Positions 1 to 64,000 of a stretch of 64,000 nt of DNA are shown one piece after another. The translations under genes and the position numbers were made by a program. Source of the DNA: Asaia bogorensis (lineage in GTDB: Bacteria; Pseudomonadota; Alphaproteobacteria; Acetobacterales; Acetobacteraceae); NCBI GenBank assembly GCA_943333505.2, contig CALQTN020000003.1, forward strand, positions 1 to 64,000. Direction: 5' to 3'. The notes below the pieces were generated by a model. The model ran no database searches and had not been told where the DNA came from. It saw only the letters and a list, made by a program, of their open reading frames with translations. Positions within the stretch are counted from its first letter, which is position 1; each line of letters starts with the position of its first letter.

Positions 1-1
1 C

Positions 2-49
2 CAGGGATCGTGACCAAGCCGGCCTCGCTCGGCCTGGTCACGATCCCTG
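2..49. repeat. Long perfect inverted repeat upstream of the first flp gene
   Basis: A 15-base arm, CAGGGATCGTGACCA (2-16), is exactly reverse-complemented at 35-49. GGCC at 21-24 can also pair with GGCC at 31-34. The structure ends 7 bases before the GGAG ribosome-binding site (57-60) of the flp gene at 68. No T-run follows, so a classical rho-independent terminator is not supported. It could be a 5' stabilising hairpin on a pilin mRNA, the end of an upstream operon, or a REP-type element. Its GATCGTGA core resembles the palindromes near 17.9 and 19.9 kb. Confidence 0.75.
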
Positions 50-67
50 ATCAGCTGGAGAATGACA

Positions 68-232
68 ATGTTTGAAGCTTACAAAACCATCAAAGCCCTC
101 GCTTCCGACCGTCGCGGCATCACCGCGATGGAATACGCCGTCGTTGCCGGCGCGATCCTGGCCGTGGCGCTGACCGCGTTCAACGCGCTCGGCACCAAGC
201 TGACCACCGCTGTCGGCGGCGTCACGCTCTGA
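68..232 (+). CDS. flp: Flp-type pilin, copy 1
   Basis: This 54-residue prepilin is the major subunit type of a Tad/Flp (type IVb) pilus. The leader is short and basic and ends RRG. Cleavage after that Gly by the prepilin peptidase would leave ITAMEYAVVAGAILAVAL, with the conserved Glu5-Tyr6 pair of Flp pilins and a hydrophobic helix for membrane storage and fibre packing. The ATG at 68 has GGAG at 57-60. The gene has the same length as the next copy at 307 and is nearly identical to it, so this is a tandem duplication. The stop lies inside a short palindrome, GTCACGCTC-T-GAGCGTGAC (221-239). It is too short for most gene callers but well supported by motif, RBS and context. Confidence 0.93.
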   Translation: MFEAYKTIKALASDRRGITAMEYAVVAGAILAVALTAFNALGTKLTTAVGGVTL

Positions 233-306
233 GCGTGACCTGATTGCCGGCCAACCCTCCGCCTGAAGGATTGGCGCTGAGGCAAAGATCAAGCAGGAGA
301 TTTACC

Positions 307-471
307 GTGTTCGACGCACTCAAGACCATCAAAGCCCTTATCGCCGATCGTCGTGGCATCACCGCCATGGAATACGCGGTTGTTGCGGGTGCGATCCTGG
401 CGGTGGCGCTGACCTCGTTCAACGCGCTTGGCACCAAGCTTACCACGATCATGGGCACCATCACGCTCTGA
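307..471 (+). CDS. flp: Flp-type pilin, copy 2
   Basis: A second 54-residue Flp prepilin. I place the start at GTG 307, because GGAGA at 296-300 sits 6 bases upstream and this gives exactly the length of copy 1. An upstream ATG at 244 would add an unlikely 21 residues. The processing site is RRG/ITAMEY, as in copy 1. The sequence differs from copy 1 mainly in the leader (VFDALKTIKALIADRR) and the last residues (TTIMGTITL). Two near-identical pilins suggest either a gene-dose effect or a mixed fibre. It is transcribed in line with the rest of the Tad locus. Confidence 0.93.
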   Translation: MFDALKTIKALIADRRGITAMEYAVVAGAILAVALTSFNALGTKLTTIMGTITL

Positions 472-576
472 TCCAGTCGAAACGTTTGCCAGGTTCGCCC
501 AGCGTGGGTCTGGCAAACAATTCGCACCCGGCCCAATCGCCGGGCACAATGCAACTATATGATCGGAGGTAGACCT

Positions 577-846
577 ATGTTCGATCTTTCGATATTACTT
601 CCCCAGATCGCACCGGTGTTGCTAGTAATGACGGCAGCCCCTGCGTTCAGGTCACGGCCACGGGACAGTGATGCCCATCCGCTGTTTTCGGCGACAAATT
701 CCTTTAACCACCTGCTCCTCGACCAACGCGGCATCACCGCCATGGAATACGCGGTTGTGGCAGGCGCGGTCCTTTCGGTCGCCTGGGTGGTATTCGTGGC
801 ATTGGGCACAGCGTTCAGCGACGCGACCGGCGGCACGCTGATCTGA
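577..846 (+). CDS. flp: Divergent Flp-type pilin with a long leader, copy 3
   Basis: This 89-residue protein has a C-terminal half that is a Flp pilin: the processing site QRG/ITAMEYAVVAGAVLSV has Glu5-Tyr6 and a hydrophobic helix. Its predicted leader is 52 residues and contains its own hydrophobic stretch (about residues 5-21), against about 16 in copies 1 and 2. The start at ATG 577 is fixed by GGAGGT at 565-570, 6 bases upstream. The bases coding for GITAMEYAV are almost identical to those of copy 2, while the flanks are unrelated. That fits duplication followed by divergence or gene conversion. It could be a minor pilin, or a copy whose N-terminus was replaced. Confidence 0.85.
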   Translation: MFDLSILLPQIAPVLLVMTAAPAFRSRPRDSDAHPLFSATNSFNHLLLDQRGITAMEYAVVAGAVLSVAWVVFVALGTAFSDATGGTLI

Positions 847-928
847 TCGCCGGCCGGCCCGCACACGCGGCAGCAACCTATTTCCCAAGCCCCAGCATGC
901 GCCGCGTCAAGCGGGCAGGACCCCGATC

Positions 929-1459
929 ATGGTAGCGCTTTCAGCCCAATTCATCTTGCCATTTGCCAGTGCAATTCTGTTGTTGATGGCCGCGGCATCC
1001 GACCTGGCTTGGCGCATCATCCCCAATCGTATCCCGGTTCTGGTTGCCTGCCTGGGTCTAGTTTCGCAATTTTTGATGGGCGATCCGGTCTGGTCGATCA
1101 TCGGGGCGGTGACGGTGTTTGCGATCTGTGCTGTGCTTTGGCGCTTCCATGTGATCGGCGGCGGCGATGTAAAGCTGCTCGCCGCTGTCGCGCTGTGTGT
1201 GCCACCGGCAGGGCTTCTTGGGCTTTATATCGCCATCACATTGACCGGCACAGCGCTGGGCCTGATCTATCTTGGCTTGCGGCCGGTGATGCGGGGCCTG
1301 GCGCCCCGGTTGCTGGCACGCTTGCCGAGGCCCTCGACGCTTGGGCGGCGGATCATGCGGGTTGAATTCTGGCGCATCGGCCGTGGCCGGTCGCTGCCTT
1401 ATGGCATCGCAATCGCCGCAGGAACCCTCACGGTAATTTTCCAGGGATTAAACCAATGA
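929..1459 (+). CDS. cpaA: Prepilin peptidase TadV/CpaA
   Basis: A 176-residue integral membrane aspartyl peptidase (A24 family, short form without the N-methylase domain) that cleaves Flp leaders at the Gly before the mature pilin. The two catalytic aspartates fit D25 in AASDLAWRIIPN and D80 in IGGGDVKLL. Both motifs are intact, so the enzyme should be active. There are several hydrophobic helices. The stop overlaps the ATG of cpaB (ATGA at 1456-1459), which indicates translational coupling. An 82-base gap separates it from flp copy 3. Family length is typically 150-180 residues. Confidence 0.93.
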   Translation: MVALSAQFILPFASAILLLMAAASDLAWRIIPNRIPVLVACLGLVSQFLMGDPVWSIIGAVTVFAICAVLWRFHVIGGGDVKLLAAVALCVPPAGLLGLYIAITLTGTALGLIYLGLRPVMRGLAPRLLARLPRPSTLGRRIMRVEFWRIGRGRSLPYGIAIAAGTLTVIFQGLNQ

Positions 1460-2316
1460 TTCTGCGCCTCATTCTATTTGCCCTGATGGGCATTGGCATT
1501 ATTGGCTTCACCGGGGTCGCCTGGATGGCATCCCACCCTGCCAACGAAGCGATTGCGGCAGCGACCCCGCTGGTGCCCGCGACCAAGATCAAAGTCATCG
1601 CGATCACCCGCGCAGTGCGCGCCGGGGTGTTGTTGAAATTGGAGGACATCGGCGGTCGTGAAATCGCAAGCGACTTACTTGGCCCTGGCTATTCCGAGGA
1701 CACGATGGAAGCCCGTCGTGCGCTGATCGGCGCGATGGTGCGCCGTCCGATGATGCCTGGCGACGCACTTATGCCGGCCGACGTCGCCCGCCCGCGGGAA
1801 TCTGGGTTCCTAGCCGCCGTCGTGGCGCCGGGAATGCGGGCGGTCACCGTCGGCGTTGACGCGATCACCGGCACCGCTGGCCTGATCTGGCCGGGCGACC
1901 ATGTCGATGTCCTGCTGCTACAGGCCAACGATGATCGCACAAAGCCAATCGGTCGTCGGATTGTTTCCGAGACGATTTTGCACGCCGCGCGGGTCGTCGC
2001 GATTGACCAGCAGTTGGCCCAAGGCGCCGAACCCGGCGCCAAGGAAGCCGCGCCAGCCCGGACTATCACGCTGGAAGTTGATCCGCGCCAGGCCGAGCGT
2101 CTGGCAGTGGCGGCCCGGCTGGGCCGGCTGTCATTCACCGTATTGGCATCAGACAGCCTTCCTGGCGACGCGACCGTCGTGCCGCAACAGTCAAAGCCGG
2201 TCTATGCCGGGGACGTGTCGAGCGCTTTCCCGGACGAAGCCAAGCCGCTGCCGATGAATGCGACCGTGATCAAGATTTTTTCTGGCACGAACAAACCCGA
2301 GGAGTACCAATTCTGA
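1456..2316 (+). CDS. cpaB: Flp pilus assembly protein CpaB/RcpC
   Basis: A 286-residue protein with an N-terminal membrane anchor (about residues 2-27). A SAF-like domain follows (about 40-110, VRAGVLLKLEDI...RPMMPGDAL), then the RcpC C-terminal region (VAPGMRAVTVGVDAITGTAGLIWPGD). CpaB is a periplasmic partner of the CpaC secretin and is thought to gate or stabilise the outer-membrane pore. The ATG overlaps the cpaA stop and the stop overlaps the cpaC start (TGATG at 2314-2318). Length is normal for the family. Confidence 0.93.
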   Translation: MILRLILFALMGIGIIGFTGVAWMASHPANEAIAAATPLVPATKIKVIAITRAVRAGVLLKLEDIGGREIASDLLGPGYSEDTMEARRALIGAMVRRPMMPGDALMPADVARPRESGFLAAVVAPGMRAVTVGVDAITGTAGLIWPGDHVDVLLLQANDDRTKPIGRRIVSETILHAARVVAIDQQLAQGAEPGAKEAAPARTITLEVDPRQAERLAVAARLGRLSFTVLASDSLPGDATVVPQQSKPVYAGDVSSAFPDEAKPLPMNATVIKIFSGTNKPEEYQF

Positions 2317-3833
2317 TGTCTGACCCTCGCAAGATATCCGCCGGGCCGGGGGCGTGGCGTTGGACGGGTGTCGCGTTGGCAACCCTTCCCTGTTTTCTGT
2401 CAACTACCATCGCGCAGGCGCAGTTATTCAAGCTTGATATTCCGGTCCCGGAAATGGCCAGGCCTGACACGTCACCCGCCCCAATGGTAAGGGTGCCATC
2501 CAAGCGCCCGGTAGGCCGGACGTCAGCGCCCGATCCGAACGCGCCGCCGGCGGAACTTGTGGCACGCCAGCGGGTAACCTTTGAGTCTGGATCAGGACAG
2601 TTGGTCACGCTCCGCGCCCCGGCCGCCAACGTATTTGTGGCTGACCCGAAAGTTGTCGACGTGCGGCCCGGCAGCGCCACGTCGCTCTTTGTGTTCGGCC
2701 TCGCCCCCGGACGCACGACGGTTGCCGCGCTGGATGATGAGGGTCGTGCGGTGGCCGAATTCGATGTTACGGTGAAGGCATCGTCATTCAACGCCAATGC
2801 CGCCGAAGCCGCCGTCAATACGCTCATGCCTGGCCTGGGGCTGCGGGTTGCAGCCCAGCCAAAGGGCCTGCTGGTCAGCGGCACTGTCGCATCACCGCTG
2901 GAGGCGGCCAGGGTGGCGGCTGTGGTGCGCAGCTTCCTGACCGAAGGCCAGATGCTGGAGGACCAGATCGGCGTCACCCAGCAATCGGTGCAGGTGCAAC
3001 TGCGTGTGCGGATCGCCGAAATGTCGCGCGAAGTCACCCGCGGCCTGGGGATCAACTGGCAGGCAATGGGCAAGCTCGGCGGCGTCGGGCTGTTCAATCC
3101 GCTGAGGATGGCGTCGGATCTGGCGTTCGGAACAGCACGCATTGGCAATAATGATGCCAACGCCTTCATTGACGCCCTCGCCACCGACAACCTCGCCCGG
3201 ATCCTCGCGGAACCCAATCTTGTGGCGATGAGCGGCCAAACCGCATCGTTCCTTGCGGGCGGCGAGTTCCCGATCCCGGTTTCCGGCACCGCCGGGACCG
3301 CAACCACCGGACCGTCGGTCACTGTCGAATACAAAAAATACGGCGTGCAGCTGTCGTTTCTGCCAACCGTTCTCGCCGATGGGCGGATCAATCTGAAAGT
3401 TGCCCCTGAAGTGAGCCAGCTCAGCAGCCAGGGCGCGGTTACCACCTCAACGATCACCGTGCCTGCCCTGGTCACACGGCGCGCGGAGACAACGGTGGAA
3501 CTTGGCAGCGGCGAGAGCTTTGCGATCGCCGGCCTGCTTCAGCAAAGCTCGACCCAGGCCGATAGTGGCCTTCCCGGCATTGGTGACGTTCCGGTTTTGG
3601 GGGCGTTGTTCCGGTCGGACAAGTACAAGCGGGCCGAAACCGAACTGGTGATCATCGTGACCCCTTATGTGGTTCGTCCGGTCGGCAAGCCCGACGCGCT
3701 GCATCTGCCGGGCGACGATTTCCGGCCGCCATCGGACCTTGAGCGCATTCTGGCGCTGCGCCAGGTCGGCAGCGCGAGCGGGGCGAAATTCACCGGTCAG
3801 ATACCTGGCCAAGCGGGATTTGTGATGCAATGA
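2316..3833 (+). CDS. cpaC: Type II/III-like secretin CpaC/RcpA of the Tad pilus
   Basis: A 505-residue outer-membrane secretin. It has an N-terminal signal region (hydrophobic about 16-36, ending AQAQ). N-terminal pilus-formation and BON-like domains follow (about 75-215, including VFGLAPGRTTVAALD), then the secretin domain (about 245-450). The family signature GIGDVPVLGALFRS lies near 415-430. The protein forms the channel through which the Flp fibre crosses the outer membrane. The next gene starts 4 bases inside its end (ATGA). A long antisense frame across it is only the GC-rich shadow. Confidence 0.95.
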   Translation: MSDPRKISAGPGAWRWTGVALATLPCFLSTTIAQAQLFKLDIPVPEMARPDTSPAPMVRVPSKRPVGRTSAPDPNAPPAELVARQRVTFESGSGQLVTLRAPAANVFVADPKVVDVRPGSATSLFVFGLAPGRTTVAALDDEGRAVAEFDVTVKASSFNANAAEAAVNTLMPGLGLRVAAQPKGLLVSGTVASPLEAARVAAVVRSFLTEGQMLEDQIGVTQQSVQVQLRVRIAEMSREVTRGLGINWQAMGKLGGVGLFNPLRMASDLAFGTARIGNNDANAFIDALATDNLARILAEPNLVAMSGQTASFLAGGEFPIPVSGTAGTATTGPSVTVEYKKYGVQLSFLPTVLADGRINLKVAPEVSQLSSQGAVTTSTITVPALVTRRAETTVELGSGESFAIAGLLQQSSTQADSGLPGIGDVPVLGALFRSDKYKRAETELVIIVTPYVVRPVGKPDALHLPGDDFRPPSDLERILALRQVGSASGAKFTGQIPGQAGFVMQ

Positions 3834-4147
3834 CCCAGTATGGCACATCGCGACTGATCGGCATGATCGGGACGCTCCTGGCCCTTGGCGCCTGCAGTCA
3901 GCACGAACCCTTCGAGCGGGTTGGAACCTGGCGCGCCGAAGGCAGCAACCAGGCGAACCTCGCCGCCATGGCCGCCAATCCGCTCGATCTCGTGCAAGGC
4001 CGCAGTGACCCATCGCCGCGCGTCAAGCAACCCGGCGACGCGGTTACCAATATGTGGGCGACCAAACCGACCCAGGCCCTGCTGCCGGGCCTGAAAGGTG
4101 GCGGACCTGCCGGCGGACCCGCCGCCACACCGGCGGCCACACCATGA
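3830..4147 (+). CDS. cpaD: Short CpaD-like pilus assembly lipoprotein
   Basis: A 105-residue predicted lipoprotein. A signal peptide ends in the lipobox LALGAC, so Cys would be acylated near residue 22. The conserved CpaD stretch NLAAMAANPLDLVQGR follows (about 43-58) and a Gly/Pro/Ala-rich tail closes the protein. CpaD proteins are usually about 200 residues, so this one keeps only the C-terminal half of the family. Position between cpaC and cpaE supports the call, with ATGA overlaps on both sides. Its role is probably secretin localisation or assembly. A reduced CpaD could be a lineage feature rather than decay, because the frame and overlaps are intact. Confidence 0.82.
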   Translation: MTQYGTSRLIGMIGTLLALGACSQHEPFERVGTWRAEGSNQANLAAMAANPLDLVQGRSDPSPRVKQPGDAVTNMWATKPTQALLPGLKGGGPAGGPAATPAATP

Positions 4148-5412
4148 GCCCGCCCGGCATCGATGTGGCCGGCCAGGCACCGGACGATCTCGCCGCGTCG
4201 CTCGCGACCCGCCCGGATCGCCCGCCGATCATCAGCTTCGTGGATGACGCGCTGACCGAGACCGCCTTGCGCGACGGGTTGGCCGATGTGCTGCCCGAAG
4301 CTATCGACAGCCGCCGTGGCGGCATCAAGGCCGCGATCGCGGCAATGCAGAAATCGGCCACCCCCTTGGTGCTGATCGTGGATGTGTCATCGGAAGGTGA
4401 TCCGCTCGATGCGCTCGGGAAACTGTCCGAGGTCGTTGAACCTGACGTCAAGGTGCTGGTTATCGGCCGCAGCAGCGATGTGGATTTCTACCGCGAGGTG
4501 ACCCGCAGCATGGGCGCGCAGGAATACCTGCCCAAGCCCATCACCCGCGCCACCGTGACCCGCCATTTCGGCCCCCTGGTGCTCGGGCAGACCCCGGCGG
4601 CGGCCGATGCGCAGGGCGGGCGGATCGTGTCTGTCGTCGGCGCGCATGGCGGCGCCGGCACATCAGTGATCGCGGCAAGTCTGGCCTGGCATCTCGGGGT
4701 GGTGCGCCGTCGCCATACTGTGCTGCTGGATGCCGATCTGCATCGCGGCGTCGGCGCACTGCTGCTCAATACCGCACCCGGCACCGGACTGCGGCTCGCG
4801 CTTGAAGCGCCTGAGCGGGTGGACGCGCTGCTGGCCGAGCGTGCCGCCCAACCGGCGGCCGAGCGGCTGCATGTGCTGTCCTGCCAGGAAGACCTCGACC
4901 AGCAACCGAATTTCGCCCCGGAAGCTGCCGCAGCGCTGCTGGATGCGCTGCGTCGCCGCTATAATTTCATCGTCGGCGATGTGCCGCTGGCGCCTGTGCC
5001 GCTCTATCGCGACCTGTTGCGCCTGTGTCACCAGCGCATCATCGTGATGCTGCCGAACCTGGTGAGTATTCGCGACACGCTGCGGCTGATCGCCCTGACA
5101 CCAGGCCTGCGCCAGACCCAGCGCGCTGTGGTGGTGCTCAACCGGGTTGGCATGCCCGGCGGTTTGTCGCGACGCCAGGTCGAGGAGTCGCTCGGCATGA
5201 AGGTCGACGTGCAGATCCCTGATCTGCCCAAGCAGGTTGCCGCCGCCGGCACCATGGGCGATCCGTCGGTTGCCATGAAGGCCGGATTTCGTACCGGGAT
5301 TATCGAACTTGCCCGCCAGGTCGCAGGCTCGGGGCTGATCGACGGCACAGGCGCCGATGAGGGCCAGGACCGCGCCAAGAAAAGCTGGGGCGTATCGACA
5401 TGGTTCAGGTGA
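4144..5412 (+). CDS. cpaE: CpaE/TadZ ParA-like pilus localisation ATPase
   Basis: A 422-residue protein. The N-terminal part is receiver-like (about 30-140, VLIVDVSSEGDP...). The C-terminal ParA/MinD-type domain begins about 160 with a deviant Walker A, GAHGGAGTSVIAASLA, and continues through VLLDADLHRGVGALL. The canonical Lys of KGGxGK is absent, as is common in CpaE. It places the Tad machine at a cell site. I chose ATG 4144, which overlaps the cpaD stop. A longer frame from 4054 would lie inside cpaD. The stop overlaps the cpaF start by 13 bases. Confidence 0.93.
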   Translation: MSPPGIDVAGQAPDDLAASLATRPDRPPIISFVDDALTETALRDGLADVLPEAIDSRRGGIKAAIAAMQKSATPLVLIVDVSSEGDPLDALGKLSEVVEPDVKVLVIGRSSDVDFYREVTRSMGAQEYLPKPITRATVTRHFGPLVLGQTPAAADAQGGRIVSVVGAHGGAGTSVIAASLAWHLGVVRRRHTVLLDADLHRGVGALLLNTAPGTGLRLALEAPERVDALLAERAAQPAAERLHVLSCQEDLDQQPNFAPEAAAALLDALRRRYNFIVGDVPLAPVPLYRDLLRLCHQRIIVMLPNLVSIRDTLRLIALTPGLRQTQRAVVVLNRVGMPGGLSRRQVEESLGMKVDVQIPDLPKQVAAAGTMGDPSVAMKAGFRTGIIELARQVAGSGLIDGTGADEGQDRAKKSWGVSTWFR

Positions 5413-6779
5413 CGCCCCCGAGCACCGGTGGCTTTGGCCGGCGTGGCATAGCGCCGCCACCGCCGATTGACGAAACCCCGCTCGGCGTCCAGCGCACCCT
5501 TGCCGAGGCGCCGCGTGAGGCGGTGCACGAACTGCGCAACGCCTGCCTCGCCCGGCTGGAACCTTCTGCCGTCGCGGCGGTTCCGCCCGACCGTCTGGCG
5601 GGGGAGGTTGAAGCCCTGATCTCGGAAATCGCGACCGAACGGCGGGTGCAGCTGAATGCCCGGGAGCAACGGGCCCTGGCGCGCGAACTGGTCGCCGACA
5701 TGATGGGGCTGGGGCCGCTGGAAATCCTGCTCGAAGACGATGGCATTGCCGATATCATGGTCAACGGGCCGAACCGGGTGTTCATTGAACGCAACGGCCG
5801 GGTGGAATTATCGGCGGTGCGGTTTCGCGACGATCAGCATTTGCAAGGCATCTGTCAGCGCATCGCGACCGGGGTCGGCAGGCGTATCGACGAGTCGAGC
5901 CCGATGGTCGATGCGCGCCTGAAAGACGGCAGCCGGGTCAATATCGTGTTCCCGCCTTTGGCCATTGATGGCGCCTGCGTATCGATCCGCAAGTTCCGCA
6001 AGCGCGCCATCGCGCTCAGCGATCTGGTCGGCTTCGGCGCCATGACCCATCCGATCGCGCAAGTGCTCGAAATCGCCTCGAAGATCCGGCTCAACGTGAT
6101 CATTTCGGGGGGCACCGGATCGGGCAAGACCACGCTTCTCAATGCGATGTCACGCCAGATCGGGGTGACCGAGCGGGTCATCACCGTCGAAGACGCCGCA
6201 GAGTTGCAATTGCAGCAGCCGCATGTGGTCCGGCTGGAAACCCGACCGCTCAGCCTTGAAGGGCGCGGCGAGGTGTCGCAGCGCGATCTGGTGCGCAATG
6301 CGCTGCGGATGCGGCCCGACCGGATCATCATCGGCGAGGTACGCGGCGGCGAGGCGTTCGACATGTTGCAGGCGATGAACACCGGCCATGACGGCAGCAT
6401 GTCGACCATCCACGCCAACAACACCCGTGATGCCGTCACCCGCATCGAGAACATGGTTCAGATGGGCCATATGGGATTGCCGATCACCGCCGTGCGCACC
6501 CAGATCGCCAGTGCGGTGCATCTGATTGTCCAGGTTGAACGCCAGCGCGATGGCGGCAGACGCTTGACCCAGGTGACCGAGGTCTGCGGCATCGAGGGTG
6601 AGGTCATCGTCCTCAATGACATCTTTCAATACAACGTCATGGGTGAAACCGCCGCCGGGCGCATCTTTGGCCAATACAGGGTCAGCCGGGCCCGACCGTC
6701 ATTTCATGCCCAGCTTTCGTATTACGGGCTTGAGGCCGCTTGGACGGCGGCGATGGAGGAGGCTGACCGTGGCAATTAA
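5400..6779 (+). CDS. cpaF: Tad secretion ATPase CpaF/TadA
   Basis: A 459-residue type II/IV secretion ATPase that powers Flp pilus assembly, and retraction where present. The motifs are complete: Walker A GGTGSGKTTL (about 238-247), the Asp box RVITVEDAAELQL, Walker B RMRPDRIIIGEVRG (about 301-314) and the His box GHDGSMSTIHANN. The N-terminal region (about 1-60) is Pro-rich and variable, and the all-helical domain follows. The start at 5400 lies inside the end of cpaE. The stop is 8 bases past the tadB GTG start, so the two are coupled. Confidence 0.96.
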   Translation: MVQVTPPSTGGFGRRGIAPPPPIDETPLGVQRTLAEAPREAVHELRNACLARLEPSAVAAVPPDRLAGEVEALISEIATERRVQLNAREQRALARELVADMMGLGPLEILLEDDGIADIMVNGPNRVFIERNGRVELSAVRFRDDQHLQGICQRIATGVGRRIDESSPMVDARLKDGSRVNIVFPPLAIDGACVSIRKFRKRAIALSDLVGFGAMTHPIAQVLEIASKIRLNVIISGGTGSGKTTLLNAMSRQIGVTERVITVEDAAELQLQQPHVVRLETRPLSLEGRGEVSQRDLVRNALRMRPDRIIIGEVRGGEAFDMLQAMNTGHDGSMSTIHANNTRDAVTRIENMVQMGHMGLPITAVRTQIASAVHLIVQVERQRDGGRRLTQVTEVCGIEGEVIVLNDIFQYNVMGETAAGRIFGQYRVSRARPSFHAQLSYYGLEAAWTAAMEEADRGN

Positions 6780-7734
6780 TACCCAGTACATCATCGGGTT
6801 GCTCGCGTTCATCGCGCTCGGCTGCTCGGCCGCTGCCGGGATATTGATCACCTATGCCGAAGCCAATCGCAAACGGGTCGACGAACGGATGGCCGCGATC
6901 GGATCGCTGGCGGTGATGATGCGGTCACCCGCCATCATGCGGCGCATTTCGCGTGCCGCCCCGCGTGGGCAGACGCCACTGGAGCGCGCCGCAGGTCTGT
7001 TCGGCTTCGATCTGGCGCGGTCCAAATTCTATACTATTCACCCGTTGATTATCCTGATCGGCAGCCTGGTCGGGGCACGCGCCCTTGCGTGGGCGTTGGA
7101 GCTCGCATTCGCCGATTACGCATTGCTAGCGATCCCGGTGATCTGGGCCGCACTGAGCAACATGGTGGTTGCTGTGATCGAAGGAAAACGCAAGCAGCTG
7201 ATCCTGGGACAGTTGCCGGACGCATTGGCGATGATCGTGCGATCGGTCCGGGTGGGCGTGCCGGTGAGCGAGGCGATTCGGATTGTCGCACGCGAAGCGC
7301 CGATGCCGACCGCGGGGGAATTCGCCCGCGTCGAAGCTGAAGCCATGATCGGGATGCCGCCGGACCAGTCGTTGCGCGCCATGGCGGTCCGTACTGGCGT
7401 GCCTGAATACAAGTTCTTCGCAACGACCATCAACCTGCAGGCACAAACCGGTGGCGGGCTTAGCGAAACCCTAGAAGGACTTGCCGATGTTGTGCGTAAG
7501 CGCCTGGCGCTGCGGGCCAAAGGCGAGGCTATGGCGGCACAGGCCAAGACCAGCGCGATCGTGCTCGGGCTAATGCCATTCATTTCGGGTGGCGGGATGT
7601 ATTTTCTCAACCCCGACTATATCGGCCTGTTGTTTACCGATCCGATGGGCAAACAAATGCTCGGTATCGGGATTGTGATGCTCTGTACCGGCGGGTTGGT
7701 GATGTACACGATGATTAACAAGAGCCTGAGCTAA
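6769..7734 (+). CDS. tadB: Tad inner-membrane platform protein TadB
   Basis: A 321-residue polytopic membrane protein with the type II secretion F domain (about 155-290, including LPDALAMIVRSVRVGVPVSEA and LQAQTGGGLSETLEGL). It is one of two inner-membrane platform proteins that couple CpaF to pilin extraction. I placed the start at GTG 6769 because GGAGGAGG (6755-6762) sits 6 bases upstream. The open frame reaches back to 6598, but that part lies inside cpaF and has no membrane segment. Hydrophobic helices are at both ends. Confidence 0.93.
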   Translation: MAINTQYIIGLLAFIALGCSAAAGILITYAEANRKRVDERMAAIGSLAVMMRSPAIMRRISRAAPRGQTPLERAAGLFGFDLARSKFYTIHPLIILIGSLVGARALAWALELAFADYALLAIPVIWAALSNMVVAVIEGKRKQLILGQLPDALAMIVRSVRVGVPVSEAIRIVAREAPMPTAGEFARVEAEAMIGMPPDQSLRAMAVRTGVPEYKFFATTINLQAQTGGGLSETLEGLADVVRKRLALRAKGEAMAAQAKTSAIVLGLMPFISGGGMYFLNPDYIGLLFTDPMGKQMLGIGIVMLCTGGLVMYTMINKSLS

Positions 7735-7740
7735 ACAGCC

Positions 7741-8688
7741 ATGCAATCGGAAACCATTACCCTTCTCGCCATGGGCTTCACGATGTTGATCGTGGTGACC
7801 GCATGGATGTTACTGCGCATGTCGCAAGATGACGCACGTTTCGATATCCGGGTTAAGGATGCCCGGCGCAAGCCGCAGGCCGTGGCGTCGCGGAAGAACC
7901 GGATGCGCCCCGAGCATCGGCTGGTCGCCGCAGTTAAAGACCTGATCGGCGGAATTGGCGAACGGATCGCCAATAGCGGCATGATGTCGCGCCGTATGCT
8001 GGCCGATCTTGAACAGACGCTGGTGTCATCCGGCATCACCAGTTCGAACGCGCTGGGGCTGTTCATCGGCAGCAAGATCCTGATGCTGACAACCTTCCCG
8101 CTGCTAATCCTGATGGCATTGCACGGCATGGTCGAGCCGATGACCAGCTATGGCGCCGCTGCCGGAGGCGCCGGTCTGGGCCTGCTGGCGCCCGATTGGC
8201 TCGCCCGCAAATTTCGCGAGAAATATGTCGAGCGTGTTTCCGGCGGCCTGCCCGATGCACTCGACCTCCTGCTGATTTGTGCCCAGTCGGGCCTGGCAAT
8301 GGAGTCGAGCCTGTCACGGGTGGAGACCGAAATGCGGACCGTGCATCCGGATCTTTCCTGGGAGTTGGCGCAGACGGTGGCCGAATTGCAGATCCTGTCC
8401 GACAGCCGGGTGGCACTCGCCAATCTTGGCAGCCGCACCAAGCTCGATGGTTTCAAGCGGCTGAGTTCGACCCTGATCCAGACGATGCAGTTTGGCACCC
8501 CGCTCAGCGAGGCGCTGCGGATGCTGGCGCAGGAAATGCGGCACGAAGTGATGATGAACTTCGAGGCAAAAGCGGCCCGGCTTCCGGTGCTGCTGACCTT
8601 GCCGATGGTGATGTTCATCCTGCCGAGCGTGTTCATCGTGGTCGGTGGGCCCGCGGTTATCCAACTCATGCGCGGCTTCATGGCATGA
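7741..8688 (+). CDS. tadC: Tad inner-membrane platform protein TadC
   Basis: A 315-residue partner of TadB with a type II secretion F domain (about 165-295, GGLPDALDLLLICAQSGLAMESSL). It has an N-terminal helix and a C-terminal hydrophobic helix (PMVMFILPSVFIVVGG). It starts 6 bases after the tadB stop. Length and order, cpaF-tadB-tadC-tadD, match Tad loci in general. Confidence 0.93.
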   Translation: MQSETITLLAMGFTMLIVVTAWMLLRMSQDDARFDIRVKDARRKPQAVASRKNRMRPEHRLVAAVKDLIGGIGERIANSGMMSRRMLADLEQTLVSSGITSSNALGLFIGSKILMLTTFPLLILMALHGMVEPMTSYGAAAGGAGLGLLAPDWLARKFREKYVERVSGGLPDALDLLLICAQSGLAMESSLSRVETEMRTVHPDLSWELAQTVAELQILSDSRVALANLGSRTKLDGFKRLSSTLIQTMQFGTPLSEALRMLAQEMRHEVMMNFEAKAARLPVLLTLPMVMFILPSVFIVVGGPAVIQLMRGFMA

Positions 8689-8708
8689 CAATCAACAAGG
8701 AAACGACA

Positions 8709-9455
8709 ATGCGCAAACTGTGGATCAATCTGCCGAAATCCGCATGGCCACTGCTGATTGTCACTGCGCTTTCGGCGTGCGCCGGCGGGACAGAACGCAT
8801 CGCGGGCGGGGACACCAATCTGCAGATGGGGCGGGCAGCCCTCGCCGGCGGGGCCCCGGCGATCGCGCTCCAGGTTGGTGCGGGAATGCTGAAGGACAAT
8901 CCCAAGGACCAGGAGGCACTGACGCTGCAGGCCGATGCACTTTCGGCCCTGGGGCGCGGCGCGGAAGCGGTTCCGGTTTATCGCCAACTCCTGACGCTCG
9001 ATCCCGGTTCGATCAACGCGCATATCGGCCTCGGCCGGGTGCTGCTTGCCACCGATGCGGTGGCTGCCGAGGGTGAATTCCTCGCCGTGTTGGCCAACGC
9101 GCCGAATACACCGATTGCCGCCAATAATCTTGGGATTGCGCGGGATCTCCAGGGGCGGCACACCGAAGCGCAGGCAGCGTATCGTTCTGCACTCGGCATG
9201 GCGCCGTCGATGCAGGCTGCCAGTATAAATCTTGCACTTTCGCTCAGCGTTAGCGGCCAGGCCGCCGAGGCGATCCCGATGCTGCGCCCGCTGGCCGAAG
9301 CCCCAATGGCTGACATCAAAACCCGCCAGGATCTTGCCGTGGCGCTGGCCATGGCCGGCGACCAGGCGGGTGCAGCCAGGCTGTTGGGGCGCGATATGTC
9401 GCCAGCCGAGGTTGAGGTTGCGTTGCGCCACTACGTCGCGCTTGCGAAGCGCTGA
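8709..9455 (+). CDS. tadD: TPR lipoprotein TadD
   Basis: A 248-residue predicted lipoprotein. Signal sequence MRKLWINLPKSAW... ends in lipobox ALSAC at about residue 23, and tandem tetratricopeptide repeats follow (about 45-235, repeating A-x-GR-x-x-EA type helices). TadD acts in the periplasm as a scaffold for the secretin or other Tad parts. I chose ATG 8709 because AAGGA (8697-8701) is well spaced. The in-frame ATG at 8685, overlapping the tadC stop, is the alternative and would add 8 residues. No tadE, tadF or tadG minor-pilin gene follows. Confidence 0.9.
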   Translation: MRKLWINLPKSAWPLLIVTALSACAGGTERIAGGDTNLQMGRAALAGGAPAIALQVGAGMLKDNPKDQEALTLQADALSALGRGAEAVPVYRQLLTLDPGSINAHIGLGRVLLATDAVAAEGEFLAVLANAPNTPIAANNLGIARDLQGRHTEAQAAYRSALGMAPSMQAASINLALSLSVSGQAAEAIPMLRPLAEAPMADIKTRQDLAVALAMAGDQAGAARLLGRDMSPAEVEVALRHYVALAKR

Positions 9456-9524
9456 CCGTTGCGTGTCATCCCGCCGCACCCTGCACCCAAGGCCGTCATC
9501 CAAGCGTTCCAAGCGGGGGCGTTA

Positions 9525-10103
9525 ATGAACGTGCTGATCCTGTCCAATCGTCCCGCCATCGATGCGATGGTACTGACCTTATTGAACCAGAACCGCGACC
9601 GTCCAAGATTGTTCCGCGTCGCGTCCTATAGTGAATTGCGCAACCTGCTGCCATATGCACGCTGCGATACCTTGGTCATCGATACGCGGATTGCCGGCTA
9701 TGGGCGCGAGTTCGACGAAAACAGCCTGCGCCGGCAACATCCTGGCCTGCCTATCATTACGCTTGATGCCGATGAACTTCCCGCCAGGCATGATGCAGGC
9801 TGCAACGATCATATGCTGCAGGCGGTACGGTTGATTTCGCCACAAGCGGAAATGGTGCCGCCAGCCCAGCCACAAGCACGTGCCGCGGCACTGGTGGATC
9901 TGACCGCCCGCCAGCGCGAGGTTCTTGTTCTGCTGCGGCAGGGTTGCACGACCCGTGAAATCGCCGAGGCACTCGCGGTTGCGGTACCAACGGTGAAATC
10001 GCATCTGCGCGCGCTGTATCGCCAACTCGGCGCCAGCAACCGGGTGGAAGCGGTGATGAAGGCGCCGCGTAGCGTTTTATATCTGGTTCCGTCCGAAAAT
10101 TAA
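9525..10103 (+). CDS. LuxR-family DNA-binding regulator with pseudo-receiver
   Basis: A 192-residue protein. The C-terminal HTH of the LuxR/NarL class is clear (about 122-182: LTARQREVLVLLRQGCTTREIAEALAV, then VKSHLRALYRQLG). The N-terminal part (about 1-110) resembles a small receiver fold, with one Asp in LVIDTRIAG at the usual phosphorylation strand but without the acidic pocket of a normal receiver. I start it at ATG 9525; a TTG at 9459 is possible but less likely. It follows tadD by 69 bases in the same direction, so control of the pilus genes is a reasonable guess. No cognate kinase is adjacent. Confidence 0.8.
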   Translation: MNVLILSNRPAIDAMVLTLLNQNRDRPRLFRVASYSELRNLLPYARCDTLVIDTRIAGYGREFDENSLRRQHPGLPIITLDADELPARHDAGCNDHMLQAVRLISPQAEMVPPAQPQARAAALVDLTARQREVLVLLRQGCTTREIAEALAVAVPTVKSHLRALYRQLGASNRVEAVMKAPRSVLYLVPSEN

Positions 10104-10184
10104 CCATTTCAGTCGCGCAAACCCGGTTGCCATGTGTGGCGCGAACTCCGTAACATTGGATTTCAATCAATATAGGATTTTGCG

Positions 10185-11762
10185 ATGAAGCGCAGAGACG
10201 TCTTGAAGACGGGTGCGGTGGCAAGCCTTGCCGGTTTGGCGCGGCCCGCTTTGGCCCAGGGCAGCCGGGTGCTGCGCTTCGTGCCGCAGGCCAATCTGTC
10301 GAGCCCGGATCCAATCTGGACCACGGCCACGGTTGCCTACATCCACGGCTACATGATCTGGGACACGTTGTACGGGTTGGATGAAAAGCTCATGCCACAG
10401 CCGCAAATGGCGGCGGGGCACGAGGAATCGGCTGACGGCCTTACGTTTACCATTACGCTTCGCGAAGGATTGAAGTTCACCGACGGCGCACCGGTGCGGG
10501 CGGCGGACTGCGTGCAATCGATCATCCGCTGGTCCAAGCGCAATCCGATGGGCGGCACCTTGATGGCGCGCTGCAACGAATTGATAGCACTCGACGACAA
10601 GCGCCTGCAATTCCGCATGAAGCAGCGCTTCCCGATCACCGCCTACGTGCTGGGCGGCGAAGGCTGCTTCATCATGCCCGAACGCATTGCCAAGACCGAT
10701 GCCTTCACCATGGTGACCGAATATGTTGGGTCGGGCCCATACCGGTTCCTGCGCGACGAATGGGTGTCCGGCGCCTCGGCGGCCTATGCCCGCAACGCAG
10801 ATTATATCCCACGCCAGGAAGCGCCATCGATGTGGTCGGGCGGCAAGGTCGCCAATTTCGACCGCGTCGAATGGAAGATCATGCCCGATCCCGCCACCGC
10901 ATCAGCGGCTTTGCAGCGCGGTGAAATCGACTGGTGGGAAAACCCGCTTGCCGATCTGGTGCCGCAATTGCGCAAGGCGCCGGGCATCAAGACCGAAGTG
11001 CTCGACCCGCTCGGCGCGCTCGGGGTGGTGCGCTTCAACCATCTGCACGCGCCGTTCGACAACGTAAAGCTGCGCCGGGCGCTGATCGCTGGCATTGATC
11101 AGAATGAGTGTATTCTGGCCAATTACGGTGATCTGGCGGGCGAACTTGGCCGCACCGGGGCAGGCTTCTTCACAGCCGGATCGCCCTATGCGAACACCGC
11201 CGGCATGGAGGCATTAACCGGCAAGCGCGACATGGCGCTGGTGCGCAAACTGGTCGCTGAAAGCGGCTATAAGGGCGAGGAAATCGTGCTGATGTCGCCG
11301 ACCGATCAGCCCGGCTTGCAGGCAACCTGCCAGGTGGTGGCTGATTATTTCAAGAAGGCCGGGTTGAACGTTGCTTATACGTCGATGGATTGGGGCACCC
11401 TGGTCGCCCGCCGCGCCAAGAAGGAGGCACCGTCACAGGGCGGCTGGAGCGTGTTCTGCACCACCTGGGCCGGGCTTTCGACCGCCAATCCAGGCAGCAG
11501 CCAGATCCTGCGCGGCAACGGCGTCGATGGCTGGTTCGGATGGGCAACGATGCCGAAGATGGAGGCGTTGCGCGACCAGTGGTTCGACGCCCCCAACCTC
11601 GCCGCCCAGCAGGAGATCACCAAGGCGATGCAGTTGCAGGCCTTCGAGGATGTACCGGTGCTGCCGACGGGGATGTATTTCTCCCCGACCGCCTATCGCA
11701 GCAACCTCACCGGGGTGATCAAGTCCGGCGTGGCGCTGATGTGGGGGGTTAAGCGGGTTTAG
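10185..11762 (+). CDS. ABC transporter substrate-binding protein, oligopeptide/dipeptide type (SBP_bac_5)
   Basis: A 525-residue exported solute-binding protein. The N-terminus carries a twin-arginine-like signal (MKRRDVLKTG, hydrophobic core, ARPALAQG), so Tat export is likely. The body shows family landmarks: the N-terminal lobe with FTITLREGLKFTDG, ALQRGEIDWWEN, and FNHLHAPFDNVKLRRALI. AGGA at 10172-10175 supports ATG 10185. No permease or ATPase genes are nearby, so it is an orphan binding protein. A second one lies at 13472. The ligand cannot be deduced. Confidence 0.9.
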   Translation: MKRRDVLKTGAVASLAGLARPALAQGSRVLRFVPQANLSSPDPIWTTATVAYIHGYMIWDTLYGLDEKLMPQPQMAAGHEESADGLTFTITLREGLKFTDGAPVRAADCVQSIIRWSKRNPMGGTLMARCNELIALDDKRLQFRMKQRFPITAYVLGGEGCFIMPERIAKTDAFTMVTEYVGSGPYRFLRDEWVSGASAAYARNADYIPRQEAPSMWSGGKVANFDRVEWKIMPDPATASAALQRGEIDWWENPLADLVPQLRKAPGIKTEVLDPLGALGVVRFNHLHAPFDNVKLRRALIAGIDQNECILANYGDLAGELGRTGAGFFTAGSPYANTAGMEALTGKRDMALVRKLVAESGYKGEEIVLMSPTDQPGLQATCQVVADYFKKAGLNVAYTSMDWGTLVARRAKKEAPSQGGWSVFCTTWAGLSTANPGSSQILRGNGVDGWFGWATMPKMEALRDQWFDAPNLAAQQEITKAMQLQAFEDVPVLPTGMYFSPTAYRSNLTGVIKSGVALMWGVKRV

Positions 11763-11778
11763 GGTCCCACTTTCGCGA

Positions 11779-12195
11779 TCATCTTGCCGTCCAACTGCCA
11801 ACTTTGGCGATGCGCAACGCAATGACCGGCAGGTCAGCGATGCGCATCGCCGTCAGTTGCGGATAGCGGGCGACCAGCAATGCCTGGGCTGCATCGTGTT
11901 CGATGCCGTCGATCAAGATTTCTGCGTGGCCGCTCAGCATCACCCAGGCGAGGCGCGACCAATCCTCATCATAATGATCGACGGTCACCATGACTTCCGG
12001 GTTGCCGGCAATGTTGCGTAACCGGCGTAGTGGGCGGTCCTGGCGCTTGGGCTTGCCATCGATGGTGATATAGAGCGTCGCCCCGGCCACAGCGTAGCAG
12101 ACCGGCACCACATGCGGCCGCCCGCCTTCATCGACAGTGCCGAGATGGCCGACCCGTTTGCGCTCCAGCAACAGCTTCTCGGTGGGGGACAGCAT
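11779..12195 (-). CDS. PPOX-fold flavin/F420-type reductase (TIGR03668-like)
   Basis: A 138-residue split-barrel protein of the pyridoxamine-phosphate-oxidase-like class. The start region RVGHLGTVDEGGRPHVVPVCYAV and the following LYITIDGKPKR, then RLRNIAGNPEVMVTVDHYDEDW, fit the group annotated as probable F420-dependent PPOX enzymes. I start it at ATG 12195, since the upstream open frame has no RBS. It is divergent from the luciferase-like gene at 12257 with only 61 bases between, so the pair probably shares a regulatory region. Cofactor (FMN or F420) is inference. Confidence 0.78.
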   Translation of the reverse strand: MLSPTEKLLLERKRVGHLGTVDEGGRPHVVPVCYAVAGATLYITIDGKPKRQDRPLRRLRNIAGNPEVMVTVDHYDEDWSRLAWVMLSGHAEILIDGIEHDAAQALLVARYPQLTAMRIADLPVIALRIAKVGSWTAR

Positions 12196-12256
12196 AGTCT
12201 GGCCTCTCGCTTGAAATGCGTTAGAGTGGCGCCAATCAGTTTTGGGGAGCAAGTCC

Positions 12257-13111
12257 ATGCATATCGGCGCGTCGATGTTTTTCACCGACTATTCCATGTC
12301 GCCGGCCGATCTCGGTCGCGCACTGGAAGAACGCGGTTTTGAGTCGGTCTGGGCGCCGGAGCACTCCCACATCCCAGCCTCGCGCCGCACCCCCTTCCCA
12401 GGCGGTACAGATCTACCCAAGCGCTATTATGACTGCATGGACCCGTTCGTTTCGTTGACGGCGGCTGCTGCGGTTACCAAGAACTTGCGCATCGGCACCG
12501 GGGTTTGCCTGGTCAACCAGCGCGATGTGATCCAGACCGCCAAGCAGGTTGCCTCCATCGACCAGATCTCGGCCGGGCGCTTCCTGTTCGGCGTCGGGGT
12601 GGGCTGGAACGCGGAAGAAATGGAAAACCACGGCACGGTGTTTGAAAGCCGCGCCAAGCTGGTGCGTGAGCGCATCGAGGCGATGAAGGAGATCTGGACC
12701 AAGTCCAAGGCCGAATATCACGGTGAGATGGTGAATTTCGATCCGATCTATGCCTGGCCGAAGCCCGTGACCAAGCCGCATCCGCCGGTGATTGTCGGTG
12801 GCGCCTTCCCGCACAGTGCGCGCCGTGCCATCCGCTACGGCAATGGCTGGATCCCGATCGCCGGCCGCGCCGCCTATGGTGATATTTCGGTATTGATGCC
12901 GAAATTCCACGCCATGGCACGCGAAGCCGGGCGCGACCCGTCCGAATTGCCAGTATCGATGTTCGGCGGCCAGGAAGACCTCGGCAAGATGAAGGAATGG
13001 CGCGACATTGGGGTCGAGCGTGTGGTGGTGTCACTTGAGTCAGAGAAAGCAGATACGATCCTGCCGATCCTGGACCGTTGGGCGGCGATTATCCGCGGCC
13101 TGGCAGCCTAG
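12257..13111 (+). CDS. Luciferase-like (LLM) flavin/F420-dependent oxidoreductase
   Basis: A 284-residue TIM-barrel oxidoreductase of the bacterial luciferase-like superfamily. It resembles the TIGR03619 group: MHIGASMFFTDYSMSPADLGRALEERGFESVWAPEHSHIP, then LRIGTGVCLVNQRDVIQTAKQVAS and GRFLFGVGVGWN. GGGGAGC at 12244-12250 fixes the ATG at 12257. Members use FMN or F420. The substrate is unknown. The divergent PPOX-fold gene next door belongs to another family often predicted to bind F420. Confidence 0.87.
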   Translation: MHIGASMFFTDYSMSPADLGRALEERGFESVWAPEHSHIPASRRTPFPGGTDLPKRYYDCMDPFVSLTAAAAVTKNLRIGTGVCLVNQRDVIQTAKQVASIDQISAGRFLFGVGVGWNAEEMENHGTVFESRAKLVRERIEAMKEIWTKSKAEYHGEMVNFDPIYAWPKPVTKPHPPVIVGGAFPHSARRAIRYGNGWIPIAGRAAYGDISVLMPKFHAMAREAGRDPSELPVSMFGGQEDLGKMKEWRDIGVERVVVSLESEKADTILPILDRWAAIIRGLAA

Positions 13112-13229
13112 GCGCCTGAAAAGCGCTTGCGACACGGCGCGGTTAGGTTCATAAGCTATATCAGTGGGCTGCCGCCCATTGTTCGTATAGTACTTCAGCT
13201 TAACCGTCCTTCTTTGGAGGAATGCCGTC

Positions 13230-13412
13230 ATGTTCTCCCGCCGGTCGCTTTTCACCGCCCTGGCCGCAGGAATTTCCAGCCTCGCCGTGGTGCCTGCGGC
13301 ACTCGCTGCAACCGGGGCCAAGCAGAAGAAGAAAACTGCCAAAGCCCCGGCGCATGGCAAGCAACACGCGAAATCCAAGCCCCGCGCAGCCAAGCCGGTT
13401 ACGCAGAGCTGA
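13230..13412 (+). CDS. Small exported Lys/Ala-rich protein
   Basis: A 60-residue protein. The first 26 residues form a signal peptide (MFSRRSLFTALAAGISSLAVVPAALA; the FSRRSLF motif is Tat-like, the cut is AXA-type). The mature part is about 34 residues, very rich in Lys and Ala, with no Cys. GGAGG at 13216-13220 sits 9 bases before ATG 13230. Another frame from 13222 is open, but its product has no coherent features. It lies between the LLM gene and the second binding-protein gene. I do not recognise a family. Confidence 0.6.
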   Translation: MFSRRSLFTALAAGISSLAVVPAALAATGAKQKKKTAKAPAHGKQHAKSKPRAAKPVTQS

Positions 13413-13471
13413 GCCTGTCGCGATAGTCTGACGCTGCCGGGGAGATTGCCCCGGCACGCGAGGGAGGCAGT

Positions 13472-15001
13472 ATGCGTTGGACGCGCCGGACGGTGGCGAC
13501 TGGGTTGGCGCTTGGTGCCACCCGGATGCTCTCCCCCCATGCGGCGCAGGCGCAAAAACCTGCCGATACCTTGCGCATCGCCTGGATCGGCGGGGTCCCT
13601 ACTCTTGACCCCTATTACAATCAGCAACGCGTCGGGCTGATCGTCGCCCACCACGCGTTTGACGGTCTGGTGCATCGCGATCCGGTGACCTTCGCGATCA
13701 AGCCACTCCTGGCCAGCGCCTGGCGGGCCATCGATGACACCACCATCGAATTCGACCTGCGGCAGAACGTGACCTTCCACGATGGCAGTCGCTTCAGCGC
13801 CGATGACGTGGTCTACACCTTCAATACCATTATGACCGATCCGGCAGTGTCGGTGCCAAGCAATTATCAATGGCTGTCTGGCACCGAGAAGATCGACGAC
13901 TATAAAATCCGCCTGAAGCTCAAGCGGATATTTCCCGCAGCGCTGGAATATCTTGCCATGGTGATGCCGATCTGGCCGAAGGCGAGCCGGACCGCATTAG
14001 GGGCAACTCGCTACGCGATGCTGCCAATCGGCTGCGGTCCGTATCGGATTACCAGCATCACCGGGCAAAGCGAGATCGAACTGGCACGGTTCGGCGATTA
14101 CTACCCGGAGAGCCCCAAGGCCAAGCCAAGCATCGCCCGGCTATCGATCCGCGCCTACGACACCCCCGAGGCGCTATCCGCCGCGATCGACCAGGATCGC
14201 GCGGATTGGAGCTGGGGGGTCGGGCAGGATGAGTTTGCCCGGCTGTCGCAACTGCCTGGCTGGATCGGGGTGCAGGCCGAAAGCATGCGGGTGGGATATT
14301 TGTCGCTCGATGCCGCAGGGCGGACCGGGGCGGATAATCCACTGACCAAGCTCAAGACCCGCCAGGCGATTTTCCACGCCATCGATCGCAGCAAAATCGT
14401 CAAAGAACTGATCGCAGGCGGCGCGCGGGTGGCCGACGCGCCGTGTTATCCAACCCAGTTCGGGTGCGACGCCAATGCCGCGGTGCGCTATGCCTATGAC
14501 CCGGCGCTTGCCAAGGCCCTGCTGGCGGAAGCCGGTTACCCAAACGGCTTTGAGACTGATCTGGTAAGCTATGTACTGCCATCCATCACCACCGCGGTGC
14601 AGACCTACCTCAAAGCAGTCGGCATAACCGTCACCATGCAGCAACTGCCAATTTCGACGGCGATCGCGCGATCTCGTGAGGGGCGATCCCCACTCGATAT
14701 GGGAAGCTGGGGCAGCTACTCGATCAATGACGTCACCGCGATTTTGCCGTATTTTTTCACCTTCACAGATGCCGACTACGTGCGCGATGCCGAGTTGAAA
14801 TCACTTGTCGAGCAGGGTGGCGCCAACACCGATGTGGATGCGCGGCGCAAGTTTTACCGGGCGGCGGTCAAGCTGATTACCGAGAAAGCCTATTGGCTGC
14901 CATTGCATACTTACGCGACAACCTATGTTTACCGGCGCGACCTGACGTTCAAACCATTCCCCGATGAGTTGCCGCGATTCTATCTGGCGAGTTGGAAGTA
15001 A
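13472..15001 (+). CDS. Second ABC transporter substrate-binding protein, oligopeptide/dipeptide type
   Basis: A 509-residue SBP_bac_5 protein. The N-terminus (MRWTRRTVATGLALG..., cut near AAQAQ) is a Tat-like signal. Landmarks are IDDTTIEFDLRQNVTFHDGSRFSADDVVYTFN and KLKTRQAIFHAIDRSKIV. GGGAGGC precedes the ATG by about 4 bases. It shares fold and size with the protein at 10185 but the sequences are clearly different, so this is not a recent duplication. No permease genes are nearby. A short tandem repeat follows its stop. Confidence 0.9.
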   Translation: MRWTRRTVATGLALGATRMLSPHAAQAQKPADTLRIAWIGGVPTLDPYYNQQRVGLIVAHHAFDGLVHRDPVTFAIKPLLASAWRAIDDTTIEFDLRQNVTFHDGSRFSADDVVYTFNTIMTDPAVSVPSNYQWLSGTEKIDDYKIRLKLKRIFPAALEYLAMVMPIWPKASRTALGATRYAMLPIGCGPYRITSITGQSEIELARFGDYYPESPKAKPSIARLSIRAYDTPEALSAAIDQDRADWSWGVGQDEFARLSQLPGWIGVQAESMRVGYLSLDAAGRTGADNPLTKLKTRQAIFHAIDRSKIVKELIAGGARVADAPCYPTQFGCDANAAVRYAYDPALAKALLAEAGYPNGFETDLVSYVLPSITTAVQTYLKAVGITVTMQQLPISTAIARSREGRSPLDMGSWGSYSINDVTAILPYFFTFTDADYVRDAELKSLVEQGGANTDVDARRKFYRAAVKLITEKAYWLPLHTYATTYVYRRDLTFKPFPDELPRFYLASWK

Positions 15002-15014
15002 TTCCGACACGGCC

Positions 15015-15045
15015 AGTTTCGTAAGGGGAACTAGTTTCGTAAGGG
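15015..15045. repeat. 18-bp tandem repeat between convergent genes
   Basis: AGTTTCGTAAGGG occurs at 15015-15027 and again at 15033-15045, a period of 18 bases in the 53-base gap between the binding-protein gene and metW. Replication slippage explains it; no regulatory role is evident. Confidence 0.8.
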
Positions 15046-15054
15046 CAATTTGGA

Positions 15055-15687
15055 TCAGGCTTTGCGTAACTGGAACAATGCCTGTTCGCCGAACAGATTG
15101 GCCAATCCTTCCCAGCGCCGCCAAGGGGAACGCTGGCCGGCTTCATCCACGGCCAGCCATTTTTCCACCACGTAGCCTTCTTCCGCACACAGCACGAAGA
15201 AGTCGCGGATGGTGCAGGGATGGATATTGGGGGTTTCGTGCCATGGCTTGGCCCAGACCGAGGTCATCGGCATCCGGCCCGACCAAAGCAGCTGCATCCG
15301 CACCAGCCAGTGGCCGAAATTCGGAAAGCTCACCACCGCGTGGCGGCCAATGCGCAGCATCTGGCGCAGCACCTCACGCGGGCGTTCGACCGCCTGCAAG
15401 GTGCGCGACAGCACCACATAATCGAACGCACCATCAGGATATTGCGCCAGGTCGCTATCGGCATCGCCCTGCATCACCGGCAGGCCATGGGCGACGGCGT
15501 GGGTCACTTCCGCCATGTCGATTTCAATGCCGCGCGCGTCGCAGCCCTGGGTGCGGAACAGATGATCGATCAGGGAGCCATCACCGCAGCCGATATCGAG
15601 CACTTTGGTGCGCGCCGGGATCATCTCGGCGATCAGCCGCAGATCGAGCCGCATGTTCTTGGCGACGTAGCGCACGGTGTCGGTCAT
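15055..15687 (-). CDS. metW: Methionine biosynthesis protein MetW
   Basis: A 210-residue class I SAM-dependent-methyltransferase fold. The glycine-rich SAM loop is [15 protein letters not shown] (about 30-44), followed by GIEIDMAEV. Other MetW features are [11 protein letters not shown] and the long C-terminal region. MetW works with MetX in alphaproteobacteria and is needed for full homoserine O-acyltransferase activity. Its start overlaps the metX stop by 4 bases, as usual for this pair. Confidence 0.95.
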
Positions 15688-16847
15688 TTGTTCAGCCCGG
15701 CATGTTCGGCGCAGCCACGCAGGAAACCGGCAAGGGTGCGGTGGAAATCGGGTTCGTCGAGCAGGAAGGCGTCATGGCCCTTGTCCGACACGATTTCCAC
15801 GAAGCTGACATTGGCCGCCGCCGCGTTCAATGCGCGCGCCACCGCCCGGCTGGCGCTGGTCGGGTAAAGCCAGTCCGAGGTGAAGCTGATCAGACAGAAC
15901 CGGGTTCTTGTGCCGGCGAAAGCGGCGGAAAGATTGTCGCCGTGTTCGGCCGCCAGATCGAAATAATCGCAGGCACGGGTGATAGTCAGGTAGGAATTGG
16001 CATCGAAGCGGCCAACGAAGGTGCTGCCCTGATGCTGGAGGTAGCTTTCGACCTCGAACTTATCCGAAAACAGCGCCGCCATGCTCGACGCGGTTTCGGT
16101 GCTGCGCTGGCGGCGACCGAATTTCCGGGTCAGCGCTTCTTCGGACAGATAGGTGATGTGGGCGACCATGCGGGCGACCGCGAGGCCGCGTGTCGGCATG
16201 CCATCATCTTCCCAATAACGCCCGCCCTTCCAGTCCGGGTCGGCGAATATCGCCTGGCGCCCGACCTCGTTGAACGCGATGTTTTGCGCCGAATGATAGG
16301 GGGCGGTCGCGATCGGCACGGCGGCGAAGACATGGTCGGGGTAGGTCGCCGCCCAGTCGAGCACCTGCATTCCGCCCATTGAGCCGCCCACCACGGCGAA
16401 TAATATATCGATCCCAAGCCGGTCGATCAGCCGCTTCTGGGCCCGCACCATGTCGCGGATGGTGACCGGGGGGAAATCGGTGCCCCAGACATCAGCCGGA
16501 TCCTTGCCGCGCGGCGATCGTGGGCCGGTGGTGCCCATGCAGCCGCCCAGCACGTTGGTGCAGATCACGAAATGGCGATCAGTGTCGATCGCCATTCCCT
16601 TGCCCACCACCTGGTCCCACCAGCCCGGACGCCCGGTGAGCGGATGGGTTTCGGCGACATATTGATCGGCGGTCAGCGCGTGGCAGATCAGGATCGCGTT
16701 GGTCTTGTCCGCGTTCAGGGTGCCATAGGTGCGGTAGGCCACTTCGAGATGCGGAAGTGCCACGCCACATTCCAGCATCAGCCCATCCGCGAACTCGGCG
16801 TGCTGGTGGCGAATGGCGTGCAATGATTGCAAGGATGATGTGGTCAT
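15684..16847 (-). CDS. metX: Homoserine O-acetyltransferase/O-succinyltransferase MetX
   Basis: A 387-residue alpha/beta-hydrolase-fold acyltransferase that activates homoserine for methionine synthesis. The nucleophile elbow GGSMGGMQ, the early [11 protein letters not shown] block, and the terminal Asp/His positions (TSDWLYP, DKGHDAF) are present. I chose ATG 16847, giving [13 protein letters not shown]; the longer frame is Arg/Cys-rich and not protein-like. It is divergent from the chorismate-mutase gene (116 bases apart). The acyl donor cannot be fixed from sequence alone. Confidence 0.94.
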
Positions 16848-16897
16848 GGCGCCAGAAGCATATGCGGTGCGGGCATGCCGAGCGCAAGCTTTGCAGA

Positions 16898-16930
16898 GCG
16901 GGGCCCATCCGCTATTGCAGTTTGCCCCGC
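16898..16930. promoter_or_regulatory. GC-rich inverted repeat in the metX/chorismate-mutase divergent gap
   Basis: GCGGGGC (16898-16904) pairs exactly with GCCCCGC (16924-16930) across 19 bases, about 50 bases before metX and 33 before the chorismate-mutase start. It could be an operator or leader hairpin. I compared it with the SAM-II riboswitch expected upstream of some alphaproteobacterial met genes and did not find that pattern. Confidence 0.3.
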
Positions 16931-16963
16931 AACACGCGCGGTCAGTCCAACAGCGACGGGTCC

Positions 16964-17839
16964 ATGCCAGATACGACAACACTCCAAGAAGATCCCGCGA
17001 CCAGCCTCGCCGCCCTTCGTGCCGAGCTCGACCGGATCGATGACAGCATCCATGTGCTGCTGATGGCGCGCGCGCAGGTGGTGGAAGGGGTGGCAGCCCT
17101 CGGGACCAAGGGCAAGGTCGCGCTGCGGCCAGGGCGCGAAGCCGATATCATCCGCCGTCTGCTGGCCCAACATCAAGGCGCCCTGCCGCGCCAGGTGTTG
17201 CCGCGCATGTGGCGCGAACTGCTTGCCGGCACCACCGGAATGCAACGCAGCTATGTTATAACCGTATGCGAAACCGATCCCGGCAACGCCTTCGTGCAAT
17301 GCGCGCGGGAGCATTTCGGCGCGCTGACGCCGCTGCGGGTGCATCGCAGCCCGGCCCAGGCCATCGGCGAAGTCAGCGCCGGCCGTGCCATCGCCGCCGT
17401 GCTGCCGATGCCGGCGGAAGAAGAAGGCCAGGCGCTTGCGTGGTGGACAGCGCTACTGCATCGCGATGAACCGCGCATTCATATTGTTGCCAAGCTGCCG
17501 TTCTGGGCGCCGCGTCCGGAAGGCGCGCCGCTGGTGCAGGCCTTGGTGGTGGCGACCGCTGCGCCGGACGCCAGCACTGATGACCGGTCCTATCTCGGCC
17601 TCGAACTCGCGCTCGATACCTCGCGCGCCCGGTTGTCCAGCCTGATCACCGCAGCAGGCTTCAGCCCCGGCACGATCATCCTGCGCCGCAATCAAGCGGC
17701 CGGCGTTGCCCACGCGCTGGTCGATGTCGCCGGCATGGTGACCGATGGCGACCCACGGCTTGCCGCGATGGCCGAAATTCTGCGCCCGCCCGTCGTGCTC
17801 GGCGGCTACGCGACGCCTCTGGAGCGTGACGACCGCTGA
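16964..17839 (+). CDS. Chorismate mutase fused to a prephenate-dehydratase-like domain
   Basis: A 291-residue protein. Residues about 12-95 are an AroQ chorismate mutase ([30 protein letters not shown], then [21 protein letters not shown]). Residues about 98-290 look like a degenerate prephenate dehydratase/periplasmic-binding fold, for example [23 protein letters not shown] where active enzymes have a P-I-E-N-S motif. The T-R-F catalytic motif is not seen. The expected reaction is chorismate to prephenate, feeding hisC and tyrC just downstream. ATG 16964 is chosen for domain fit; the RBS is weak. Confidence 0.82.
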
Positions 17840-17857
17840 TGGACGCGGCCGTCACGC
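17824..17857. repeat. Hairpin overlapping the chorismate-mutase stop, REP-like core
   Basis: GCGTGACGACCGC (17824-17836) pairs with GCGGCCGTCACGC (17845-17857) with one mismatch across 8 bases that include the stop codon. Its core is 1 base different from the GAGCGTGATGACCGC core of the palindromes at 17.9 and 20.0 kb. Confidence 0.65.
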
Positions 17858-17872
17858 GCCAGGCCTATGTTT

Positions 17873-17921
17873 GATCGCGTGATCCAGACCTACGGTGCTT
17901 CCACCTGCGGTCATCACGCTC
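17873..17921 (-). repeat. REP-like intergenic element upstream of hisC
   Basis: Read on the minus strand, this 49-base stretch begins GAGCGTGATGACCGCAGG and ends near GATCACGCGATC. It matches the stretch at 19918-19966 at about 41 of 49 positions, in inverted orientation. Its ends GCGTGAT/ATCACGC can pair. It ends about 4 bases before the hisC ribosome-binding site, so it may affect hisC expression. Confidence 0.75.
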
Positions 17922-17937
17922 TGGACGGAGACAAAGT

Positions 17938-19038
17938 ATGACCGGCTCGCCGCAACCGCGCGACAACATCCTCGCCATCGCCGCCTATGTCGGCGGCGAC
18001 CATAAGCTTCCAGGCGTCAACCGGGTGCTGAAACTGTCATCCAACGAAGGCGCTTTTGGCCCGCCGCCATCGGCCAGCGCCGCTTATGTGAAGGTCGCGT
18101 CCGAACTGCACCGCTACCCCGATGGCGGGTCCGCCGGGTTGCGCAGCGCGATCGGCACACGGTTTGGCCTCGATCCGGCCCGCATCGTCTGCGGCACAGG
18201 CTCCGACGAGCTGATCGGCATCCTCGCCCACATCTACGGCGGCGCCGGCACCGATGTGCTGATGAGCATGCACGGCTTCACCATGTACCAGATCGCCGGC
18301 ACCTATGCTGGCAGCCGGGTGATCAAGGTGCCGGAACGCGATCTGTGCACCGATGTCGATGCCATGCTGGAAGCGGTCACCCCCCAAACCACTATCGTTT
18401 TCGTGGCCCACCCCAACAACCCGACCGGCAGCCTGCTGCCGCAATCGGAAATGCTGCGTCTACGCGCGGGCTTGCCGTCCAACGTGCTGCTGGTGATCGA
18501 CAGCGCCTATGCGGAATATGTCGAGGCTGCGGACTACGATGCCGGTGAGGCACTGGTCGATGCCAGCGACAACTGCATTATGCTGCGCACCTTCAGCAAG
18601 GTGTTCGGCCTTGGCGGCATGCGGGTCGGCTGGGGCTACGCGCCAGCCGGCGTGATCGACGCAATCAACCGGGTGCGCGGCGTATTCAACGTCAACCTCG
18701 CCGCCCAGGCCGCCGCCGTTGCCGCGTTGGAAGAACCCGGCTGGGTCGAAAAATGCCGCGCCCATAACACCGAATGGCGCGCCAGGCTCGCCGCCGCGAT
18801 CACCAAGGCAGGCGCGAAAGTCTATCCCACCGAGGGCAATTTCCTGTTGGTCGATTTCGGCACAGCAGCGAAGGCCAGCGCGGCCGACGCCCATCTGCGC
18901 AAGCACGGCATCATTGTCCGCGGCATGGCGGCCTATGATCTGCCGCACTGCCTGCGCATGACGGTCGGCACCGTTGAGGAATGCGGCATGGTCGCCGATG
19001 CGGTCGCCGGGTTCATGGCGCAACACCCCCATGACTGA
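17938..19038 (+). CDS. hisC: Histidinol-phosphate/aromatic aminotransferase (HisC family)
   Basis: A 366-residue PLP-dependent fold-type I aminotransferase. Landmarks are [17 protein letters not shown] (the N-terminal substrate motif), [23 protein letters not shown] and the PLP-lysine motif [15 protein letters not shown] (Lys about 221). It could serve histidine synthesis, aromatic amino acid synthesis, or both. Placement between a chorismate-mutase gene and tyrC favours transamination of prephenate or aromatic keto acids, with histidinol phosphate as a second substrate. The ATG follows GGAG by 8 bases. The stop is 8 bases inside tyrC. Confidence 0.92.
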
Positions 19039-19918
19039 GCCGGTTTTTCGTCGGCTCGCCCTGATCGGCATCGGGCTGATCGGCAGTTCGGTTGCCCGTA
19101 TTGCACGGGAACGCGGTGATCTTGCGGGCGAGATCGTCGCCAATGCGCGCAGCCAGGCCACGCTCGACCGGGTGATGGAACTCGGCATCGCCGATCGGGT
19201 GGAACTTGATCCGGCGAAGGCGGTTGCGGGCGCTGATTGCGTGATGCTGTGCGCCCCGGTTGGGACGTACGAGGCACTCGCCCAGGCCATCGCGCCGCAT
19301 CTCGCACCGGGCTGCGTGCTGACCGATGTCGGGTCGACCAAACAATCGGTGATCCGCGACGTTGGCCCGCATGTGCCGGCCGGGGTGCATTTCGTGCCTG
19401 GCCATCCGCTGGCCGGGACCGAGTATTCGGGCCCCGATGCAGGCTTCACCACCCTGTTCCAAGGCCGCTGGACCCTGCTGACCCCACCGCCGGGCACCGA
19501 TGCCGTGGCGGTGGAGAAGGTTGCCGAACTCTGGCGCCGTTGCGGATCGATGATCGAGGTTATGGAACCCGGCCATCATGACCGGGTGCTGGCCGTGGTC
19601 AGCCATCTGCCGCATCTGCTCGCCTTTACCATCTGCGGCACTGCCGATGCGCTCGAAGACGAAAGCCGCCAGCAGGTGCTGAAATTCGCGGCATCGGGCT
19701 TCCGCGACTTTACCCGGATCGCCGCGTCCGATCCGGTGATGTGGCGAGATATTTTCCTGAACAACCGCGAGGCGTTGCTGGAGATGCTGCAGCGCTTCAC
19801 CGAGGACGCGCAGGCAATGGCGCGCGCGGTGCGGTGGGGCGATCCGGAGTATATTGAACACCGGATTCAGCAGGGACGGGCGATACGGAAAAGCCTGATC
19901 GAACTCAAGCAAGCTTAG
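19031..19918 (+). CDS. tyrC: Prephenate/arogenate (cyclohexadienyl) dehydrogenase
   Basis: A 295-residue NAD(P)-dependent dehydrogenase of the TyrA/TyrC family, leading to tyrosine. The Rossmann glycine motif is [13 protein letters not shown] (about 10-22). Further landmarks are [23 protein letters not shown], and the catalytic His region [15 protein letters not shown]. There is no ACT domain, so feedback control by tyrosine would have to act within the core. The start at ATG 19031 overlaps hisC by 8 bases. Confidence 0.93.
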
Positions 19919-19966
19919 ATCGTGATGGCCGTAGGTGGAATCACCGAAGGTCTGAATCACGCAACC
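19918..19966 (+). repeat. REP-like intergenic element downstream of tyrC
   Basis: It begins at the last base of the tyrC stop codon with GATCGTGATGGCCGTAGG. It is an inverted copy (about 84% identical over 49 bases) of the element at 17873-17921, so the two bracket hisC-tyrC. Confidence 0.75.
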
Positions 19967-19976
19967 CGACAAAGAG

Positions 19977-20020
19977 TTAGAGCGTGATGACCGCGCCTAC
20001 CAGCGGTCATCACGCTCTAA
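19977..20020. terminator. Perfect 18-bp-arm palindrome after tyrC
   Basis: TTAGAGCGTGATGACCGC (19977-19994) is exactly reverse-complemented at 20003-20020 with an 8-base loop. It lies between the convergent tyrC and SDR genes. There is no T-tail beyond TTAG/CTAA, so a bidirectional terminator is plausible rather than proven. The core matches the REP-like elements on both sides of hisC-tyrC. Confidence 0.7.
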
Positions 20021-20058
20021 GGTAAGCGGCGACGGCAAACGTCGCCCGATGCCTTATC

Positions 20059-20850
20059 TCACCAAACTGGCGAGGCGCCGCCGTCAACGTTGATCGCGGT
20101 GCCGGCGATGTAGCCGCCCTGGTCGCTGGCCAGGAAGCACGCCATGTTGGCGAATTCCTCGGCCGTGCCCATCCGCCCGAGCGGGACGCTGGTGCCGGTC
20201 TTGGCGATGTGTTCTTCGAGCGTGACGTTCGAGCCTTTCGCGATCAGTGCGGCATGGCCACGCCGGACCTGGTCGGACACGATCAGCCCCACCAGCAGCG
20301 CGTTGACCAGAATGCCATGCGGCGCGCCCTCACCTGCCAGCACCTTGCTCAGCGCCAGGCCAGCGGCCCGGGAGACCACCGTCGGGTTACCGCCAGCGCG
20401 CGGGGCCTTGGCGCCGATATTGAGCACGTTGATCACCCGCCCCCAGCGACGTTCCTGCATGCCCGGCCACACAAGCCTGGTGAGGCGGATGGCGGCGAAC
20501 AGCTTGAGATCGAGATCCTCCTGCCAGATTTCATCGGTGATGGTTTCGAACGGGCCTGTTCGGGACTGGCCGGCGTTGTTGACCAGAATATCGACCTTGC
20601 CGAACTGCGCCGACACTGCGGCGTGGGCCGCGGCTATGCTGTCGGCGCGGCTGACATCGCAGGCGACTGCGATGACTTTGGCCTTCGCCACCGCCTGAAC
20701 TTCGGCACGCGCGGTATCCAGGGTTTCCTGGGTGCGGGCCAGAAGCGCGACATCTGCGCCCGAGGCGGCAAAGCGCTTGGCCATCGCCAACCCCAATCCC
20801 TTGCTGCCACCGGTAATGACCGCGCTGCGGCCCGCCAAGCTGATCTGCAT
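20059..20850 (-). CDS. Short-chain dehydrogenase/reductase family protein lacking the usual catalytic Tyr/Lys
   Basis: A 263-residue classical-SDR fold. The cofactor motif VITGGSKGLGLAMAKRF (about 10-26) and NNAG (about 89-92) are intact. C-terminal landmarks are GRMGTAEEFANMACFLAS and YIAGTAINVDGG. Where the Y-x-x-x-K catalytic motif belongs, the sequence reads NPTVVSRAAGLALSK, so Tyr appears as Thr/Val and Lys as Arg. I recall related SDRs with the same substitution, so this is a subfamily feature rather than damage. Substrate is unknown and dehydrogenase activity is in doubt. The start at 20850 is chosen to begin just before the Rossmann strand. Confidence 0.85.
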   Translation of the reverse strand: MQISLAGRSAVITGGSKGLGLAMAKRFAASGADVALLARTQETLDTARAEVQAVAKAKVIAVACDVSRADSIAAAHAAVSAQFGKVDILVNNAGQSRTGPFETITDEIWQEDLDLKLFAAIRLTRLVWPGMQERRWGRVINVLNIGAKAPRAGGNPTVVSRAAGLALSKVLAGEGAPHGILVNALLVGLIVSDQVRRGHAALIAKGSNVTLEEHIAKTGTSVPLGRMGTAEEFANMACFLASDQGGYIAGTAINVDGGASPVW

Positions 20851-20973
20851 CTGCGTTTTCCCCTGTCTGTTGGTTTCCCAACCCTGGGGCAGGATTTCGC
20901 ATTGGGCAAGGCGGGCGCGTGTGATAGATAGCGTCGCGCGGGGAAAGCCCTTCCCCATTTGCTGTCTGGACCC

Positions 20974-21171
20974 ATGACAAAACGACCAACCACAATTGCT
21001 GGCGCGGCGGAGGCTGCCGCGCTCAAAGACATGGCAATGCGCCCCGGCGTGCCAAAACCGGCATCCTACTGGGTTCGCAGGATTGCGCTGTGGGCGTCGG
21101 CGATTCTTGTCGTTACTTCCCTGGTGGTTTGGGCGGTCTACTACCTGTTGTATGTGGTGCCAATCGGGTAG
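20974..21171 (+). CDS. Small single-pass membrane protein, unknown
   Basis: A 65-residue predicted protein. The N-terminal part (about 1-35) is Ala/Lys-rich and soluble. One strong C-terminal membrane segment follows (about 42-64, IALWASAILVVTSLVVWAVYYLLYVV). It starts 123 bases from the divergent SDR gene and ends one base before the olsB stop on the other strand. Frame and hydrophobicity look real, but I see no clear RBS and do not recognise a family. Confidence 0.55.
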   Translation: MTKRPTTIAGAAEAAALKDMAMRPGVPKPASYWVRRIALWASAILVVTSLVVWAVYYLLYVVPIG

Positions 21172-21172
21172 A

Positions 21173-22006
21173 TCAGTTTCCCGCACCGGCGTCGCGCAAT
21201 TCACGCTCGTAATGGCGCAAATATTTCTCGGTCACCAGATCCGTCTTAACCACCACGGCGACATCGATGGTGTTGAATTGCGCATCGATCACCGCGCCAT
21301 CACCGACAAATCCGCCGAGCCGCAGATAGCCCTTGATCAGTGGTGGGAGCTTGGCCAGTGCGCGGCGCGGCTCGAAGCTGTCCGGGGCAACCCGGTTCAT
21401 TTCGATATAGCGCGCAGCGACCGCACGGGGGCGCAATTCGGCTGGCGCAAGGTGGTTCAGGTATAAGTATGTCAGATCTGTCGCCAGCAGGTCGGGATCA
21501 GTGCCCGGCAGGCTGGCACAACCGAACATCAAATCGATCGCGTGCAAATTCACATAAGACGCGATGCCACGCCACAATAATTGCATCACGCTCGACTTGC
21601 GATAGGCGACATCGACGCAGGAGCGTCCGAGTTCGAGCACCTCGCCACCGTTTTGCAGGATCGGGGTGATGTCGAATTCGTCGGCGGTGTAAAACCGCCC
21701 CAAATGGGCGGCCGCTGGTTTGCGGATCAGCCGGTAAGTGCCAATGACGCTTTCGGGTCCATCGCCGAGCGCGTGATCGAGCACCAGGAGATGGTCGGCG
21801 ACATCATCATAGCGATCGCGGTCGCGCTGGCTGGCCGCGGTTTCGGCATCCGGGTGGGCGCCCATTTCCTGATAAAAAACCCGGTAGCGCAGGGCCTGGC
21901 TGGCATCGATCTCGGCCGCCGACATCGCAAGTCGTACACCCAGGGAGCCGGCGCGAACTTCAGCAAAGCCGGGCGAGGCCCCGGCAAAGACGGGGCTGGA
22001 GATCAT
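21173..22006 (-). CDS. olsB: L-ornithine N-alpha-acyltransferase OlsB (GNAT fold)
   Basis: A 277-residue GNAT-like acyltransferase that attaches a 3-hydroxyacyl chain to ornithine, the first step of ornithine lipid synthesis. Family landmarks are ALRYRVFYQEMGAH, VIGTYRLIRKPAA, GEVLELGRSCVDVAYR and MFGCASLPGTDPD. The second acyltransferase (OlsA/PlsC-like) is not in the window next to it. Its ATG overlaps the stop of the Fur-family gene by 4 bases, so the two are translationally coupled. Ornithine lipids are phosphorus-free, which is of interest given the lipid genes at 39-42 kb. Confidence 0.9.
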   Translation of the reverse strand: MISSPVFAGASPGFAEVRAGSLGVRLAMSAAEIDASQALRYRVFYQEMGAHPDAETAASQRDRDRYDDVADHLLVLDHALGDGPESVIGTYRLIRKPAAAHLGRFYTADEFDITPILQNGGEVLELGRSCVDVAYRKSSVMQLLWRGIASYVNLHAIDLMFGCASLPGTDPDLLATDLTYLYLNHLAPAELRPRAVAARYIEMNRVAPDSFEPRRALAKLPPLIKGYLRLGGFVGDGAVIDAQFNTIDVAVVVKTDLVTEKYLRHYERELRDAGAGN

Positions 22007-22467
22007 GCTGATTTTCCCTTGTTCGGTTTACCCGTAGCCGCTTCCGGCACTGGGCCCAAAGCCGGGCGGGCGCGGCCGAACAGTTCCAGACGGTGGGACA
22101 CCAGATCGAACCCAAGCCGCGCCGCGATGGCCACCAGCGCGCGCTCGTGCTCGGCATCCTCAAACTCGATCACTTTGCCGGTCTCGACATCAATCAGGTG
22201 ATAATGCGGCCCAGGCTCGGTCGGTTCGTAGCGCGCGCGGCCGCCACCGAAATCGCGGCGTTCAAGGATACCGTTTTCTTCGAGCAGGCGCACGGTGCGG
22301 TAGACGGTGGCAATCGAAATCCGGCCGTCAAGGGCAGTTGCACGGCGGTACAGCTCTTCGACATCGGGATGATCGACGGCATCCGACAGCACGCGGGCGA
22401 TCACCCGGCGCTGCCCGGTCATCTTCAGGCCGCGATCGACGCAGAGGCGTTCGATAGGGCTTTCCAT
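22003..22467 (-). CDS. fur: Fur-family metalloregulator (Mur/Fur type)
   Basis: A 154-residue Fur-family repressor. The winged helix covers about 1-85 (LKMTGQRRVIARVLSDAVDHPDVEELYRRA, ISIATVYRTVRLLEENGILERRDFG) and the dimerisation/metal part follows (GPHYHLIDVETGKVIEFED). There is no Cys-x-x-Cys zinc site and no HHDH motif, as in the alphaproteobacterial Fur proteins that often act as Mn-responsive Mur. Metal specificity is inference. It overlaps olsB by 4 bases. Confidence 0.9.
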   Translation of the reverse strand: MESPIERLCVDRGLKMTGQRRVIARVLSDAVDHPDVEELYRRATALDGRISIATVYRTVRLLEENGILERRDFGGGRARYEPTEPGPHYHLIDVETGKVIEFEDAEHERALVAIAARLGFDLVSHRLELFGRARPALGPVPEAATGKPNKGKSA

Positions 22468-22559
22468 CCGCGTTCGGGCGCCCCTTTAAATCTCGGTCCA
22501 CGACCGAACCTGCCCGAAATTCGGGCCGGGCGCACACATGCAACGCCCGGGAGCCAAGG

Positions 22560-23039
22560 TCAATCGCGGGTGACGCGGGGACGTCCGGGTTTGCGCTTGG
22601 CAACCGGGGCAGCGACCGGCGCAGGCGCTGCATCGCGACGCACGTTGCCGAGGCCGAGGCCGATCTGCTTGGCGAGGTTCGAGCGGACTGCGGCATAGTT
22701 CGGCGCGACCATCGGATAGTCGGCAGCCAGGCCCCAGCGGGTGCGGTAATCGTCCGGCGACATGCCGAACGATGCCTGTAAATGGCGCTTGAGCATTTTC
22801 AGCTTCTTGCCGTCTTCAAGGCAGATAATATAATCCGGGAACACTGATTTCTTAATCGGAACGGCGGGTTCCGGCCGCTCTGCTACCGGCGCGATCGTGC
22901 CAATCCCGGACAGGCTGCGAAAGACATCCTGGATCAGGCCCGGCAATTGATCACCCGACACGGTATTATTGCCAACGTGCGCCGAAACAATTTGAGCGGT
23001 CAGGGCCAGAATATCGACATCAGCGAAATCACCAGACAT
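22560..23039 (-). CDS. mucR: MucR/Ros-family transcriptional regulator
   Basis: A 159-residue MucR-type global regulator. The zinc-finger-like core is CLEDGKKLKMLKRHL, followed by MSPDDYRTRWGLAADYPMVAPNYA and a basic tail (KRKPGRPRVTRD). The second zinc-binding His usual in this family (H-x-x-H-Y-type) is replaced by QASF, so zinc binding may be altered. I start it at ATG 23039; an upstream ATG at 23111 would add 24 unlikely residues. MucR proteins in alphaproteobacteria control envelope, exopolysaccharide and cell-cycle genes. Confidence 0.92.
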   Translation of the reverse strand: MSGDFADVDILALTAQIVSAHVGNNTVSGDQLPGLIQDVFRSLSGIGTIAPVAERPEPAVPIKKSVFPDYIICLEDGKKLKMLKRHLQASFGMSPDDYRTRWGLAADYPMVAPNYAAVRSNLAKQIGLGLGNVRRDAAPAPVAAPVAKRKPGRPRVTRD

Positions 23040-23135
23040 GGCACTGCTTTCAAAATTGAGAAAATACGCTATATATGATCGTCTTCGGGCGTTTCGCAAC
23101 GTGTAAATCACCTATTTTAAGAAGGGCGCCGGCGT

Positions 23136-23384
23136 ATGACCCAAACTTCATCCGTCGAAATCGATCAGACACTCGATATCACCCACGAAATCTGTCCGAT
23201 GACATTTGTGCGAACCCGCTTGGCGCTTGACAGGCTTGCGCCGGGGCAGACCTTGATGGTGTTGCTGCGCGGTGATGAGCCAATTCGCAACGTTCCGGCA
23301 ACAGCCCGCCAGCTCGGCCATGAGGTGCTCATGCAAACCACGATGCCCGATGGCAGCGTCCAATTGCTGCTGCGCCGGGGTTAA
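23136..23384 (+). CDS. TusA-family sulfurtransferase-like protein
   Basis: An 82-residue protein of the SirA/TusA/YeeD type, a two-layer alpha/beta sulfur carrier. The family motif is LDITHEICPMTFVRTRLALDRL, with Cys about residue 20 as the sulfur-carrying residue. It is alone and divergent from mucR. It could move sulfur for tRNA thiolation, Moco or dissimilatory sulfur metabolism. No partner genes are in the window, so the pathway stays open. Confidence 0.87.
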   Translation: MTQTSSVEIDQTLDITHEICPMTFVRTRLALDRLAPGQTLMVLLRGDEPIRNVPATARQLGHEVLMQTTMPDGSVQLLLRRG

Positions 23385-23404
23385 AACCATAAGGATCGCG
23401 GCCG

Positions 23405-23848
23405 TCATGCCAGTGTCGCTGCAATATCGCGGCGCATGACCAGCGCATCGGCGCCATCGGGGTAGTAGCGGCGGCGGCGGCCGACCTGGATGAAACCCAT
23501 CCGCCGGTACAAGGCCTGGGCGGCGGCGTTGGTCAGCGATACTTCGAGGAACATTGATTTCGCCCCGTAACGGGTTGCGGTGGCGATCGCTGCCGACAGT
23601 AACGCGTATCCACTGCCGGCGCGGCGCCGCGCGGGGGCGACGGCGATGGTCAGGATCTCGGCCTCATCAGCGGCGATCCGGGCGAGGACAAAGCCGCCGG
23701 CGGGATCGATGTGACCGTAACAATTGGGCTGTTCGAGTTGCAGCGCCATCGCGTCCGGCCCCCAGCGTTCCGGCACGGGGAAGCTTTCGGCATGGATGGC
23801 GGCGAGGATGGCGGCGTGGGCCGGGGTGGCGGGGATGAGCGCGATCAT
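23405..23848 (-). CDS. rimI: Ribosomal-protein-alanine N-acetyltransferase RimI
   Basis: A 147-residue GNAT acetyltransferase. The acetyl-CoA motif is EILTIAVAPARRRAGSGYALLSAA (about 70-93), and the typical RimI end is AAQALYRRMGFIQVGRRRRYY. The standard R/Q-x-x-G-x-G/A is RRRAGSG here. It lies 4 bases after the tsaB stop, a very common pairing. Start ATG 23848. Confidence 0.9.
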   Translation of the reverse strand: MIALIPATPAHAAILAAIHAESFPVPERWGPDAMALQLEQPNCYGHIDPAGGFVLARIAADEAEILTIAVAPARRRAGSGYALLSAAIATATRYGAKSMFLEVSLTNAAAQALYRRMGFIQVGRRRRYYPDGADALVMRRDIAATLA

Positions 23849-23852
23849 CGCC

Positions 23853-24518
23853 CTAGGCAAGCGGCGCCGGACGCAAGCCACCGGCCGGAAGTTTGGCTTC
23901 CGGGGCGTCGATATACATCGGCTCAACCGGCACCATTGGTAATTGGTCGGCGAGGCGCCGTGCCGCAACGGCGGCGAGCATGACGGCATCGGGCAATCTT
24001 GCGTCGGTCAGCATCACAGACGCCGTCCCGCGCGCCGCGAGTCGGCAAGCGACCGCGATGGCGGCGTCGCCCGCGACCGCAATCCGGCCGCTGGCAACTG
24101 GTAGGGCATTGAGCGCGTAGGCGGCATGGTCAGCGCCGCGCAAAAGGAACACCCGATCGCGGCGGCTATCGATGGCAACCCAGATTTCGCGGTTGGCGGC
24201 ACGCGCGGGCAAGGCGGCAATCAAGGCCTCGGCGACCGTCACCCCGATCAGGGCGCAGCCGGCGCCGGCGGCAATGCCTTGGGCCAATGCAATCGCTGCG
24301 CGCAGGCCGGTGAAGCTGCCGGGGCCGGTGGTGACGGCGACAGCCGCGAGCCCGGTTGCGGTGATGCCAGCCTCGGCCAGCACCTCAGCGACCATCGGCG
24401 CGAGCAAGGCCGCCTGCCCGCGCCCGCCATCCTGGTGGCGCTGGGCGAGCACAATGCCGTCCGCTACCAGGCATACCGAACAGCGCCCCAACGCCGCATC
24501 AAGGGCGAGGATGATCAA
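23853..24518 (-). CDS. tsaB: tRNA threonylcarbamoyladenosine biosynthesis protein TsaB
   Basis: A 221-residue TsaB/YeaZ protein of the ASKHA fold, partner of TsaD in making t6A37 of ANN-decoding tRNAs. Landmarks are [16 protein letters not shown] and [24 protein letters not shown]. The start is TTG at 24518, which overlaps the purH stop, so purH, tsaB and rimI form one operon. Confidence 0.9.
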
Positions 24519-26089
24519 TGGCGGAAATGCCGCATACCGGTCAGCACCATGGCAACGCCGGCCTTGTCGGCGGCGGCGATCACCTCGGCGTCACGCATTG
24601 AGCCGCCGGGCTGGATGACCGCGGTGGCCCCGGCGGCGATGGCGGCTTCGAGGCCGTCGGCGAAGGGGAAGAAGGCATCGGACGCGACAACGCTGCCGAT
24701 GGTCAGCGCCTGGTCGAGCCCGGCGGCGCGGGCGGCGTCGGCGCCTTTCCAGGCGGCGATCTTGGCGCTGTCAATCCGGCTCATCTGCCCCGCACCGATA
24801 CCGGTGGTGGCGTGGTTCTTGGCATAAATGATGGCGTTGGATTTGACGTGCTTGCAGACTCGGAAAGCGAAGATCAGGTCTTCGAGTTCCTGCGCGGTCG
24901 GCGCACGTTTGGTCACGCAGGTGACATCGCCGATCGCGATGCGGCCGGCGTCGCGGCTTTGCACCAGGAAACCACCGGCCAGCGTCTTGAAGGTGCGGCC
25001 AGCCGATGCCGGGTCGGGCAGACCGCCGGTCAGCAGCAGGCGCAGGTTTTTCTTACGGGCGAGGATGGCCTGGGCCTCGGGCGAGGCATCCGGGGCGATA
25101 ATCACCTCGCTGAAGATCGCGGCGATTTTCTCCGCAGTTGCGGCATCGAGGGTCTGATTGACCGCGATGATGCCACCGAACGCCGAAACCGGATCGCAGC
25201 GCAGCGCGCTGTCCCAGGCGGCTGACAGGCTGGCACCGGATGCCACGCCGCACGGGTTGGCGTGCTTGACGATGACAACCGTTGGACCTTCAAACTCGGC
25301 GACGCATTCGAAGGCGGCGTCGGTGTCGTTGAGGTTGTTGTAGGACAATTCCTTGCCCTGGATTTGCCGCGCGGTGGCAACGCCGGGGCGGGCGTCGGTG
25401 GTGTAGAACGCCGCTGCCTGATGTGGGTTTTCGCCGTAGCGCAGGGTTTGGCGCAGGCTGCCGGCGAAGGCGATGCGGGGCGGGAAAGCGATTTGGTTCT
25501 GCGCGGCGAACCAGGCGGCGATGGCGGCGTCGTACGATGCAGTTCGGGCATAGGCTTCGCCGGCGAGGCGGCGGCGCAGAGATTGGCTGGTGCCGCCATG
25601 GGCCGCGAATTCGGCGATCAAATCGGTGTATTGCGCGGTATCGGTCACGATCGTCACGAAATCGTGGTTCTTGGCGGCGGCGCGGATCAAAGCGGGGCCG
25701 CCGATGTCGATGTTTTCCACGCAGTCATCATAGCTGGCGCCGCGCGCGACGGTGGCTTCGAACGGGTAGAGATTGGACACCACCAGATCGATCGGGGCGA
25801 TGCCGTGCGCGTCCATCTGGGCGACATGGGCGGGCAGATCACGGCGGCCGAGGATGCCGCCATGGATTTGCGGCACCAGGGTTTTCACCCGCCCGTCGAG
25901 GATTTCAGGGAAGCCGGTGTGATCCGAGACATCCTTTACCGCGATGCCAGCGGCACGCAGCGCCACGGCGGTGCCACCGGTCGATAGGATTTCGACTCCG
26001 GCGGCGGCGAGCGCCTGGGCGAGATCGAGCAATCCGGCTTTGTCGGACACGGAAATCAGAGCACGGCGAATGGGGGCGATGTCGGTCAT
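24515..26089 (-). CDS. purH: Bifunctional AICAR formyltransferase/IMP cyclohydrolase PurH
   Basis: A 524-residue enzyme for the last two steps of IMP synthesis. The N-terminal MGS-like cyclohydrolase domain (about 1-150) has [27 protein letters not shown] and [19 protein letters not shown]. The C-terminal transformylase domain has [26 protein letters not shown] and AFGGIIAVN. The ATG at 26089 gives the canonical N-terminus. In related genomes purH follows a heparinase-like gene; here that gene sits 7 kb away on the other strand. Confidence 0.97.
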
Positions 26090-26138
26090 TTGGGGCCTCA
26101 GCTTTGCGCGGTGGCGACTGCGAAGCAGGGGGCTAATC

Positions 26139-27230
26139 CTAGAGGCCGAGCAAGTCCAGCGTTCGCGCGACAACCCTGGCCTCAGTGTGGTGGGCCAGGG
26201 CACGGGCGCGGCCGGCCTGGCCGAGTTTGGCGCGCAGGGCGGGGTCTGTGGCGAGGGTATTCAGGGCTTGAGTGAGGGCTGGGATGTCAAAGAGCGGGAC
26301 CAGCAGGCCGGTTTGCCCGTCGATGACTTGTTCGCGCGGGCCACGGACATTGGTGGCAACGACCGGGAGGCCGGTCAGCATGGCCTCGATCACCGACATC
26401 GGCAGTGCTTCGGAATAGCTCGGGAGCACAAAAATATCTGATGCGCCGAGGATGGCGGCGATGTCTTCGCGGTAGCCGAGGCGGCGGAGATTGGGGGCGG
26501 TGGCGAAATAGGGATCGAGGTTTTCGCCGCGGTCGGAGTCCAGGCGTTCGCCGACGACCCATAATTCGGCATCGACATTGGCCATCGCGGCGAGCAGTTC
26601 GACATAGCCTTTGTCGCGCACCAGGCGGGAGACGATGGTGATGACGACGCGGGCGGGTCGCACGCCAAAGAGCGCGCGGAGCCGGGCGCGGGCGGCGGGG
26701 TCGGGTTTGAACAGAGCTGGGTCTCGACCATTGCCGATGGCGATGGGATTGCGGGCGATGCCGAGGCGGCGCGCGTCTGCGGCGTCCTCGGTGGAGACGG
26801 TGAGGTAGATATCCGTCATCCGGCCGCCGAGCCATTCGAGGGCGAAGGCAAGCGCGCAGCGGGCGAGGCTGATGCGCTGGTTGAAGATGTAACCGTGGCA
26901 GGTGAAGGCAATTTTCGGCAGGCCGAGGCTTCGGGCGGCAAGTCGGGCGAGGAAGCCGGCGATTGGGGAATGGGCGTGGATGAGGTCTGGGCGTTCTTCG
27001 CGCATGACGCGGCGGAGGGCGCGGAAGGCACGGACATTGCCGATCGGCGACAGACTGCGGACGAAGGGGACGGGGATGATGCGGAAGCCCTCGGCGCGGG
27101 CGGGGGCGAGGAGCGGGCCTTCGGCGGCGATGCCGATGACTTGGTGGCCGCGCGATTGCATGCCGCGCATCAGGGGTAGCAGGAAGTGGCGGAGGGAGAA
27201 GTCTATGTTGGTTATTTCTAGGATTTTCAT
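26139..27230 (-). CDS. Glycosyltransferase family 4 protein
   Basis: A 363-residue GT-B fold glycosyltransferase. The N-terminal domain has [23 protein letters not shown] and [19 protein letters not shown]. The C-terminal GT4 nucleotide-sugar domain has [22 protein letters not shown] and the E-x7-E motif [24 protein letters not shown]. It resembles the WbpY/EpsD-type GT4 enzymes of polysaccharide synthesis. The donor and acceptor are unknown and no other sugar genes adjoin. The start at ATG 27230 matches the GT4 N-terminus. A repeat copy lies just upstream. Confidence 0.88.
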
Positions 27231-27273
27231 GGCGTGCAGCACCGGAAGAGAGGGACCGGCGTGTGCGGCCGTT

Positions 27274-27443
27274 GTTGCGAGGTCGCACGAAGAAATCCAC
27301 CGTGGTGCCCGAGGGTAGAAAGATGGATTGCTTCGTAAGAACTCGCAATGACGATTTTTTGGGAGGTGCGTCCTCTCCGCGATCCCACGCCAACGCCAAC
27401 AATTGATGAAGTTTTTTTGCTTCTTTGTTTTCAAACAAAGAAG
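27274..27443 (-). repeat. Composite 170-bp dispersed repeat, copy A
   Basis: One end (27420-27443) is a hairpin with 11-base arms CTTCTTTGTTT/AAACAAAGAAG. The other end carries the two arms of the GTCATTGCGAG...GAAGCAATCCATC palindrome. Over about 165 bases it is nearly identical, in inverted orientation, to copy B at 35468-35636. The hairpin end faces the pckA stop, 8 bases away. Confidence 0.88.
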
Positions 27444-27451
27444 ACCTTCCC

Positions 27452-29062
27452 TCACCCTGCCTTAAGCGCAATCGCCTTCACATCATCGCCGACATGCGGC
27501 AGGAACTCGGCGAAGTTCTTCTCGAAGCGGGCCACCAGATCGCGGGCGGTGGTGTCATAGGCGGCTTTGTCGGCCCAGGCGGCGCGGGGGTCCAGAACAT
27601 CCGAGGGGATGCCGGGGACCGAGGTTGGGATCATCAGGCCGAAGAACGGGTCGCGGCGGTATTCCGCCTTCGCCAGGCTGCCGTCGAGGGCGGCGCGGAT
27701 CAGGGCGCGGGTGTAGCGGATCGCCATGCGTTTGCCGGTGCCGTATTTGCCGCCGGACCAGCCGGTGTTGACCAGCCAGCAATCGGCGCCGTGTTGGGCG
27801 ATCAGGTCGGACAGCATTTTGCCATAGGTTTCCGGCCGGCGCGGCAGGAAGGGGGAGCCGAAGCAGGCGCTGAAGGTGGCGGTGGGTTCGCTGCCTGCGT
27901 CTTTCTCGGTCCCGGCGACGACGGCGGTATAGCCGGACAGGAAGTGGTACATCGCCTGGGCGGAGGACAGTTTGGCGATCGGCGGCAGGACTCCGAAGGC
28001 ATCGGCTGCCAGCATCACCACGTTGTGGGGCTGCCCACCGACACCGGCGGGGACGGCGTTGGGGATGAAATCGACCGGGTAGCAGCTGCGGGTGTTCTCG
28101 GTCAGGCTATCGTCGCTGAGGTCGAGCTTGCCGTGGGCGTCGGCGACGACATTTTCGAGCACGGTGCCGAAGCGGTGGCTGGCGGCCCAGATTTCGGGCT
28201 CGGCTTCGGCGGACAGGTTGATGACCTTGGCGTAGCAGCCGCCTTCGAAGTTGAAGACGCCGTCGGGGGACCAGCCGTGTTCGTCATCGCCGATGAGCGG
28301 GCGGGTGGGCTCGGATGACAGGGTGGTTTTGCCGGTGCCGGAGAGGCCGAAGAACAGCGCGACGTCGCCGGCATGGCCGATATTGGCGCTGCAATGCATG
28401 GGCAGCACGCCTTTGGGGGGCAGCAGCCAGTTCATCACGGTGAAGATGGATTTCTTGATTTCGCCGGCATATTCGGTGCCGGCGATCACGATCAGCTTTT
28501 CCGTGAAGGACAGTGCGACTGCGGTTGAGCTGCGGACGCCGTCGATTTCGGGGTCGGCCTGGAAAAGCGGGGCGTGCAGGATCACATAATCGGGGGTGAA
28601 ATCGCTGAGTTCGTGGGCTTGGGGGCGGATGAACATGTTGCGGGCGAATTGGGCGCACCAAGCCTGGGTGGTGACCAGACGGACCTTGATGCGGTGGTTC
28701 GGGTCAGCGCCGGCGTAAAGGTCCTGGGTGAAAAGCTCCTGGCCTTGCAGATAGGCGCGGACGCGGGCGGTCAGCAGGGTGAATTTTTCCGGGGCGAGCT
28801 TTTTGTTGACGCTGCCCCACCAGATATCGTCGGAAACGCCGGGTTCATCGACGACGAATTTGTCCCGCGGGGAGCGGCCGGTGTGCACGCCGGTCGCCAC
28901 CATCAGGGCGCCATCGGCGGAAAACTGGCCTTCGTTGCGGCGGATGGCGGCGGCGCTCAACGCCGGGGCGGTCAGGTTGGCGTAAACTTCGTGGCCAGCG
29001 GTAACGCCGGTGCCGGTGAGTTTCGCCGCGCGTTTGGCCACTTTGGCCGATGCATTGGTCAT
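27452..29062 (-). CDS. pckA: Phosphoenolpyruvate carboxykinase (ATP)
   Basis: A 536-residue ATP-type PEPCK: oxaloacetate + ATP to PEP + CO2 + ADP, the gateway to gluconeogenesis. The P-loop FFGLSGTGKTTLS (about 246-258), the Mg-binding GDDEHGW, and FNFEGGCYAKVI are complete. N-terminal landmark TGVHTGRSPRDKFVV binds oxaloacetate. GGGGGG upstream of ATG 29062 is the RBS. pckA beside chvI/chvG is a conserved alphaproteobacterial arrangement, and ChvI is known to influence central carbon genes. Confidence 0.97.
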   Translation of the reverse strand: MTNASAKVAKRAAKLTGTGVTAGHEVYANLTAPALSAAAIRRNEGQFSADGALMVATGVHTGRSPRDKFVVDEPGVSDDIWWGSVNKKLAPEKFTLLTARVRAYLQGQELFTQDLYAGADPNHRIKVRLVTTQAWCAQFARNMFIRPQAHELSDFTPDYVILHAPLFQADPEIDGVRSSTAVALSFTEKLIVIAGTEYAGEIKKSIFTVMNWLLPPKGVLPMHCSANIGHAGDVALFFGLSGTGKTTLSSEPTRPLIGDDEHGWSPDGVFNFEGGCYAKVINLSAEAEPEIWAASHRFGTVLENVVADAHGKLDLSDDSLTENTRSCYPVDFIPNAVPAGVGGQPHNVVMLAADAFGVLPPIAKLSSAQAMYHFLSGYTAVVAGTEKDAGSEPTATFSACFGSPFLPRRPETYGKMLSDLIAQHGADCWLVNTGWSGGKYGTGKRMAIRYTRALIRAALDGSLAKAEYRRDPFFGLMIPTSVPGIPSDVLDPRAAWADKAAYDTTARDLVARFEKNFAEFLPHVGDDVKAIALKAG

Positions 29063-29167
29063 AGAATCTTCCCCCCGGAACGACGCGGATAGTGATACAA
29101 TCCCGGGGCTATTAAGCGGCACATCCCATTAGGTAAAGCCCGCCGAGCTTTGATAGCGCAACCACAC

Positions 29168-29872
29168 CTATATCCTGCGCGCATGTCCGACAAGCCGGAT
29201 CAGTTCGTTGCGGATGGCACCGGCATCCCCAAGCGGTGCGGACCAGGCGACCCGCAGCACATTTGTTCCGTTCGAGAGGTCGCAGCCATCGGTGTCGGCT
29301 GCCACCATCTGCCAAGCATTGCCTTGCCCACCGGCCGCTCGGGCAATGAGGGCCAAGGCGTCGGGATGGTCGCGGTTGCAATGGGCGATGATATCGGGCT
29401 CGGCGGCCGCGATCGCGTCACTGTCTGGCTCGAGGTCGGCCCAACGGAGGCGCGTTGCGCGGGCAAACCCTGCGACCAGAAGCCCGGCCTTGGGGGTAAT
29501 GCGCCACAGGGCGAAATCGGCAAAATCGGCGTAGAGCGCCGCATAGGGGTGGCGGGCAAGCCAGGATTCTTTCAGCCCGGCATCTTCGATGGTCTCGGCG
29601 AGGCCTGTCACGGTCAGGCGCGGGATCGTTTGCGGGTTCGGTTCGTCGGTCGATCCGATAATCATCAGCGCGCAACGTGGGTCGGCGCGCAGATGGCGGG
29701 TGTGTTCCGACAGTGAAGACAGAAGAAGCAAGATGTCGGCGTTTGGGCTGGTTGCAGGGGTTACCAGCGCGGTGAAGGGTTGGCCGCCGGTTGTGGTGGC
29801 GAGCGTTGCCACCCGCGCTGCTCGCAGCAGTTTCCGTGCGGTCCAGTTTGGGGCTTCTGCGGTCTCTGCCAT
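29168..29872 (-). CDS. HugZ-like PPOX-fold protein with DUF2470 domain
   Basis: A 234-residue protein. The N-terminal split barrel (about 8-150: [45 protein letters not shown]) is followed by a DUF2470-type C-terminus with [15 protein letters not shown]. The architecture is that of heme-utilisation HugZ-like proteins, though many members have no proven heme role. It is divergent from chvI (88 bases apart) and upstream of pckA. Start ATG 29872. Confidence 0.83.
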
Positions 29873-29960
29873 AATTTGTTCACTCTCCAACCTCGTGCTG
29901 CCACAATTTGCGCGCCATATGTCGAAACTAAGCCTTACCGCAGCAGAAAGTGCCCTTGCC

Positions 29961-30662
29961 ATGAAGCAGACCATCGCCCTGGTGGATGACGACCGCAACA
30001 TCCTGACGTCGGTTTCGATGACGCTCGAGCAGGAAGGCTATCAGGTTCGCACCTATACTGACGGCGAAAGCGCGTTGCAGGGGATCACCGCGCGCCCTGT
30101 CGACCTGGCGGTGCTCGACATCAAAATGCCTCGCATGGACGGGATGGAGTTGCTGCAACGTCTGCGCGCACGCACCAGCCTGCCAGTGATCTTCCTGACC
30201 AGCAAGGATGAGGAAGTGGACGAGGTAATGGGGCTGCGTCTGGGCGCGGATGATTATATCACCAAGCCATTCAGCCAGCGCCTGCTCATTGAACGTATCC
30301 GAGCGCTGCTGCGCCGCAACGAGACCGGTCGTGCCGAGGGTTCAGGTGCAACCCCATCCGGGGTGATGACCCGCGGCGAGTTGGTGCTCGACGAAAATAA
30401 ACATCAATGCCTTTGGAAGGGCGGCGATATCCAGTTGACGGTGACCGAGTTTTTGCTGGTCAAGGCGCTGGCGACCCGCCCCGGCATGGTGAAGTCCCGT
30501 GATCAACTGATCGATGCAGCCTATGGTGAAAACATCTATGTCGACGACCGTACCATCGACAGCCACATCAAACGGGTCCGCAAGAAATTCCGTACCGTGG
30601 ACGACGATTTCAACGCGATCGAAACGCTCTACGGCATCGGCTACCGCTACAAGGATGCCTGA
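29961..30662 (+). CDS. chvI: Response regulator ChvI
   Basis: A 233-residue OmpR-class response regulator. The receiver domain (about 4-118) has the acidic pair VDDDR, the phospho-Asp in [13 protein letters not shown] and Lys in YITKPFS. The winged-helix output domain (about 135-230) has [17 protein letters not shown] and [18 protein letters not shown]. The N-terminus [18 protein letters not shown] is typical of ChvI, which responds to acid/envelope signals via ChvG. Start ATG 29961 agrees with ChvI N-termini. It overlaps chvG by 8 bases. Confidence 0.93.
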
Positions 30663-32319
30663 TTTCGGCACCATTACGGCCGGCCTGAAGTCGCGGATCA
30701 CCGCCAGACCGGCCGCACGCCGAGGTTGGGTGCCGCCTTTGCTGCGCCGCATCCTGTTGGTGAACGCGATGCCGCTGGTGCTTCTGCTGGCTGCCCTGTT
30801 GTATCTCGACCAGTACCAGACAGGACTGCTGGACGCCGAGGTGACGACCTTACGCGAGACCGCGCGAATCTATGCTGGTGCCCTTGGCGAAACCGCAGTG
30901 CACGAGGAAGACGGCCAGCCGCCGAAATTGCAGCCCGATCAGGCCCGGCCTTTGCTGCGCCGGCTGACCGAGCCGACGCCGTCTGCCCAGGCGCGCCTAT
31001 TTGCTCCCGATGGAGAGATGATCGCCGATAGCCGCCTGCGCCAGGGTCCGGGCGGAATTGTCGCGACCCAGCCATTGCCGCCGGCTGTCAATCGCGGCCA
31101 ACTGCTTGGGACGATCGGCGCATTCTATGACACCATGCTGGCCCTGTTGCACGGCAACACCCCGCAACGCGTCGATGCCGGCGCCGGGCCCGACTGGCAG
31201 CCTGACATGCGCGAAGAACTGCGCCTGCTCAGCACGACTGCTGGCCGCCAGGTCCCGCCCTATATCCGGCGCACCCCAGATGATCGGCTGCTGATCTCGG
31301 TCGCTGAGCCGGTGACCCGTAACCGCGCCACCGTCGGCATCGTGCTGCTGACCCGCGAAACGCGGGAAGTCGATAACAGCCTGCTTGCCGTCCGCCTGTC
31401 GATCCTCGGCCTGTTCACCCTCGCTCTTGCACTGACCGTGCTGCTGTCGTGGTATCTTTGGCGAACGATTGCCCGCCCGATCCTGCAACTGGCCCACACC
31501 GCCGAGCAAATGCGCGAAGGCCGCGGTCGCGCCGGCGAAGTCCCCGACGCATTATTGATGCACAACGACGAAATCGGCGAACTCGCCCATGCCCTCGGCG
31601 AATCCGCAGCCGCCCTCTGGGGCCGCATGGATGCCACCGAACGCTTCGCAGCCGACGTCGCCCACGAAATCAAGAACCCTCTATCCTCGATCCGTAGCGC
31701 GATCGAAACCCTGCGACGGATCGAAGAACCCGACAAGCAACGTCGCCTGCTCGCCATTATCGCCGAAGATGTCGGCCGCCTCGATCGGCTCATCAGCGAC
31801 ATCTCCGACGCATCGCGCATTGATGCCGAATTATCGCGCGCTGCGGTGGCCCAGATGGACGTCATCCCGATCCTCGAAATCCTTGTCGAGATCGACGAAG
31901 CCACGCGGAAACCTGGGGATCCGCGCATCGAACTCGCCGGCGCCGAAGGGGGCGCTGTCGTCCAGGCCGTCGAAGGCCGCCTCGTCCAGGTGCTGCGCAA
32001 CCTGATCGGCAACGCGCAAAGCTTCTCCCCGCCCAATGGCCGCATCACGTTGCGCGCGACAGATGCCGGAACCATGGTGGCCATCAGCGTCGAGGATGAA
32101 GGACCAGGCATCCCGGATGCCAAGCTCGAACACATCTTCGACCGCTTCTATTCCGAGCGGCCGCAAGGCGAACGCTTCGGACAGCATTCCGGGCTGGGCC
32201 TGTCGATCAGCCGGCAAATCGTCGAAGCCCTGAAGGGCCGGATCACCGCCGAGAACCGGCGCGACCCGACCGGCGCAGTCATCGGGGCGCGATTTACCGT
32301 GATCCTGCCAAAAGGCTAG
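30655..32319 (+). CDS. chvG: Sensor histidine kinase ChvG
   Basis: A 554-residue membrane kinase. There is one N-terminal membrane helix (about 34-52), a periplasmic sensing region, a second helix (about 245-267) and HAMP. The DHp domain has phospho-His in [20 protein letters not shown] (about 335). The HATPase carries [17 protein letters not shown] and [10 protein letters not shown]. It pairs with ChvI and senses acid or envelope state in other alphaproteobacteria. Normally hprK and PTS genes follow chvG; here rpe follows instead, after 60 bases. Confidence 0.93.
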
Positions 32320-32379
32320 CGCCTCCCCCCACCGACAATCCCTTGCCGCCCCCCGGTTCGCCTCGCTACAACAGCCCCC

Positions 32380-33042
32380 ATGTCCGCCCTTCCGATCATC
32401 GCCCCAAGCCTGCTCGCCGCCGATTTTTCGGACTTGCGCAATGAACTGCGTCGCGTCGCCGATGCGGGCGCCGACTGGCTGCATCTGGACATCATGGACG
32501 GGCATTTTGTGCCCAATATCAGCTTTGGCCCCGATCTGATCCGCCGCCTGCGCCCGCATAGCCGTATGCCCTTCGATGCCCATCTGATGATCGCCCCGGT
32601 TGAGCCCTATATCGCCGCCTTCGCTGCGGCCGGCTGCGACCACATCGCCATCCACCCGGAAGCCGGTCCCCACCCGCATCGGGCGCTGCAATTGATCGCG
32701 GGCCTCGGCAAAAAACCTGGCCTCGTGCTCAATCCCGGCACCCCGCTCGAGGTGATTGCCCCCCTCATCGACCAGTGCGACCTGATCATGCTGATGTCGG
32801 TCAATCCCGGCTTTGGCGGCCAGAAATTTCTCCCCGGCACCTTGCCCCGCATTACCGCGATCCGCGCGATGATCGCCGCCAGCGGACGCGATATCCGGCT
32901 GATGGTCGATGGCGGGATAACCGCCGAAACCGCCCCCGCCGTCATCCAGGCCGGCGCCGACGCACTGGTCGCCGGCACCGCGATCTTCGGTGCCGCCGAT
33001 TACGCCGCCGCCATCGCTGGCTTGCGCGGACCTTCGGCATGA
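32380..33042 (+). CDS. rpe: Ribulose-phosphate 3-epimerase
   Basis: A 220-residue TIM-barrel enzyme interconverting ribulose 5-phosphate and xylulose 5-phosphate. Signature motifs are IAPSLLAADF, HLDIMDGHFVPNISFGP, FDAHLMI, LMSVNPGFGGQKF and MVDGGITAETA; all metal and catalytic residues (two Asp, two His) are present. Its stop overlaps the heparinase-like gene start (ATGA). Confidence 0.96.
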   Translation: MSALPIIAPSLLAADFSDLRNELRRVADAGADWLHLDIMDGHFVPNISFGPDLIRRLRPHSRMPFDAHLMIAPVEPYIAAFAAAGCDHIAIHPEAGPHPHRALQLIAGLGKKPGLVLNPGTPLEVIAPLIDQCDLIMLMSVNPGFGGQKFLPGTLPRITAIRAMIAASGRDIRLMVDGGITAETAPAVIQAGADALVAGTAIFGAADYAAAIAGLRGPSA

Positions 33043-34655
33043 CCGACTGGCTCCGCAATATTCGCCGCGCCATTGCCCGCATGCCCCCCATCGCGGCACG
33101 TCTCGGGCTAGGCCGGGTGCCCGACGGCCCCGCTCAACCCACGCGAGACCCCTGGCCCGGCGATCCAGCCCGCGGTGCCGTGCTGATGCGGGGCACCTTC
33201 GAACTTGCCGGCGGCAGCCTCACCCTGCGACTTCGCGGCGATTCGGGCGGCGGGTTTGCCAGCATCACCGGCGACCCGATCCTGCTGGCCGGCGCCCACA
33301 GCTTCGTCTGGTTGCGCGACCTGCGTGCCCTCGGCACCGATGGCGCCCGAATGCGCGCGCGCAGCCTGGTCAGCGAGTGGATCGGCCTCGCCGCCGACCT
33401 GCCCGAGATCGCTCAACGCCCCGATGTCGCCGGCAGCCGCATCGCCGCCTGGCTCGGCCATTACGACTTCTTCGCCGCCTCCGCCGATGACGGGTTCCGC
33501 CAGCGCCTGATGCAGCAGTTAATGGCCGATGCCCGCGCCCTCGCCGCATCCCTCCCCACCGAGGAACTCGATGCCCGCGCCCTCACCGCGATCAAGGGCC
33601 TGGTCGCCGCCGCCGTCGCCCTGCCAGACCACCCCGCCTTCATGTCCCGCGCCTTGCGGGTGCTTCCGCAGGAACTCGGCCGCCAAATCCTCGCCGACGG
33701 CACCCATTGTGAGCGTAGCCCGGCCCAGCAACTGGCGGTGCTGCAAGACCTCACCGAAATCCGCGCTTTGCTCCAGGCCGGCCAGATCACCGCCCCGCCT
33801 GCGCTGGCCGCCGGGATCGAGCGCACCTCGCTCGCGCTCCGCATGCTGCGCCACGGCGACGGCAGGCTCGCGCTGTTCAATGGCACACGCGACGAATCGG
33901 CCGCCCTCATCGAACTCGCCCTCACCCAGGCCGGCCGCCCCGGACGGGCCCCCGCCTTCCTCTCCGAAGGCGGCTTTCATCGCCTGCAAGCCGAACGCAC
34001 CGTCATCATCATCGATTGCGGCGCCCCGCCCGACCCGAAACTCGATCGCCTCAGCCACGCCGGAACCCTCGCCTTCGAAATGTCGGTCGGCCGCGATCGC
34101 CTGATCACCAATTGCGGCGCCATGCCGGCCGCCCCGGACGCCTGGCGCGATGCCGGGCGCGCCACCAACGCCCATTCCACCCTGATCATCGCCGATACCG
34201 ACTCCTCCGAACTCCACGCCGCCGGCCTCGGCCGCCGCCCGACCGAGGTCCTCGCCTCCCGCCAGGAAGCCCACGGCGCCCATTGGCTCGATGCCAGCCA
34301 CGACGGTTGGGCCCGCCCGTTCGGTGCCATCCATCGCCGCCGGTTTTATCTCGCCGCCAGTGGCGAGGAACTGCTCGGCGAAGACACCATTGAAGCCGAT
34401 ACCCCGCAACCCTTCATCATCCGCTTCCACCTCCACCCCGATGTCGATGCCAGCATGCAACACGATGGCCTCGCCGTGCTGCTCCGCCTGCCCCAAGGCA
34501 GCTTTTGGCTCCTCGAAGCCAAAGGGGCCGCGATGTCGCTCGAGGAAAGCGTCTATCTCGCCGGGCCCACGCCCCGGAAAAGCGAGCAGGTCGTGCTGAC
34601 CGGGCTGATGGACGGGCCGCAGCAGGTCAAATGGGGGATCGCGCGCGTCGGGTAG
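33039..34655 (+). CDS. Heparinase II/III family protein
   Basis: A 538-residue protein of the heparinase II/III-like family (alpha/alpha toroid about 60-330, beta-sheet C-terminal part about 335-530). Landmarks are SFVWLRDLRALGTDGARMRARSL, LADGTHCERSPAQQLAVLQDL, and ALFNGTRDESAALIELALTQ. There is no signal peptide. In acetic-acid-bacteria relatives the gene sits between rpe and purH, and I suspect a polysaccharide or cell-wall lyase-like role; the substrate is not known. It ends 14 bases before the hairpin of repeat copy C. Confidence 0.87.
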   Translation: MTDWLRNIRRAIARMPPIAARLGLGRVPDGPAQPTRDPWPGDPARGAVLMRGTFELAGGSLTLRLRGDSGGGFASITGDPILLAGAHSFVWLRDLRALGTDGARMRARSLVSEWIGLAADLPEIAQRPDVAGSRIAAWLGHYDFFAASADDGFRQRLMQQLMADARALAASLPTEELDARALTAIKGLVAAAVALPDHPAFMSRALRVLPQELGRQILADGTHCERSPAQQLAVLQDLTEIRALLQAGQITAPPALAAGIERTSLALRMLRHGDGRLALFNGTRDESAALIELALTQAGRPGRAPAFLSEGGFHRLQAERTVIIIDCGAPPDPKLDRLSHAGTLAFEMSVGRDRLITNCGAMPAAPDAWRDAGRATNAHSTLIIADTDSSELHAAGLGRRPTEVLASRQEAHGAHWLDASHDGWARPFGAIHRRRFYLAASGEELLGEDTIEADTPQPFIIRFHLHPDVDASMQHDGLAVLLRLPQGSFWLLEAKGAAMSLEESVYLAGPTPRKSEQVVLTGLMDGPQQVKWGIARVG

Positions 34656-34668
34656 GGGAAGGCAAGGT

Positions 34669-34825
34669 CTTCTTTGTTTGAAAACAAAGAAGCAAAAAAA
34701 CTTCATCCATTCGCGACCGTTGGCGCATTCTTCCGTTTCGGTATTGTCTTTGCGAGCCACAGCCCTCGTCATTCCAAACCCGCCGCCCTCGTCATTGCGA
34801 ACCCTTGTGAAGCAATCCATCTTTC
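34669..34825 (+). repeat. Composite dispersed repeat, copy C (diverged)
   Basis: The hairpin CTTCTTTGTTTGAAAACAAAGAAG-type end lies at 34669-34692, followed by CAAAAAAACTTCATC. The other end (TCGTCATTGCGA...AAGCAATCCATCTTTC, about 34789-34825) matches the REP arm of copies A and B. The middle is not alignable with them. The hairpin end faces the heparinase-like gene stop, as copy A faces pckA. Confidence 0.8.
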
Positions 34826-34848
34826 TTTTCAGTTCATAAGACATTATA

Positions 34849-34864
34849 GTTTCGATATCGAAAC
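34849..34864. promoter_or_regulatory. 16-bp perfect palindrome
   Basis: GTTTCGATATCGAAAC is fully self-complementary with no loop, in an AT-rich patch 27 bases past the stop of the minus-strand gene at 34891. Dyad operators look like this, but no promoter is evident. Confidence 0.4.
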
Positions 34865-34890
34865 AAATAAGACGCAATTCTCCCGCCCCC

Positions 34891-35409
34891 TCAAACCCAC
34901 ATCATCCGCCCGCCCGGCCCCAAAACCAACCCGGCCGGCATCACCGGCGCCGTCCTCGGCACCGGCCAAACCGTCTTCGGCCTGCGCCCCACCGCCGACG
35001 CCACCCCAATTCCCAACATCCGACACAGCGGTCGCAAAATCCGCCCCGCCTGCGGCACCGCCGCCAAAAATTCCACGCACTCCGCATCCGACAGCAAATG
35101 CTCGAGCTGCGCCCGTGCCGAAATCGCCTCCCGCACCGCCACCAACAACCACGCCGGAGTGGTCGGAATAATCGACGTCGCCCGCACCGAATTCCGCACT
35201 TCCCCAGCCCGAGATTTCCGCGCCGCCGGCAAATTCCCCGCCCACCACAAACCAACCAGCCGTTCCAGCCGCGTCCGCATCCGCCCAATTCGCCCCCACA
35301 CCGCCACCAGCAGCACCGTCAGCACCCGCTCACGCGCCGCCACCACCGCAATCGCGGCTTGTAGCCCGGAGAGGAGGGAGGAAAAATTAACCATCAGTAA
35401 ATCTAACAT
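34891..35409 (-). CDS. Hypothetical protein, Acetobacteraceae-type
   Basis: A 172-residue basic protein with an N-terminal hydrophobic stretch (about 12-40, LLSGLQAAIAVVAARERVLTVLLVAVWGRI). It contains RIGRMRTRLERLVGLWWAGNLPA and AAVPQAGRILRPLCRMLGI. I recall similar blocks (P-Q-A-G-R-x-L-R-P-L-C) in uncharacterised proteins of acetic acid bacteria, so I think the gene is real. There is no convincing RBS; a second ATG at 35394 is an alternative start. It sits between repeat copies C and B. Confidence 0.6.
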   Translation of the reverse strand: MLDLLMVNFSSLLSGLQAAIAVVAARERVLTVLLVAVWGRIGRMRTRLERLVGLWWAGNLPAARKSRAGEVRNSVRATSIIPTTPAWLLVAVREAISARAQLEHLLSDAECVEFLAAVPQAGRILRPLCRMLGIGVASAVGRRPKTVWPVPRTAPVMPAGLVLGPGGRMMWV

Positions 35410-35467
35410 TTGGCGTACGCTGAGTCAAGATTATTTTCCTCTCAAGTTTCTCCTGAAGGCAGAACTC

Positions 35468-35636
35468 TTCTTTGTTTGAAAACAAAGAAACAAAAAAACT
35501 TCATCAATTGCGGCCGTTGGCGTGGGACCGCGGAGAGGACGCACCTCCCAAAAAATCGTCATTGCGAGTTCTTACGAAGCAATCCATCTTTCTACTGTCG
35601 GGCACCAAGATGGATTGCTTCGCAGGGCTCGCAATT
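35468..35636 (+). repeat. Composite 169-bp dispersed repeat, copy B
   Basis: The hairpin end is 35468-35489 (TTCTTTGTTT/AAACAAAGAA). The REP end is a large imperfect hairpin: arm ATTGCGAG...GAAGCAATCCATCTT at 35561-35590 and its complement at 35607-35635. Copy A is its near-identical inverted counterpart; copy C is a diverged direct copy 0.8 kb upstream. Confidence 0.9.
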
Positions 35637-35938
35637 TGTCTCCTGGTTCATTGGAATGCGCCTACCCGACAATGCTGGCTATTAGACCCGGCCGCAAAGA
35701 TCATCGGCGAGATCCGACTGTGATTGAAGCCATTCCGTTCTCGGGTTGAATAAAGCGGCGGATGACTGCCGGGAGAACAACCTGCCCGATGCCACCCGGG
35801 AACCGAGAAAGGAAACGCCACGATAGCTAAAGTGTCACCGGGTCATCGAACGCCTCTGACGCTGCATGTATGGCTACCCGTGGAGAGCGCGCATCTGACC
35901 TTGACACAATCACCAAGACCCGGCGTTGGTGACAGTGA
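35637..35938. other. About 300 bases with no gene
   Basis: Stops occur in all frames. No known element, tRNA or promoter stands out. It lies between repeat copy B and the remnant helicase frame and probably represents decayed or rearranged DNA. Confidence 0.5.
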
Positions 35939-36478
35939 AGTTATCTGGCCTCTGGGCAATCATACCCGATCATCATCACCGGCGACTTGGAAAAAGCCAA
36001 GAATTGGCTGAGAACCAGGGCGCGCGGAACGGAACGCTTCGGTCTCGTTGCTTCATCGGGAGCACAACGCCTGCGGCCCCTCGGCATCCATATTAAGGCA
36101 GCGATCGAACCGCCAAACTGGTTTCTCAATGACGAGAAAGACGTTCGATCCTCATATTATCTTGAAGAGGTGGCCACCGAGTTCGATGTCCAGGGACTGG
36201 AACTCGATTGGGCTGGCGTTTGTTGGGACGGCAATTTCCATCACGACGGGCATCACTGGTGCAGTCTGGCCTTCAAAGGCAGCAAGTGGCAGTTGGTGAA
36301 CGACGCCAACAGGCGCTTGTATTTGAAAAACGCCTACCGCGTGATCCTGACGCGCGCTCGGCAGGGCATGGTTGTGTTCGTGCCCGAGGGCAATGCCGAT
36401 GATTGGACCCGGCCAGCAGCATACTATGATGGGACTTATCGCTTTCTGGTCTCCTGTGGGATCCACTCAATCGACTAG
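35939..36478 (+). pseudogene. C-terminal remnant of a DUF2075 (Schlafen-like helicase) gene
   Basis: The frame opens at 35939 right after a TGA and reads SYPIIITGDLEKAKNWLR and onward for about 180 codons. It ends with LKNAYRVILTRARQGMVVFVP (a helicase motif VI-like segment) and a normal stop. LVASSGAQRLRPLGI, WFLNDEKDVRSSYYLEEVATEF and QGLELDWAGV are typical of the C-terminal third of DUF2075 proteins. The N-terminal P-loop and helicase core, normally about 400 residues, are missing, and no start codon with an RBS fits. It is a relic, perhaps of a defence or restriction-type locus. Confidence 0.82.
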
Positions 36479-36530
36479 CGCCGTGTTTTGAGGGCAAACA
36501 CCACCCTCCCCGCTACATCGTCGTCCACAC

Positions 36531-36667
36531 TTACCAAAGCTCCGGAAACATCACCACGTCCAGCATCCGCCGAAGATACGCCACTGCCGGAACGCGCCTT
36601 CCAGATCAACCAATTCCTCCACCAATTCATACAGCGCCCAATGCTCCCCCGAATTGCGATAAGCCAT
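36531..36667 (-). pseudogene. kynA: Frameshifted C-terminal fragment of tryptophan 2,3-dioxygenase
   Basis: On the minus strand from 36667 one frame reads [30 protein letters not shown] and then leaves the family. A second frame resumes with [16 protein letters not shown] and a stop at 36531. In intact enzymes these blocks are separated by about 23 residues holding the RH and GTGG motifs, so about 70 bases are deleted and the frame is shifted. The heme-ligand N-terminal half is absent. It abuts the FAD-oxidase gene (13 bases). The protein would be non-functional. Confidence 0.8.
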
Positions 36668-36679
36668 CACCCATCCCAC

Positions 36680-38062
36680 TCAGCCGACGTCAAACACCTT
36701 CCCCGGATTCAAAATCCCCGCCGGGTCCAACGCCGCCTTAATCCGCCGCATCACCGCAATTTCCGCTTCCGTCCGCGAATACCCAAGATAAGCCTTCTTC
36801 AACAACCCAATCCCATGCTCGGCCGAAATCGAGCCACCAAACTCCCGCACACGCCCATAAATAATTGCCGAGATCTCGGCCGCATTCGGCCCATCCGGCA
36901 TCACCTTCACGTTGATATGCAAGTTGCTGTCGGCAATATGCCCGAACCACACCGCCTCAATCGCCTGAAACCGTTCCCGCAACGCCGCCCGCGCGCCCGT
37001 CACAAAATCCTGCATCCGCGCCACCGGCAGGCTGACATCGAAGCCAACCGCCGGGTTATAAGTCCGGCTGAATTCGGTCACGCTGTCGCGCAGCGCCCAT
37101 AACTCCCGGCCCTCGCGGATATTCTGCCCGATCACCGCATCATCCACGACGCCCGCTTCCAGCGCCGCTTCAATCACCCCATCGAACCGGACCGCATCGG
37201 CATCCGGATCGGCGCCCAGATTTTCCAGCAACACATAAACCGCAGACCCGCGCGGCAGCGGCGGCCGCACCCCATGCGCGGTGGTGGCGAGCTCATAAAA
37301 CTCCGTCCACATCACCTCAAACGCCGACAGGGTCCCGCCCAACCCGCCGCGCGCCCGCCCGAGCAAATCCAACACCGCCGCGTAATTCGGCAACGCCACC
37401 AGCGCGATCCGGCTCGAAACCGGTTGCGGGAACAGCCGCAGCACCAGCCGGGTCACAATCCCCAGCGTCCCCTCGGAGCCAATGAACAACTGCTTCAAAT
37501 CGTACCCGGCATTATTTTTCTGCATTTTGTTAAGGCTGGTCAGAATTGTCCCGTCCGCCAGCACCGCCTCAAACCCCAACACCAGCTCCCGCGCCATGCC
37601 ATAGCGCAACACCCGGTTGCCGCCGGCATTGGTGGAGATATTGCCGCCAATCAAGCAAGACCCACGGCTGCCAATGTCGAGCGGAAACAGCAGCCCCGCC
37701 GCCTCCGCCGCTTCCTGCACCATTTGCAGCGGCACCCCGGCTTCGACCGTCATCGTGCTGGCCGCGGTATCAACGTCCTCAATGCGCCGCATCCGCGACA
37801 GCGACACCGCCACGCACCCCGCAACCGGCGTCGCACCGCCCGCCAACCCGGTCAACCCGCCCTGCGGCACCGCCGGCACCCCATGCGCCGAGCACAACCG
37901 CAAGATCGCCGCGACCTGTTCAGTAGTGCGTGGCAGCGCCACCGCCATCGGCCCGGCGTCGGATTTCACCATATAGTCGCCGAAATGCCGCGCCTCGATC
38001 GCACCGCCGGTTTGCAGGCAATCAGCACCGATCGCCGCGCGTAGCTCATCCAGAAAATCCAT
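36680..38062 (-). CDS. FAD-linked oxidase, GlcD/D-lactate/2-hydroxyglutarate dehydrogenase family
   Basis: A 460-residue flavoprotein. The N-terminal FAD_binding_4 domain covers about 38-215 (AVPQGGLTGLAGGATPV, GSRGSCLIGGNISTNAGG, NNAGYDLKQLFIGSEGTLGIVT). The C-terminal FAD-oxidase domain covers about 215-458 (HIADSNLHINVKV, EFGGSISAEHGIGLLKK, LDPAGILNPGKVF). Such enzymes oxidise D-2-hydroxy acids and pass electrons to quinone or ETF. The exact substrate is unclear. It is divergent from the serine hydrolase. Confidence 0.9.
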   Translation of the reverse strand: MDFLDELRAAIGADCLQTGGAIEARHFGDYMVKSDAGPMAVALPRTTEQVAAILRLCSAHGVPAVPQGGLTGLAGGATPVAGCVAVSLSRMRRIEDVDTAASTMTVEAGVPLQMVQEAAEAAGLLFPLDIGSRGSCLIGGNISTNAGGNRVLRYGMARELVLGFEAVLADGTILTSLNKMQKNNAGYDLKQLFIGSEGTLGIVTRLVLRLFPQPVSSRIALVALPNYAAVLDLLGRARGGLGGTLSAFEVMWTEFYELATTAHGVRPPLPRGSAVYVLLENLGADPDADAVRFDGVIEAALEAGVVDDAVIGQNIREGRELWALRDSVTEFSRTYNPAVGFDVSLPVARMQDFVTGARAALRERFQAIEAVWFGHIADSNLHINVKVMPDGPNAAEISAIIYGRVREFGGSISAEHGIGLLKKAYLGYSRTEAEIAVMRRIKAALDPAGILNPGKVFDVG

Positions 38063-38124
38063 GCCAAACTCTCCTTAACCGCGCGAGCCTATCGCGCCAC
38101 GCCCCCGCCGGGAAGGAAGCAACC

Positions 38125-39243
38125 ATGGGTCAATTTCCACTGCCAACCAGTGATCTCGCAGCCGCCAATCTACGCGGCGAACAGATCGACCGTCTCGTCG
38201 CATTGATCGAGGCCCATATCGCGGAAGGCCGCTTCCCCGGCGGCCAGATCGCCATCGCCCGCCACGGCAAGCTCGCCTATCAGCGCAATTTCGGCCAGGC
38301 CCGCGCCGGCGTCCCGGTAACGGATGCGACCCGCTTCCTGCTCTATTCCAACACCAAAGTGATCACCGCCGTCGCCACCTGGCTGCTGGCCGAACGCGGC
38401 GCATTCCGCTTCACCGACAAGATGGCCGACCACGTGCCTGCCTTCGCGAAAAACGGCAAGCAGGATGTCACCATCCATCAGGTCATCACCCATCTCGCCG
38501 GCTTCCCGAGTGCCAACGTGCCATTTTCCGCCTGGGAAGATCACGAAAAGCTGCGTGACGCGGTCTGCAACTTCAACCTCGAATTCACCCCCGGATCGCG
38601 CCTGCATTATCACGGCCAATCTGCCCATTGGACCCTCGCAGTACTGATCGAGGCACTGACCGGCCAGGATTTCCGCACCTATATCCGCGACGAAGTCCTG
38701 GTCCCGCTCGGCATCGCCGATGATGTCCATGTCGGCCTGCCCGATGCGCTGCACGGCGCGACAGCTGACATGCACGTGCCAGATGGCAACAGCGTGGCGC
38801 TGCTGCCCGAACACAACTCCCCGGAATGGAAGCGTGCCGGCTCGCCTGGCGCCGGTGGCTATGCCAGCGCCCGCGGCATGGCGGCGCTCTATCAGATGAT
38901 GCTGCAAGGCGGCGAACTTGGCGGCAAGCGTCTGCTGTCGCCGCGCACCCTGCAATACGCGATCCGAAACTGGACCGCCGACATGGTCGACATGAACATG
39001 GGTATGCCGATGCATCGCGGTCTCGGCCCGCATCTGCGCGGCACCACGCCGGGCATTCGCGGCCTCGGCAGCTTTGCCTCCCCCGGCACCTTCGGCCATG
39101 GCGGCGCCGGCATCGCCTATTGCTGGGGTGATCCGGATTCAGGCGTGTCGTTCGCCTATCTGACCAATTGCCGCATCCCCGATCCCTGGCATTCGAACCG
39201 TTTGGATCTGGTATCGAACTTCGTTCACTCGGCGATTTTGTAG
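38125..39243 (+). CDS. Serine hydrolase, beta-lactamase/EstB superfamily
   Basis: A 372-residue class-C-beta-lactamase-like hydrolase. The S-x-x-K motif is YSNTKV (Ser about 69), the Y-x-N position reads YHGQSA, and HGG appears in FGHGGAG. No signal peptide is seen, so it acts in the cytoplasm and is more likely an esterase than a beta-lactamase. GGAAGGA at 38111-38117 supports ATG 38125. It is 62 bases from the divergent FAD oxidase. Confidence 0.9.
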   Translation: MGQFPLPTSDLAAANLRGEQIDRLVALIEAHIAEGRFPGGQIAIARHGKLAYQRNFGQARAGVPVTDATRFLLYSNTKVITAVATWLLAERGAFRFTDKMADHVPAFAKNGKQDVTIHQVITHLAGFPSANVPFSAWEDHEKLRDAVCNFNLEFTPGSRLHYHGQSAHWTLAVLIEALTGQDFRTYIRDEVLVPLGIADDVHVGLPDALHGATADMHVPDGNSVALLPEHNSPEWKRAGSPGAGGYASARGMAALYQMMLQGGELGGKRLLSPRTLQYAIRNWTADMVDMNMGMPMHRGLGPHLRGTTPGIRGLGSFASPGTFGHGGAGIAYCWGDPDSGVSFAYLTNCRIPDPWHSNRLDLVSNFVHSAIL

Positions 39244-39267
39244 ATCGGTCTTGGTGCCGTTGGGCGG

Positions 39268-40332
39268 CTAATGTCCGCCCAACGGCACCAGATGCGACAA
39301 AAACATCTCCGCGCAGGCCCGCCAGCTAAAGCGTTCCGCATGGGCACGACAAGCAATCCGATCCCCATCCAGCGCCGCCAGCGCTGCCACCCGCAAATCA
39401 TCATCCACCGCGCCGATATGCCCAGCGGCATCGGCCAGCACATCCTTCGGTCCCGTAACATTATAGGCGGCAACCGGCGTGCCGCAGGCCAACGCCTCCA
39501 GGATGACCAGCCCGAACGTATCAGTCACGCTCGGGAACACGAACACATCCGCACTCGCATAGGCCCGCGCCAGATCGGTGCCATAACGTGGTCCGGCGAA
39601 ATGCACGTTTGGGTAAGCACGCCGTAACGATGCAAGCTGCGGCCCGTCGCCCACCACCACCTTGCTGCCGGGCAAATCAAGATCGAGGAACGCACCGATA
39701 TTTTTTTCCACCGCCACCCGCCCAACGTAGATGAAAATCGGTCCCGGCAGTCCGCCCCAATCCTCACGCGGTTGCGGGGCGAACAGGTCCAGATCGACCC
39801 CACGCGACCAGGTTCGCAACGATTTGAAGCCACGCGCAGCCAGTTCCTCGCGCAGGCTTGCTGTCGCGACCATCATCCCCTGTCCCGCGCCATGGAAGCG
39901 CCGCAGGAACCCATAGAACAAGGATGGCGGCAGCCCGGTCCGCGCATGCACGTATTCGGGAAAGCGGGTGTGGAATGCGGTGGTGAAGGCGCAGCCGCGC
40001 TTGCTCGCCCATTTCTGCGCCGACAACCCCAACGGGCCTTCGGTGGCGATGTGCAACGCATCCGGCGCGTAACCCTCGATCAACCGGCTGAGCTTTCGGC
40101 GCGGAAACAGCGACAGTCGGATGTCGGGATAGGTCGGGCAGGGAATGGTATAAAACCGGTCCGGTCCAATGATGTCGACGGTATGTCCAAGCGCGCGCAA
40201 TTCGCGGGTCACAGTTTGCAGGGTTCGCACCACCCCGTTGACCTGCGGCTCCCACGCATCCGAAATGATCAGGATGCGCGCCGGCAGCGGACCAACCGCA
40301 AGCAATCGGGCACGAAATTCATCGGGACCCAT
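39268..40332 (-). CDS. GT4 glycosyltransferase, mannosyl/diacylglycerol type
   Basis: A 354-residue GT-B enzyme. The N-terminus RILIISDAWEPQVNGVVRTLQT is the classic lipid/mannosyl GT4 start, followed by TAFHTRFPEYVHAR and YVGRVAVEKNI. The C-terminal E-x7-E is TDTFGLVILEALACGTPVAAYN. It resembles SqdX/MgtA/Agt-type enzymes that glycosylate diacylglycerol or related lipids. It lies 4 bases after a metallophosphoesterase gene on the same strand, and a diacylglycerol-kinase-like gene is divergent from that operon. Confidence 0.88.
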   Translation of the reverse strand: MGPDEFRARLLAVGPLPARILIISDAWEPQVNGVVRTLQTVTRELRALGHTVDIIGPDRFYTIPCPTYPDIRLSLFPRRKLSRLIEGYAPDALHIATEGPLGLSAQKWASKRGCAFTTAFHTRFPEYVHARTGLPPSLFYGFLRRFHGAGQGMMVATASLREELAARGFKSLRTWSRGVDLDLFAPQPREDWGGLPGPIFIYVGRVAVEKNIGAFLDLDLPGSKVVVGDGPQLASLRRAYPNVHFAGPRYGTDLARAYASADVFVFPSVTDTFGLVILEALACGTPVAAYNVTGPKDVLADAAGHIGAVDDDLRVAALAALDGDRIACRAHAERFSWRACAEMFLSHLVPLGGH

Positions 40333-40336
40333 GATG

Positions 40337-41164
40337 TCAGGCAGGTTGCGCCGCCTCGACCTTGCGGGGCGCGAAGAACGACATCCGGTTCATCGCCGCC
40401 CAGTCGATCAGTTCTAACCGTCCGTCATGATGTTCGACCAGCGCCGTGCAGCTTTCCACCCAGTCGCCATCGTTCAGATACAGCACCCCGTTGATTTCAC
40501 GCATTTCGGCATGGTGGATGTGCCCACATACCACGCCGTCAAAGCCGCGGCGGCGCGCCTCGCCAGCCAATGCTTCTTCGAACCGATCGATCGCCTTGAC
40601 CGCTTCCTTGACCTGCCGCTTCGCCCACGCCGATAGCGACCAGTACGGATAGCCCAGCTTGCGACGGCCGAAATTGAACCAGCGATTAACCACCAGCGCG
40701 CCGGTGTAGGCCCAGTCCCCAAGCAGTGCCAGAAACTTCGCGTAGCGCACCACGCTGTCGAATTCGTCGCCATGCATCACCAGCAGGCGGCGGCCATCGA
40801 CCATGCTGTGTACAGCATCCTTGCGCAATTTAATGCCGGCGACTTCCAGTCCCATTGGCAGCCACGCACGAAACATTTCGTCATGGTTGCCGGGGATGTA
40901 GGTCACCTCGGTGCCTTTGCGGGCATGCAGCAGGATCAGGCGAATGACCTCGTCATGGGTTGCATCCCAGTACCAGGATTTCCGCAACCGCCAGCCATCG
41001 ATGATGTCGCCCACCAGATACATTTGCTCGCACGAAACCCGGTTCAGAAAGTCGGCCAGAAAATCGCTGCGGCAACCACGTGTGCCCAAATGAAAATCTG
41101 AAATGAAGACCGAACGATAGCTCGGACCCGAGATTTGCTGGCCAGCGGGATATTCAGCGTTCAT
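40337..41164 (-). CDS. Metallophosphoesterase, UDP-2,3-diacylglucosamine pyrophosphatase (LpxH)-like
   Basis: A 275-residue calcineurin-like phosphoesterase. The five metal motifs are intact: SDFHLGTRG, GDIIDGW, GNHDE, HGDEFD and GHIHHAE. By sequence it is LpxH-like, but orthologues paired with a GT4 gene, as here, have been proposed to dephosphorylate phosphatidate and give diacylglycerol for glycolipid synthesis. The C-terminal Ala-rich tail is extra. It is 156 bases from the divergent diacylglycerol-kinase-like gene. Confidence 0.9.
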   Translation of the reverse strand: MNAEYPAGQQISGPSYRSVFISDFHLGTRGCRSDFLADFLNRVSCEQMYLVGDIIDGWRLRKSWYWDATHDEVIRLILLHARKGTEVTYIPGNHDEMFRAWLPMGLEVAGIKLRKDAVHSMVDGRRLLVMHGDEFDSVVRYAKFLALLGDWAYTGALVVNRWFNFGRRKLGYPYWSLSAWAKRQVKEAVKAIDRFEEALAGEARRRGFDGVVCGHIHHAEMREINGVLYLNDGDWVESCTALVEHHDGRLELIDWAAMNRMSFFAPRKVEAAQPA

Positions 41165-41320
41165 AAACGCAGGAAATACAACTTCAACCGCGCCGTGCCA
41201 GTGAATATTACATGACGGTCACCCCGCAGGAAACATCACGCGGATGACTGCAAACCGACATTTAATTGTAATAAAATTAGCCCATCTGGACGGCTTGTCG
41301 TTATCAACCCAAAGGCCATC

Positions 41321-42190
41321 ATGCTGATCATCTTCAATCCGGTCGCTGGCCGCCGCCGTGCGCAACGGTTGTGGCGGGTGCTCGATATCATGGCCACCAA
41401 CGGCGTGCGGCTGGAAATTGTCGAGACCCAGTATGCCGGCCATGCCACCACACTCGCCCGTGCCGCCGCCCATGGCGATGGCCGAAAATTGGTGGTTGCA
41501 GCCGGCGGTGACGGCACAATCGCTGAGGTCGCAGCGGGATTGGCCGGCAGTGACTGCAAACTCGGGATCATCCCGATCGGTACCGCAAATGTTCTGGCCC
41601 ATGAACTAGGGCTGAGTTTTTCCCCGGCCGGCGTTGCCTCGGCCCTCGCCTTCGGCCGCACTGTGACACTGTGGCCAGGCGCGGCATCGGGCAGCACCGG
41701 CACGCGGCTGTTCGTGCAAATGCTGGGCGCCGGGTTCGATGCACAGGTGGTGCGGAACCTGTCCTTGCCGCTGAAGCGCGCCATCGGTCGGGCATCCTAC
41801 GTGCTGCAATCGATGCGCGAGCTTGGGCGCTACGCCTTTCCCCCCATCGCGGTATCGCTCGATGGCATCGTATCCGAGGCCGGTAGCGTCATCGTCAGCA
41901 AGGGGCGGCTCTATGCCGGGCGCTATCTCGTTGCCCCTGGCTGCCGCCCGACCGAACGTGGCTTCAGCGTGGTGCTGTTCGAACGCCCTGGTGCCTTGCA
42001 GGCCGCGATGTGCGGCGCGGCACTGCCCTTCGATATGATCCCCCATATGCCCGGCGTGCGGGTGCTGCGCGCCGAGCACGTCGAACTCGATTGTCGCGAC
42101 GCGCCGGCCCAGACCGATGGCGACCCGTGCGGCAATGGCCGGCTGGTCATCGATGACGCGCCAGGATCAATCGCGGTGGTCGTGGGCTAG
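41321..42190 (+). CDS. Diacylglycerol/lipid kinase family protein (DagK/YegS-like)
   Basis: A 289-residue soluble lipid kinase. The nucleotide site is NPVAGRRRAQRLW and VVAAGGDGTIAEVAAGL, and PIGTANVLAHELG is the family motif. The C-terminal beta-sandwich with QMLGAGFDAQVV follows. It would phosphorylate diacylglycerol or a related lipid. It is divergent from the metallophosphoesterase-GT4 operon, which fits a phospholipid/glycolipid cycle. The 3' end overlaps the convergent alpha/beta hydrolase by 24 bases. Confidence 0.9.
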   Translation: MLIIFNPVAGRRRAQRLWRVLDIMATNGVRLEIVETQYAGHATTLARAAAHGDGRKLVVAAGGDGTIAEVAAGLAGSDCKLGIIPIGTANVLAHELGLSFSPAGVASALAFGRTVTLWPGAASGSTGTRLFVQMLGAGFDAQVVRNLSLPLKRAIGRASYVLQSMRELGRYAFPPIAVSLDGIVSEAGSVIVSKGRLYAGRYLVAPGCRPTERGFSVVLFERPGALQAAMCGAALPFDMIPHMPGVRVLRAEHVELDCRDAPAQTDGDPCGNGRLVIDDAPGSIAVVVG

Positions 42191-42982
42191 CCCGCACGCA
42201 ATCGCCACCAGGCGTGATGCCGGGTTGGCCAATTCCCCCACGATGCTGAAATGATGATGCCCCGGACTGGTTTCCCAATCGCCGCCCCAGGCTGCCGCCA
42301 ACTCCCGCGATTGGCGGGCGTATTCGACGCCTTCATCCCCGCCCACCACCGCGTGCATGGGGCGATGCGGTGATGCCATGAACATCGGCGACAGGCTATG
42401 CGCGACCATCTCATCCATTCCCAAAGCGTCATTAACATGGGTCCGGCATAGTGGCGGCAGATCGAACAGCCCGCTGATCGGCAGCGCGGCATAAACCAGA
42501 TCGGCCGGCAATCCCTGCGCCGCCCAATCTTGCGCCAGCAACATTGCCGCCAGATGCCCGCCGGCTGAATGCCCGATCGCCAGCATTTTCCGCCCGTGCA
42601 GCCGGTACAGCGCCGGCGCCACCGCCAGCAAATTGGCGACCACGGCCGGCATGGCCACCGTCGGGCACTGGTCATAGGACGGCATGGCGACCGCGATGCC
42701 GTGGGCGAGCAATCCGCCCGCGAGATGGCTCCACGCCGCACGGTCGCTATGCTGCCAGTAACCGCCATGCACGAAAATCGCGATCGGGGCTGCGCGACCG
42801 GAGTTGGGCCAGAACAGATCGAATTTCTGCCGCGCCGACCGACCGTAAGCCACCCCATATTCGGCAAAAGCGTGCCGTAACCGAAACGCCGCCGCCAACC
42901 CGGGCAATGCCGCGAGCATCGCGTCCGAACCCGCCACCTTGGCGCTATTATCGTACTCGGATTGTAAAAACGGGTCGATCAT
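42167..42982 (-). CDS. Alpha/beta hydrolase, kynurenine-formamidase-like
   Basis: A 271-residue serine hydrolase. The oxyanion/HG motif is HGGYWQHSD, the nucleophile elbow GHSAGGHLA, and His is late (PGHHHFS). The HGGYW motif and size match the alpha/beta-type arylformamidases that convert N-formylkynurenine to kynurenine. The remnant of tryptophan 2,3-dioxygenase, which makes that substrate, is 5.5 kb away, so the gene may once have been part of a kynurenine route. Another hydrolase role is possible. Confidence 0.85.
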   Translation of the reverse strand: MIDPFLQSEYDNSAKVAGSDAMLAALPGLAAAFRLRHAFAEYGVAYGRSARQKFDLFWPNSGRAAPIAIFVHGGYWQHSDRAAWSHLAGGLLAHGIAVAMPSYDQCPTVAMPAVVANLLAVAPALYRLHGRKMLAIGHSAGGHLAAMLLAQDWAAQGLPADLVYAALPISGLFDLPPLCRTHVNDALGMDEMVAHSLSPMFMASPHRPMHAVVGGDEGVEYARQSRELAAAWGGDWETSPGHHHFSIVGELANPASRLVAIACGLAHDHRD

Positions 42983-43081
42983 TCACTTTGTCCCTCGGCG
43001 TTACCCCATTGATCCTATAAGCAGTTTCCTCACCAGCAAAAATAACGTGCCAACCGCGCGATTGTACGGGATGAATAGTCC

Positions 43082-44881
43082 ATGCGTGTCCCGAATTTCC
43101 TCAGCCCGCCAGCACCATTTCCTGGCGTCGTTGCAGCCCTGCTCGCAGTTATATTCGCCTGCGCGAGCGTGGCGCTGACCGCGCCGCTCAGCCTGGCCGG
43201 TGCATCCGCAGCCGCACTGGCTGCCGTGTGCGGGGCCTTCGCATGGCGTCAGGCAACCCGCACCCTGCGGGAGGCGCGGGCATCATTTCGTGCGTTTGCC
43301 CGCACAATCCCTGGCGTTATCTGCGGCGCTACCCGTGCCGCCGATGGGACCCTGCTGCTGACCCAGTTTTCCGCCCCGCCGCGCCGAACCTTGGCGCCCG
43401 GCACAAAGTTCGATGTGATGCTGGGTCTGATCCATCCCGATGACCGTCAGCTGATGCGCAACGGCTTTACGGCTGCCGAAGCCGTTATCGGCCAGCGCGG
43501 CGTCGGACCAACCGTGTTGATTGTGCGGACGCGCCTGCCGGTCAACCCTGATGACTGGATCCCCTGGGAAGACAGCGACAGCACCGATTTCCGCTGGTTG
43601 CGGGTCGCGGTGCGCGGACGGCGCAACCTGCAGGGCGCATCCATCGTCGAAGGGGTGGCGCTCGACGTCACCGACCTGATGGAAGCGCGCGAACTGGCCG
43701 AGCGTGCCGCGCGATTGGAAGCCGAAAACCGCCTTCTCGCCGAACATCGTGCCACCGAAGCTGACCGCATGGCGGACCGCAAATCGGAAATCCTGTCCAT
43801 GATGGCCCATGAAATTCGCACCCCGCTAACCGGGGTTATCGGGTTCGCCGAGATTTTGTGCGCGACGACGGGTCTGCCGGAAGATGCCCTCAAACACGCC
43901 CAGATCGTGCATAGCACCGGCAGCGTATTACTGAGCGTGGTGAACGACATCCTCGACCTCGCCAAGCTCGAAGCCGGCAAGGTCAGTATTGAGCGGATTG
44001 CCTTCCGCCCGGATGATATGTTGCAGCAGGCCCTGGCGCTCACCGGCGCGATAGGCGCCGAACACGGCTTGACCTTGCGATTGGAGGTCTCCCCGACCTT
44101 GCCGCCCTGGCTTTACGGCGATCCGTTGCGGTTGCGCCAGGTGATCGGCAATCTACTGGGCAATGCGGTGAAATTCACCGAACGTGGCACGGTGGTGCTA
44201 CGCGCCGGGCCAACCCAGGACTCGGTGCCGCGCTTGCGGATCGAGGTCGAAGACAGCGGGATCGGGATTGCGCCCGACGTGGTGGATCGGCTGTTCACCA
44301 TGTTCGAACAGGCCGATATCGGCACCACGCGACGCTATGGCGGCACCGGGCTGGGGCTCGCGCTATGCCGTCGTCTGGTCGAGGCGATGGGCGGACAGAT
44401 CGGGGTGCAGAGCACGCCCGGCACCGGCAGCGTGTTCTGGTTCGAGGTCGCGCTGCTGGCCGCATCCCCGCCCGAACGCGATACCAATAAGCCTGCGCCG
44501 ACCAAGCCATCCCGGCCGTTGCGGGTTCTGGTGGTCGATGACATCGCCACCAACCGCGAATTGTTACGCACCATGCTGACCCGCATGGGCCATGCACCAA
44601 CCCTCGCCGAAAGCGGGATCGACGCAATCGCTGCCATCCAGCGTGAAGCGTTCGACGTGGTGTTGATGGATATCAATATGCCCGACATGGATGGGCTGGA
44701 GACCACCCGGCGCATTCGCGCCATCGGCGGCCTCATCGCCGCCACCCCGATTTTCGCGCTGACCGCCGGCGCGACAGCGGCCGATCAGGAGCGGAGCAAG
44801 GCCGCCGGCATGAACGCCCATGTCGCCAAGCCGGTCAGTCGCGCCCAGCTTGCCAGCGTCCTGGAGCCACTGCTGGAATAG
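43082..44881 (+). CDS. Hybrid sensor histidine kinase/response regulator
   Basis: A 599-residue protein. Two short membrane helices (about 13-60) precede a PAS-like region (about 75-205, VICGATRAADGTLLL...FRWLRVAVRGRRN) and a coiled linker (about 205-235). DHp carries phospho-His in MMAHEIRTPLTGVIGF (about 241). The HATPase carries NLLGNAVKF, DSGIGI and GTGLGLALCRRLVEAMGG. The C-terminal receiver (about 480-597) carries VVDD, LMDINMPDMDG and Lys in AKPVSR. No response-regulator gene is adjacent. The signal is not evident. Confidence 0.93.
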   Translation: MRVPNFLSPPAPFPGVVAALLAVIFACASVALTAPLSLAGASAAALAAVCGAFAWRQATRTLREARASFRAFARTIPGVICGATRAADGTLLLTQFSAPPRRTLAPGTKFDVMLGLIHPDDRQLMRNGFTAAEAVIGQRGVGPTVLIVRTRLPVNPDDWIPWEDSDSTDFRWLRVAVRGRRNLQGASIVEGVALDVTDLMEARELAERAARLEAENRLLAEHRATEADRMADRKSEILSMMAHEIRTPLTGVIGFAEILCATTGLPEDALKHAQIVHSTGSVLLSVVNDILDLAKLEAGKVSIERIAFRPDDMLQQALALTGAIGAEHGLTLRLEVSPTLPPWLYGDPLRLRQVIGNLLGNAVKFTERGTVVLRAGPTQDSVPRLRIEVEDSGIGIAPDVVDRLFTMFEQADIGTTRRYGGTGLGLALCRRLVEAMGGQIGVQSTPGTGSVFWFEVALLAASPPERDTNKPAPTKPSRPLRVLVVDDIATNRELLRTMLTRMGHAPTLAESGIDAIAAIQREAFDVVLMDINMPDMDGLETTRRIRAIGGLIAATPIFALTAGATAADQERSKAAGMNAHVAKPVSRAQLASVLEPLLE

Positions 44882-44900
44882 GAATGTTACGATGCGGCTA

Positions 44901-44944
44901 GATCATCATTCGTCCAATCGGCTTCGATTGGACGAATGATGATC
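44901..44944. terminator. Perfect 19-bp-arm palindrome between convergent genes
   Basis: GATCATCATTCGTCCAATC (44901-44919) is exactly reverse-complemented at 44926-44944, loop GGCTTC. It lies in the 90-base gap between the hybrid-kinase stop and the amidohydrolase stop, so a bidirectional terminator is the simple reading. No T-run follows on either strand. Confidence 0.7.
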
Positions 44945-44971
44945 GTATCGGCAAGCCGATCGGATGATGCT

Positions 44972-46690
44972 TTACCCGGCAGCCACGCCCCGCACCAGCT
45001 TGCCCGGCAGCGCTCCGGTGGCCGCACCATCGCGATAGGTCACTGCGCCGGATTTGATCGTCGCTTTATAGCCACGGGCAGTTTGCATCAGACGGCGTCC
45101 CCCGGCCGGCAGGTCGAAGCGCATGGTCGGGAAGTTGAGCCCGAGCTTGGCAAAATCGATGATATTGACATCGGCTTTCTTGCCCGGCGCGAGGGTGCCG
45201 CGATCATTCAGGCCGACTGCGCCGGCAGTGTCCGAGGTTTGGCGACGGACCAGTTCTTCGATCGGGAACGGATTTTCGGCCACGTCGCGGCCCCAATACG
45301 CCAGCAGGAAGGTCGGGTAGGACCCGTCCGAGATAAACCCGACATGGGCGCCGCCGTCGGACAGGCCGACAATCGCGTTCTTGTGGCCCATCATCGCGCG
45401 TGACGCATCCAGCGTGTAGTCGGCATAGTTGACCAGCGGCGCAAAAATAAAGGCGCGGCCGTCGTCTTCGAGCAGCATGTCATACGCGACCTCTTCCGGG
45501 GTGCGATTGCTCGCGGCTGCGATCGCGGTGATCGAGGCACTTTCCGGCGGCGCGTAATTCGGCGGATCGGTGAAGCCGAACATCCGCGCGAAGGACAGGC
45601 GCGGCAGCAGCGGAAAGTTGCTGCCGACGAAGCGGTCTTCAGACAGAAGCTGCGCGCGGAAGGCAGGATCGCGCATGATGGCAACCCGCTCGGCAAGCGA
45701 TTTGCCGGCAATGGTTTTATAGCTCGGCGTTCCAGCAAACGGGTTCTGGCTGCCCTCAAGCCCGAGCAGAATACCGATCGAGCGCGGCGGGAACACCGGA
45801 CGGATTTTCAGCCCGTCAGCGGCGGCCTGGTCGGCGAGGTCCATCAGAATATGCCACGCCTCGGGCCGGTCATGGCGCTGGCCCATCGAAAATACCAGCG
45901 GCCGGCCCGATGCCTCAACCAGCCGGCGGACCATGGCAAATTCGGTCTGCGCGTCCGGCATGTTCCAGTCCGACACGATTTCGAGCTGTCCGCTACCGGC
46001 ATCGCGCAGGCCTAGCGCGATGCCCAGCAACTCGTCTTCCTGCGCCCGCAAGGTCGGCGTCGGGTCCCCGGCCAGGGTCTTGTGGCTGATGGTGCGCGAT
46101 GTGGTGAAGCCGAAGGCGCCGGCTCGCATCGCCTGTTCGGCAAGCGCGCGCATTTCGGCGATATCGGCCTGGTTGGCGGGTTCCAGGCGCAAGGCCCGGT
46201 CGCCCATCACATAAACCCGCAGCGCCGCGTGCGGCAGCTGCGCGCAGATGTCGATGTCTCGGGGACGCCGATCCAGCGCATCGAGATAGTCGCCGAAGCT
46301 CTCCCAGTTGAAGTCGAGCCCTTCATGCAGGGCGGGCGCGGGGATATCCTCGACCCCTTCCATGAGCTGAATAAGCTTATCGTGGTCGCCCGCACGCACT
46401 GGCGCAAACCCGACCCCGCAATTGCCCATCACCGCGGTGGTCACCCCATGCAGTGACGACGGTGCCAACTGGCTGTCCCAGATCGCCTGGCCATCATAAT
46501 GGGTATGAATATCGACAAAGCCGGGGGTAACGAGGTGGCCCTTGGCGTCGATTTCCTCGGTCCCAGTGCCGGCGATTTTGCCGATTGCGGCGATCACGCC
46601 GTCCTTGATCGCCAGATCGCCGTCATAACCGGCGGCACCTGTGCCATCGATGATGCGTCCGTTGCGGATAACAATGTCGTAGTCGGCCAT
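44972..46690 (-). CDS. D-aminoacylase-like amidohydrolase
   Basis: A 572-residue metal-dependent amidohydrolase of the N-acyl-D-amino-acid deacylase class. The metal motif is FVDIHTHYDGQAIWD, followed by HGVTTAVMGNCGVGFAP (Cys ligand typical of this group). The late Asp is in GLSDGGAHVGFISDGSYPT. The C-terminus returns to the small beta domain (LAPGKKADVNIID). I start at ATG 46690 with GGGGGG-type RBS. The open frame continues antisense through mutS, but that part is not a gene. The substrate is an N-acyl D-amino acid or a related amide. Confidence 0.92.
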   Translation of the reverse strand: MADYDIVIRNGRIIDGTGAAGYDGDLAIKDGVIAAIGKIAGTGTEEIDAKGHLVTPGFVDIHTHYDGQAIWDSQLAPSSLHGVTTAVMGNCGVGFAPVRAGDHDKLIQLMEGVEDIPAPALHEGLDFNWESFGDYLDALDRRPRDIDICAQLPHAALRVYVMGDRALRLEPANQADIAEMRALAEQAMRAGAFGFTTSRTISHKTLAGDPTPTLRAQEDELLGIALGLRDAGSGQLEIVSDWNMPDAQTEFAMVRRLVEASGRPLVFSMGQRHDRPEAWHILMDLADQAAADGLKIRPVFPPRSIGILLGLEGSQNPFAGTPSYKTIAGKSLAERVAIMRDPAFRAQLLSEDRFVGSNFPLLPRLSFARMFGFTDPPNYAPPESASITAIAAASNRTPEEVAYDMLLEDDGRAFIFAPLVNYADYTLDASRAMMGHKNAIVGLSDGGAHVGFISDGSYPTFLLAYWGRDVAENPFPIEELVRRQTSDTAGAVGLNDRGTLAPGKKADVNIIDFAKLGLNFPTMRFDLPAGGRRLMQTARGYKATIKSGAVTYRDGAATGALPGKLVRGVAAG

Positions 46691-46957
46691 GATGCCCCCC
46701 AGCGAGATGCTTTGCGCGAACTCTAAGGCGATTATGCCGACGCGACCAGTGCCCAACCACTTGATCGCCTGATGCGCCGCGAGCGTCGCGATATCCAGGA
46801 TATGGCTCACCGAGTTATCCATTTTCACCAGCTGCACCACATAGGTCAGCCCGATCAACAGCAGCCCGATCGTGCCCCTGCCCCCCCAGGCGTGGCGCCC
46901 GCCCATCGTCAAGGGAGGCGACTTCGCAATCCGGCGTGGGACAGCTACATCAGGGCG

Positions 46958-49555
46958 ATGTCCAGCCCCACCATTCCCGATGGCGCCACCCCCGCGATGG
47001 CGCAATGGTTCACCCTCAAGGCGCAGCACCCGGATGCGCTGCTGTTCTTCCGCATGGGCGATTTCTACGAGATGTTTTTCGACGATGCGATTGCTGCCGT
47101 CGCCGCACTCGACATCGCGCTCACCCATCGCGGCAGCCATGCCGGCGCCCCGATCCCGATGTGCGGCGTGCCGGTGCATGCCGCCGACGCCTATCTCGCC
47201 AGGCTGATCCGGCGCGGCTTTCGCGTCGCGATCGGCGAGCAGATGGAGGACCCGAAGACCCGGGTCGGCAAGGCCCCGATCCGGCGCGACGTGGTCCGGC
47301 TGATCACGCCGGGCACCTTGACCGAGGATAATCTGCTCGAAGCCTCGCGCCCCAATCTGTTGCTCGCGCTGGTGGGCGGCAAAGACGGGCTGGGCGCGGC
47401 CTGGCTCGATGTCTCCACCGGCCTGTTTGAAACCCTGGCGCTTGGGCTTTCGGACCTGCCGGCGTTGCTGGGGCGGCTCGACCCAGCGGAAATCCTCGCG
47501 CCCGACGGGCTGGATCTTGGGGAGTTCGCCCCGCGCGGCCGCGCCGAACGTGCGGCAAGCCCGGCGCCGGCGGCGCGCCGGCTGTTGGCCGACGCCTTCG
47601 CGGTCGCCGATATTTCCGCCTTTGGCAGCTTCACCGACCTCGAAGCCATCGCCGCCAGTTGCGCCCTCGACTATGTCCGCGCCACCCAGGTCGGCAAATT
47701 GCCGCATTTGTCGCGGCCATCGCCGATGGGGGTTGGCGGCACCCTGGCAATGGATGCTGCGACCCGCCAGAGCCTCGAAATCGCCCGCACCCGCGATGGC
47801 GGCACGGTCCATACCCTGCTCGCCAGTGTGCAACGGACATTGACGGCGCCGGGCGCGCGCATGCTGGCGGAGTTTCTCGGAGCGCCGCTGACCGATGTGA
47901 CGGCAATCGAGGCGCGCCAGGATGGCTGGGGCTGGATGGTGGCCAATGATGCGGCTGCCCGCGACATCCGCGCCGCCCTGCGTGGTGCACCCGATATGGC
48001 ACGCGCCCTTGGCCGGCTGTCGCTCGGCCGTGGCAGCCCGCGCGATCTGGCCGCGTTGCGTGACGGCATGGCGGCAGCGGCCCGGATCGCGGCCATCCTC
48101 GCCGGGCCGCGACTGATCCTGGACCTCGCCGCCGCCTGCGCCGCCCCCCCCGACCTGGCGCAACTCCTGTCGGCGGCCCTCGCCGATCCCGCGCCGCTCC
48201 GCATCGAAGACGGTGCCATTGCCGCAGGCTTCGACGGCGAACTCGATGCCGAGCGGTCCTTGCGTGATGACAGCCGCCGGGTGATCGCGGCCCTGCAAAT
48301 GGATTTCGCCCAACGCTTCGGTGTCGCCAGCCTGAAAATCCGCCATCATGCCCAGCTTGGCTATATCGTCGAAGTGCCGTCGGCAGCCGCTGACCGGATG
48401 CGCGCATTCCCCGACCTCGCTTTGCGCCAGGGCATGGCCAACGGCGCCCGCTTCACCCAGCCCGAACTCTCCGCGCTCGATCGCCGGATTACCGAGGCCG
48501 CCGACCGTGCCGCGGCGCGGGAACGGATTATTTTTGCCCAGCTGGTTGCCGCCACCCTGCAGGCAGCAACCCCACTCGCCGCCTGCGCCGTCGCGTTGGC
48601 ACAGTTGGACGTGCTGCAATCCTGCGCCCAGCTTGCCCAATCCAGCACCCAGACCGGTGGCTGGTGCCGGCCCGCGCTGGCCGACGATGACGCGTTTCAG
48701 ATCGAGGATGGTCGCCATCCGGTGGTCGAGGCTGCCTTGTCAGGCAGCGCCGCCTTCGTGCCAAATAGGTGCGACCTGTCCCCCGGCCGCCGGGTGCTTT
48801 TGCTGACCGGCCCGAACATGGCCGGCAAATCGACCTTCCTGCGCCAGAACGCGCTGATCGTAATCCTCGCCCAAGCCGGCTTGCCCGTCCCCGCCAGCCG
48901 CGCCCGCATCGGGGTGGTGGACCGGCTGTTTTCCCGCGTCGGCGCATCGGACGAACTCGCCCGCGGGCGCAGCACCTTCATGGTCGAAATGACCGAGACC
49001 GCCGCCATCCTGCATCAGGCCGGCCCGCGCAGCCTGGTTGTCGTCGATGAAATCGGTCGCGGCACGGCGACATCTGACGGCCTTGCCATCGCCTGGGCGG
49101 TACTCGAAGCGCTACACAACACCCTGCGCTGCCGGACCATCTTCGCCACCCATTTTCACGAACTTGCAGGCCTCAGCAATGAAATGCCGCGATTATCGCC
49201 GCACACGATGCGGGTCAAGGAATGGAAGGGCGATGTGGTTTTCCTGCACGAGGTTGCCGCCGGCGCCGGTGGGCGCAGCTGGGGCGTGCATGTCGCCAAG
49301 CTCGCGGGCGTCACCGCGCCGGTGGTGCGTCGGGCGGCGGCCTTGCTGGTGGAATTGGAGCACCGCGCCACCAAATTGACCGATGCCGGGGCATTGCCGC
49401 TGTTCGCCCTCACCGCCAAACCCGCCCCACTGCCGGCCGATCCGTTGCACGAAGCCCTGGCCGCGATCGACCCGGATAAACTGACCCCGCGTGAGGCGCT
49501 GGACGCATTGTATAAATTGCGTGAACTAGTCTCTGTGCACGGCGCGACGGACTAG
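46958..49555 (+). CDS. mutS: DNA mismatch repair protein MutS
   Basis: An 865-residue mismatch sensor. The mismatch-binding F-x-E lies in FFRMGDFYEMFFDD (about 30-43). The connector and lever domains follow. The ATPase has Walker A GPNMAGKSTFLRQNA (about 617-631), Walker B VVVDEIGRGTATSDG, and the FATHFHEL switch. No mutL is nearby. I chose ATG 46958 because the domain starts there; the longer open frame upstream is His/Arg-rich and not protein-like. glnD follows after 15 bases. Confidence 0.97.
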   Translation: MSSPTIPDGATPAMAQWFTLKAQHPDALLFFRMGDFYEMFFDDAIAAVAALDIALTHRGSHAGAPIPMCGVPVHAADAYLARLIRRGFRVAIGEQMEDPKTRVGKAPIRRDVVRLITPGTLTEDNLLEASRPNLLLALVGGKDGLGAAWLDVSTGLFETLALGLSDLPALLGRLDPAEILAPDGLDLGEFAPRGRAERAASPAPAARRLLADAFAVADISAFGSFTDLEAIAASCALDYVRATQVGKLPHLSRPSPMGVGGTLAMDAATRQSLEIARTRDGGTVHTLLASVQRTLTAPGARMLAEFLGAPLTDVTAIEARQDGWGWMVANDAAARDIRAALRGAPDMARALGRLSLGRGSPRDLAALRDGMAAAARIAAILAGPRLILDLAAACAAPPDLAQLLSAALADPAPLRIEDGAIAAGFDGELDAERSLRDDSRRVIAALQMDFAQRFGVASLKIRHHAQLGYIVEVPSAAADRMRAFPDLALRQGMANGARFTQPELSALDRRITEAADRAAARERIIFAQLVAATLQAATPLAACAVALAQLDVLQSCAQLAQSSTQTGGWCRPALADDDAFQIEDGRHPVVEAALSGSAAFVPNRCDLSPGRRVLLLTGPNMAGKSTFLRQNALIVILAQAGLPVPASRARIGVVDRLFSRVGASDELARGRSTFMVEMTETAAILHQAGPRSLVVVDEIGRGTATSDGLAIAWAVLEALHNTLRCRTIFATHFHELAGLSNEMPRLSPHTMRVKEWKGDVVFLHEVAAGAGGRSWGVHVAKLAGVTAPVVRRAAALLVELEHRATKLTDAGALPLFALTAKPAPLPADPLHEALAAIDPDKLTPREALDALYKLRELVSVHGATD

Positions 49556-49570
49556 CTAACATCCTTTCCC

Positions 49571-52420
49571 ATGCCGCCGCCAACCCCGTTCCCGGACCAT
49601 CCCGATGCCGCCGCCGCCCAGTTGCGGCAGGCCATTGCCGCCGCGACAATCGGCAGCGTCCCCATGTCGCGCGATGTGGCGCTGGATGTGTTCCGCCGTC
49701 ATCTCGCCCGCCTGCAGATCCATGTTCGCGATGTTTTCGAACAGGGTAATCTGCCAGGCCTGAAAGCGGCGCGCTTGTTGTCAGACCTGACGGATGGCCT
49801 GATCTCGGCGTTGTTCGATTATGCCGCGAGCCTCATTCCAGGCCCTGCGAAGTCCGGTAAACTCAAACTCACCATTGCCGCCAGCGGCGGCTATGGCCGG
49901 GCGGTACTGGCGCCGTTCAGCGACCTCGACCTGCTGTTTCTTACGCCCGACCGCCGCGGGATAGCGTTCCTCGGTAAAGCCGGCGCCGATGCCGACGTCC
50001 ATCGTACCGTGGAATTCATGCTCTATTTCCTATGGGATCTCGGGCTGAAGGTTGGCCATGCCACCCGATCGGTCCGTGAGTGTATCCAGGAAGCCGCCGC
50101 CGATGTCACCGTTCGGACATCGTTGCTCGATGTCCGCCTGATCGCTGGCGAGGAACCAACCTTCGCCGATTTCGCCAAGCGTTTCCGCAAGTCCTGCCTC
50201 GATGCCGGCCCTGGCGGCTTCCTCGCCGCCAAACAGGCCGAGCGCAATGCCCGCCACAAGCGCTATGGCGAAACCCCGTTCGTGGTTGAACCGAACGTCA
50301 AAGAAGGCCGTGGCGGTCTGCGTGACCTGCAAACCTTGTACTGGATGGCAAGCTTCGTGTTCGGCACCGGCGATTTCACCCGGCTGGCCGATCTCGATGG
50401 GCCGGGCGCCGGCATTCTGACACCCACCGAAGCCCGCCTCGCGCGCCGCTCCTGGAGCTGGCTGTGGACACTGCGCTTCCATCTCCACTACGTCGCCGGC
50501 CGCGCCGAAGACCGGCTGACCTTCGATCTCCAGCCAGTGATCGGTGCCCGCATGGGCTATGCAAGGCGCGATCGCCAGGACGGGGTGGAACGCTTCATGC
50601 GGCACTATTTCCTGACCGCGCGCGAAGTGACCCGGCTGACCCAGGTGATGGAGCCCGCGCTGATCCGGGCCGCCCTGGGCCCGCCCGCGACCGCCGGCAA
50701 GACCGATGCCGCGTTGTTGGACGCCGGCTTTATTCTGGCCGACGGCAAGCTGCTGGCGGCCAAGGGCCATGAATTCGACCGCGAACCAATCCAGATGCTG
50801 CGCATCCTGCAGGTCGCCCGCGACCGCGACCTGCAATTGCATCCGCTGGCGTTGCGCGCACTGATCCGGCACGAACGCCGTGCGCAGGATCTGCGCGGCA
50901 ACGCGGAAGCGGCGGGCGTGTTCCTCGATCTGCTCTGTGGCCGCGACGCCGAACATAACCGCGCAGACGGTGCAAAATGGCTGTCAATCATGAACGAAAC
51001 CGGGCTGCTCGGCCGGTTTTTGCCTGATTGGGCGCGCACCGTCGGACAGATGCAGTTCGACACCTATCATGTGTTTACCGTTGATGAACACACGATCGAA
51101 GCCGTGCGGGTGCTCAACGCGCTCGAGCGCGGCGAACTCGCGCAAATCGCGCCGGTCGCATCCGGGCTGGTCGATCACCTGCAGTCGCGCCGCGCGCTTT
51201 ATATGGCGATGCTCCTGCACGACATCGCCAAGGGCCGGGGCGGCGATCATTCCGAACTCGGTGCCGAAGTCGCCCTGCAGGTCTGCCCGGCTTTGGGCCT
51301 GTCGGCCGAGGAAACCGAAATGGTGTCCTGGCTGGTGCTGCATCATCTGCTGCTGAGCCAGACCGCGTTCAAGCGCGACATCGATGATCCCAAGACCATC
51401 ATCGATCTGGTGGAAACCATCCAGTCCCCGGAACGGTTGCGCCTGTTGCTGGTGCTGACGGTCGCCGACATGCGCGCGGTGTCGTCGAAGGTGTGGAATG
51501 GCTGGAAGGCGACATTGCTGCGGGAATTATTCGCCCGCGTCGCCGAAGTTCTGGCCGGTGGGCTCGCGACCACCGAGCGCGATGTCCGGGTGGCCCGCGC
51601 CAAGGACGCTGCGTCGAGCCAACTCGACGGTTGGCCCGCGGCCGATATCGCGCGCTTCCTCGAACTCGGTTATCCTGGTTACTGGCTGTCCTTTGACCCC
51701 GAAATCCACGCCCGCCACGCCTGGATGATCCGCGGTGCGGAGGCCAGCGGTGCACCGCTGACCGTCGAAACCCAGCCGCTGCCGGCCCGCGCGGTAACCG
51801 AGGTCGTGGTTTACGCCGCCGATCATGCCGGGTTGTTCAGCAAGATCGCCGGCGCGCTTGCCGTTGCCGGGGCCTCGATCGTCGATGCCCGCATCCATAC
51901 CCTGACCAACGGAATGGCCTTGGATACGTTCTGGATCCAGGATAGTGGCCGCAACGTCATCGACGCCCCGAGCCGTTTGGCGAAACTGTCGGTATTGATC
52001 GAGCAAGCGCTATCCGGCCGGCTGCGGGTGGCGAACGAAATCAAGAAGACCGCGCAAACCCTGCTGGGCCAACGCACCCGCGCAATGCATGTGCCGAACC
52101 GGGTGGTGATCGACAACGTCGCCTCCAACACCCACACAGTGCTCGAAGTGAACGGGCGCGACCGTGCCGGGCTGCTGCATGATGTCACGGCCGCGATCAG
52201 CGAACAGGGCATGCAGATCGCGTCGGCCCATGTCACCACCTACGGCCAGCGCGCCGTCGATGTTTTCTACGTCAAGGACGTGTTTGGCCTGAAAATCGAG
52301 AATGAACGCCGCCTGAACAAGCTGCGCGAGGCATTGCTGGTCGCGCTCAACAGCCCTGATGACCCTGAAATTACCCCACTGCCCAGCAAACGACGGCGGT
52401 CCAGCGGTGCGGCCGCTTGA
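49571..52420 (+). CDS. glnD: [Protein-PII] uridylyltransferase GlnD
   Basis: A 949-residue nitrogen sensor that uridylylates PII when glutamine is low and removes UMP when it is high. The nucleotidyltransferase domain has ASGGYGRAVLAPFSDLDLLFL (about 104-124). GLND-type linker motifs are EPNVKEGRGGLRDLQTL. The HD phosphohydrolase has LLHDIAKGRGGDHSELG (about 548-564). Two C-terminal ACT domains (about 740-820 and 855-930) bind glutamine. Near-adjacency to mutS implies a shared transcript. Confidence 0.97.
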   Translation: MPPPTPFPDHPDAAAAQLRQAIAAATIGSVPMSRDVALDVFRRHLARLQIHVRDVFEQGNLPGLKAARLLSDLTDGLISALFDYAASLIPGPAKSGKLKLTIAASGGYGRAVLAPFSDLDLLFLTPDRRGIAFLGKAGADADVHRTVEFMLYFLWDLGLKVGHATRSVRECIQEAAADVTVRTSLLDVRLIAGEEPTFADFAKRFRKSCLDAGPGGFLAAKQAERNARHKRYGETPFVVEPNVKEGRGGLRDLQTLYWMASFVFGTGDFTRLADLDGPGAGILTPTEARLARRSWSWLWTLRFHLHYVAGRAEDRLTFDLQPVIGARMGYARRDRQDGVERFMRHYFLTAREVTRLTQVMEPALIRAALGPPATAGKTDAALLDAGFILADGKLLAAKGHEFDREPIQMLRILQVARDRDLQLHPLALRALIRHERRAQDLRGNAEAAGVFLDLLCGRDAEHNRADGAKWLSIMNETGLLGRFLPDWARTVGQMQFDTYHVFTVDEHTIEAVRVLNALERGELAQIAPVASGLVDHLQSRRALYMAMLLHDIAKGRGGDHSELGAEVALQVCPALGLSAEETEMVSWLVLHHLLLSQTAFKRDIDDPKTIIDLVETIQSPERLRLLLVLTVADMRAVSSKVWNGWKATLLRELFARVAEVLAGGLATTERDVRVARAKDAASSQLDGWPAADIARFLELGYPGYWLSFDPEIHARHAWMIRGAEASGAPLTVETQPLPARAVTEVVVYAADHAGLFSKIAGALAVAGASIVDARIHTLTNGMALDTFWIQDSGRNVIDAPSRLAKLSVLIEQALSGRLRVANEIKKTAQTLLGQRTRAMHVPNRVVIDNVASNTHTVLEVNGRDRAGLLHDVTAAISEQGMQIASAHVTTYGQRAVDVFYVKDVFGLKIENERRLNKLREALLVALNSPDDPEITPLPSKRRRSSGAAA

Positions 52421-52427
52421 TGGGAGA

Positions 52428-53030
52428 ATGATCCCCGCGATTGGCCTGGGTATGGCGATCCTGCTGGCCGCCTTCACCGCGACGGCCCAGGCGCCGCGCC
52501 GACCGCCAACATCTGGCAGCGTGCTGTCGATGACGCCGGATGAACAAAGCGGCGAACGGCGGATTGTCACCCTGACCCAGATCACTGCCACCGGCAACGC
52601 CACCGGCACGCCACTGGTCCTTGATTGTCCACGAACCGGCTGCGAGGGCCTGCTGACATTGTCGGTCGAGGAAACCCCGTGGCGATTTTTCGCCAATATT
52701 TCGTTCGTCAACCGCGGCCTCTACGTAACCTTGCAGTCCCGGACGATCGGGATTTTGCGGGTGACCGAATTCCGTGGCGGCCATCAGGGCCCTAGTTTCG
52801 TGCCGTTCCGCACCCCGGGCGCCGATAAGCGCGAGGTGATCGGCGAGCTCGCGTTTTCGCTGATACGCGACGGGTCGGTGCGTGAACAGGAGCGTGGATC
52901 GGACCCCAATACTGTTTCCGGCAGCGCACTCCGGGTCAGAAAGCGCGAGCCGGATATCATGTTGCGGGTCGAGGCCACCGGGAAAACAGCGCCACCAAAG
53001 CCTGCGCCAGACGCCCAAAAAACGCCGTAG
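52428..53030 (+). CDS. Exported protein of unknown function
   Basis: A 200-residue protein with a signal peptide (MIPAIGLGMAILLAAFTATAQA). A mainly beta-strand body follows (LTQITATGNATGTPLVLDC ... WRFFANISFVNRGLYVTLQS) and a Pro/Lys tail ends it. Two Cys lie close together (DCPRTGCEG) and may form a disulfide in the periplasm. The start is uncertain: ATG 52428 is followed by the best signal peptide, but GTG 52407 is also possible. It starts 7 bases after the glnD stop. I do not recognise a family. Confidence 0.7.
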   Translation: MIPAIGLGMAILLAAFTATAQAPRRPPTSGSVLSMTPDEQSGERRIVTLTQITATGNATGTPLVLDCPRTGCEGLLTLSVEETPWRFFANISFVNRGLYVTLQSRTIGILRVTEFRGGHQGPSFVPFRTPGADKREVIGELAFSLIRDGSVREQERGSDPNTVSGSALRVRKREPDIMLRVEATGKTAPPKPAPDAQKTP

Positions 53031-53041
53031 CCCGCACGCTA

Positions 53042-55240
53042 TCACCCGACTTCCACCGTCGCCTGCACCACCGCGCCGCTCAACATATCCGTCACCACCA
53101 GCGTCCAGCGTCCTGGTTCGGCAGGCAAGGTCGCTGTCCAGTCGATCGGCGTATCACGAACCTGCAACCGCGTGCTCAGCATTGGACGTGGCGTGCCATC
53201 CGGGCCAAGCCAGTCCGCCCGCATGACATGGATTGCCGCGGCTGACGGTGTGGCAAGACTAATCCGCCATTGCATCGGCTTGCCGGGCGGTTGCGCACCG
53301 CTGGGCCCGGTCAGGAGCGGCACTGGCAGCCCCGAGGGACTGAATGCCAGGATGGTCGGTTGATCGTCCTGGACCGACAGCGAGAGCTTCAAGCCGTGCG
53401 GCACCGGCTCGCGTTTGCGCAGATCATAGACCCTGGTTTGGGTTGATACACTGATCAACACAGGTTCTTTACCAGGCAGGGTCCGTTGCAGGCCGATCAG
53501 GAGCACAGCGCCATTCCGGAAAAGCCGCGTCTCAATCCCGGTTGCCGGCTTGTTGTTGGGTGTCAGCAGGCGGATCTCGGGCTTGCCGCGCGCCTGGGTC
53601 AACAAGGTCGCCATGGCGTCGAACCCCGCGAAACTGGTCGCGGTCGGGTCGGACAAGACCGCTTCGGGCAGCTTCAGGATCTTGCCGTGCCGCAACAGGG
53701 CAGTCAGCCGCGGACTTACCAGCTTGCGGCTATGCTCATCGAATTGTCCGGGCATCACGTCGGCCACCACGACGCCGCCGGCAAGGGCGAAAGCGGCGAT
53801 CTCATCAGCTTCACGTTGCGACAATGCCAGCGCTTGCGGCAGGATCAGCATGCGCAGATCGTTGCCGCGGAGCGCGCCGCGCTCGATCAGGGCCGGGGTC
53901 AGGAAGCGCGGCCGGATGCCAAGATGCGCGAGCGACAGGCTGGTCCGCTCAATGGCCCGGCGGGCGGCATGGTTGTCGCTGCCCTCGGCCTCCGACATAT
54001 TGCCCTGCGCCATCCAGCCGGCGCCTTTGCCCAGCCGATCGAGCAGCCACAAGGTGCGCTGGCTTGCCGGAGAATAAAGGATCGCCACCTTGTCCGGCAG
54101 GGCGGTGCTGGCAAAAATCTGCGCGGCGAGCCCGCCGGTAAGCTCGGTGAACAGCGGCGCCAGACTTTGCCCGCGCGGCCCCAATTTTCCGTCCGGCGCG
54201 CTGAAATCGCCCTTTTCATCCCAGATCATCAGCCCACGGCTTCCCGCCAGCATACTGCGCCAGATCCGTCCGGTTTCGCTGCTGCCGCCCTCGAACGAGG
54301 TTGTCAGCGTCACCAGCTCAGGATTGATCGCGCGGGCAATCTCGAAGTTGCCGCCACTTTCAGCGCCCTCGATCACATCCACTGCAAGCGGCAGCAGGCT
54401 GTAGTCAAAACCGCCTGGCCCCGGAGCCTGCGCACCCTCAATCGCCGCCCGCGCATCACGATCGCTGGCACGCACCGCATCCGCCCCAAGGCGTAAGGCC
54501 AGGGCGAAACTGTAATCCATCCAGGCACGGAAATCCGCCCAGGCAGAGAAGTTTCCGTCCTGGCGGGCCAGGGTAACAGCGGTCAATTCCGGAACGATAC
54601 TGTCCCAGTCTGGAAACTGGCTATCCCATTGGTGATTGAGCGCATCAAGGTTGGTATACTGGGTGCGCAGCCAGGCCCGAAACTCCGCCAGGGCTGGCGG
54701 GGAGAAATCGAAATCCCAATGCGCGGCAAGATCAGCGATCCCAACCTCGTCCCCGAGGTTGTAGTAAAGCGGCTTGGACGGCGCGAAGGCACGCACATGT
54801 TCGGCAAGCCGCGCTCTGATCCGGGATTGCCAGACCCGGTCCACCAGGCTGGGCGTGCGTTGGTAAACCGATACATCCGCGGGCTTGGCCCGCTGGCGCG
54901 CGCGGGTCTGCTCGAACAGCCAGTTCGGCACGCCGGGATGCTCGAGTGAATAGCGGTGATAGGGCGCGTAGAAATCGGTCGCGATGTTTTCAATGAAAAC
55001 GCCCATCCCGGCGGCCGTCGCCGCGCGGGCAGCGGCGACGGCAGGATCAAGCGGGCCGTCGCGGACGCCGGTCACGCGCACCGTCCGCACCCCGATCTGG
55101 CGCAGCGCCGCCCACTGCGCCGGCGTCTGGGACTGCCACATGATGATCTGGAAATCGTCCCAGGCCGGGGCGGCGCTGACGACGCCCGGCAGCGCCATCA
55201 TCACCCACACCCAGACCGTCATCACCCTGGCGCGGATCAT
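53042..55240 (-). CDS. Secreted glycoside-hydrolase-like protein (GH42-like clan A)
   Basis: A 732-residue protein with a signal peptide (MIRARVMTVWVWVMMALPGVVSA). A TIM-barrel part follows (about 28-400: QWAALRQIGVRTVRVTGVRDG, YYNLGDEVGIADLAAHWDFDF with a candidate acid Glu in DEVG, and LRTQYTNLDALNHQWDSQF). A Rossmann-like region like the beta-galactosidase trimerisation domain comes next (about 420-600, ALFTELTGGLAAQIFASTALPDKVAILYSP). The C-terminal beta part has a binding-module look. The substrate is not clear. Its start overlaps the hpnN stop (ATGA), so it is co-translated with the hopanoid transporter. Confidence 0.78.
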   Translation of the reverse strand: MIRARVMTVWVWVMMALPGVVSAAPAWDDFQIIMWQSQTPAQWAALRQIGVRTVRVTGVRDGPLDPAVAAARAATAAGMGVFIENIATDFYAPYHRYSLEHPGVPNWLFEQTRARQRAKPADVSVYQRTPSLVDRVWQSRIRARLAEHVRAFAPSKPLYYNLGDEVGIADLAAHWDFDFSPPALAEFRAWLRTQYTNLDALNHQWDSQFPDWDSIVPELTAVTLARQDGNFSAWADFRAWMDYSFALALRLGADAVRASDRDARAAIEGAQAPGPGGFDYSLLPLAVDVIEGAESGGNFEIARAINPELVTLTTSFEGGSSETGRIWRSMLAGSRGLMIWDEKGDFSAPDGKLGPRGQSLAPLFTELTGGLAAQIFASTALPDKVAILYSPASQRTLWLLDRLGKGAGWMAQGNMSEAEGSDNHAARRAIERTSLSLAHLGIRPRFLTPALIERGALRGNDLRMLILPQALALSQREADEIAAFALAGGVVVADVMPGQFDEHSRKLVSPRLTALLRHGKILKLPEAVLSDPTATSFAGFDAMATLLTQARGKPEIRLLTPNNKPATGIETRLFRNGAVLLIGLQRTLPGKEPVLISVSTQTRVYDLRKREPVPHGLKLSLSVQDDQPTILAFSPSGLPVPLLTGPSGAQPPGKPMQWRISLATPSAAAIHVMRADWLGPDGTPRPMLSTRLQVRDTPIDWTATLPAEPGRWTLVVTDMLSGAVVQATVEVG

Positions 55241-57819
55241 CTCTCGGCTGCCCGCCCTAGCAGGCATGGCACAAAGATCAGCGCCACCACCAAGGTACAA
55301 GCCAGGCTCAGCAGCAGCAGCAGCCCCATGCTCGCCGTGCCCGGATGCACGCTCAACGCCAGGGACCCGAAGGCGGTCGCGGTGGTAAGCGCGGAAAACA
55401 GGATCGCGCGCGCGGTCGCCGAGCCAAGGAAATCCCGCCGACCTGCCCGCCAGTTCATCACGAAATAGATGTTGAACGACACCCCGACCCCAAGCAGCAA
55501 TGGCAAGGCGATGATATTGGCAAAGTTCAGCGACATTCCCAAGACCACCACCACCACCACCGTCAGCAACGCCGATAGCAGCAAGGCGGCCATCACAATG
55601 GCGACATCGGCAATCCGGCGCACAACCAGCAGAAGTAAGAACGTGATCCCGATCACCGCACCGATCGCCGCGGTGCGGAACGCGTCAAGGATCGTGGTGG
55701 CGGTTGCCGCAATGATAATCGCCGCGCCGCCGGCATCGGGGGCAATGCTGGTCACCCCGGCAGTAAACCGGCGCAGCCCTTCCGCGTCCTGCGAGTCTGC
55801 GGCCGCGAGCGCCTGCACCCGCACCCGCCCATCCGGTAATTGCCAGTCTGCCCGCAGTTCAGCCGGCAAATCGGCATCGGTTACCCCGCGCGCAGCAAGG
55901 GCGGCACGCAGTCGGTCCAGCTGCAACGGCAGGAAGCGGGTCAACGCCTGATCGGCGATCAGCAGGCGATCATCAGGGGCCGCCAGCAAGGCGCGCAGGT
56001 CATTGGCGATCAGCATCAGCGGGTGATCGGGCTTGAGGGTGCGGGCAGCACGGTCAAGCTCGGCCAGGGTCGAACCGGCGGCCATGCGCAGATCGGCGAT
56101 GGTGACCGAGGCGGCCGGCGGCCGGCGGGCAAGCGTCGGCGCCAGCAGGCTAGCCGCATCCTGCACCAGGGCCAGCTTCACCGCCTGATCGACCGGCACA
56201 AAGCTCGAAACCGTCAAAACCTCGGCCACGTCTGGCAGCTTGGCGAGTTGCGCCGCCAGATCATCGGCCATTTTGCGCGACGCCACGATGATGTCGGCGC
56301 TGTACGGGCTGGTCAGCGGGCTGTCCATCAGGTCGCGCAAGGTGACCATCGCCTCGGTGGTGGCAACCTTGGTGTGCAGCGGGTCGCTGTCGAAGCGGAG
56401 CTGCGGCACAAGCGCGAGACCGAGCACCGCCATCGCCGCGAACCCCGCCAGAATTGCGCGACGGCCCCGCAGCATTCGGCCCTCGAACACCCCCGCCCAT
56501 GCCCAGCCGATTTCGACCGCTTCCGGACGCGGCCGCGTCAAGGTGAGCAAGGCAGGCAGAAATGTGATGGTCACGATGAAGGCGATGATCATCCCGCCAC
56601 CCGCAATCAGGCCAAGCTCGGCCACGCCGCTGAAATCGGTTGGCACAAAGGCGAGGAAACCAGCGGCGGTACCGAGGGCTGCCACCAGAACCTGCACCCC
56701 AACGCTGCCCGCGACGAAATCCAGCGCGATGGCCGGGTCCGGATGCAAATGCCGCATCTCGCGATAGCGGACGCAGAACTGGATGGCGAAATCCACCGCG
56801 ATGCCGACAAACAAGATCGCGAAGGCGACCGATATCAGGTTCAACGTGCCAACCGCGAGTGCCGCGAACGCGGTGGTTAGCGCCAGCCCGAGGCCGAGGG
56901 TTGCGACGATCGGCAGGATCAGCCGCCATGACCGCACCGCCAGCATCAACCACACCATCACCAGCGCCGCCGATGCCAATGTGCCTATTGCGGCACCCTG
57001 GGCAACGGTCGCGAACTCCTCATCCGCCAAAGCCACCGACCCGGTCAGGCGAACATGGGCCGCGCCGGACTTGACCCAAGGGAGCTGGGCCGCCGCCGCA
57101 CGCAGCGCACTGGTTGCCGCCCCGCCGGGTTGTAATTGGGTGTAGTCGAGCACCGGCCGGACCAGCACAAAACGGAAGCGCCCGGCTTGTTCAACCAGAT
57201 TACCGCCGAGCAGACGCTGCCAGGATAGCGGCGCGGCGCGGCCAGCCCCGGCCGCATCAAGGGTCTGGTGGAATGCCTGCAACGGACCGGTGAAAGATGA
57301 AAGATCGGCGCCGGCCTGGTTCACGCCGAGCCCCAGCAAGGTCAGCGCCGCGAATAATCCGCGCGCACTCGGGTCAGCGGCAAGCTGGCCCAGGAAAGGC
57401 TGGGCATCGATTGTCTGATCCAACAAGGTTGCCAGCGGTTTCTGGTCGAGAAACAGGAACGCATTGCTGGCGAAATAGGGCAGCGCGTCGGGTTGGCGGA
57501 CGCTGGTGAAATGGATTTTGTCGTTGGACAAGGCCGCGGCAAGGCCGGACGCGGTTTCCTCGGCGATCTCGGGCAGGTCGGCATCAATCACCACGACCAG
57601 CAGGTCCTGGAACTGCGGAAAATCGCGGCTAAACGCGGCTTCCTGCTGGCGCCAGCGCAGGGTCGGGGAAAACATCTCGTAGGTGTCGGTCGAAATGCCC
57701 AGCCGAACGCTGGTGATCCACAGGCTGCCAGCCGCCAGCACCGCGGCCCCCAATGTGACGGCCACAGCATGACTGCGGCAGAAGCGCACAATCATTGTCA
57801 GGAGGATCGGCAGGTTCAT
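55237..57819 (-). CDS. hpnN: Hopanoid transporter HpnN (RND superfamily)
   Basis: An 860-residue inner-membrane RND protein with two halves of about six helices each, and large periplasmic loops at about 40-270 and 480-690. The HpnN-type N-terminus is WITSVRLGISTDTYEMFSPTLRWRQQEAAFSRDFPQFQDLLVVV. RND helix motifs are FVGIAVDFAIQFCVRYRE and LLLGVGVSFNIYFVMNWR. In other bacteria HpnN moves hopanoids to the outer membrane. No other hopanoid gene (shc, hpnA-M) is in the window. Confidence 0.93.
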   Translation of the reverse strand: MNLPILLTMIVRFCRSHAVAVTLGAAVLAAGSLWITSVRLGISTDTYEMFSPTLRWRQQEAAFSRDFPQFQDLLVVVIDADLPEIAEETASGLAAALSNDKIHFTSVRQPDALPYFASNAFLFLDQKPLATLLDQTIDAQPFLGQLAADPSARGLFAALTLLGLGVNQAGADLSSFTGPLQAFHQTLDAAGAGRAAPLSWQRLLGGNLVEQAGRFRFVLVRPVLDYTQLQPGGAATSALRAAAAQLPWVKSGAAHVRLTGSVALADEEFATVAQGAAIGTLASAALVMVWLMLAVRSWRLILPIVATLGLGLALTTAFAALAVGTLNLISVAFAILFVGIAVDFAIQFCVRYREMRHLHPDPAIALDFVAGSVGVQVLVAALGTAAGFLAFVPTDFSGVAELGLIAGGGMIIAFIVTITFLPALLTLTRPRPEAVEIGWAWAGVFEGRMLRGRRAILAGFAAMAVLGLALVPQLRFDSDPLHTKVATTEAMVTLRDLMDSPLTSPYSADIIVASRKMADDLAAQLAKLPDVAEVLTVSSFVPVDQAVKLALVQDAASLLAPTLARRPPAASVTIADLRMAAGSTLAELDRAARTLKPDHPLMLIANDLRALLAAPDDRLLIADQALTRFLPLQLDRLRAALAARGVTDADLPAELRADWQLPDGRVRVQALAAADSQDAEGLRRFTAGVTSIAPDAGGAAIIIAATATTILDAFRTAAIGAVIGITFLLLLVVRRIADVAIVMAALLLSALLTVVVVVVLGMSLNFANIIALPLLLGVGVSFNIYFVMNWRAGRRDFLGSATARAILFSALTTATAFGSLALSVHPGTASMGLLLLLSLACTLVVALIFVPCLLGRAAER

Positions 57820-57940
57820 AGCGCGGGGGATAATCGCTTAGGGGACCGGGGTCCATCCCGCCGACACATCCACAAATCGCCAGTTTTTTGACGCCAGCCC
57901 CGGTTCGCGCGACAAAGCCGGCAAGTCAGGAGACACGCGC

Positions 57941-58140
57941 ATGGCCATCGCCCCCCGCAAACACCCGCCCTTCCGCGCCGACCATGTCGGCAGCCTGCTG
58001 CGGCCGCAACCAACACCGGGGAGGGGAATTTGCTCACCAGCGATCAGCAATGGCGCAAGCTCGAACCATTTGTCGACGTCGCGCGAGAGGTTTGGGGGAG
58101 TGTTCAGGCAAGGCAAGCTGTTCTTTTTGTGAACAAACAC
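57941..58140 (+). pseudogene. 5' remnant of a MetE-like methyltransferase gene, plus repeat debris
   Basis: From ATG 57941 the frame reads MAIAPRKHPPFRADHVGSLLRPQ, the standard N-terminus of short MetE-like cobalamin-independent methyltransferase proteins of about 370 residues. It loses family similarity after about 23 codons. An SDQQWRKLEPF-like stretch in another frame (about 58035-58070) hints at a transposase start but is too short to claim. Around 58113-58150, GGCAAGG...TTGTGAACAAACACGACCTTCCC resembles the hairpin end of the composite repeat. The 356-base gap between hpnN and thrC holds nothing else I can support. Confidence 0.6.
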
Positions 58141-58175
58141 GACCTTCCCTAGTATCTATCTGACTGAGAATCCTC

Positions 58176-59564
58176 ATGAAATACATCTCCACCCGCGGCC
58201 AAGCCCCCACCCTGGATTTCGCCGGCGTCCTGCTCGCCGGCCTCGCCAACGATGGCGGCCTCTACATCCCGGAATCCTGGCCCAGCTTTTCCCCCGCCGA
58301 GTTCCGGGCGATGCGCGGCCTGTCCTACCCGGCGCTGGCGGCCCGCATCATGCGGCCTTTCGTCGGCGAGGGCATTCCGTTGGAGCCGATGGCACGCGCC
58401 GCCTATGCCGGCTTCACCAACCCCGCCATCGTGCCGCTGGTGCAGTTGGACACCGGCGTGTTCGTGCAGGAATTGTTTCACGGCCCGACCCTCGCCTTCA
58501 AGGACATGGCGATGCAGATGCTCGGGCGCCTGTTCGATCATGTGCTGGAGCAGCGCGGCGAACGGGTGACGATTGTCGGCGCCACATCCGGCGATACCGG
58601 ATCGGCGGCAATCGAGGCATTTGCCGGCCGGTCACGCGCCGATATCGTGATCCTGCACCCGCATAACCGCACCAGCGACGTGCAGCGCCGCCAGATGACC
58701 ACGGTTACCGCGGATAATGTCGCCAATATCGCGGTCGAAGGCAGTTTTGACGATTGCCAGGATCTGGTGAAGGCGATGTTCGCCGATGTGCCATTCCGCA
58801 CCGACATGCATCTGTCAGCGGTCAATTCGATCAACTGGGCGCGGATCGCGGCGCAAGTGCCGTACTATGTTGCCGCCGCCCTGGCGTTGGGCGCGCCGGA
58901 TCGGGAGGTGGCGTTCGCCGTGCCGACTGGCAATTTTGGCAACGTGCTGGCGGCGTTTGTCGCCAAGAAGATGGGCCTGCCGATCGCAAAGCTGGTGATC
59001 GGGTCAAACCGCAACAACATCCTGTCGCGGTTCCTCGCAAGCAACGACATGTCGATCGTCCCGGTCGAGCCAAGCCTGTCGCCAAGCATGGATATCCAGG
59101 TCAGCTCTAACTTTGAGCGGCTATTATTCGAATTGCTTGGCCGTGATGGGGCGGCAACCGCCACCTGCATCGCGGCTTTCCGCAGCAGCGGCAGGATGCC
59201 GGTGCCCCATGCGGCATGGCAGGCGGCGACCGGGCTGCTCACCGGGTTTACCCTGGATGACGAAGGCACATTGGCGGAAATCCGCAGGCTTTATGCTGAT
59301 GCCGGCTACCTCGCCGACCCGCATACCGCGGTCGGGATCGCCGCCGCCCGTGCCCATCCGGCGCCTGGCGTGCCGATGATCGTCGCCGGCACCGCCCACC
59401 CGGCCAAGTTCCCCGATGCGATTGAAGCAGCCATCGGCATCCGCCCCCCTCTCCCCAGGCACCTCGACGACCTATATGAACGACCCGAGACTTATACCGT
59501 GCTGCCCAACGACCTGGCTGCTATTCAGGCCCAGGTCCGCGCGGTGGCCCTAAGGAACAGATGA
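58176..59564 (+). CDS. thrC: Threonine synthase
   Basis: A 462-residue PLP enzyme that converts O-phosphohomoserine to threonine. The family N-terminus YISTRGQAPTLDFAGVLLAGLANDGGLYIPE is intact. The PLP-lysine motif is HGPTLAFKDMAMQ, and the phosphate cup is ATSGDTGSAA. FAVPTGNFGNVLAAF and the NNILSRF segment are also typical. The stop overlaps the M16 peptidase start (ATGATG), a common alphaproteobacterial arrangement. Confidence 0.96.
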   Translation: MKYISTRGQAPTLDFAGVLLAGLANDGGLYIPESWPSFSPAEFRAMRGLSYPALAARIMRPFVGEGIPLEPMARAAYAGFTNPAIVPLVQLDTGVFVQELFHGPTLAFKDMAMQMLGRLFDHVLEQRGERVTIVGATSGDTGSAAIEAFAGRSRADIVILHPHNRTSDVQRRQMTTVTADNVANIAVEGSFDDCQDLVKAMFADVPFRTDMHLSAVNSINWARIAAQVPYYVAAALALGAPDREVAFAVPTGNFGNVLAAFVAKKMGLPIAKLVIGSNRNNILSRFLASNDMSIVPVEPSLSPSMDIQVSSNFERLLFELLGRDGAATATCIAAFRSSGRMPVPHAAWQAATGLLTGFTLDDEGTLAEIRRLYADAGYLADPHTAVGIAAARAHPAPGVPMIVAGTAHPAKFPDAIEAAIGIRPPLPRHLDDLYERPETYTVLPNDLAAIQAQVRAVALRNR

Positions 59565-60838
59565 TGAGCAAGCAACTCGACGCGATCCAGGTGACCACGC
59601 TGCCGTCCGGCCTGATTGTGGTGACCGAAACCATGGACCGGGTCGAAACCGTGTCATTCGGTGCCTACGTTGCATCAGGCACCAGGCACGAAGCGGCCGA
59701 GGAAAATGGCGTCTCGCATTTCCTCGAACACATGGCCTTCAAAGGCACCGAAAACCGATCCGCATCCGCCATCGCGGAGGAAATCGAGGCGGTCGGCGGC
59801 CATATCAACGCCTATACCGCGCGTGAGCAAACTGCTTTTTATGTCAAGGTGTTGAAGGAAGACATGGCACTTGGCGCCGATATCATCGGTGACATCCTGA
59901 CCCATTCGACCTTCGATCCCGACGAACTGGAACGCGAGCGCGGGGTGATCCTGCAGGAAATCGGCCAGGCCAACGATACGCCGGACGACATCGTCTTCGA
60001 TCATTTCCAGGAAACTGCCTACCCCGACCAGCCCATGGGCCGCCCCGTCCTGGGCACCGAAGCGCTGATCCGCGGCATGAAGCGTGACACGCTGATGCGC
60101 TACATGCGCAGCCACTACACCACCGGCAACACCGTGATCGCCGCCGCCGGCAAGCTCGAACACGCCCATGTGCTCGATCTGGTGCAACGCCATTTCGCCG
60201 ATCTGCCGACCAGCCCGGCCAAAACCCCGCAATTCGGCGCCTATACCGGCGGCGAGTACCGCGAGGCGCGCGACCTCGATCAGGTCCATATCGTGCTCGG
60301 CTTCCCGTCGGTTGCCTATCTCGATCCCGACTATTACCCGACCCTGCTGCTTTCGACCGTGCTCGGCGGCGGCATGTCGTCGCGGCTGTTCCAGGAAATC
60401 CGTGAAAAGCGCGGGCTGGTTTATTCGATCTACAGCTTCGCCGCCCCGCATCTCGATGGTGGATTATTCGGGATTTACGCCGGCACGGGCGAAAGCGAAG
60501 CTGCGGAGCTGATGCCGGTGACGCTTGATGAACTGCAAAAAATCCAGTTGGGGGTGACCGAACAGGAACTCGCCCGCGCCCGCGCCCAGGTCAAAGCCAG
60601 CCTGCTGATGTCGCTCGAAAGCACCGGCAGCCGCTGCGAACAGGTCGCCCGGCAAATCCAGGTGCATGGCCGCATCGTCGCCACCCAGGAAACCGTCGAC
60701 AAAATCAACGCCATCACCCCGGAACAGGTGCAGCGCGCGGCGGCGCGGATTTTCCGTGCCGCGCCAACCTTGGCGGTGATGGGTCCGGCGGGTCAGGTGC
60801 CGAGCGCGCCGAAGATCGCCGAACGGCTGGCAGCCTGA
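59561..60838 (+). CDS. M16 family zinc peptidase, processing-peptidase-like
   Basis: A 425-residue pitrilysin-family peptidase, the bacterial counterpart of the mitochondrial processing peptidase beta subunit. The zinc motif is HFLEHMAFKGT (H-x-x-E-H, about 52-56) with the downstream Glu in ERERGVILQEIGQ. The glycine-rich loop GLVYSIYSF is present. No signal peptide is seen, so it is probably cytoplasmic. Whether ATG 59561 or 59564 is used is not decided by the sequence. It is 1 base from pmbA. Confidence 0.92.
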   Translation: MMSKQLDAIQVTTLPSGLIVVTETMDRVETVSFGAYVASGTRHEAAEENGVSHFLEHMAFKGTENRSASAIAEEIEAVGGHINAYTAREQTAFYVKVLKEDMALGADIIGDILTHSTFDPDELERERGVILQEIGQANDTPDDIVFDHFQETAYPDQPMGRPVLGTEALIRGMKRDTLMRYMRSHYTTGNTVIAAAGKLEHAHVLDLVQRHFADLPTSPAKTPQFGAYTGGEYREARDLDQVHIVLGFPSVAYLDPDYYPTLLLSTVLGGGMSSRLFQEIREKRGLVYSIYSFAAPHLDGGLFGIYAGTGESEAAELMPVTLDELQKIQLGVTEQELARARAQVKASLLMSLESTGSRCEQVARQIQVHGRIVATQETVDKINAITPEQVQRAAARIFRAAPTLAVMGPAGQVPSAPKIAERLAA

Positions 60839-60839
60839 G

Positions 60840-62168
60840 ATGTCGCAACTCAACCTGCTCGGCGACCTGATCGCTGCGGCCAAACGCGCCGGCGCAGATG
60901 CGGCCGACGCGGTGATGGTGGCCGGTACGTCCCTGTCGGTCACCTTGCGGGCCGGCCAGACCGAGCATCTTGAACGCGCCGAGGGCCGCGATCTCGGCTT
61001 GCGGGTCTTTGTCGGCAAGCGCTCAGCGATGGTGTCGTCATCCTCGCTCGATCCCGCGAGCTTCGCCCGCCTCGCCGAACAGGCGGTGGCGATGGCGAAG
61101 GTCGTGCCGGAGGACCCCTATGGCGGCCTGGCCGACGAAGCGCGGATGCCGGACAAGATAAACCTCGATGTCTGCGATATGGCGGAACCTGATGCGGCCT
61201 CGCTGATCGGGCGCGCCAAAGCTGCCGAGGATGCCGCGTTGGCGATCCCGGGGGTCACCCAGGCCGAGGGCGCCGAGGCCAGCTACAGCCGGTCGGACTC
61301 CGCGATCGTGACATCGGCAGGCTTCGCCGGCAGCACCTCGCGCAGTGGGCATTCAGTATCGGTGAGCGCGCTTGCCGGCACCGGCACCGGCATGCAGCGC
61401 GACTATGACTATACCAGCGCGGTATTTCTTGCCGATCTGGAGGATGCCGGCTTGATCGGCCGCAACGCCGGCGAACGCGCGGTGCGACGTTTGAACCCGA
61501 TCAGGCCAAAGACCGCCCATCTGCCGGTGATTTATGATCCCAGGGTATCGGCCGGCCTGCTCGGCCATTTCATCGGAGCGATCAATGGCGCATCGATTGC
61601 CCGTGGCACCAGCTTCCTGAAGGATAGTCTCGGCAAGCAGGTCTTCGCGCCGGGGATCGTCATCCGCGATGATCCGCGCCGGGTGCGCGGCCTGCGGTCA
61701 CGGATTTTCGACGGCGAGGGCGTGCCGACCGCGGCGCGCGACCTGATTGCCGACGGCATCCTGACCGGCTGGCTACTCGACAGCCGCACCGCGCGGCAAT
61801 TAGGGCTGAAAACCACTGGCAATGCGGCGCGCGGCACCTCGGCACCGCCATCGCCATCGCCGACCAACCTCACCCTGCAGCCCGGAACGATGACGCCCGC
61901 CGAACTGATGGCCGATATCAAGGAAGGGCTTTACGTCACCGAACTGATGGGCACCGCGGTCAACGGCATCACCGGCGATTACAGCCGTGGCGCATCGGGC
62001 TTCATGATCCGCGATGGCATGCTCGCCGAACCGGTTGGCGAGATCACCATCGCCGGCACCTTGCAGCACATCTTCGCGCATATGGTTCCCGCGAACGATC
62101 TCCGTCTGCGGCGCGGGACAGACGCCCCAACAGTTCGGGTTGACGGCTTAATCATGGCGGGAGGTTAA
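60840..62168 (+). CDS. pmbA: TldE/PmbA family metallopeptidase subunit
   Basis: A 442-residue PmbA/TldE-type protein. Landmarks are ERAEGRDLGLRVFVGKRSAMVSSSSLDP, DLIADGILTGWLLDSRTARQLGLKTTGNAARG, and the C-terminal YVTELMGTAVNGITGDYSRGASGFMI. The H-E-x-x-x-H metal site of TldD is absent, as normal for the TldE partner. With TldD it degrades small peptides and matures some modified peptides. No tldD is in the window. Confidence 0.93.
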   Translation: MSQLNLLGDLIAAAKRAGADAADAVMVAGTSLSVTLRAGQTEHLERAEGRDLGLRVFVGKRSAMVSSSSLDPASFARLAEQAVAMAKVVPEDPYGGLADEARMPDKINLDVCDMAEPDAASLIGRAKAAEDAALAIPGVTQAEGAEASYSRSDSAIVTSAGFAGSTSRSGHSVSVSALAGTGTGMQRDYDYTSAVFLADLEDAGLIGRNAGERAVRRLNPIRPKTAHLPVIYDPRVSAGLLGHFIGAINGASIARGTSFLKDSLGKQVFAPGIVIRDDPRRVRGLRSRIFDGEGVPTAARDLIADGILTGWLLDSRTARQLGLKTTGNAARGTSAPPSPSPTNLTLQPGTMTPAELMADIKEGLYVTELMGTAVNGITGDYSRGASGFMIRDGMLAEPVGEITIAGTLQHIFAHMVPANDLRLRRGTDAPTVRVDGLIMAGG

Positions 62169-62226
62169 TCTTTCCCCCCCTCGAATTCGGCGCAAAACAT
62201 GCTATGTGGGAGACTTATTCGGGAGA

Positions 62227-63159
62227 ATGAGACGCATCATGCGCCACACCGGTTTGTTTATCGCCTTCCTTCTCGCTGCCTTGCTCGCCGTGGCGCCCAG
62301 CATCGTCGATGCTGCCGCAGGCGGTGGTTCATCGTCCGGTAGCCGTGGGGCGCGCACCCACAGCGCGCCGCCGCCAACCGCCACCGCGCCTTCGACCGCC
62401 GCGCCGATGCAGCGCACCGCAACCCCGCAAGCCGCGCCCAACCGGGCCCCAACCGCTGCTGCCGCACCGGCAGCCGGCGGCTTTTTGAGCCGTAATCCGT
62501 TCATGGCCGGCATGCTCGGCGGCCTGATCGGCGTCGGCCTCGGCGGGATGCTATTCGGCGGCGGGTTCTTCAGCGGGATTTCCGGGATGAGCGGGATGCT
62601 TGGCCTGCTGATCCAGGTCGTGATCGTCGCCTTCATTGCGCGCTGGCTCTACACCCGCTTCGTGCGGCGCCCGGCCATGGCGGGAGGTCCGGAAATGATG
62701 GACCGCACCGCCAATGATGGTGCACCTCAAGGTGCCAATGCCCCTGTTGCACCGCCGGTCGAGATCGGCCCGCAGGACTTCGCGGCGTTCGAACAAATCC
62801 TGCAAGGCGTGCAAACCGCCTGGAGTGCGCAGGACATGCACACCCTGCAAACCCTCGCGACGCCTGAAATGGCCGGGTATTTCAACGACCAGCTCTCCGA
62901 CATGGCGAGCCGTGGCCACCGTAACACCGTAACTGCGGTGCATCTCGAACAGGGCGACTTGTCCGAGGCATGGGCCGAGCCGGGACGTGAGTATGCAACG
63001 GTTGCGATGCGCTTCTCGATGATCGATGCAACCTATGACAGCACCGGTCGTGTGATCAGCGGCAATCCCACCACGCGGACCCAGTCGACCGAAATCTGGA
63101 CTTTCCTGCGCACTGCGGGCGGGCGCTGGATCCTCTCCGCGATCCAGCAGACTCACTAA
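62227..63159 (+). CDS. Tim44-like domain membrane protein
   Basis: A 310-residue protein. It has an N-terminal signal or helix (about 8-28), a Ser/Ala/Pro/Thr-rich linker (about 30-85) and a Gly-rich membrane region (MLGGLIGVGLGGMLFGGGFFSG and LLIQVVIVAFIARWLYTRF, about 92-145). A C-terminal Tim44-like domain covers about 175-308 (DFAAFEQILQGVQTAWSAQDMHTL ... TEIWTFLRTAGGRWILSAIQQT). Bacterial members are thought to be membrane-associated; their role is unclear. The start is ambiguous among 62206, 62227 and 62239. Confidence 0.82.
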   Translation: MRRIMRHTGLFIAFLLAALLAVAPSIVDAAAGGGSSSGSRGARTHSAPPPTATAPSTAAPMQRTATPQAAPNRAPTAAAAPAAGGFLSRNPFMAGMLGGLIGVGLGGMLFGGGFFSGISGMSGMLGLLIQVVIVAFIARWLYTRFVRRPAMAGGPEMMDRTANDGAPQGANAPVAPPVEIGPQDFAAFEQILQGVQTAWSAQDMHTLQTLATPEMAGYFNDQLSDMASRGHRNTVTAVHLEQGDLSEAWAEPGREYATVAMRFSMIDATYDSTGRVISGNPTTRTQSTEIWTFLRTAGGRWILSAIQQTH

Positions 63160-63169
63160 GGAAATGCCC

Positions 63170-64000
63170 GTGGCCGAATTGCCGGTCACGGGCTATTTCG
63201 ACCGCCTGTCCTGTCGGCCAGGCGGTTCACTTGCGGCCAAGATCAGCCTGCGCGACGGCGGCCCATGTCGGGTGACGCTGGAGCGTCTGATTTGCGCCGA
63301 CCCTAACCCCGATGGTCCAGGGCAACAGGTCGAAGATCTCGCCGATCGCTACACGTATGACTTAATCGGCCGGCACCAACCGATCAGCCTCGGCTCCTAT
63401 GCGGAAATCCCCAGCGGCCCGCTGCGTGACGGACGCGATCCATGCAGTTGGTCAGCGCTGATTGAGCCCGGCCGGGTTGATCACCGCCAGGCGGTGCTGT
63501 CCGAGGTAGATGGGTCATCCCAGATTGTCCTGGGCCATGGCCCGGATGGGACATTCGTAGATCTGTCATGGCCGGGTGGGTTTGCCCGTCTCGACACCGG
63601 CGCCGTGCTCACGCCGAAGCACTGGTGGCGGGTCTGGCTTAGCGCCGATCCGGTCAGCGGGGAAATCATCGTCGGTCAGCAACGGCTTGATGGGCACGAG
63701 ACGACGGTCGCTGCCCACATGGCGGAGGATATGCGGCTTCCCGCCGGTGGGACCGTGCGGATTGCCGCCGCACCCGGGTTGCGCTTCACCGGCAAGATCG
63801 AACGGCCGGAAATTCGCCCTGCCTTCTATGGCAAGTGGCCGGGGGATCACGCCGGGCCAGTGCTGGCGGCCTGGGATTTCGCGCGCGGCATCGATGGTAC
63901 CGCCGTGACCGATATCGGCCCCCACGCCTGCCACGGAACCCTGATCAACCTGCCTAATCGCGGCATGGTCGGCGCTTTCTGGTCCGGCCGGGAAAATTGC
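63170..64000 (+). CDS. N,N-dimethylformamidase large (beta) subunit-like protein, partial
   Basis: An open frame runs from here through the window end with no stop; 277 residues are visible. The region LAAWDFARGIDGTAVTDIGPHACHGTLINLPNRGMVGAFWSG matches the block typical of the N,N-dimethylformamidase beta subunit family. The first 120 residues are beta-rich (VTGYFDRLSCRPGGSLAAKISL). Full members are about 700 residues or more, so about 450 lie beyond the window. GTG 63170 is preferred because AAGGA (63158-63162) is 7 bases upstream; ATG 63164 is only 1 base from it. The substrate may be an amide or something quite different, as the family is broad. Confidence 0.78.
   Translation, partial: MAELPVTGYFDRLSCRPGGSLAAKISLRDGGPCRVTLERLICADPNPDGPGQQVEDLADRYTYDLIGRHQPISLGSYAEIPSGPLRDGRDPCSWSALIEPGRVDHRQAVLSEVDGSSQIVLGHGPDGTFVDLSWPGGFARLDTGAVLTPKHWWRVWLSADPVSGEIIVGQQRLDGHETTVAAHMAEDMRLPAGGTVRIAAAPGLRFTGKIERPEIRPAFYGKWPGDHAGPVLAAWDFARGIDGTAVTDIGPHACHGTLINLPNRGMVGAFWSGRENC

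Follow-up and report, generated by a model that had tools for sequence, protein, structure and literature searches.

In published descriptions, type IV prepilins have a single hydrophobic helix, and their leader is hydrophilic. The product of the third Flp gene at the start of contig C3 does not fit this description: its leader is 52 residues long and contains a hydrophobic stretch of its own, which raises the question of what such a precursor might contribute to a Tad (type IVc) pilus. Here we address this question by a computational analysis of the window, the whole 64,000-nucleotide stretch of DNA that was analysed, which is the start of the contig. The gene, its orthologs, the selection on its leader, the conservation of its processing-site residues and its genomic context were all computed. 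An earlier note had described three Flp genes, the third with the long leader, and its coordinates and gene calls were confirmed; we refer to the third gene (flp3, copy 3) as flpL and to its protein as FlpL:

68..232, + strand: flp1, an ordinary 54-residue Flp prepilin with a 17-residue leader and a 37-residue mature part; Pfam Flp_Fap 30.3 bits
307..471, + strand: flp2, an ordinary 54-residue Flp prepilin (17 + 37) with a GTG start; Flp_Fap 31.5 bits
577..846, + strand: flpL, an 89-residue long-leader Flp prepilin with an ATG at 577
929..1459, + strand: cpaA/tadV prepilin peptidase (Peptidase_A24), which probably carries out the processing

The two short genes, first described as near-identical, share only 44 of 54 residues (81%), with 32 of 37 identical in the mature part. 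The three genes are indeed in a row, as first described, but the array is cut by the contig end and comprises a further short flp. The tail of contig C69 holds a complete short flp (L034:7304-7465), the mature part of which is the same as that of flp1, followed by the start of flp1; this tail overlaps the window start by 163 nt, with 160 of 163 bases in agreement and three mismatches. We infer the C69–C3 junction from this overlap. With this additional short gene, the array most probably reads short-short-short-long (three short genes and one long), like those of the related genomes G001 and G004. An inverted repeat separates the upstream short flp from flp1 (window 1-50; L034:7475-7524), and all three mismatches fall inside its left arm.

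Upstream of the array, C69 encodes an OmpR-type response regulator, and its opposite strand encodes a Tad-domain (TadG-like) protein, a TadE protein and a 119-residue protein with a pilin-like beginning and no Pfam match. Downstream, the order is cpaA, cpaB, cpaC, cpaD-like, cpaE-like, cpaF, tadB/tadC-like genes and a LuxR-type regulator, of which cpaA, cpaB, cpaC and cpaF were assigned by Pfam, and the cpaE-like and tadB/C-like genes were named from their own sequence. The CpaD-like protein (window 3830-4147) is short, at 105 residues, and matches 22 positions of PF09476, below the cut-off. The conserved stretch before cpaA (window 897-935) holds a 12-codon open reading frame, the stop of which overlaps the cpaA start in three of four genomes; by eye, G003 has ATA in place of its ATG. 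Taken together, the genes on C69 and C3 look like one Tad locus with three short pilins and one long pilin.

The earlier note had suggested looking for long-leader Flp proteins in other Acetobacteraceae. A protein search of 60 relatives revealed (nearly) full-length FlpL orthologs in three of the four congeners searched, namely G003 (79% identity), G001 (79–80%) and G004 (62%), in each case between the last short flp and cpaA; the contig of G003 starts within the flp array. The remaining matches among the 60 relatives begin at residue 19 or later and correspond to the Flp parts. Profile A1, run against 397 family genomes, of which 38 gave any match, recovered the same four FlpL proteins and no other match from residue 1, the others beginning at residue 6 or later and scoring at most 52 bits. 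Two peptide patterns searched against GTDB contigs found the three orthologs and the short Flp of G002. This fourth genome, of the same genus, has three short flp genes followed by cpaA and lacks flpL, which is therefore dispensable for Tad pili in general. By CpaB, G002 is the most distant of the five (76–79% to the others, which share 87–95%), and flpL may have been either gained after the split of G002 or lost in G002. Judged by sequence, FlpL is a conserved, lineage-restricted Flp variant in an uncultured Acetobacteraceae group.

The reading frame begins behind a strong ribosome-binding site, which the earlier note had already taken as support for the long form:

565..570, + strand: flpL Shine-Dalgarno sequence GGAGGT, with CGGAG conserved in all four orthologs

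The ATG start is likewise kept in all four orthologs, counting the window, and the comparison of dN/dS that the note had suggested points the same way. Relative to the window flpL, the leader ratio is 0.17 (G003), 0.13 (G001) and 0.16 (G004), and that of the mature part is 0.18–0.29. Across all six ortholog pairs, the leader ratio spans 0.13–0.60; the highest value comes from the close pair G003–G001 (4 silent and 7 replacing changes), in which the second half of the leader reaches 1.73 (1 silent, 5 replacing), so that these ratios give no support for recent constraint in that pair. Within residues 2–18, the variable codon columns at positions 1, 2 and 3 number 10, 0 and 10 of 17 (Fisher p 1.5e-4 for position 1 versus 2, to be read as a guide because the rows are related). 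With the second codon positions fixed, I, V, L, M and F swap among themselves, indicating selection for hydrophobicity. The gap in the G004 leader comprises three whole codons. Given the conserved Shine-Dalgarno sequence and ATG, the low leader dN/dS and the hydrophobicity-preserving codons, translation very likely yields the long form.

Translation could instead start at residue 17–18, leaving a hydrophilic leader of 35–36 residues, or at a CTG at Leu36, leaving an ordinary leader of 17. All four orthologs have an in-frame start codon 35–36 residues before the cut (ATG, GTG, GTG and TTG), and three have CTG at Leu36. However, the Shine-Dalgarno sequence precedes residue 1 throughout, the second codon positions of residues 2–18 never vary, Leu36 is CTA in G003, and by eye no Shine-Dalgarno sequence precedes the later codons, so that we consider a late start highly improbable. 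A start close to QRG, the outcome that would have contradicted the first description, is unlikely, as no ATG, GTG or TTG lies nearer than those 35–36 residues upstream in any of the four orthologs, and the Leu36 codon is CTA in G003. Least probable of all the readings considered is that flpL is a decaying or selectively neutral flp duplicate. Its absence from G002, the Y6C replacement and small deletion in G001 and the leader ratio of 0.60 in the G003–G001 pair would be expected of such a gene, but the frame is intact in all four orthologs, the Shine-Dalgarno sequence is conserved, and the ratios relative to the window (0.13–0.17 for the leader, 0.18–0.29 for the mature part) speak for constraint.

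The FlpL protein comprises three parts:

577..681, + strand: N-terminal addition of 35 residues, with a hydrophobic segment (residues ~4–24) and an Arg-rich linker
682..732, + strand: residues 36–52, which resemble an ordinary 17-residue Flp leader in register and end in QRG
733..843, + strand: mature Flp pilin part of 37 residues, with E5 and Y6 kept and no Lys

The leader, MFDLSILLPQIAPVLLVMTAAPAFRSRPRDSDAHPLFSATNSFNHLLLDQRG (52 residues), ends in QRG, and the 37-residue mature part, ITAMEYAVV..., has no Lys, as is also the case in the three orthologs; the hydrophobic leader stretch and the Lys-free mature part of the first description thus both hold in all four. Against Flp_Fap (PF04964), FlpL scored 22.8 bits (E 7.8e-5), below the gathering cut-off of 32.2; flp1 and flp2 also fall below this value, and the Pfam cut-off therefore does not discriminate here. 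In a comparison of flp1 with solved structures, Flp/PilA chains were weakly matched (8u2b, E 0.16; 8u1k, E 0.19), below designed-repeat proteins. Solved-structure relatives of the profile amounted to five matches (E 0.04–0.97) with no pilin among them, and NCBIfam gave one match per protein, far under its cut-off; both results were taken as chance.

The Gly before the cut and the GxxxxE(Y) motif are present, QRG being followed by I(T/S)(A/G)MEY in three orthologs and by ITGMEC in G001, and Q50, R51, G52, I53, M56 and E57 are invariant in the four. A hydrophobic helix follows the cut, and the tad/cpa operon to which the gene belongs also encodes a prepilin peptidase. FlpL departs from the family in its leader, typically short and hydrophilic in Flp proteins, although variable in length; in all four orthologs, it has 49–52 residues and a hydrophobic stretch. 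In the Caulobacter pilus, E5 and Y6 (Glu19 and Tyr20) make conserved hydrogen bonds, as described in a passage of PMC11067988. Because G-1, I1 and E5 are invariant, FlpL is likely to be cut by CpaA and to have some assembly competence. In G001 (L036:8859-9113), Cys replaces the conserved Tyr6 and four residues are missing near the C terminus, for which reason the constraint on assembly may be relaxed in that genome.

Alternatively, FlpL might be cut slowly or not at all; it would then remain an inner-membrane protein with two helices, serving as a Flp-like anchor or a base subunit in pilus nucleation or regulation. The additional anchor helix, the more hydrophobic and Lys-free mature helix and the two changes in G001 would suit such a role, whereas the invariance of Q-2 R-1 G, I1 and E5 in four orthologs with diverging flanks, and the position of cpaA directly after flpL, argue for cleavage; we regard an uncut anchor as possible but unlikely. 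A membrane-anchored form with different processing had also been proposed at the outset. Its first half agrees with the predicted membrane span of the leader, but QRG, E5 and cpaA favour ordinary cleavage.

The 19-residue hydropathy peak of the four orthologs is 1.73–1.95 in the leader and 2.21–2.44 in the mature part, as compared with 2.05 for flp1 and 1.94–2.14 for five CpaA N termini. In all four, Lys and Arg number 0 in the N flank, 4–5 in the loop before the cut and 0 in the C tail. Since these residues are confined to the loop, FlpL is predicted by the positive-inside rule (as given in part of PMC10191384) to be a two-helix prepilin with its N terminus out, loop in and C terminus out, and its processing site facing CpaA. 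An AlphaFold model contains helices at residues 8–20 and 39–85, although it is weak (mean pLDDT 64.5).

A different topology would result if the hydrophobic stretch were a Sec signal peptide cut between A(A/S)PA and F, so that the loop would lie in the periplasm and the pilin helix would be turned around. The sequence TA(A/S)PAFR after the hydrophobic stretch is conserved in all four orthologs and resembles a signal peptidase I site of the A-x-A type. However, such a cut would invert the pilin helix and place QRG beyond the reach of CpaA. Furthermore, no Lys or Arg precedes the hydrophobic stretch and 4–5 follow it, the opposite of an exported start under the rule given in part of PMC10191384. 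We therefore consider this reading very unlikely and retain the two-helix prepilin with a cytoplasmic loop.

The leader was at first described as unrelated to those of the short copies. It is not wholly unrelated, however, as its last 17 residues resemble the short leaders. When residues 36–49 were compared with 11 short leaders over their first 14 positions, the in-register alignment was the best in all four orthologs (shuffle p 0.001–0.03; p 0.014–0.097 without the last residue, a shared Asp). The codon at the place of the old start ATG is that of Leu36 (CTG in three orthologs, CTA in G003). Because of the resemblance of residues 36–52, an ordinary flp (17-residue leader and 37-residue pilin) seems to have gained about 35 N-terminal residues. 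The FlpL leader and the CpaA N terminus look alike by eye, but when the four leaders were aligned locally with five CpaA starts, the block-shuffle p values were 0.034–0.844, with 1 of 20 pairs below 0.05, and an origin from cpaA was rejected. In 24 DNA comparisons with segments of flp, cpaA/cpaB or the C69 tail, read frame-shifted or inverted, no source was found (p 0.050–0.993), and within its own genome the leader matches itself alone (E up to 10). No source of the addition was thus found in the genome itself, the cpaA starts or the neighbouring DNA segments.

Around the processing site, the likeness of the third copy to flp2 noted at first is real, yet it extends equally to flp1: over codons -4 to +13, flpL is identical to each of them at 43 of 51 nt. 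After the cut, flp2 has a set of codons (GCG GTT GTT GCG GGT) that otherwise occurs in flpL of G003 (window 350-420 for flp2 and 722-790 for flpL). These common codons are suggestive only of gene conversion between flp2 and flpL.

To assess how unusual the leader is, we surveyed Flp-like open reading frames by motif. The family survey covered 200 genomes, 113 with a Flp match; from the matches listed, open frames of at least 75 were fetched and seven regions were added. Among at least 157 distinct Flp-like frames, five had the nearest start 35 or more residues away, namely the four FlpL orthologs and L145 (35 residues, hydropathy 0.43). The class survey covered 337 genomes, 152 with a match, and among the matches listed, open frames of at least 86 were fetched except for G619; its new loci added at least 76 distinct Flp-like frames (a few TadE-like), three of them with the nearest start at least 30 residues away (L222, L230 and L237). 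A recheck comprised 246 sequences with 233 distinct Flp-like frames among the matches listed, in which poorly matching Flps are under-sampled. At the best Shine-Dalgarno-placed start, the 15-residue hydropathy of the leader exceeded 2.0 only in the four FlpL orthologs (2.03–2.28), with L104 reaching 1.75 among these 233 listed frames. At the farthest possible start, eight more of the listed frames reached 1.6 or above (L022, L115, L150, L154, L201, L219, L220 and L228), each with a better-placed start 13–21 residues from the cut.

The region before flpL and its codons bear on its expression:

483..519, + strand: stem-loop of 16 pairs between the last short flp and flpL, a consensus prediction from four orthologous loci

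At two pairs, a single genome has both partner bases replaced, and three pairs are each broken in one genome. The stem-loop is conserved in four genomes and has no clear T run; it could possibly be an attenuator or an mRNA stabiliser. With six operon genes as the reference, codon adaptation is 0.55–0.60 for flpL and 0.56 for cpaA, as compared with 0.54–0.76 for ten short flps, nine of which reach at least 0.67; the second short flp of G004, at 0.54, is as low as flpL. With a rare-codon set of our choosing, flpL of the window genome has 18 of 89 such codons versus 1 of 54 in each short flp, and the other genomes have 13–15 per flpL versus 0–5 per short flp. The poorer codons and the hairpin would fit a minor pilin with a possibly low expression.

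Among known systems, Caulobacter PilA (PDB 8U2B) and the Flp family share with FlpL the G|xxxxEY processing site, the helical mature pilin and the gene beside cpaA. The mature pilin has 45 residues in PilA and 37 in FlpL, and the PilA leader has 14 residues (per a passage of PMC11067988) versus 52 with a hydrophobic stretch. Passages of PMC6916266 and PMC10191384 describe type IV leaders as hydrophilic and of 6–51 residues, and as variable in length, respectively; by these accounts, type IVa pilins with long leaders from Firmicutes, for example Streptococcus sanguinis, resemble FlpL in leader length but have hydrophilic leaders, in contrast to the predicted span of FlpL. According to part of PMC5430801, the Flp motif usually lies 5–20 residues from the start; the same account describes Bdellovibrio Flp2, which is, like FlpL, an atypical Flp encoded at a Tad locus, but represents the opposite extreme, with no processing Gly and the motif at its very beginning. 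No prepilin whose leader spans the membrane was found in the limited open-access literature searched. In the Myxococcus Kil (Tad) pilus, the Flp-like, fully helical minor pilins KilK and KilO couple tips to the filament, act together with both the tip complexes and the major pilin, and are jointly needed for polymerisation (part of PMC12075869). FlpL similarly is an extra Flp-like helical pilin; for KilK and KilO, only a leader region and a cleavage motif are mentioned there, and an adapter role for FlpL would follow by analogy only.

With moderate confidence, we favour FlpL as a low-abundance minor pilin of the adapter type in the adhesive Tad (type IVc) pilus, released from a two-helix prepilin by CpaA; its topology, cleavage, low expression and adapter role we infer as follows. 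flpL is paralogous to the operon's short flp genes and would have arisen when an ordinary Flp prepilin acquired about 35 N-terminal residues comprising a membrane span and an Arg-rich linker. The precursor would insert as a two-helix hairpin with its N terminus outside, its positive loop in the cytoplasm and its pilin helix directed outward, placing the junction of QRG and ITAMEY where cytoplasmic-face prepilin peptidases, here CpaA, cut. The membrane-anchored leader might slow or localise release of the 37-residue pilin, which would then sit between a TadE/TadG-like tip and the short-Flp filament. Of the tip or minor pilin first suggested, a minor or tip-proximal role is plausible, consistent with the conserved G-1 and E5, the more hydrophobic, Lys-free mature part, the poorer codons and the hairpin, but a narrow tip role is less likely than an adapter, because C69 carries genes for TadE and a TadG-like protein beside the flp array.

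A variant of this model, which we consider distinctly unlikely, is that FlpL is a two-part precursor: the CpaA cut would yield both the 37-residue minor pilin and a 52-residue anchored leader with a job of its own, for example keeping each filament's initial pilin at the platform or occupying CpaA. If so, one cut would free an initiator pilin and leave behind a membrane regulator. More generally, a prepilin with a selected, leader-borne second span would test how prepilin peptidases gain access to their substrates and whether leaders have roles beyond targeting, and FlpL points to specialised minor Flp proteins, whose roles in Tad filaments are little known.
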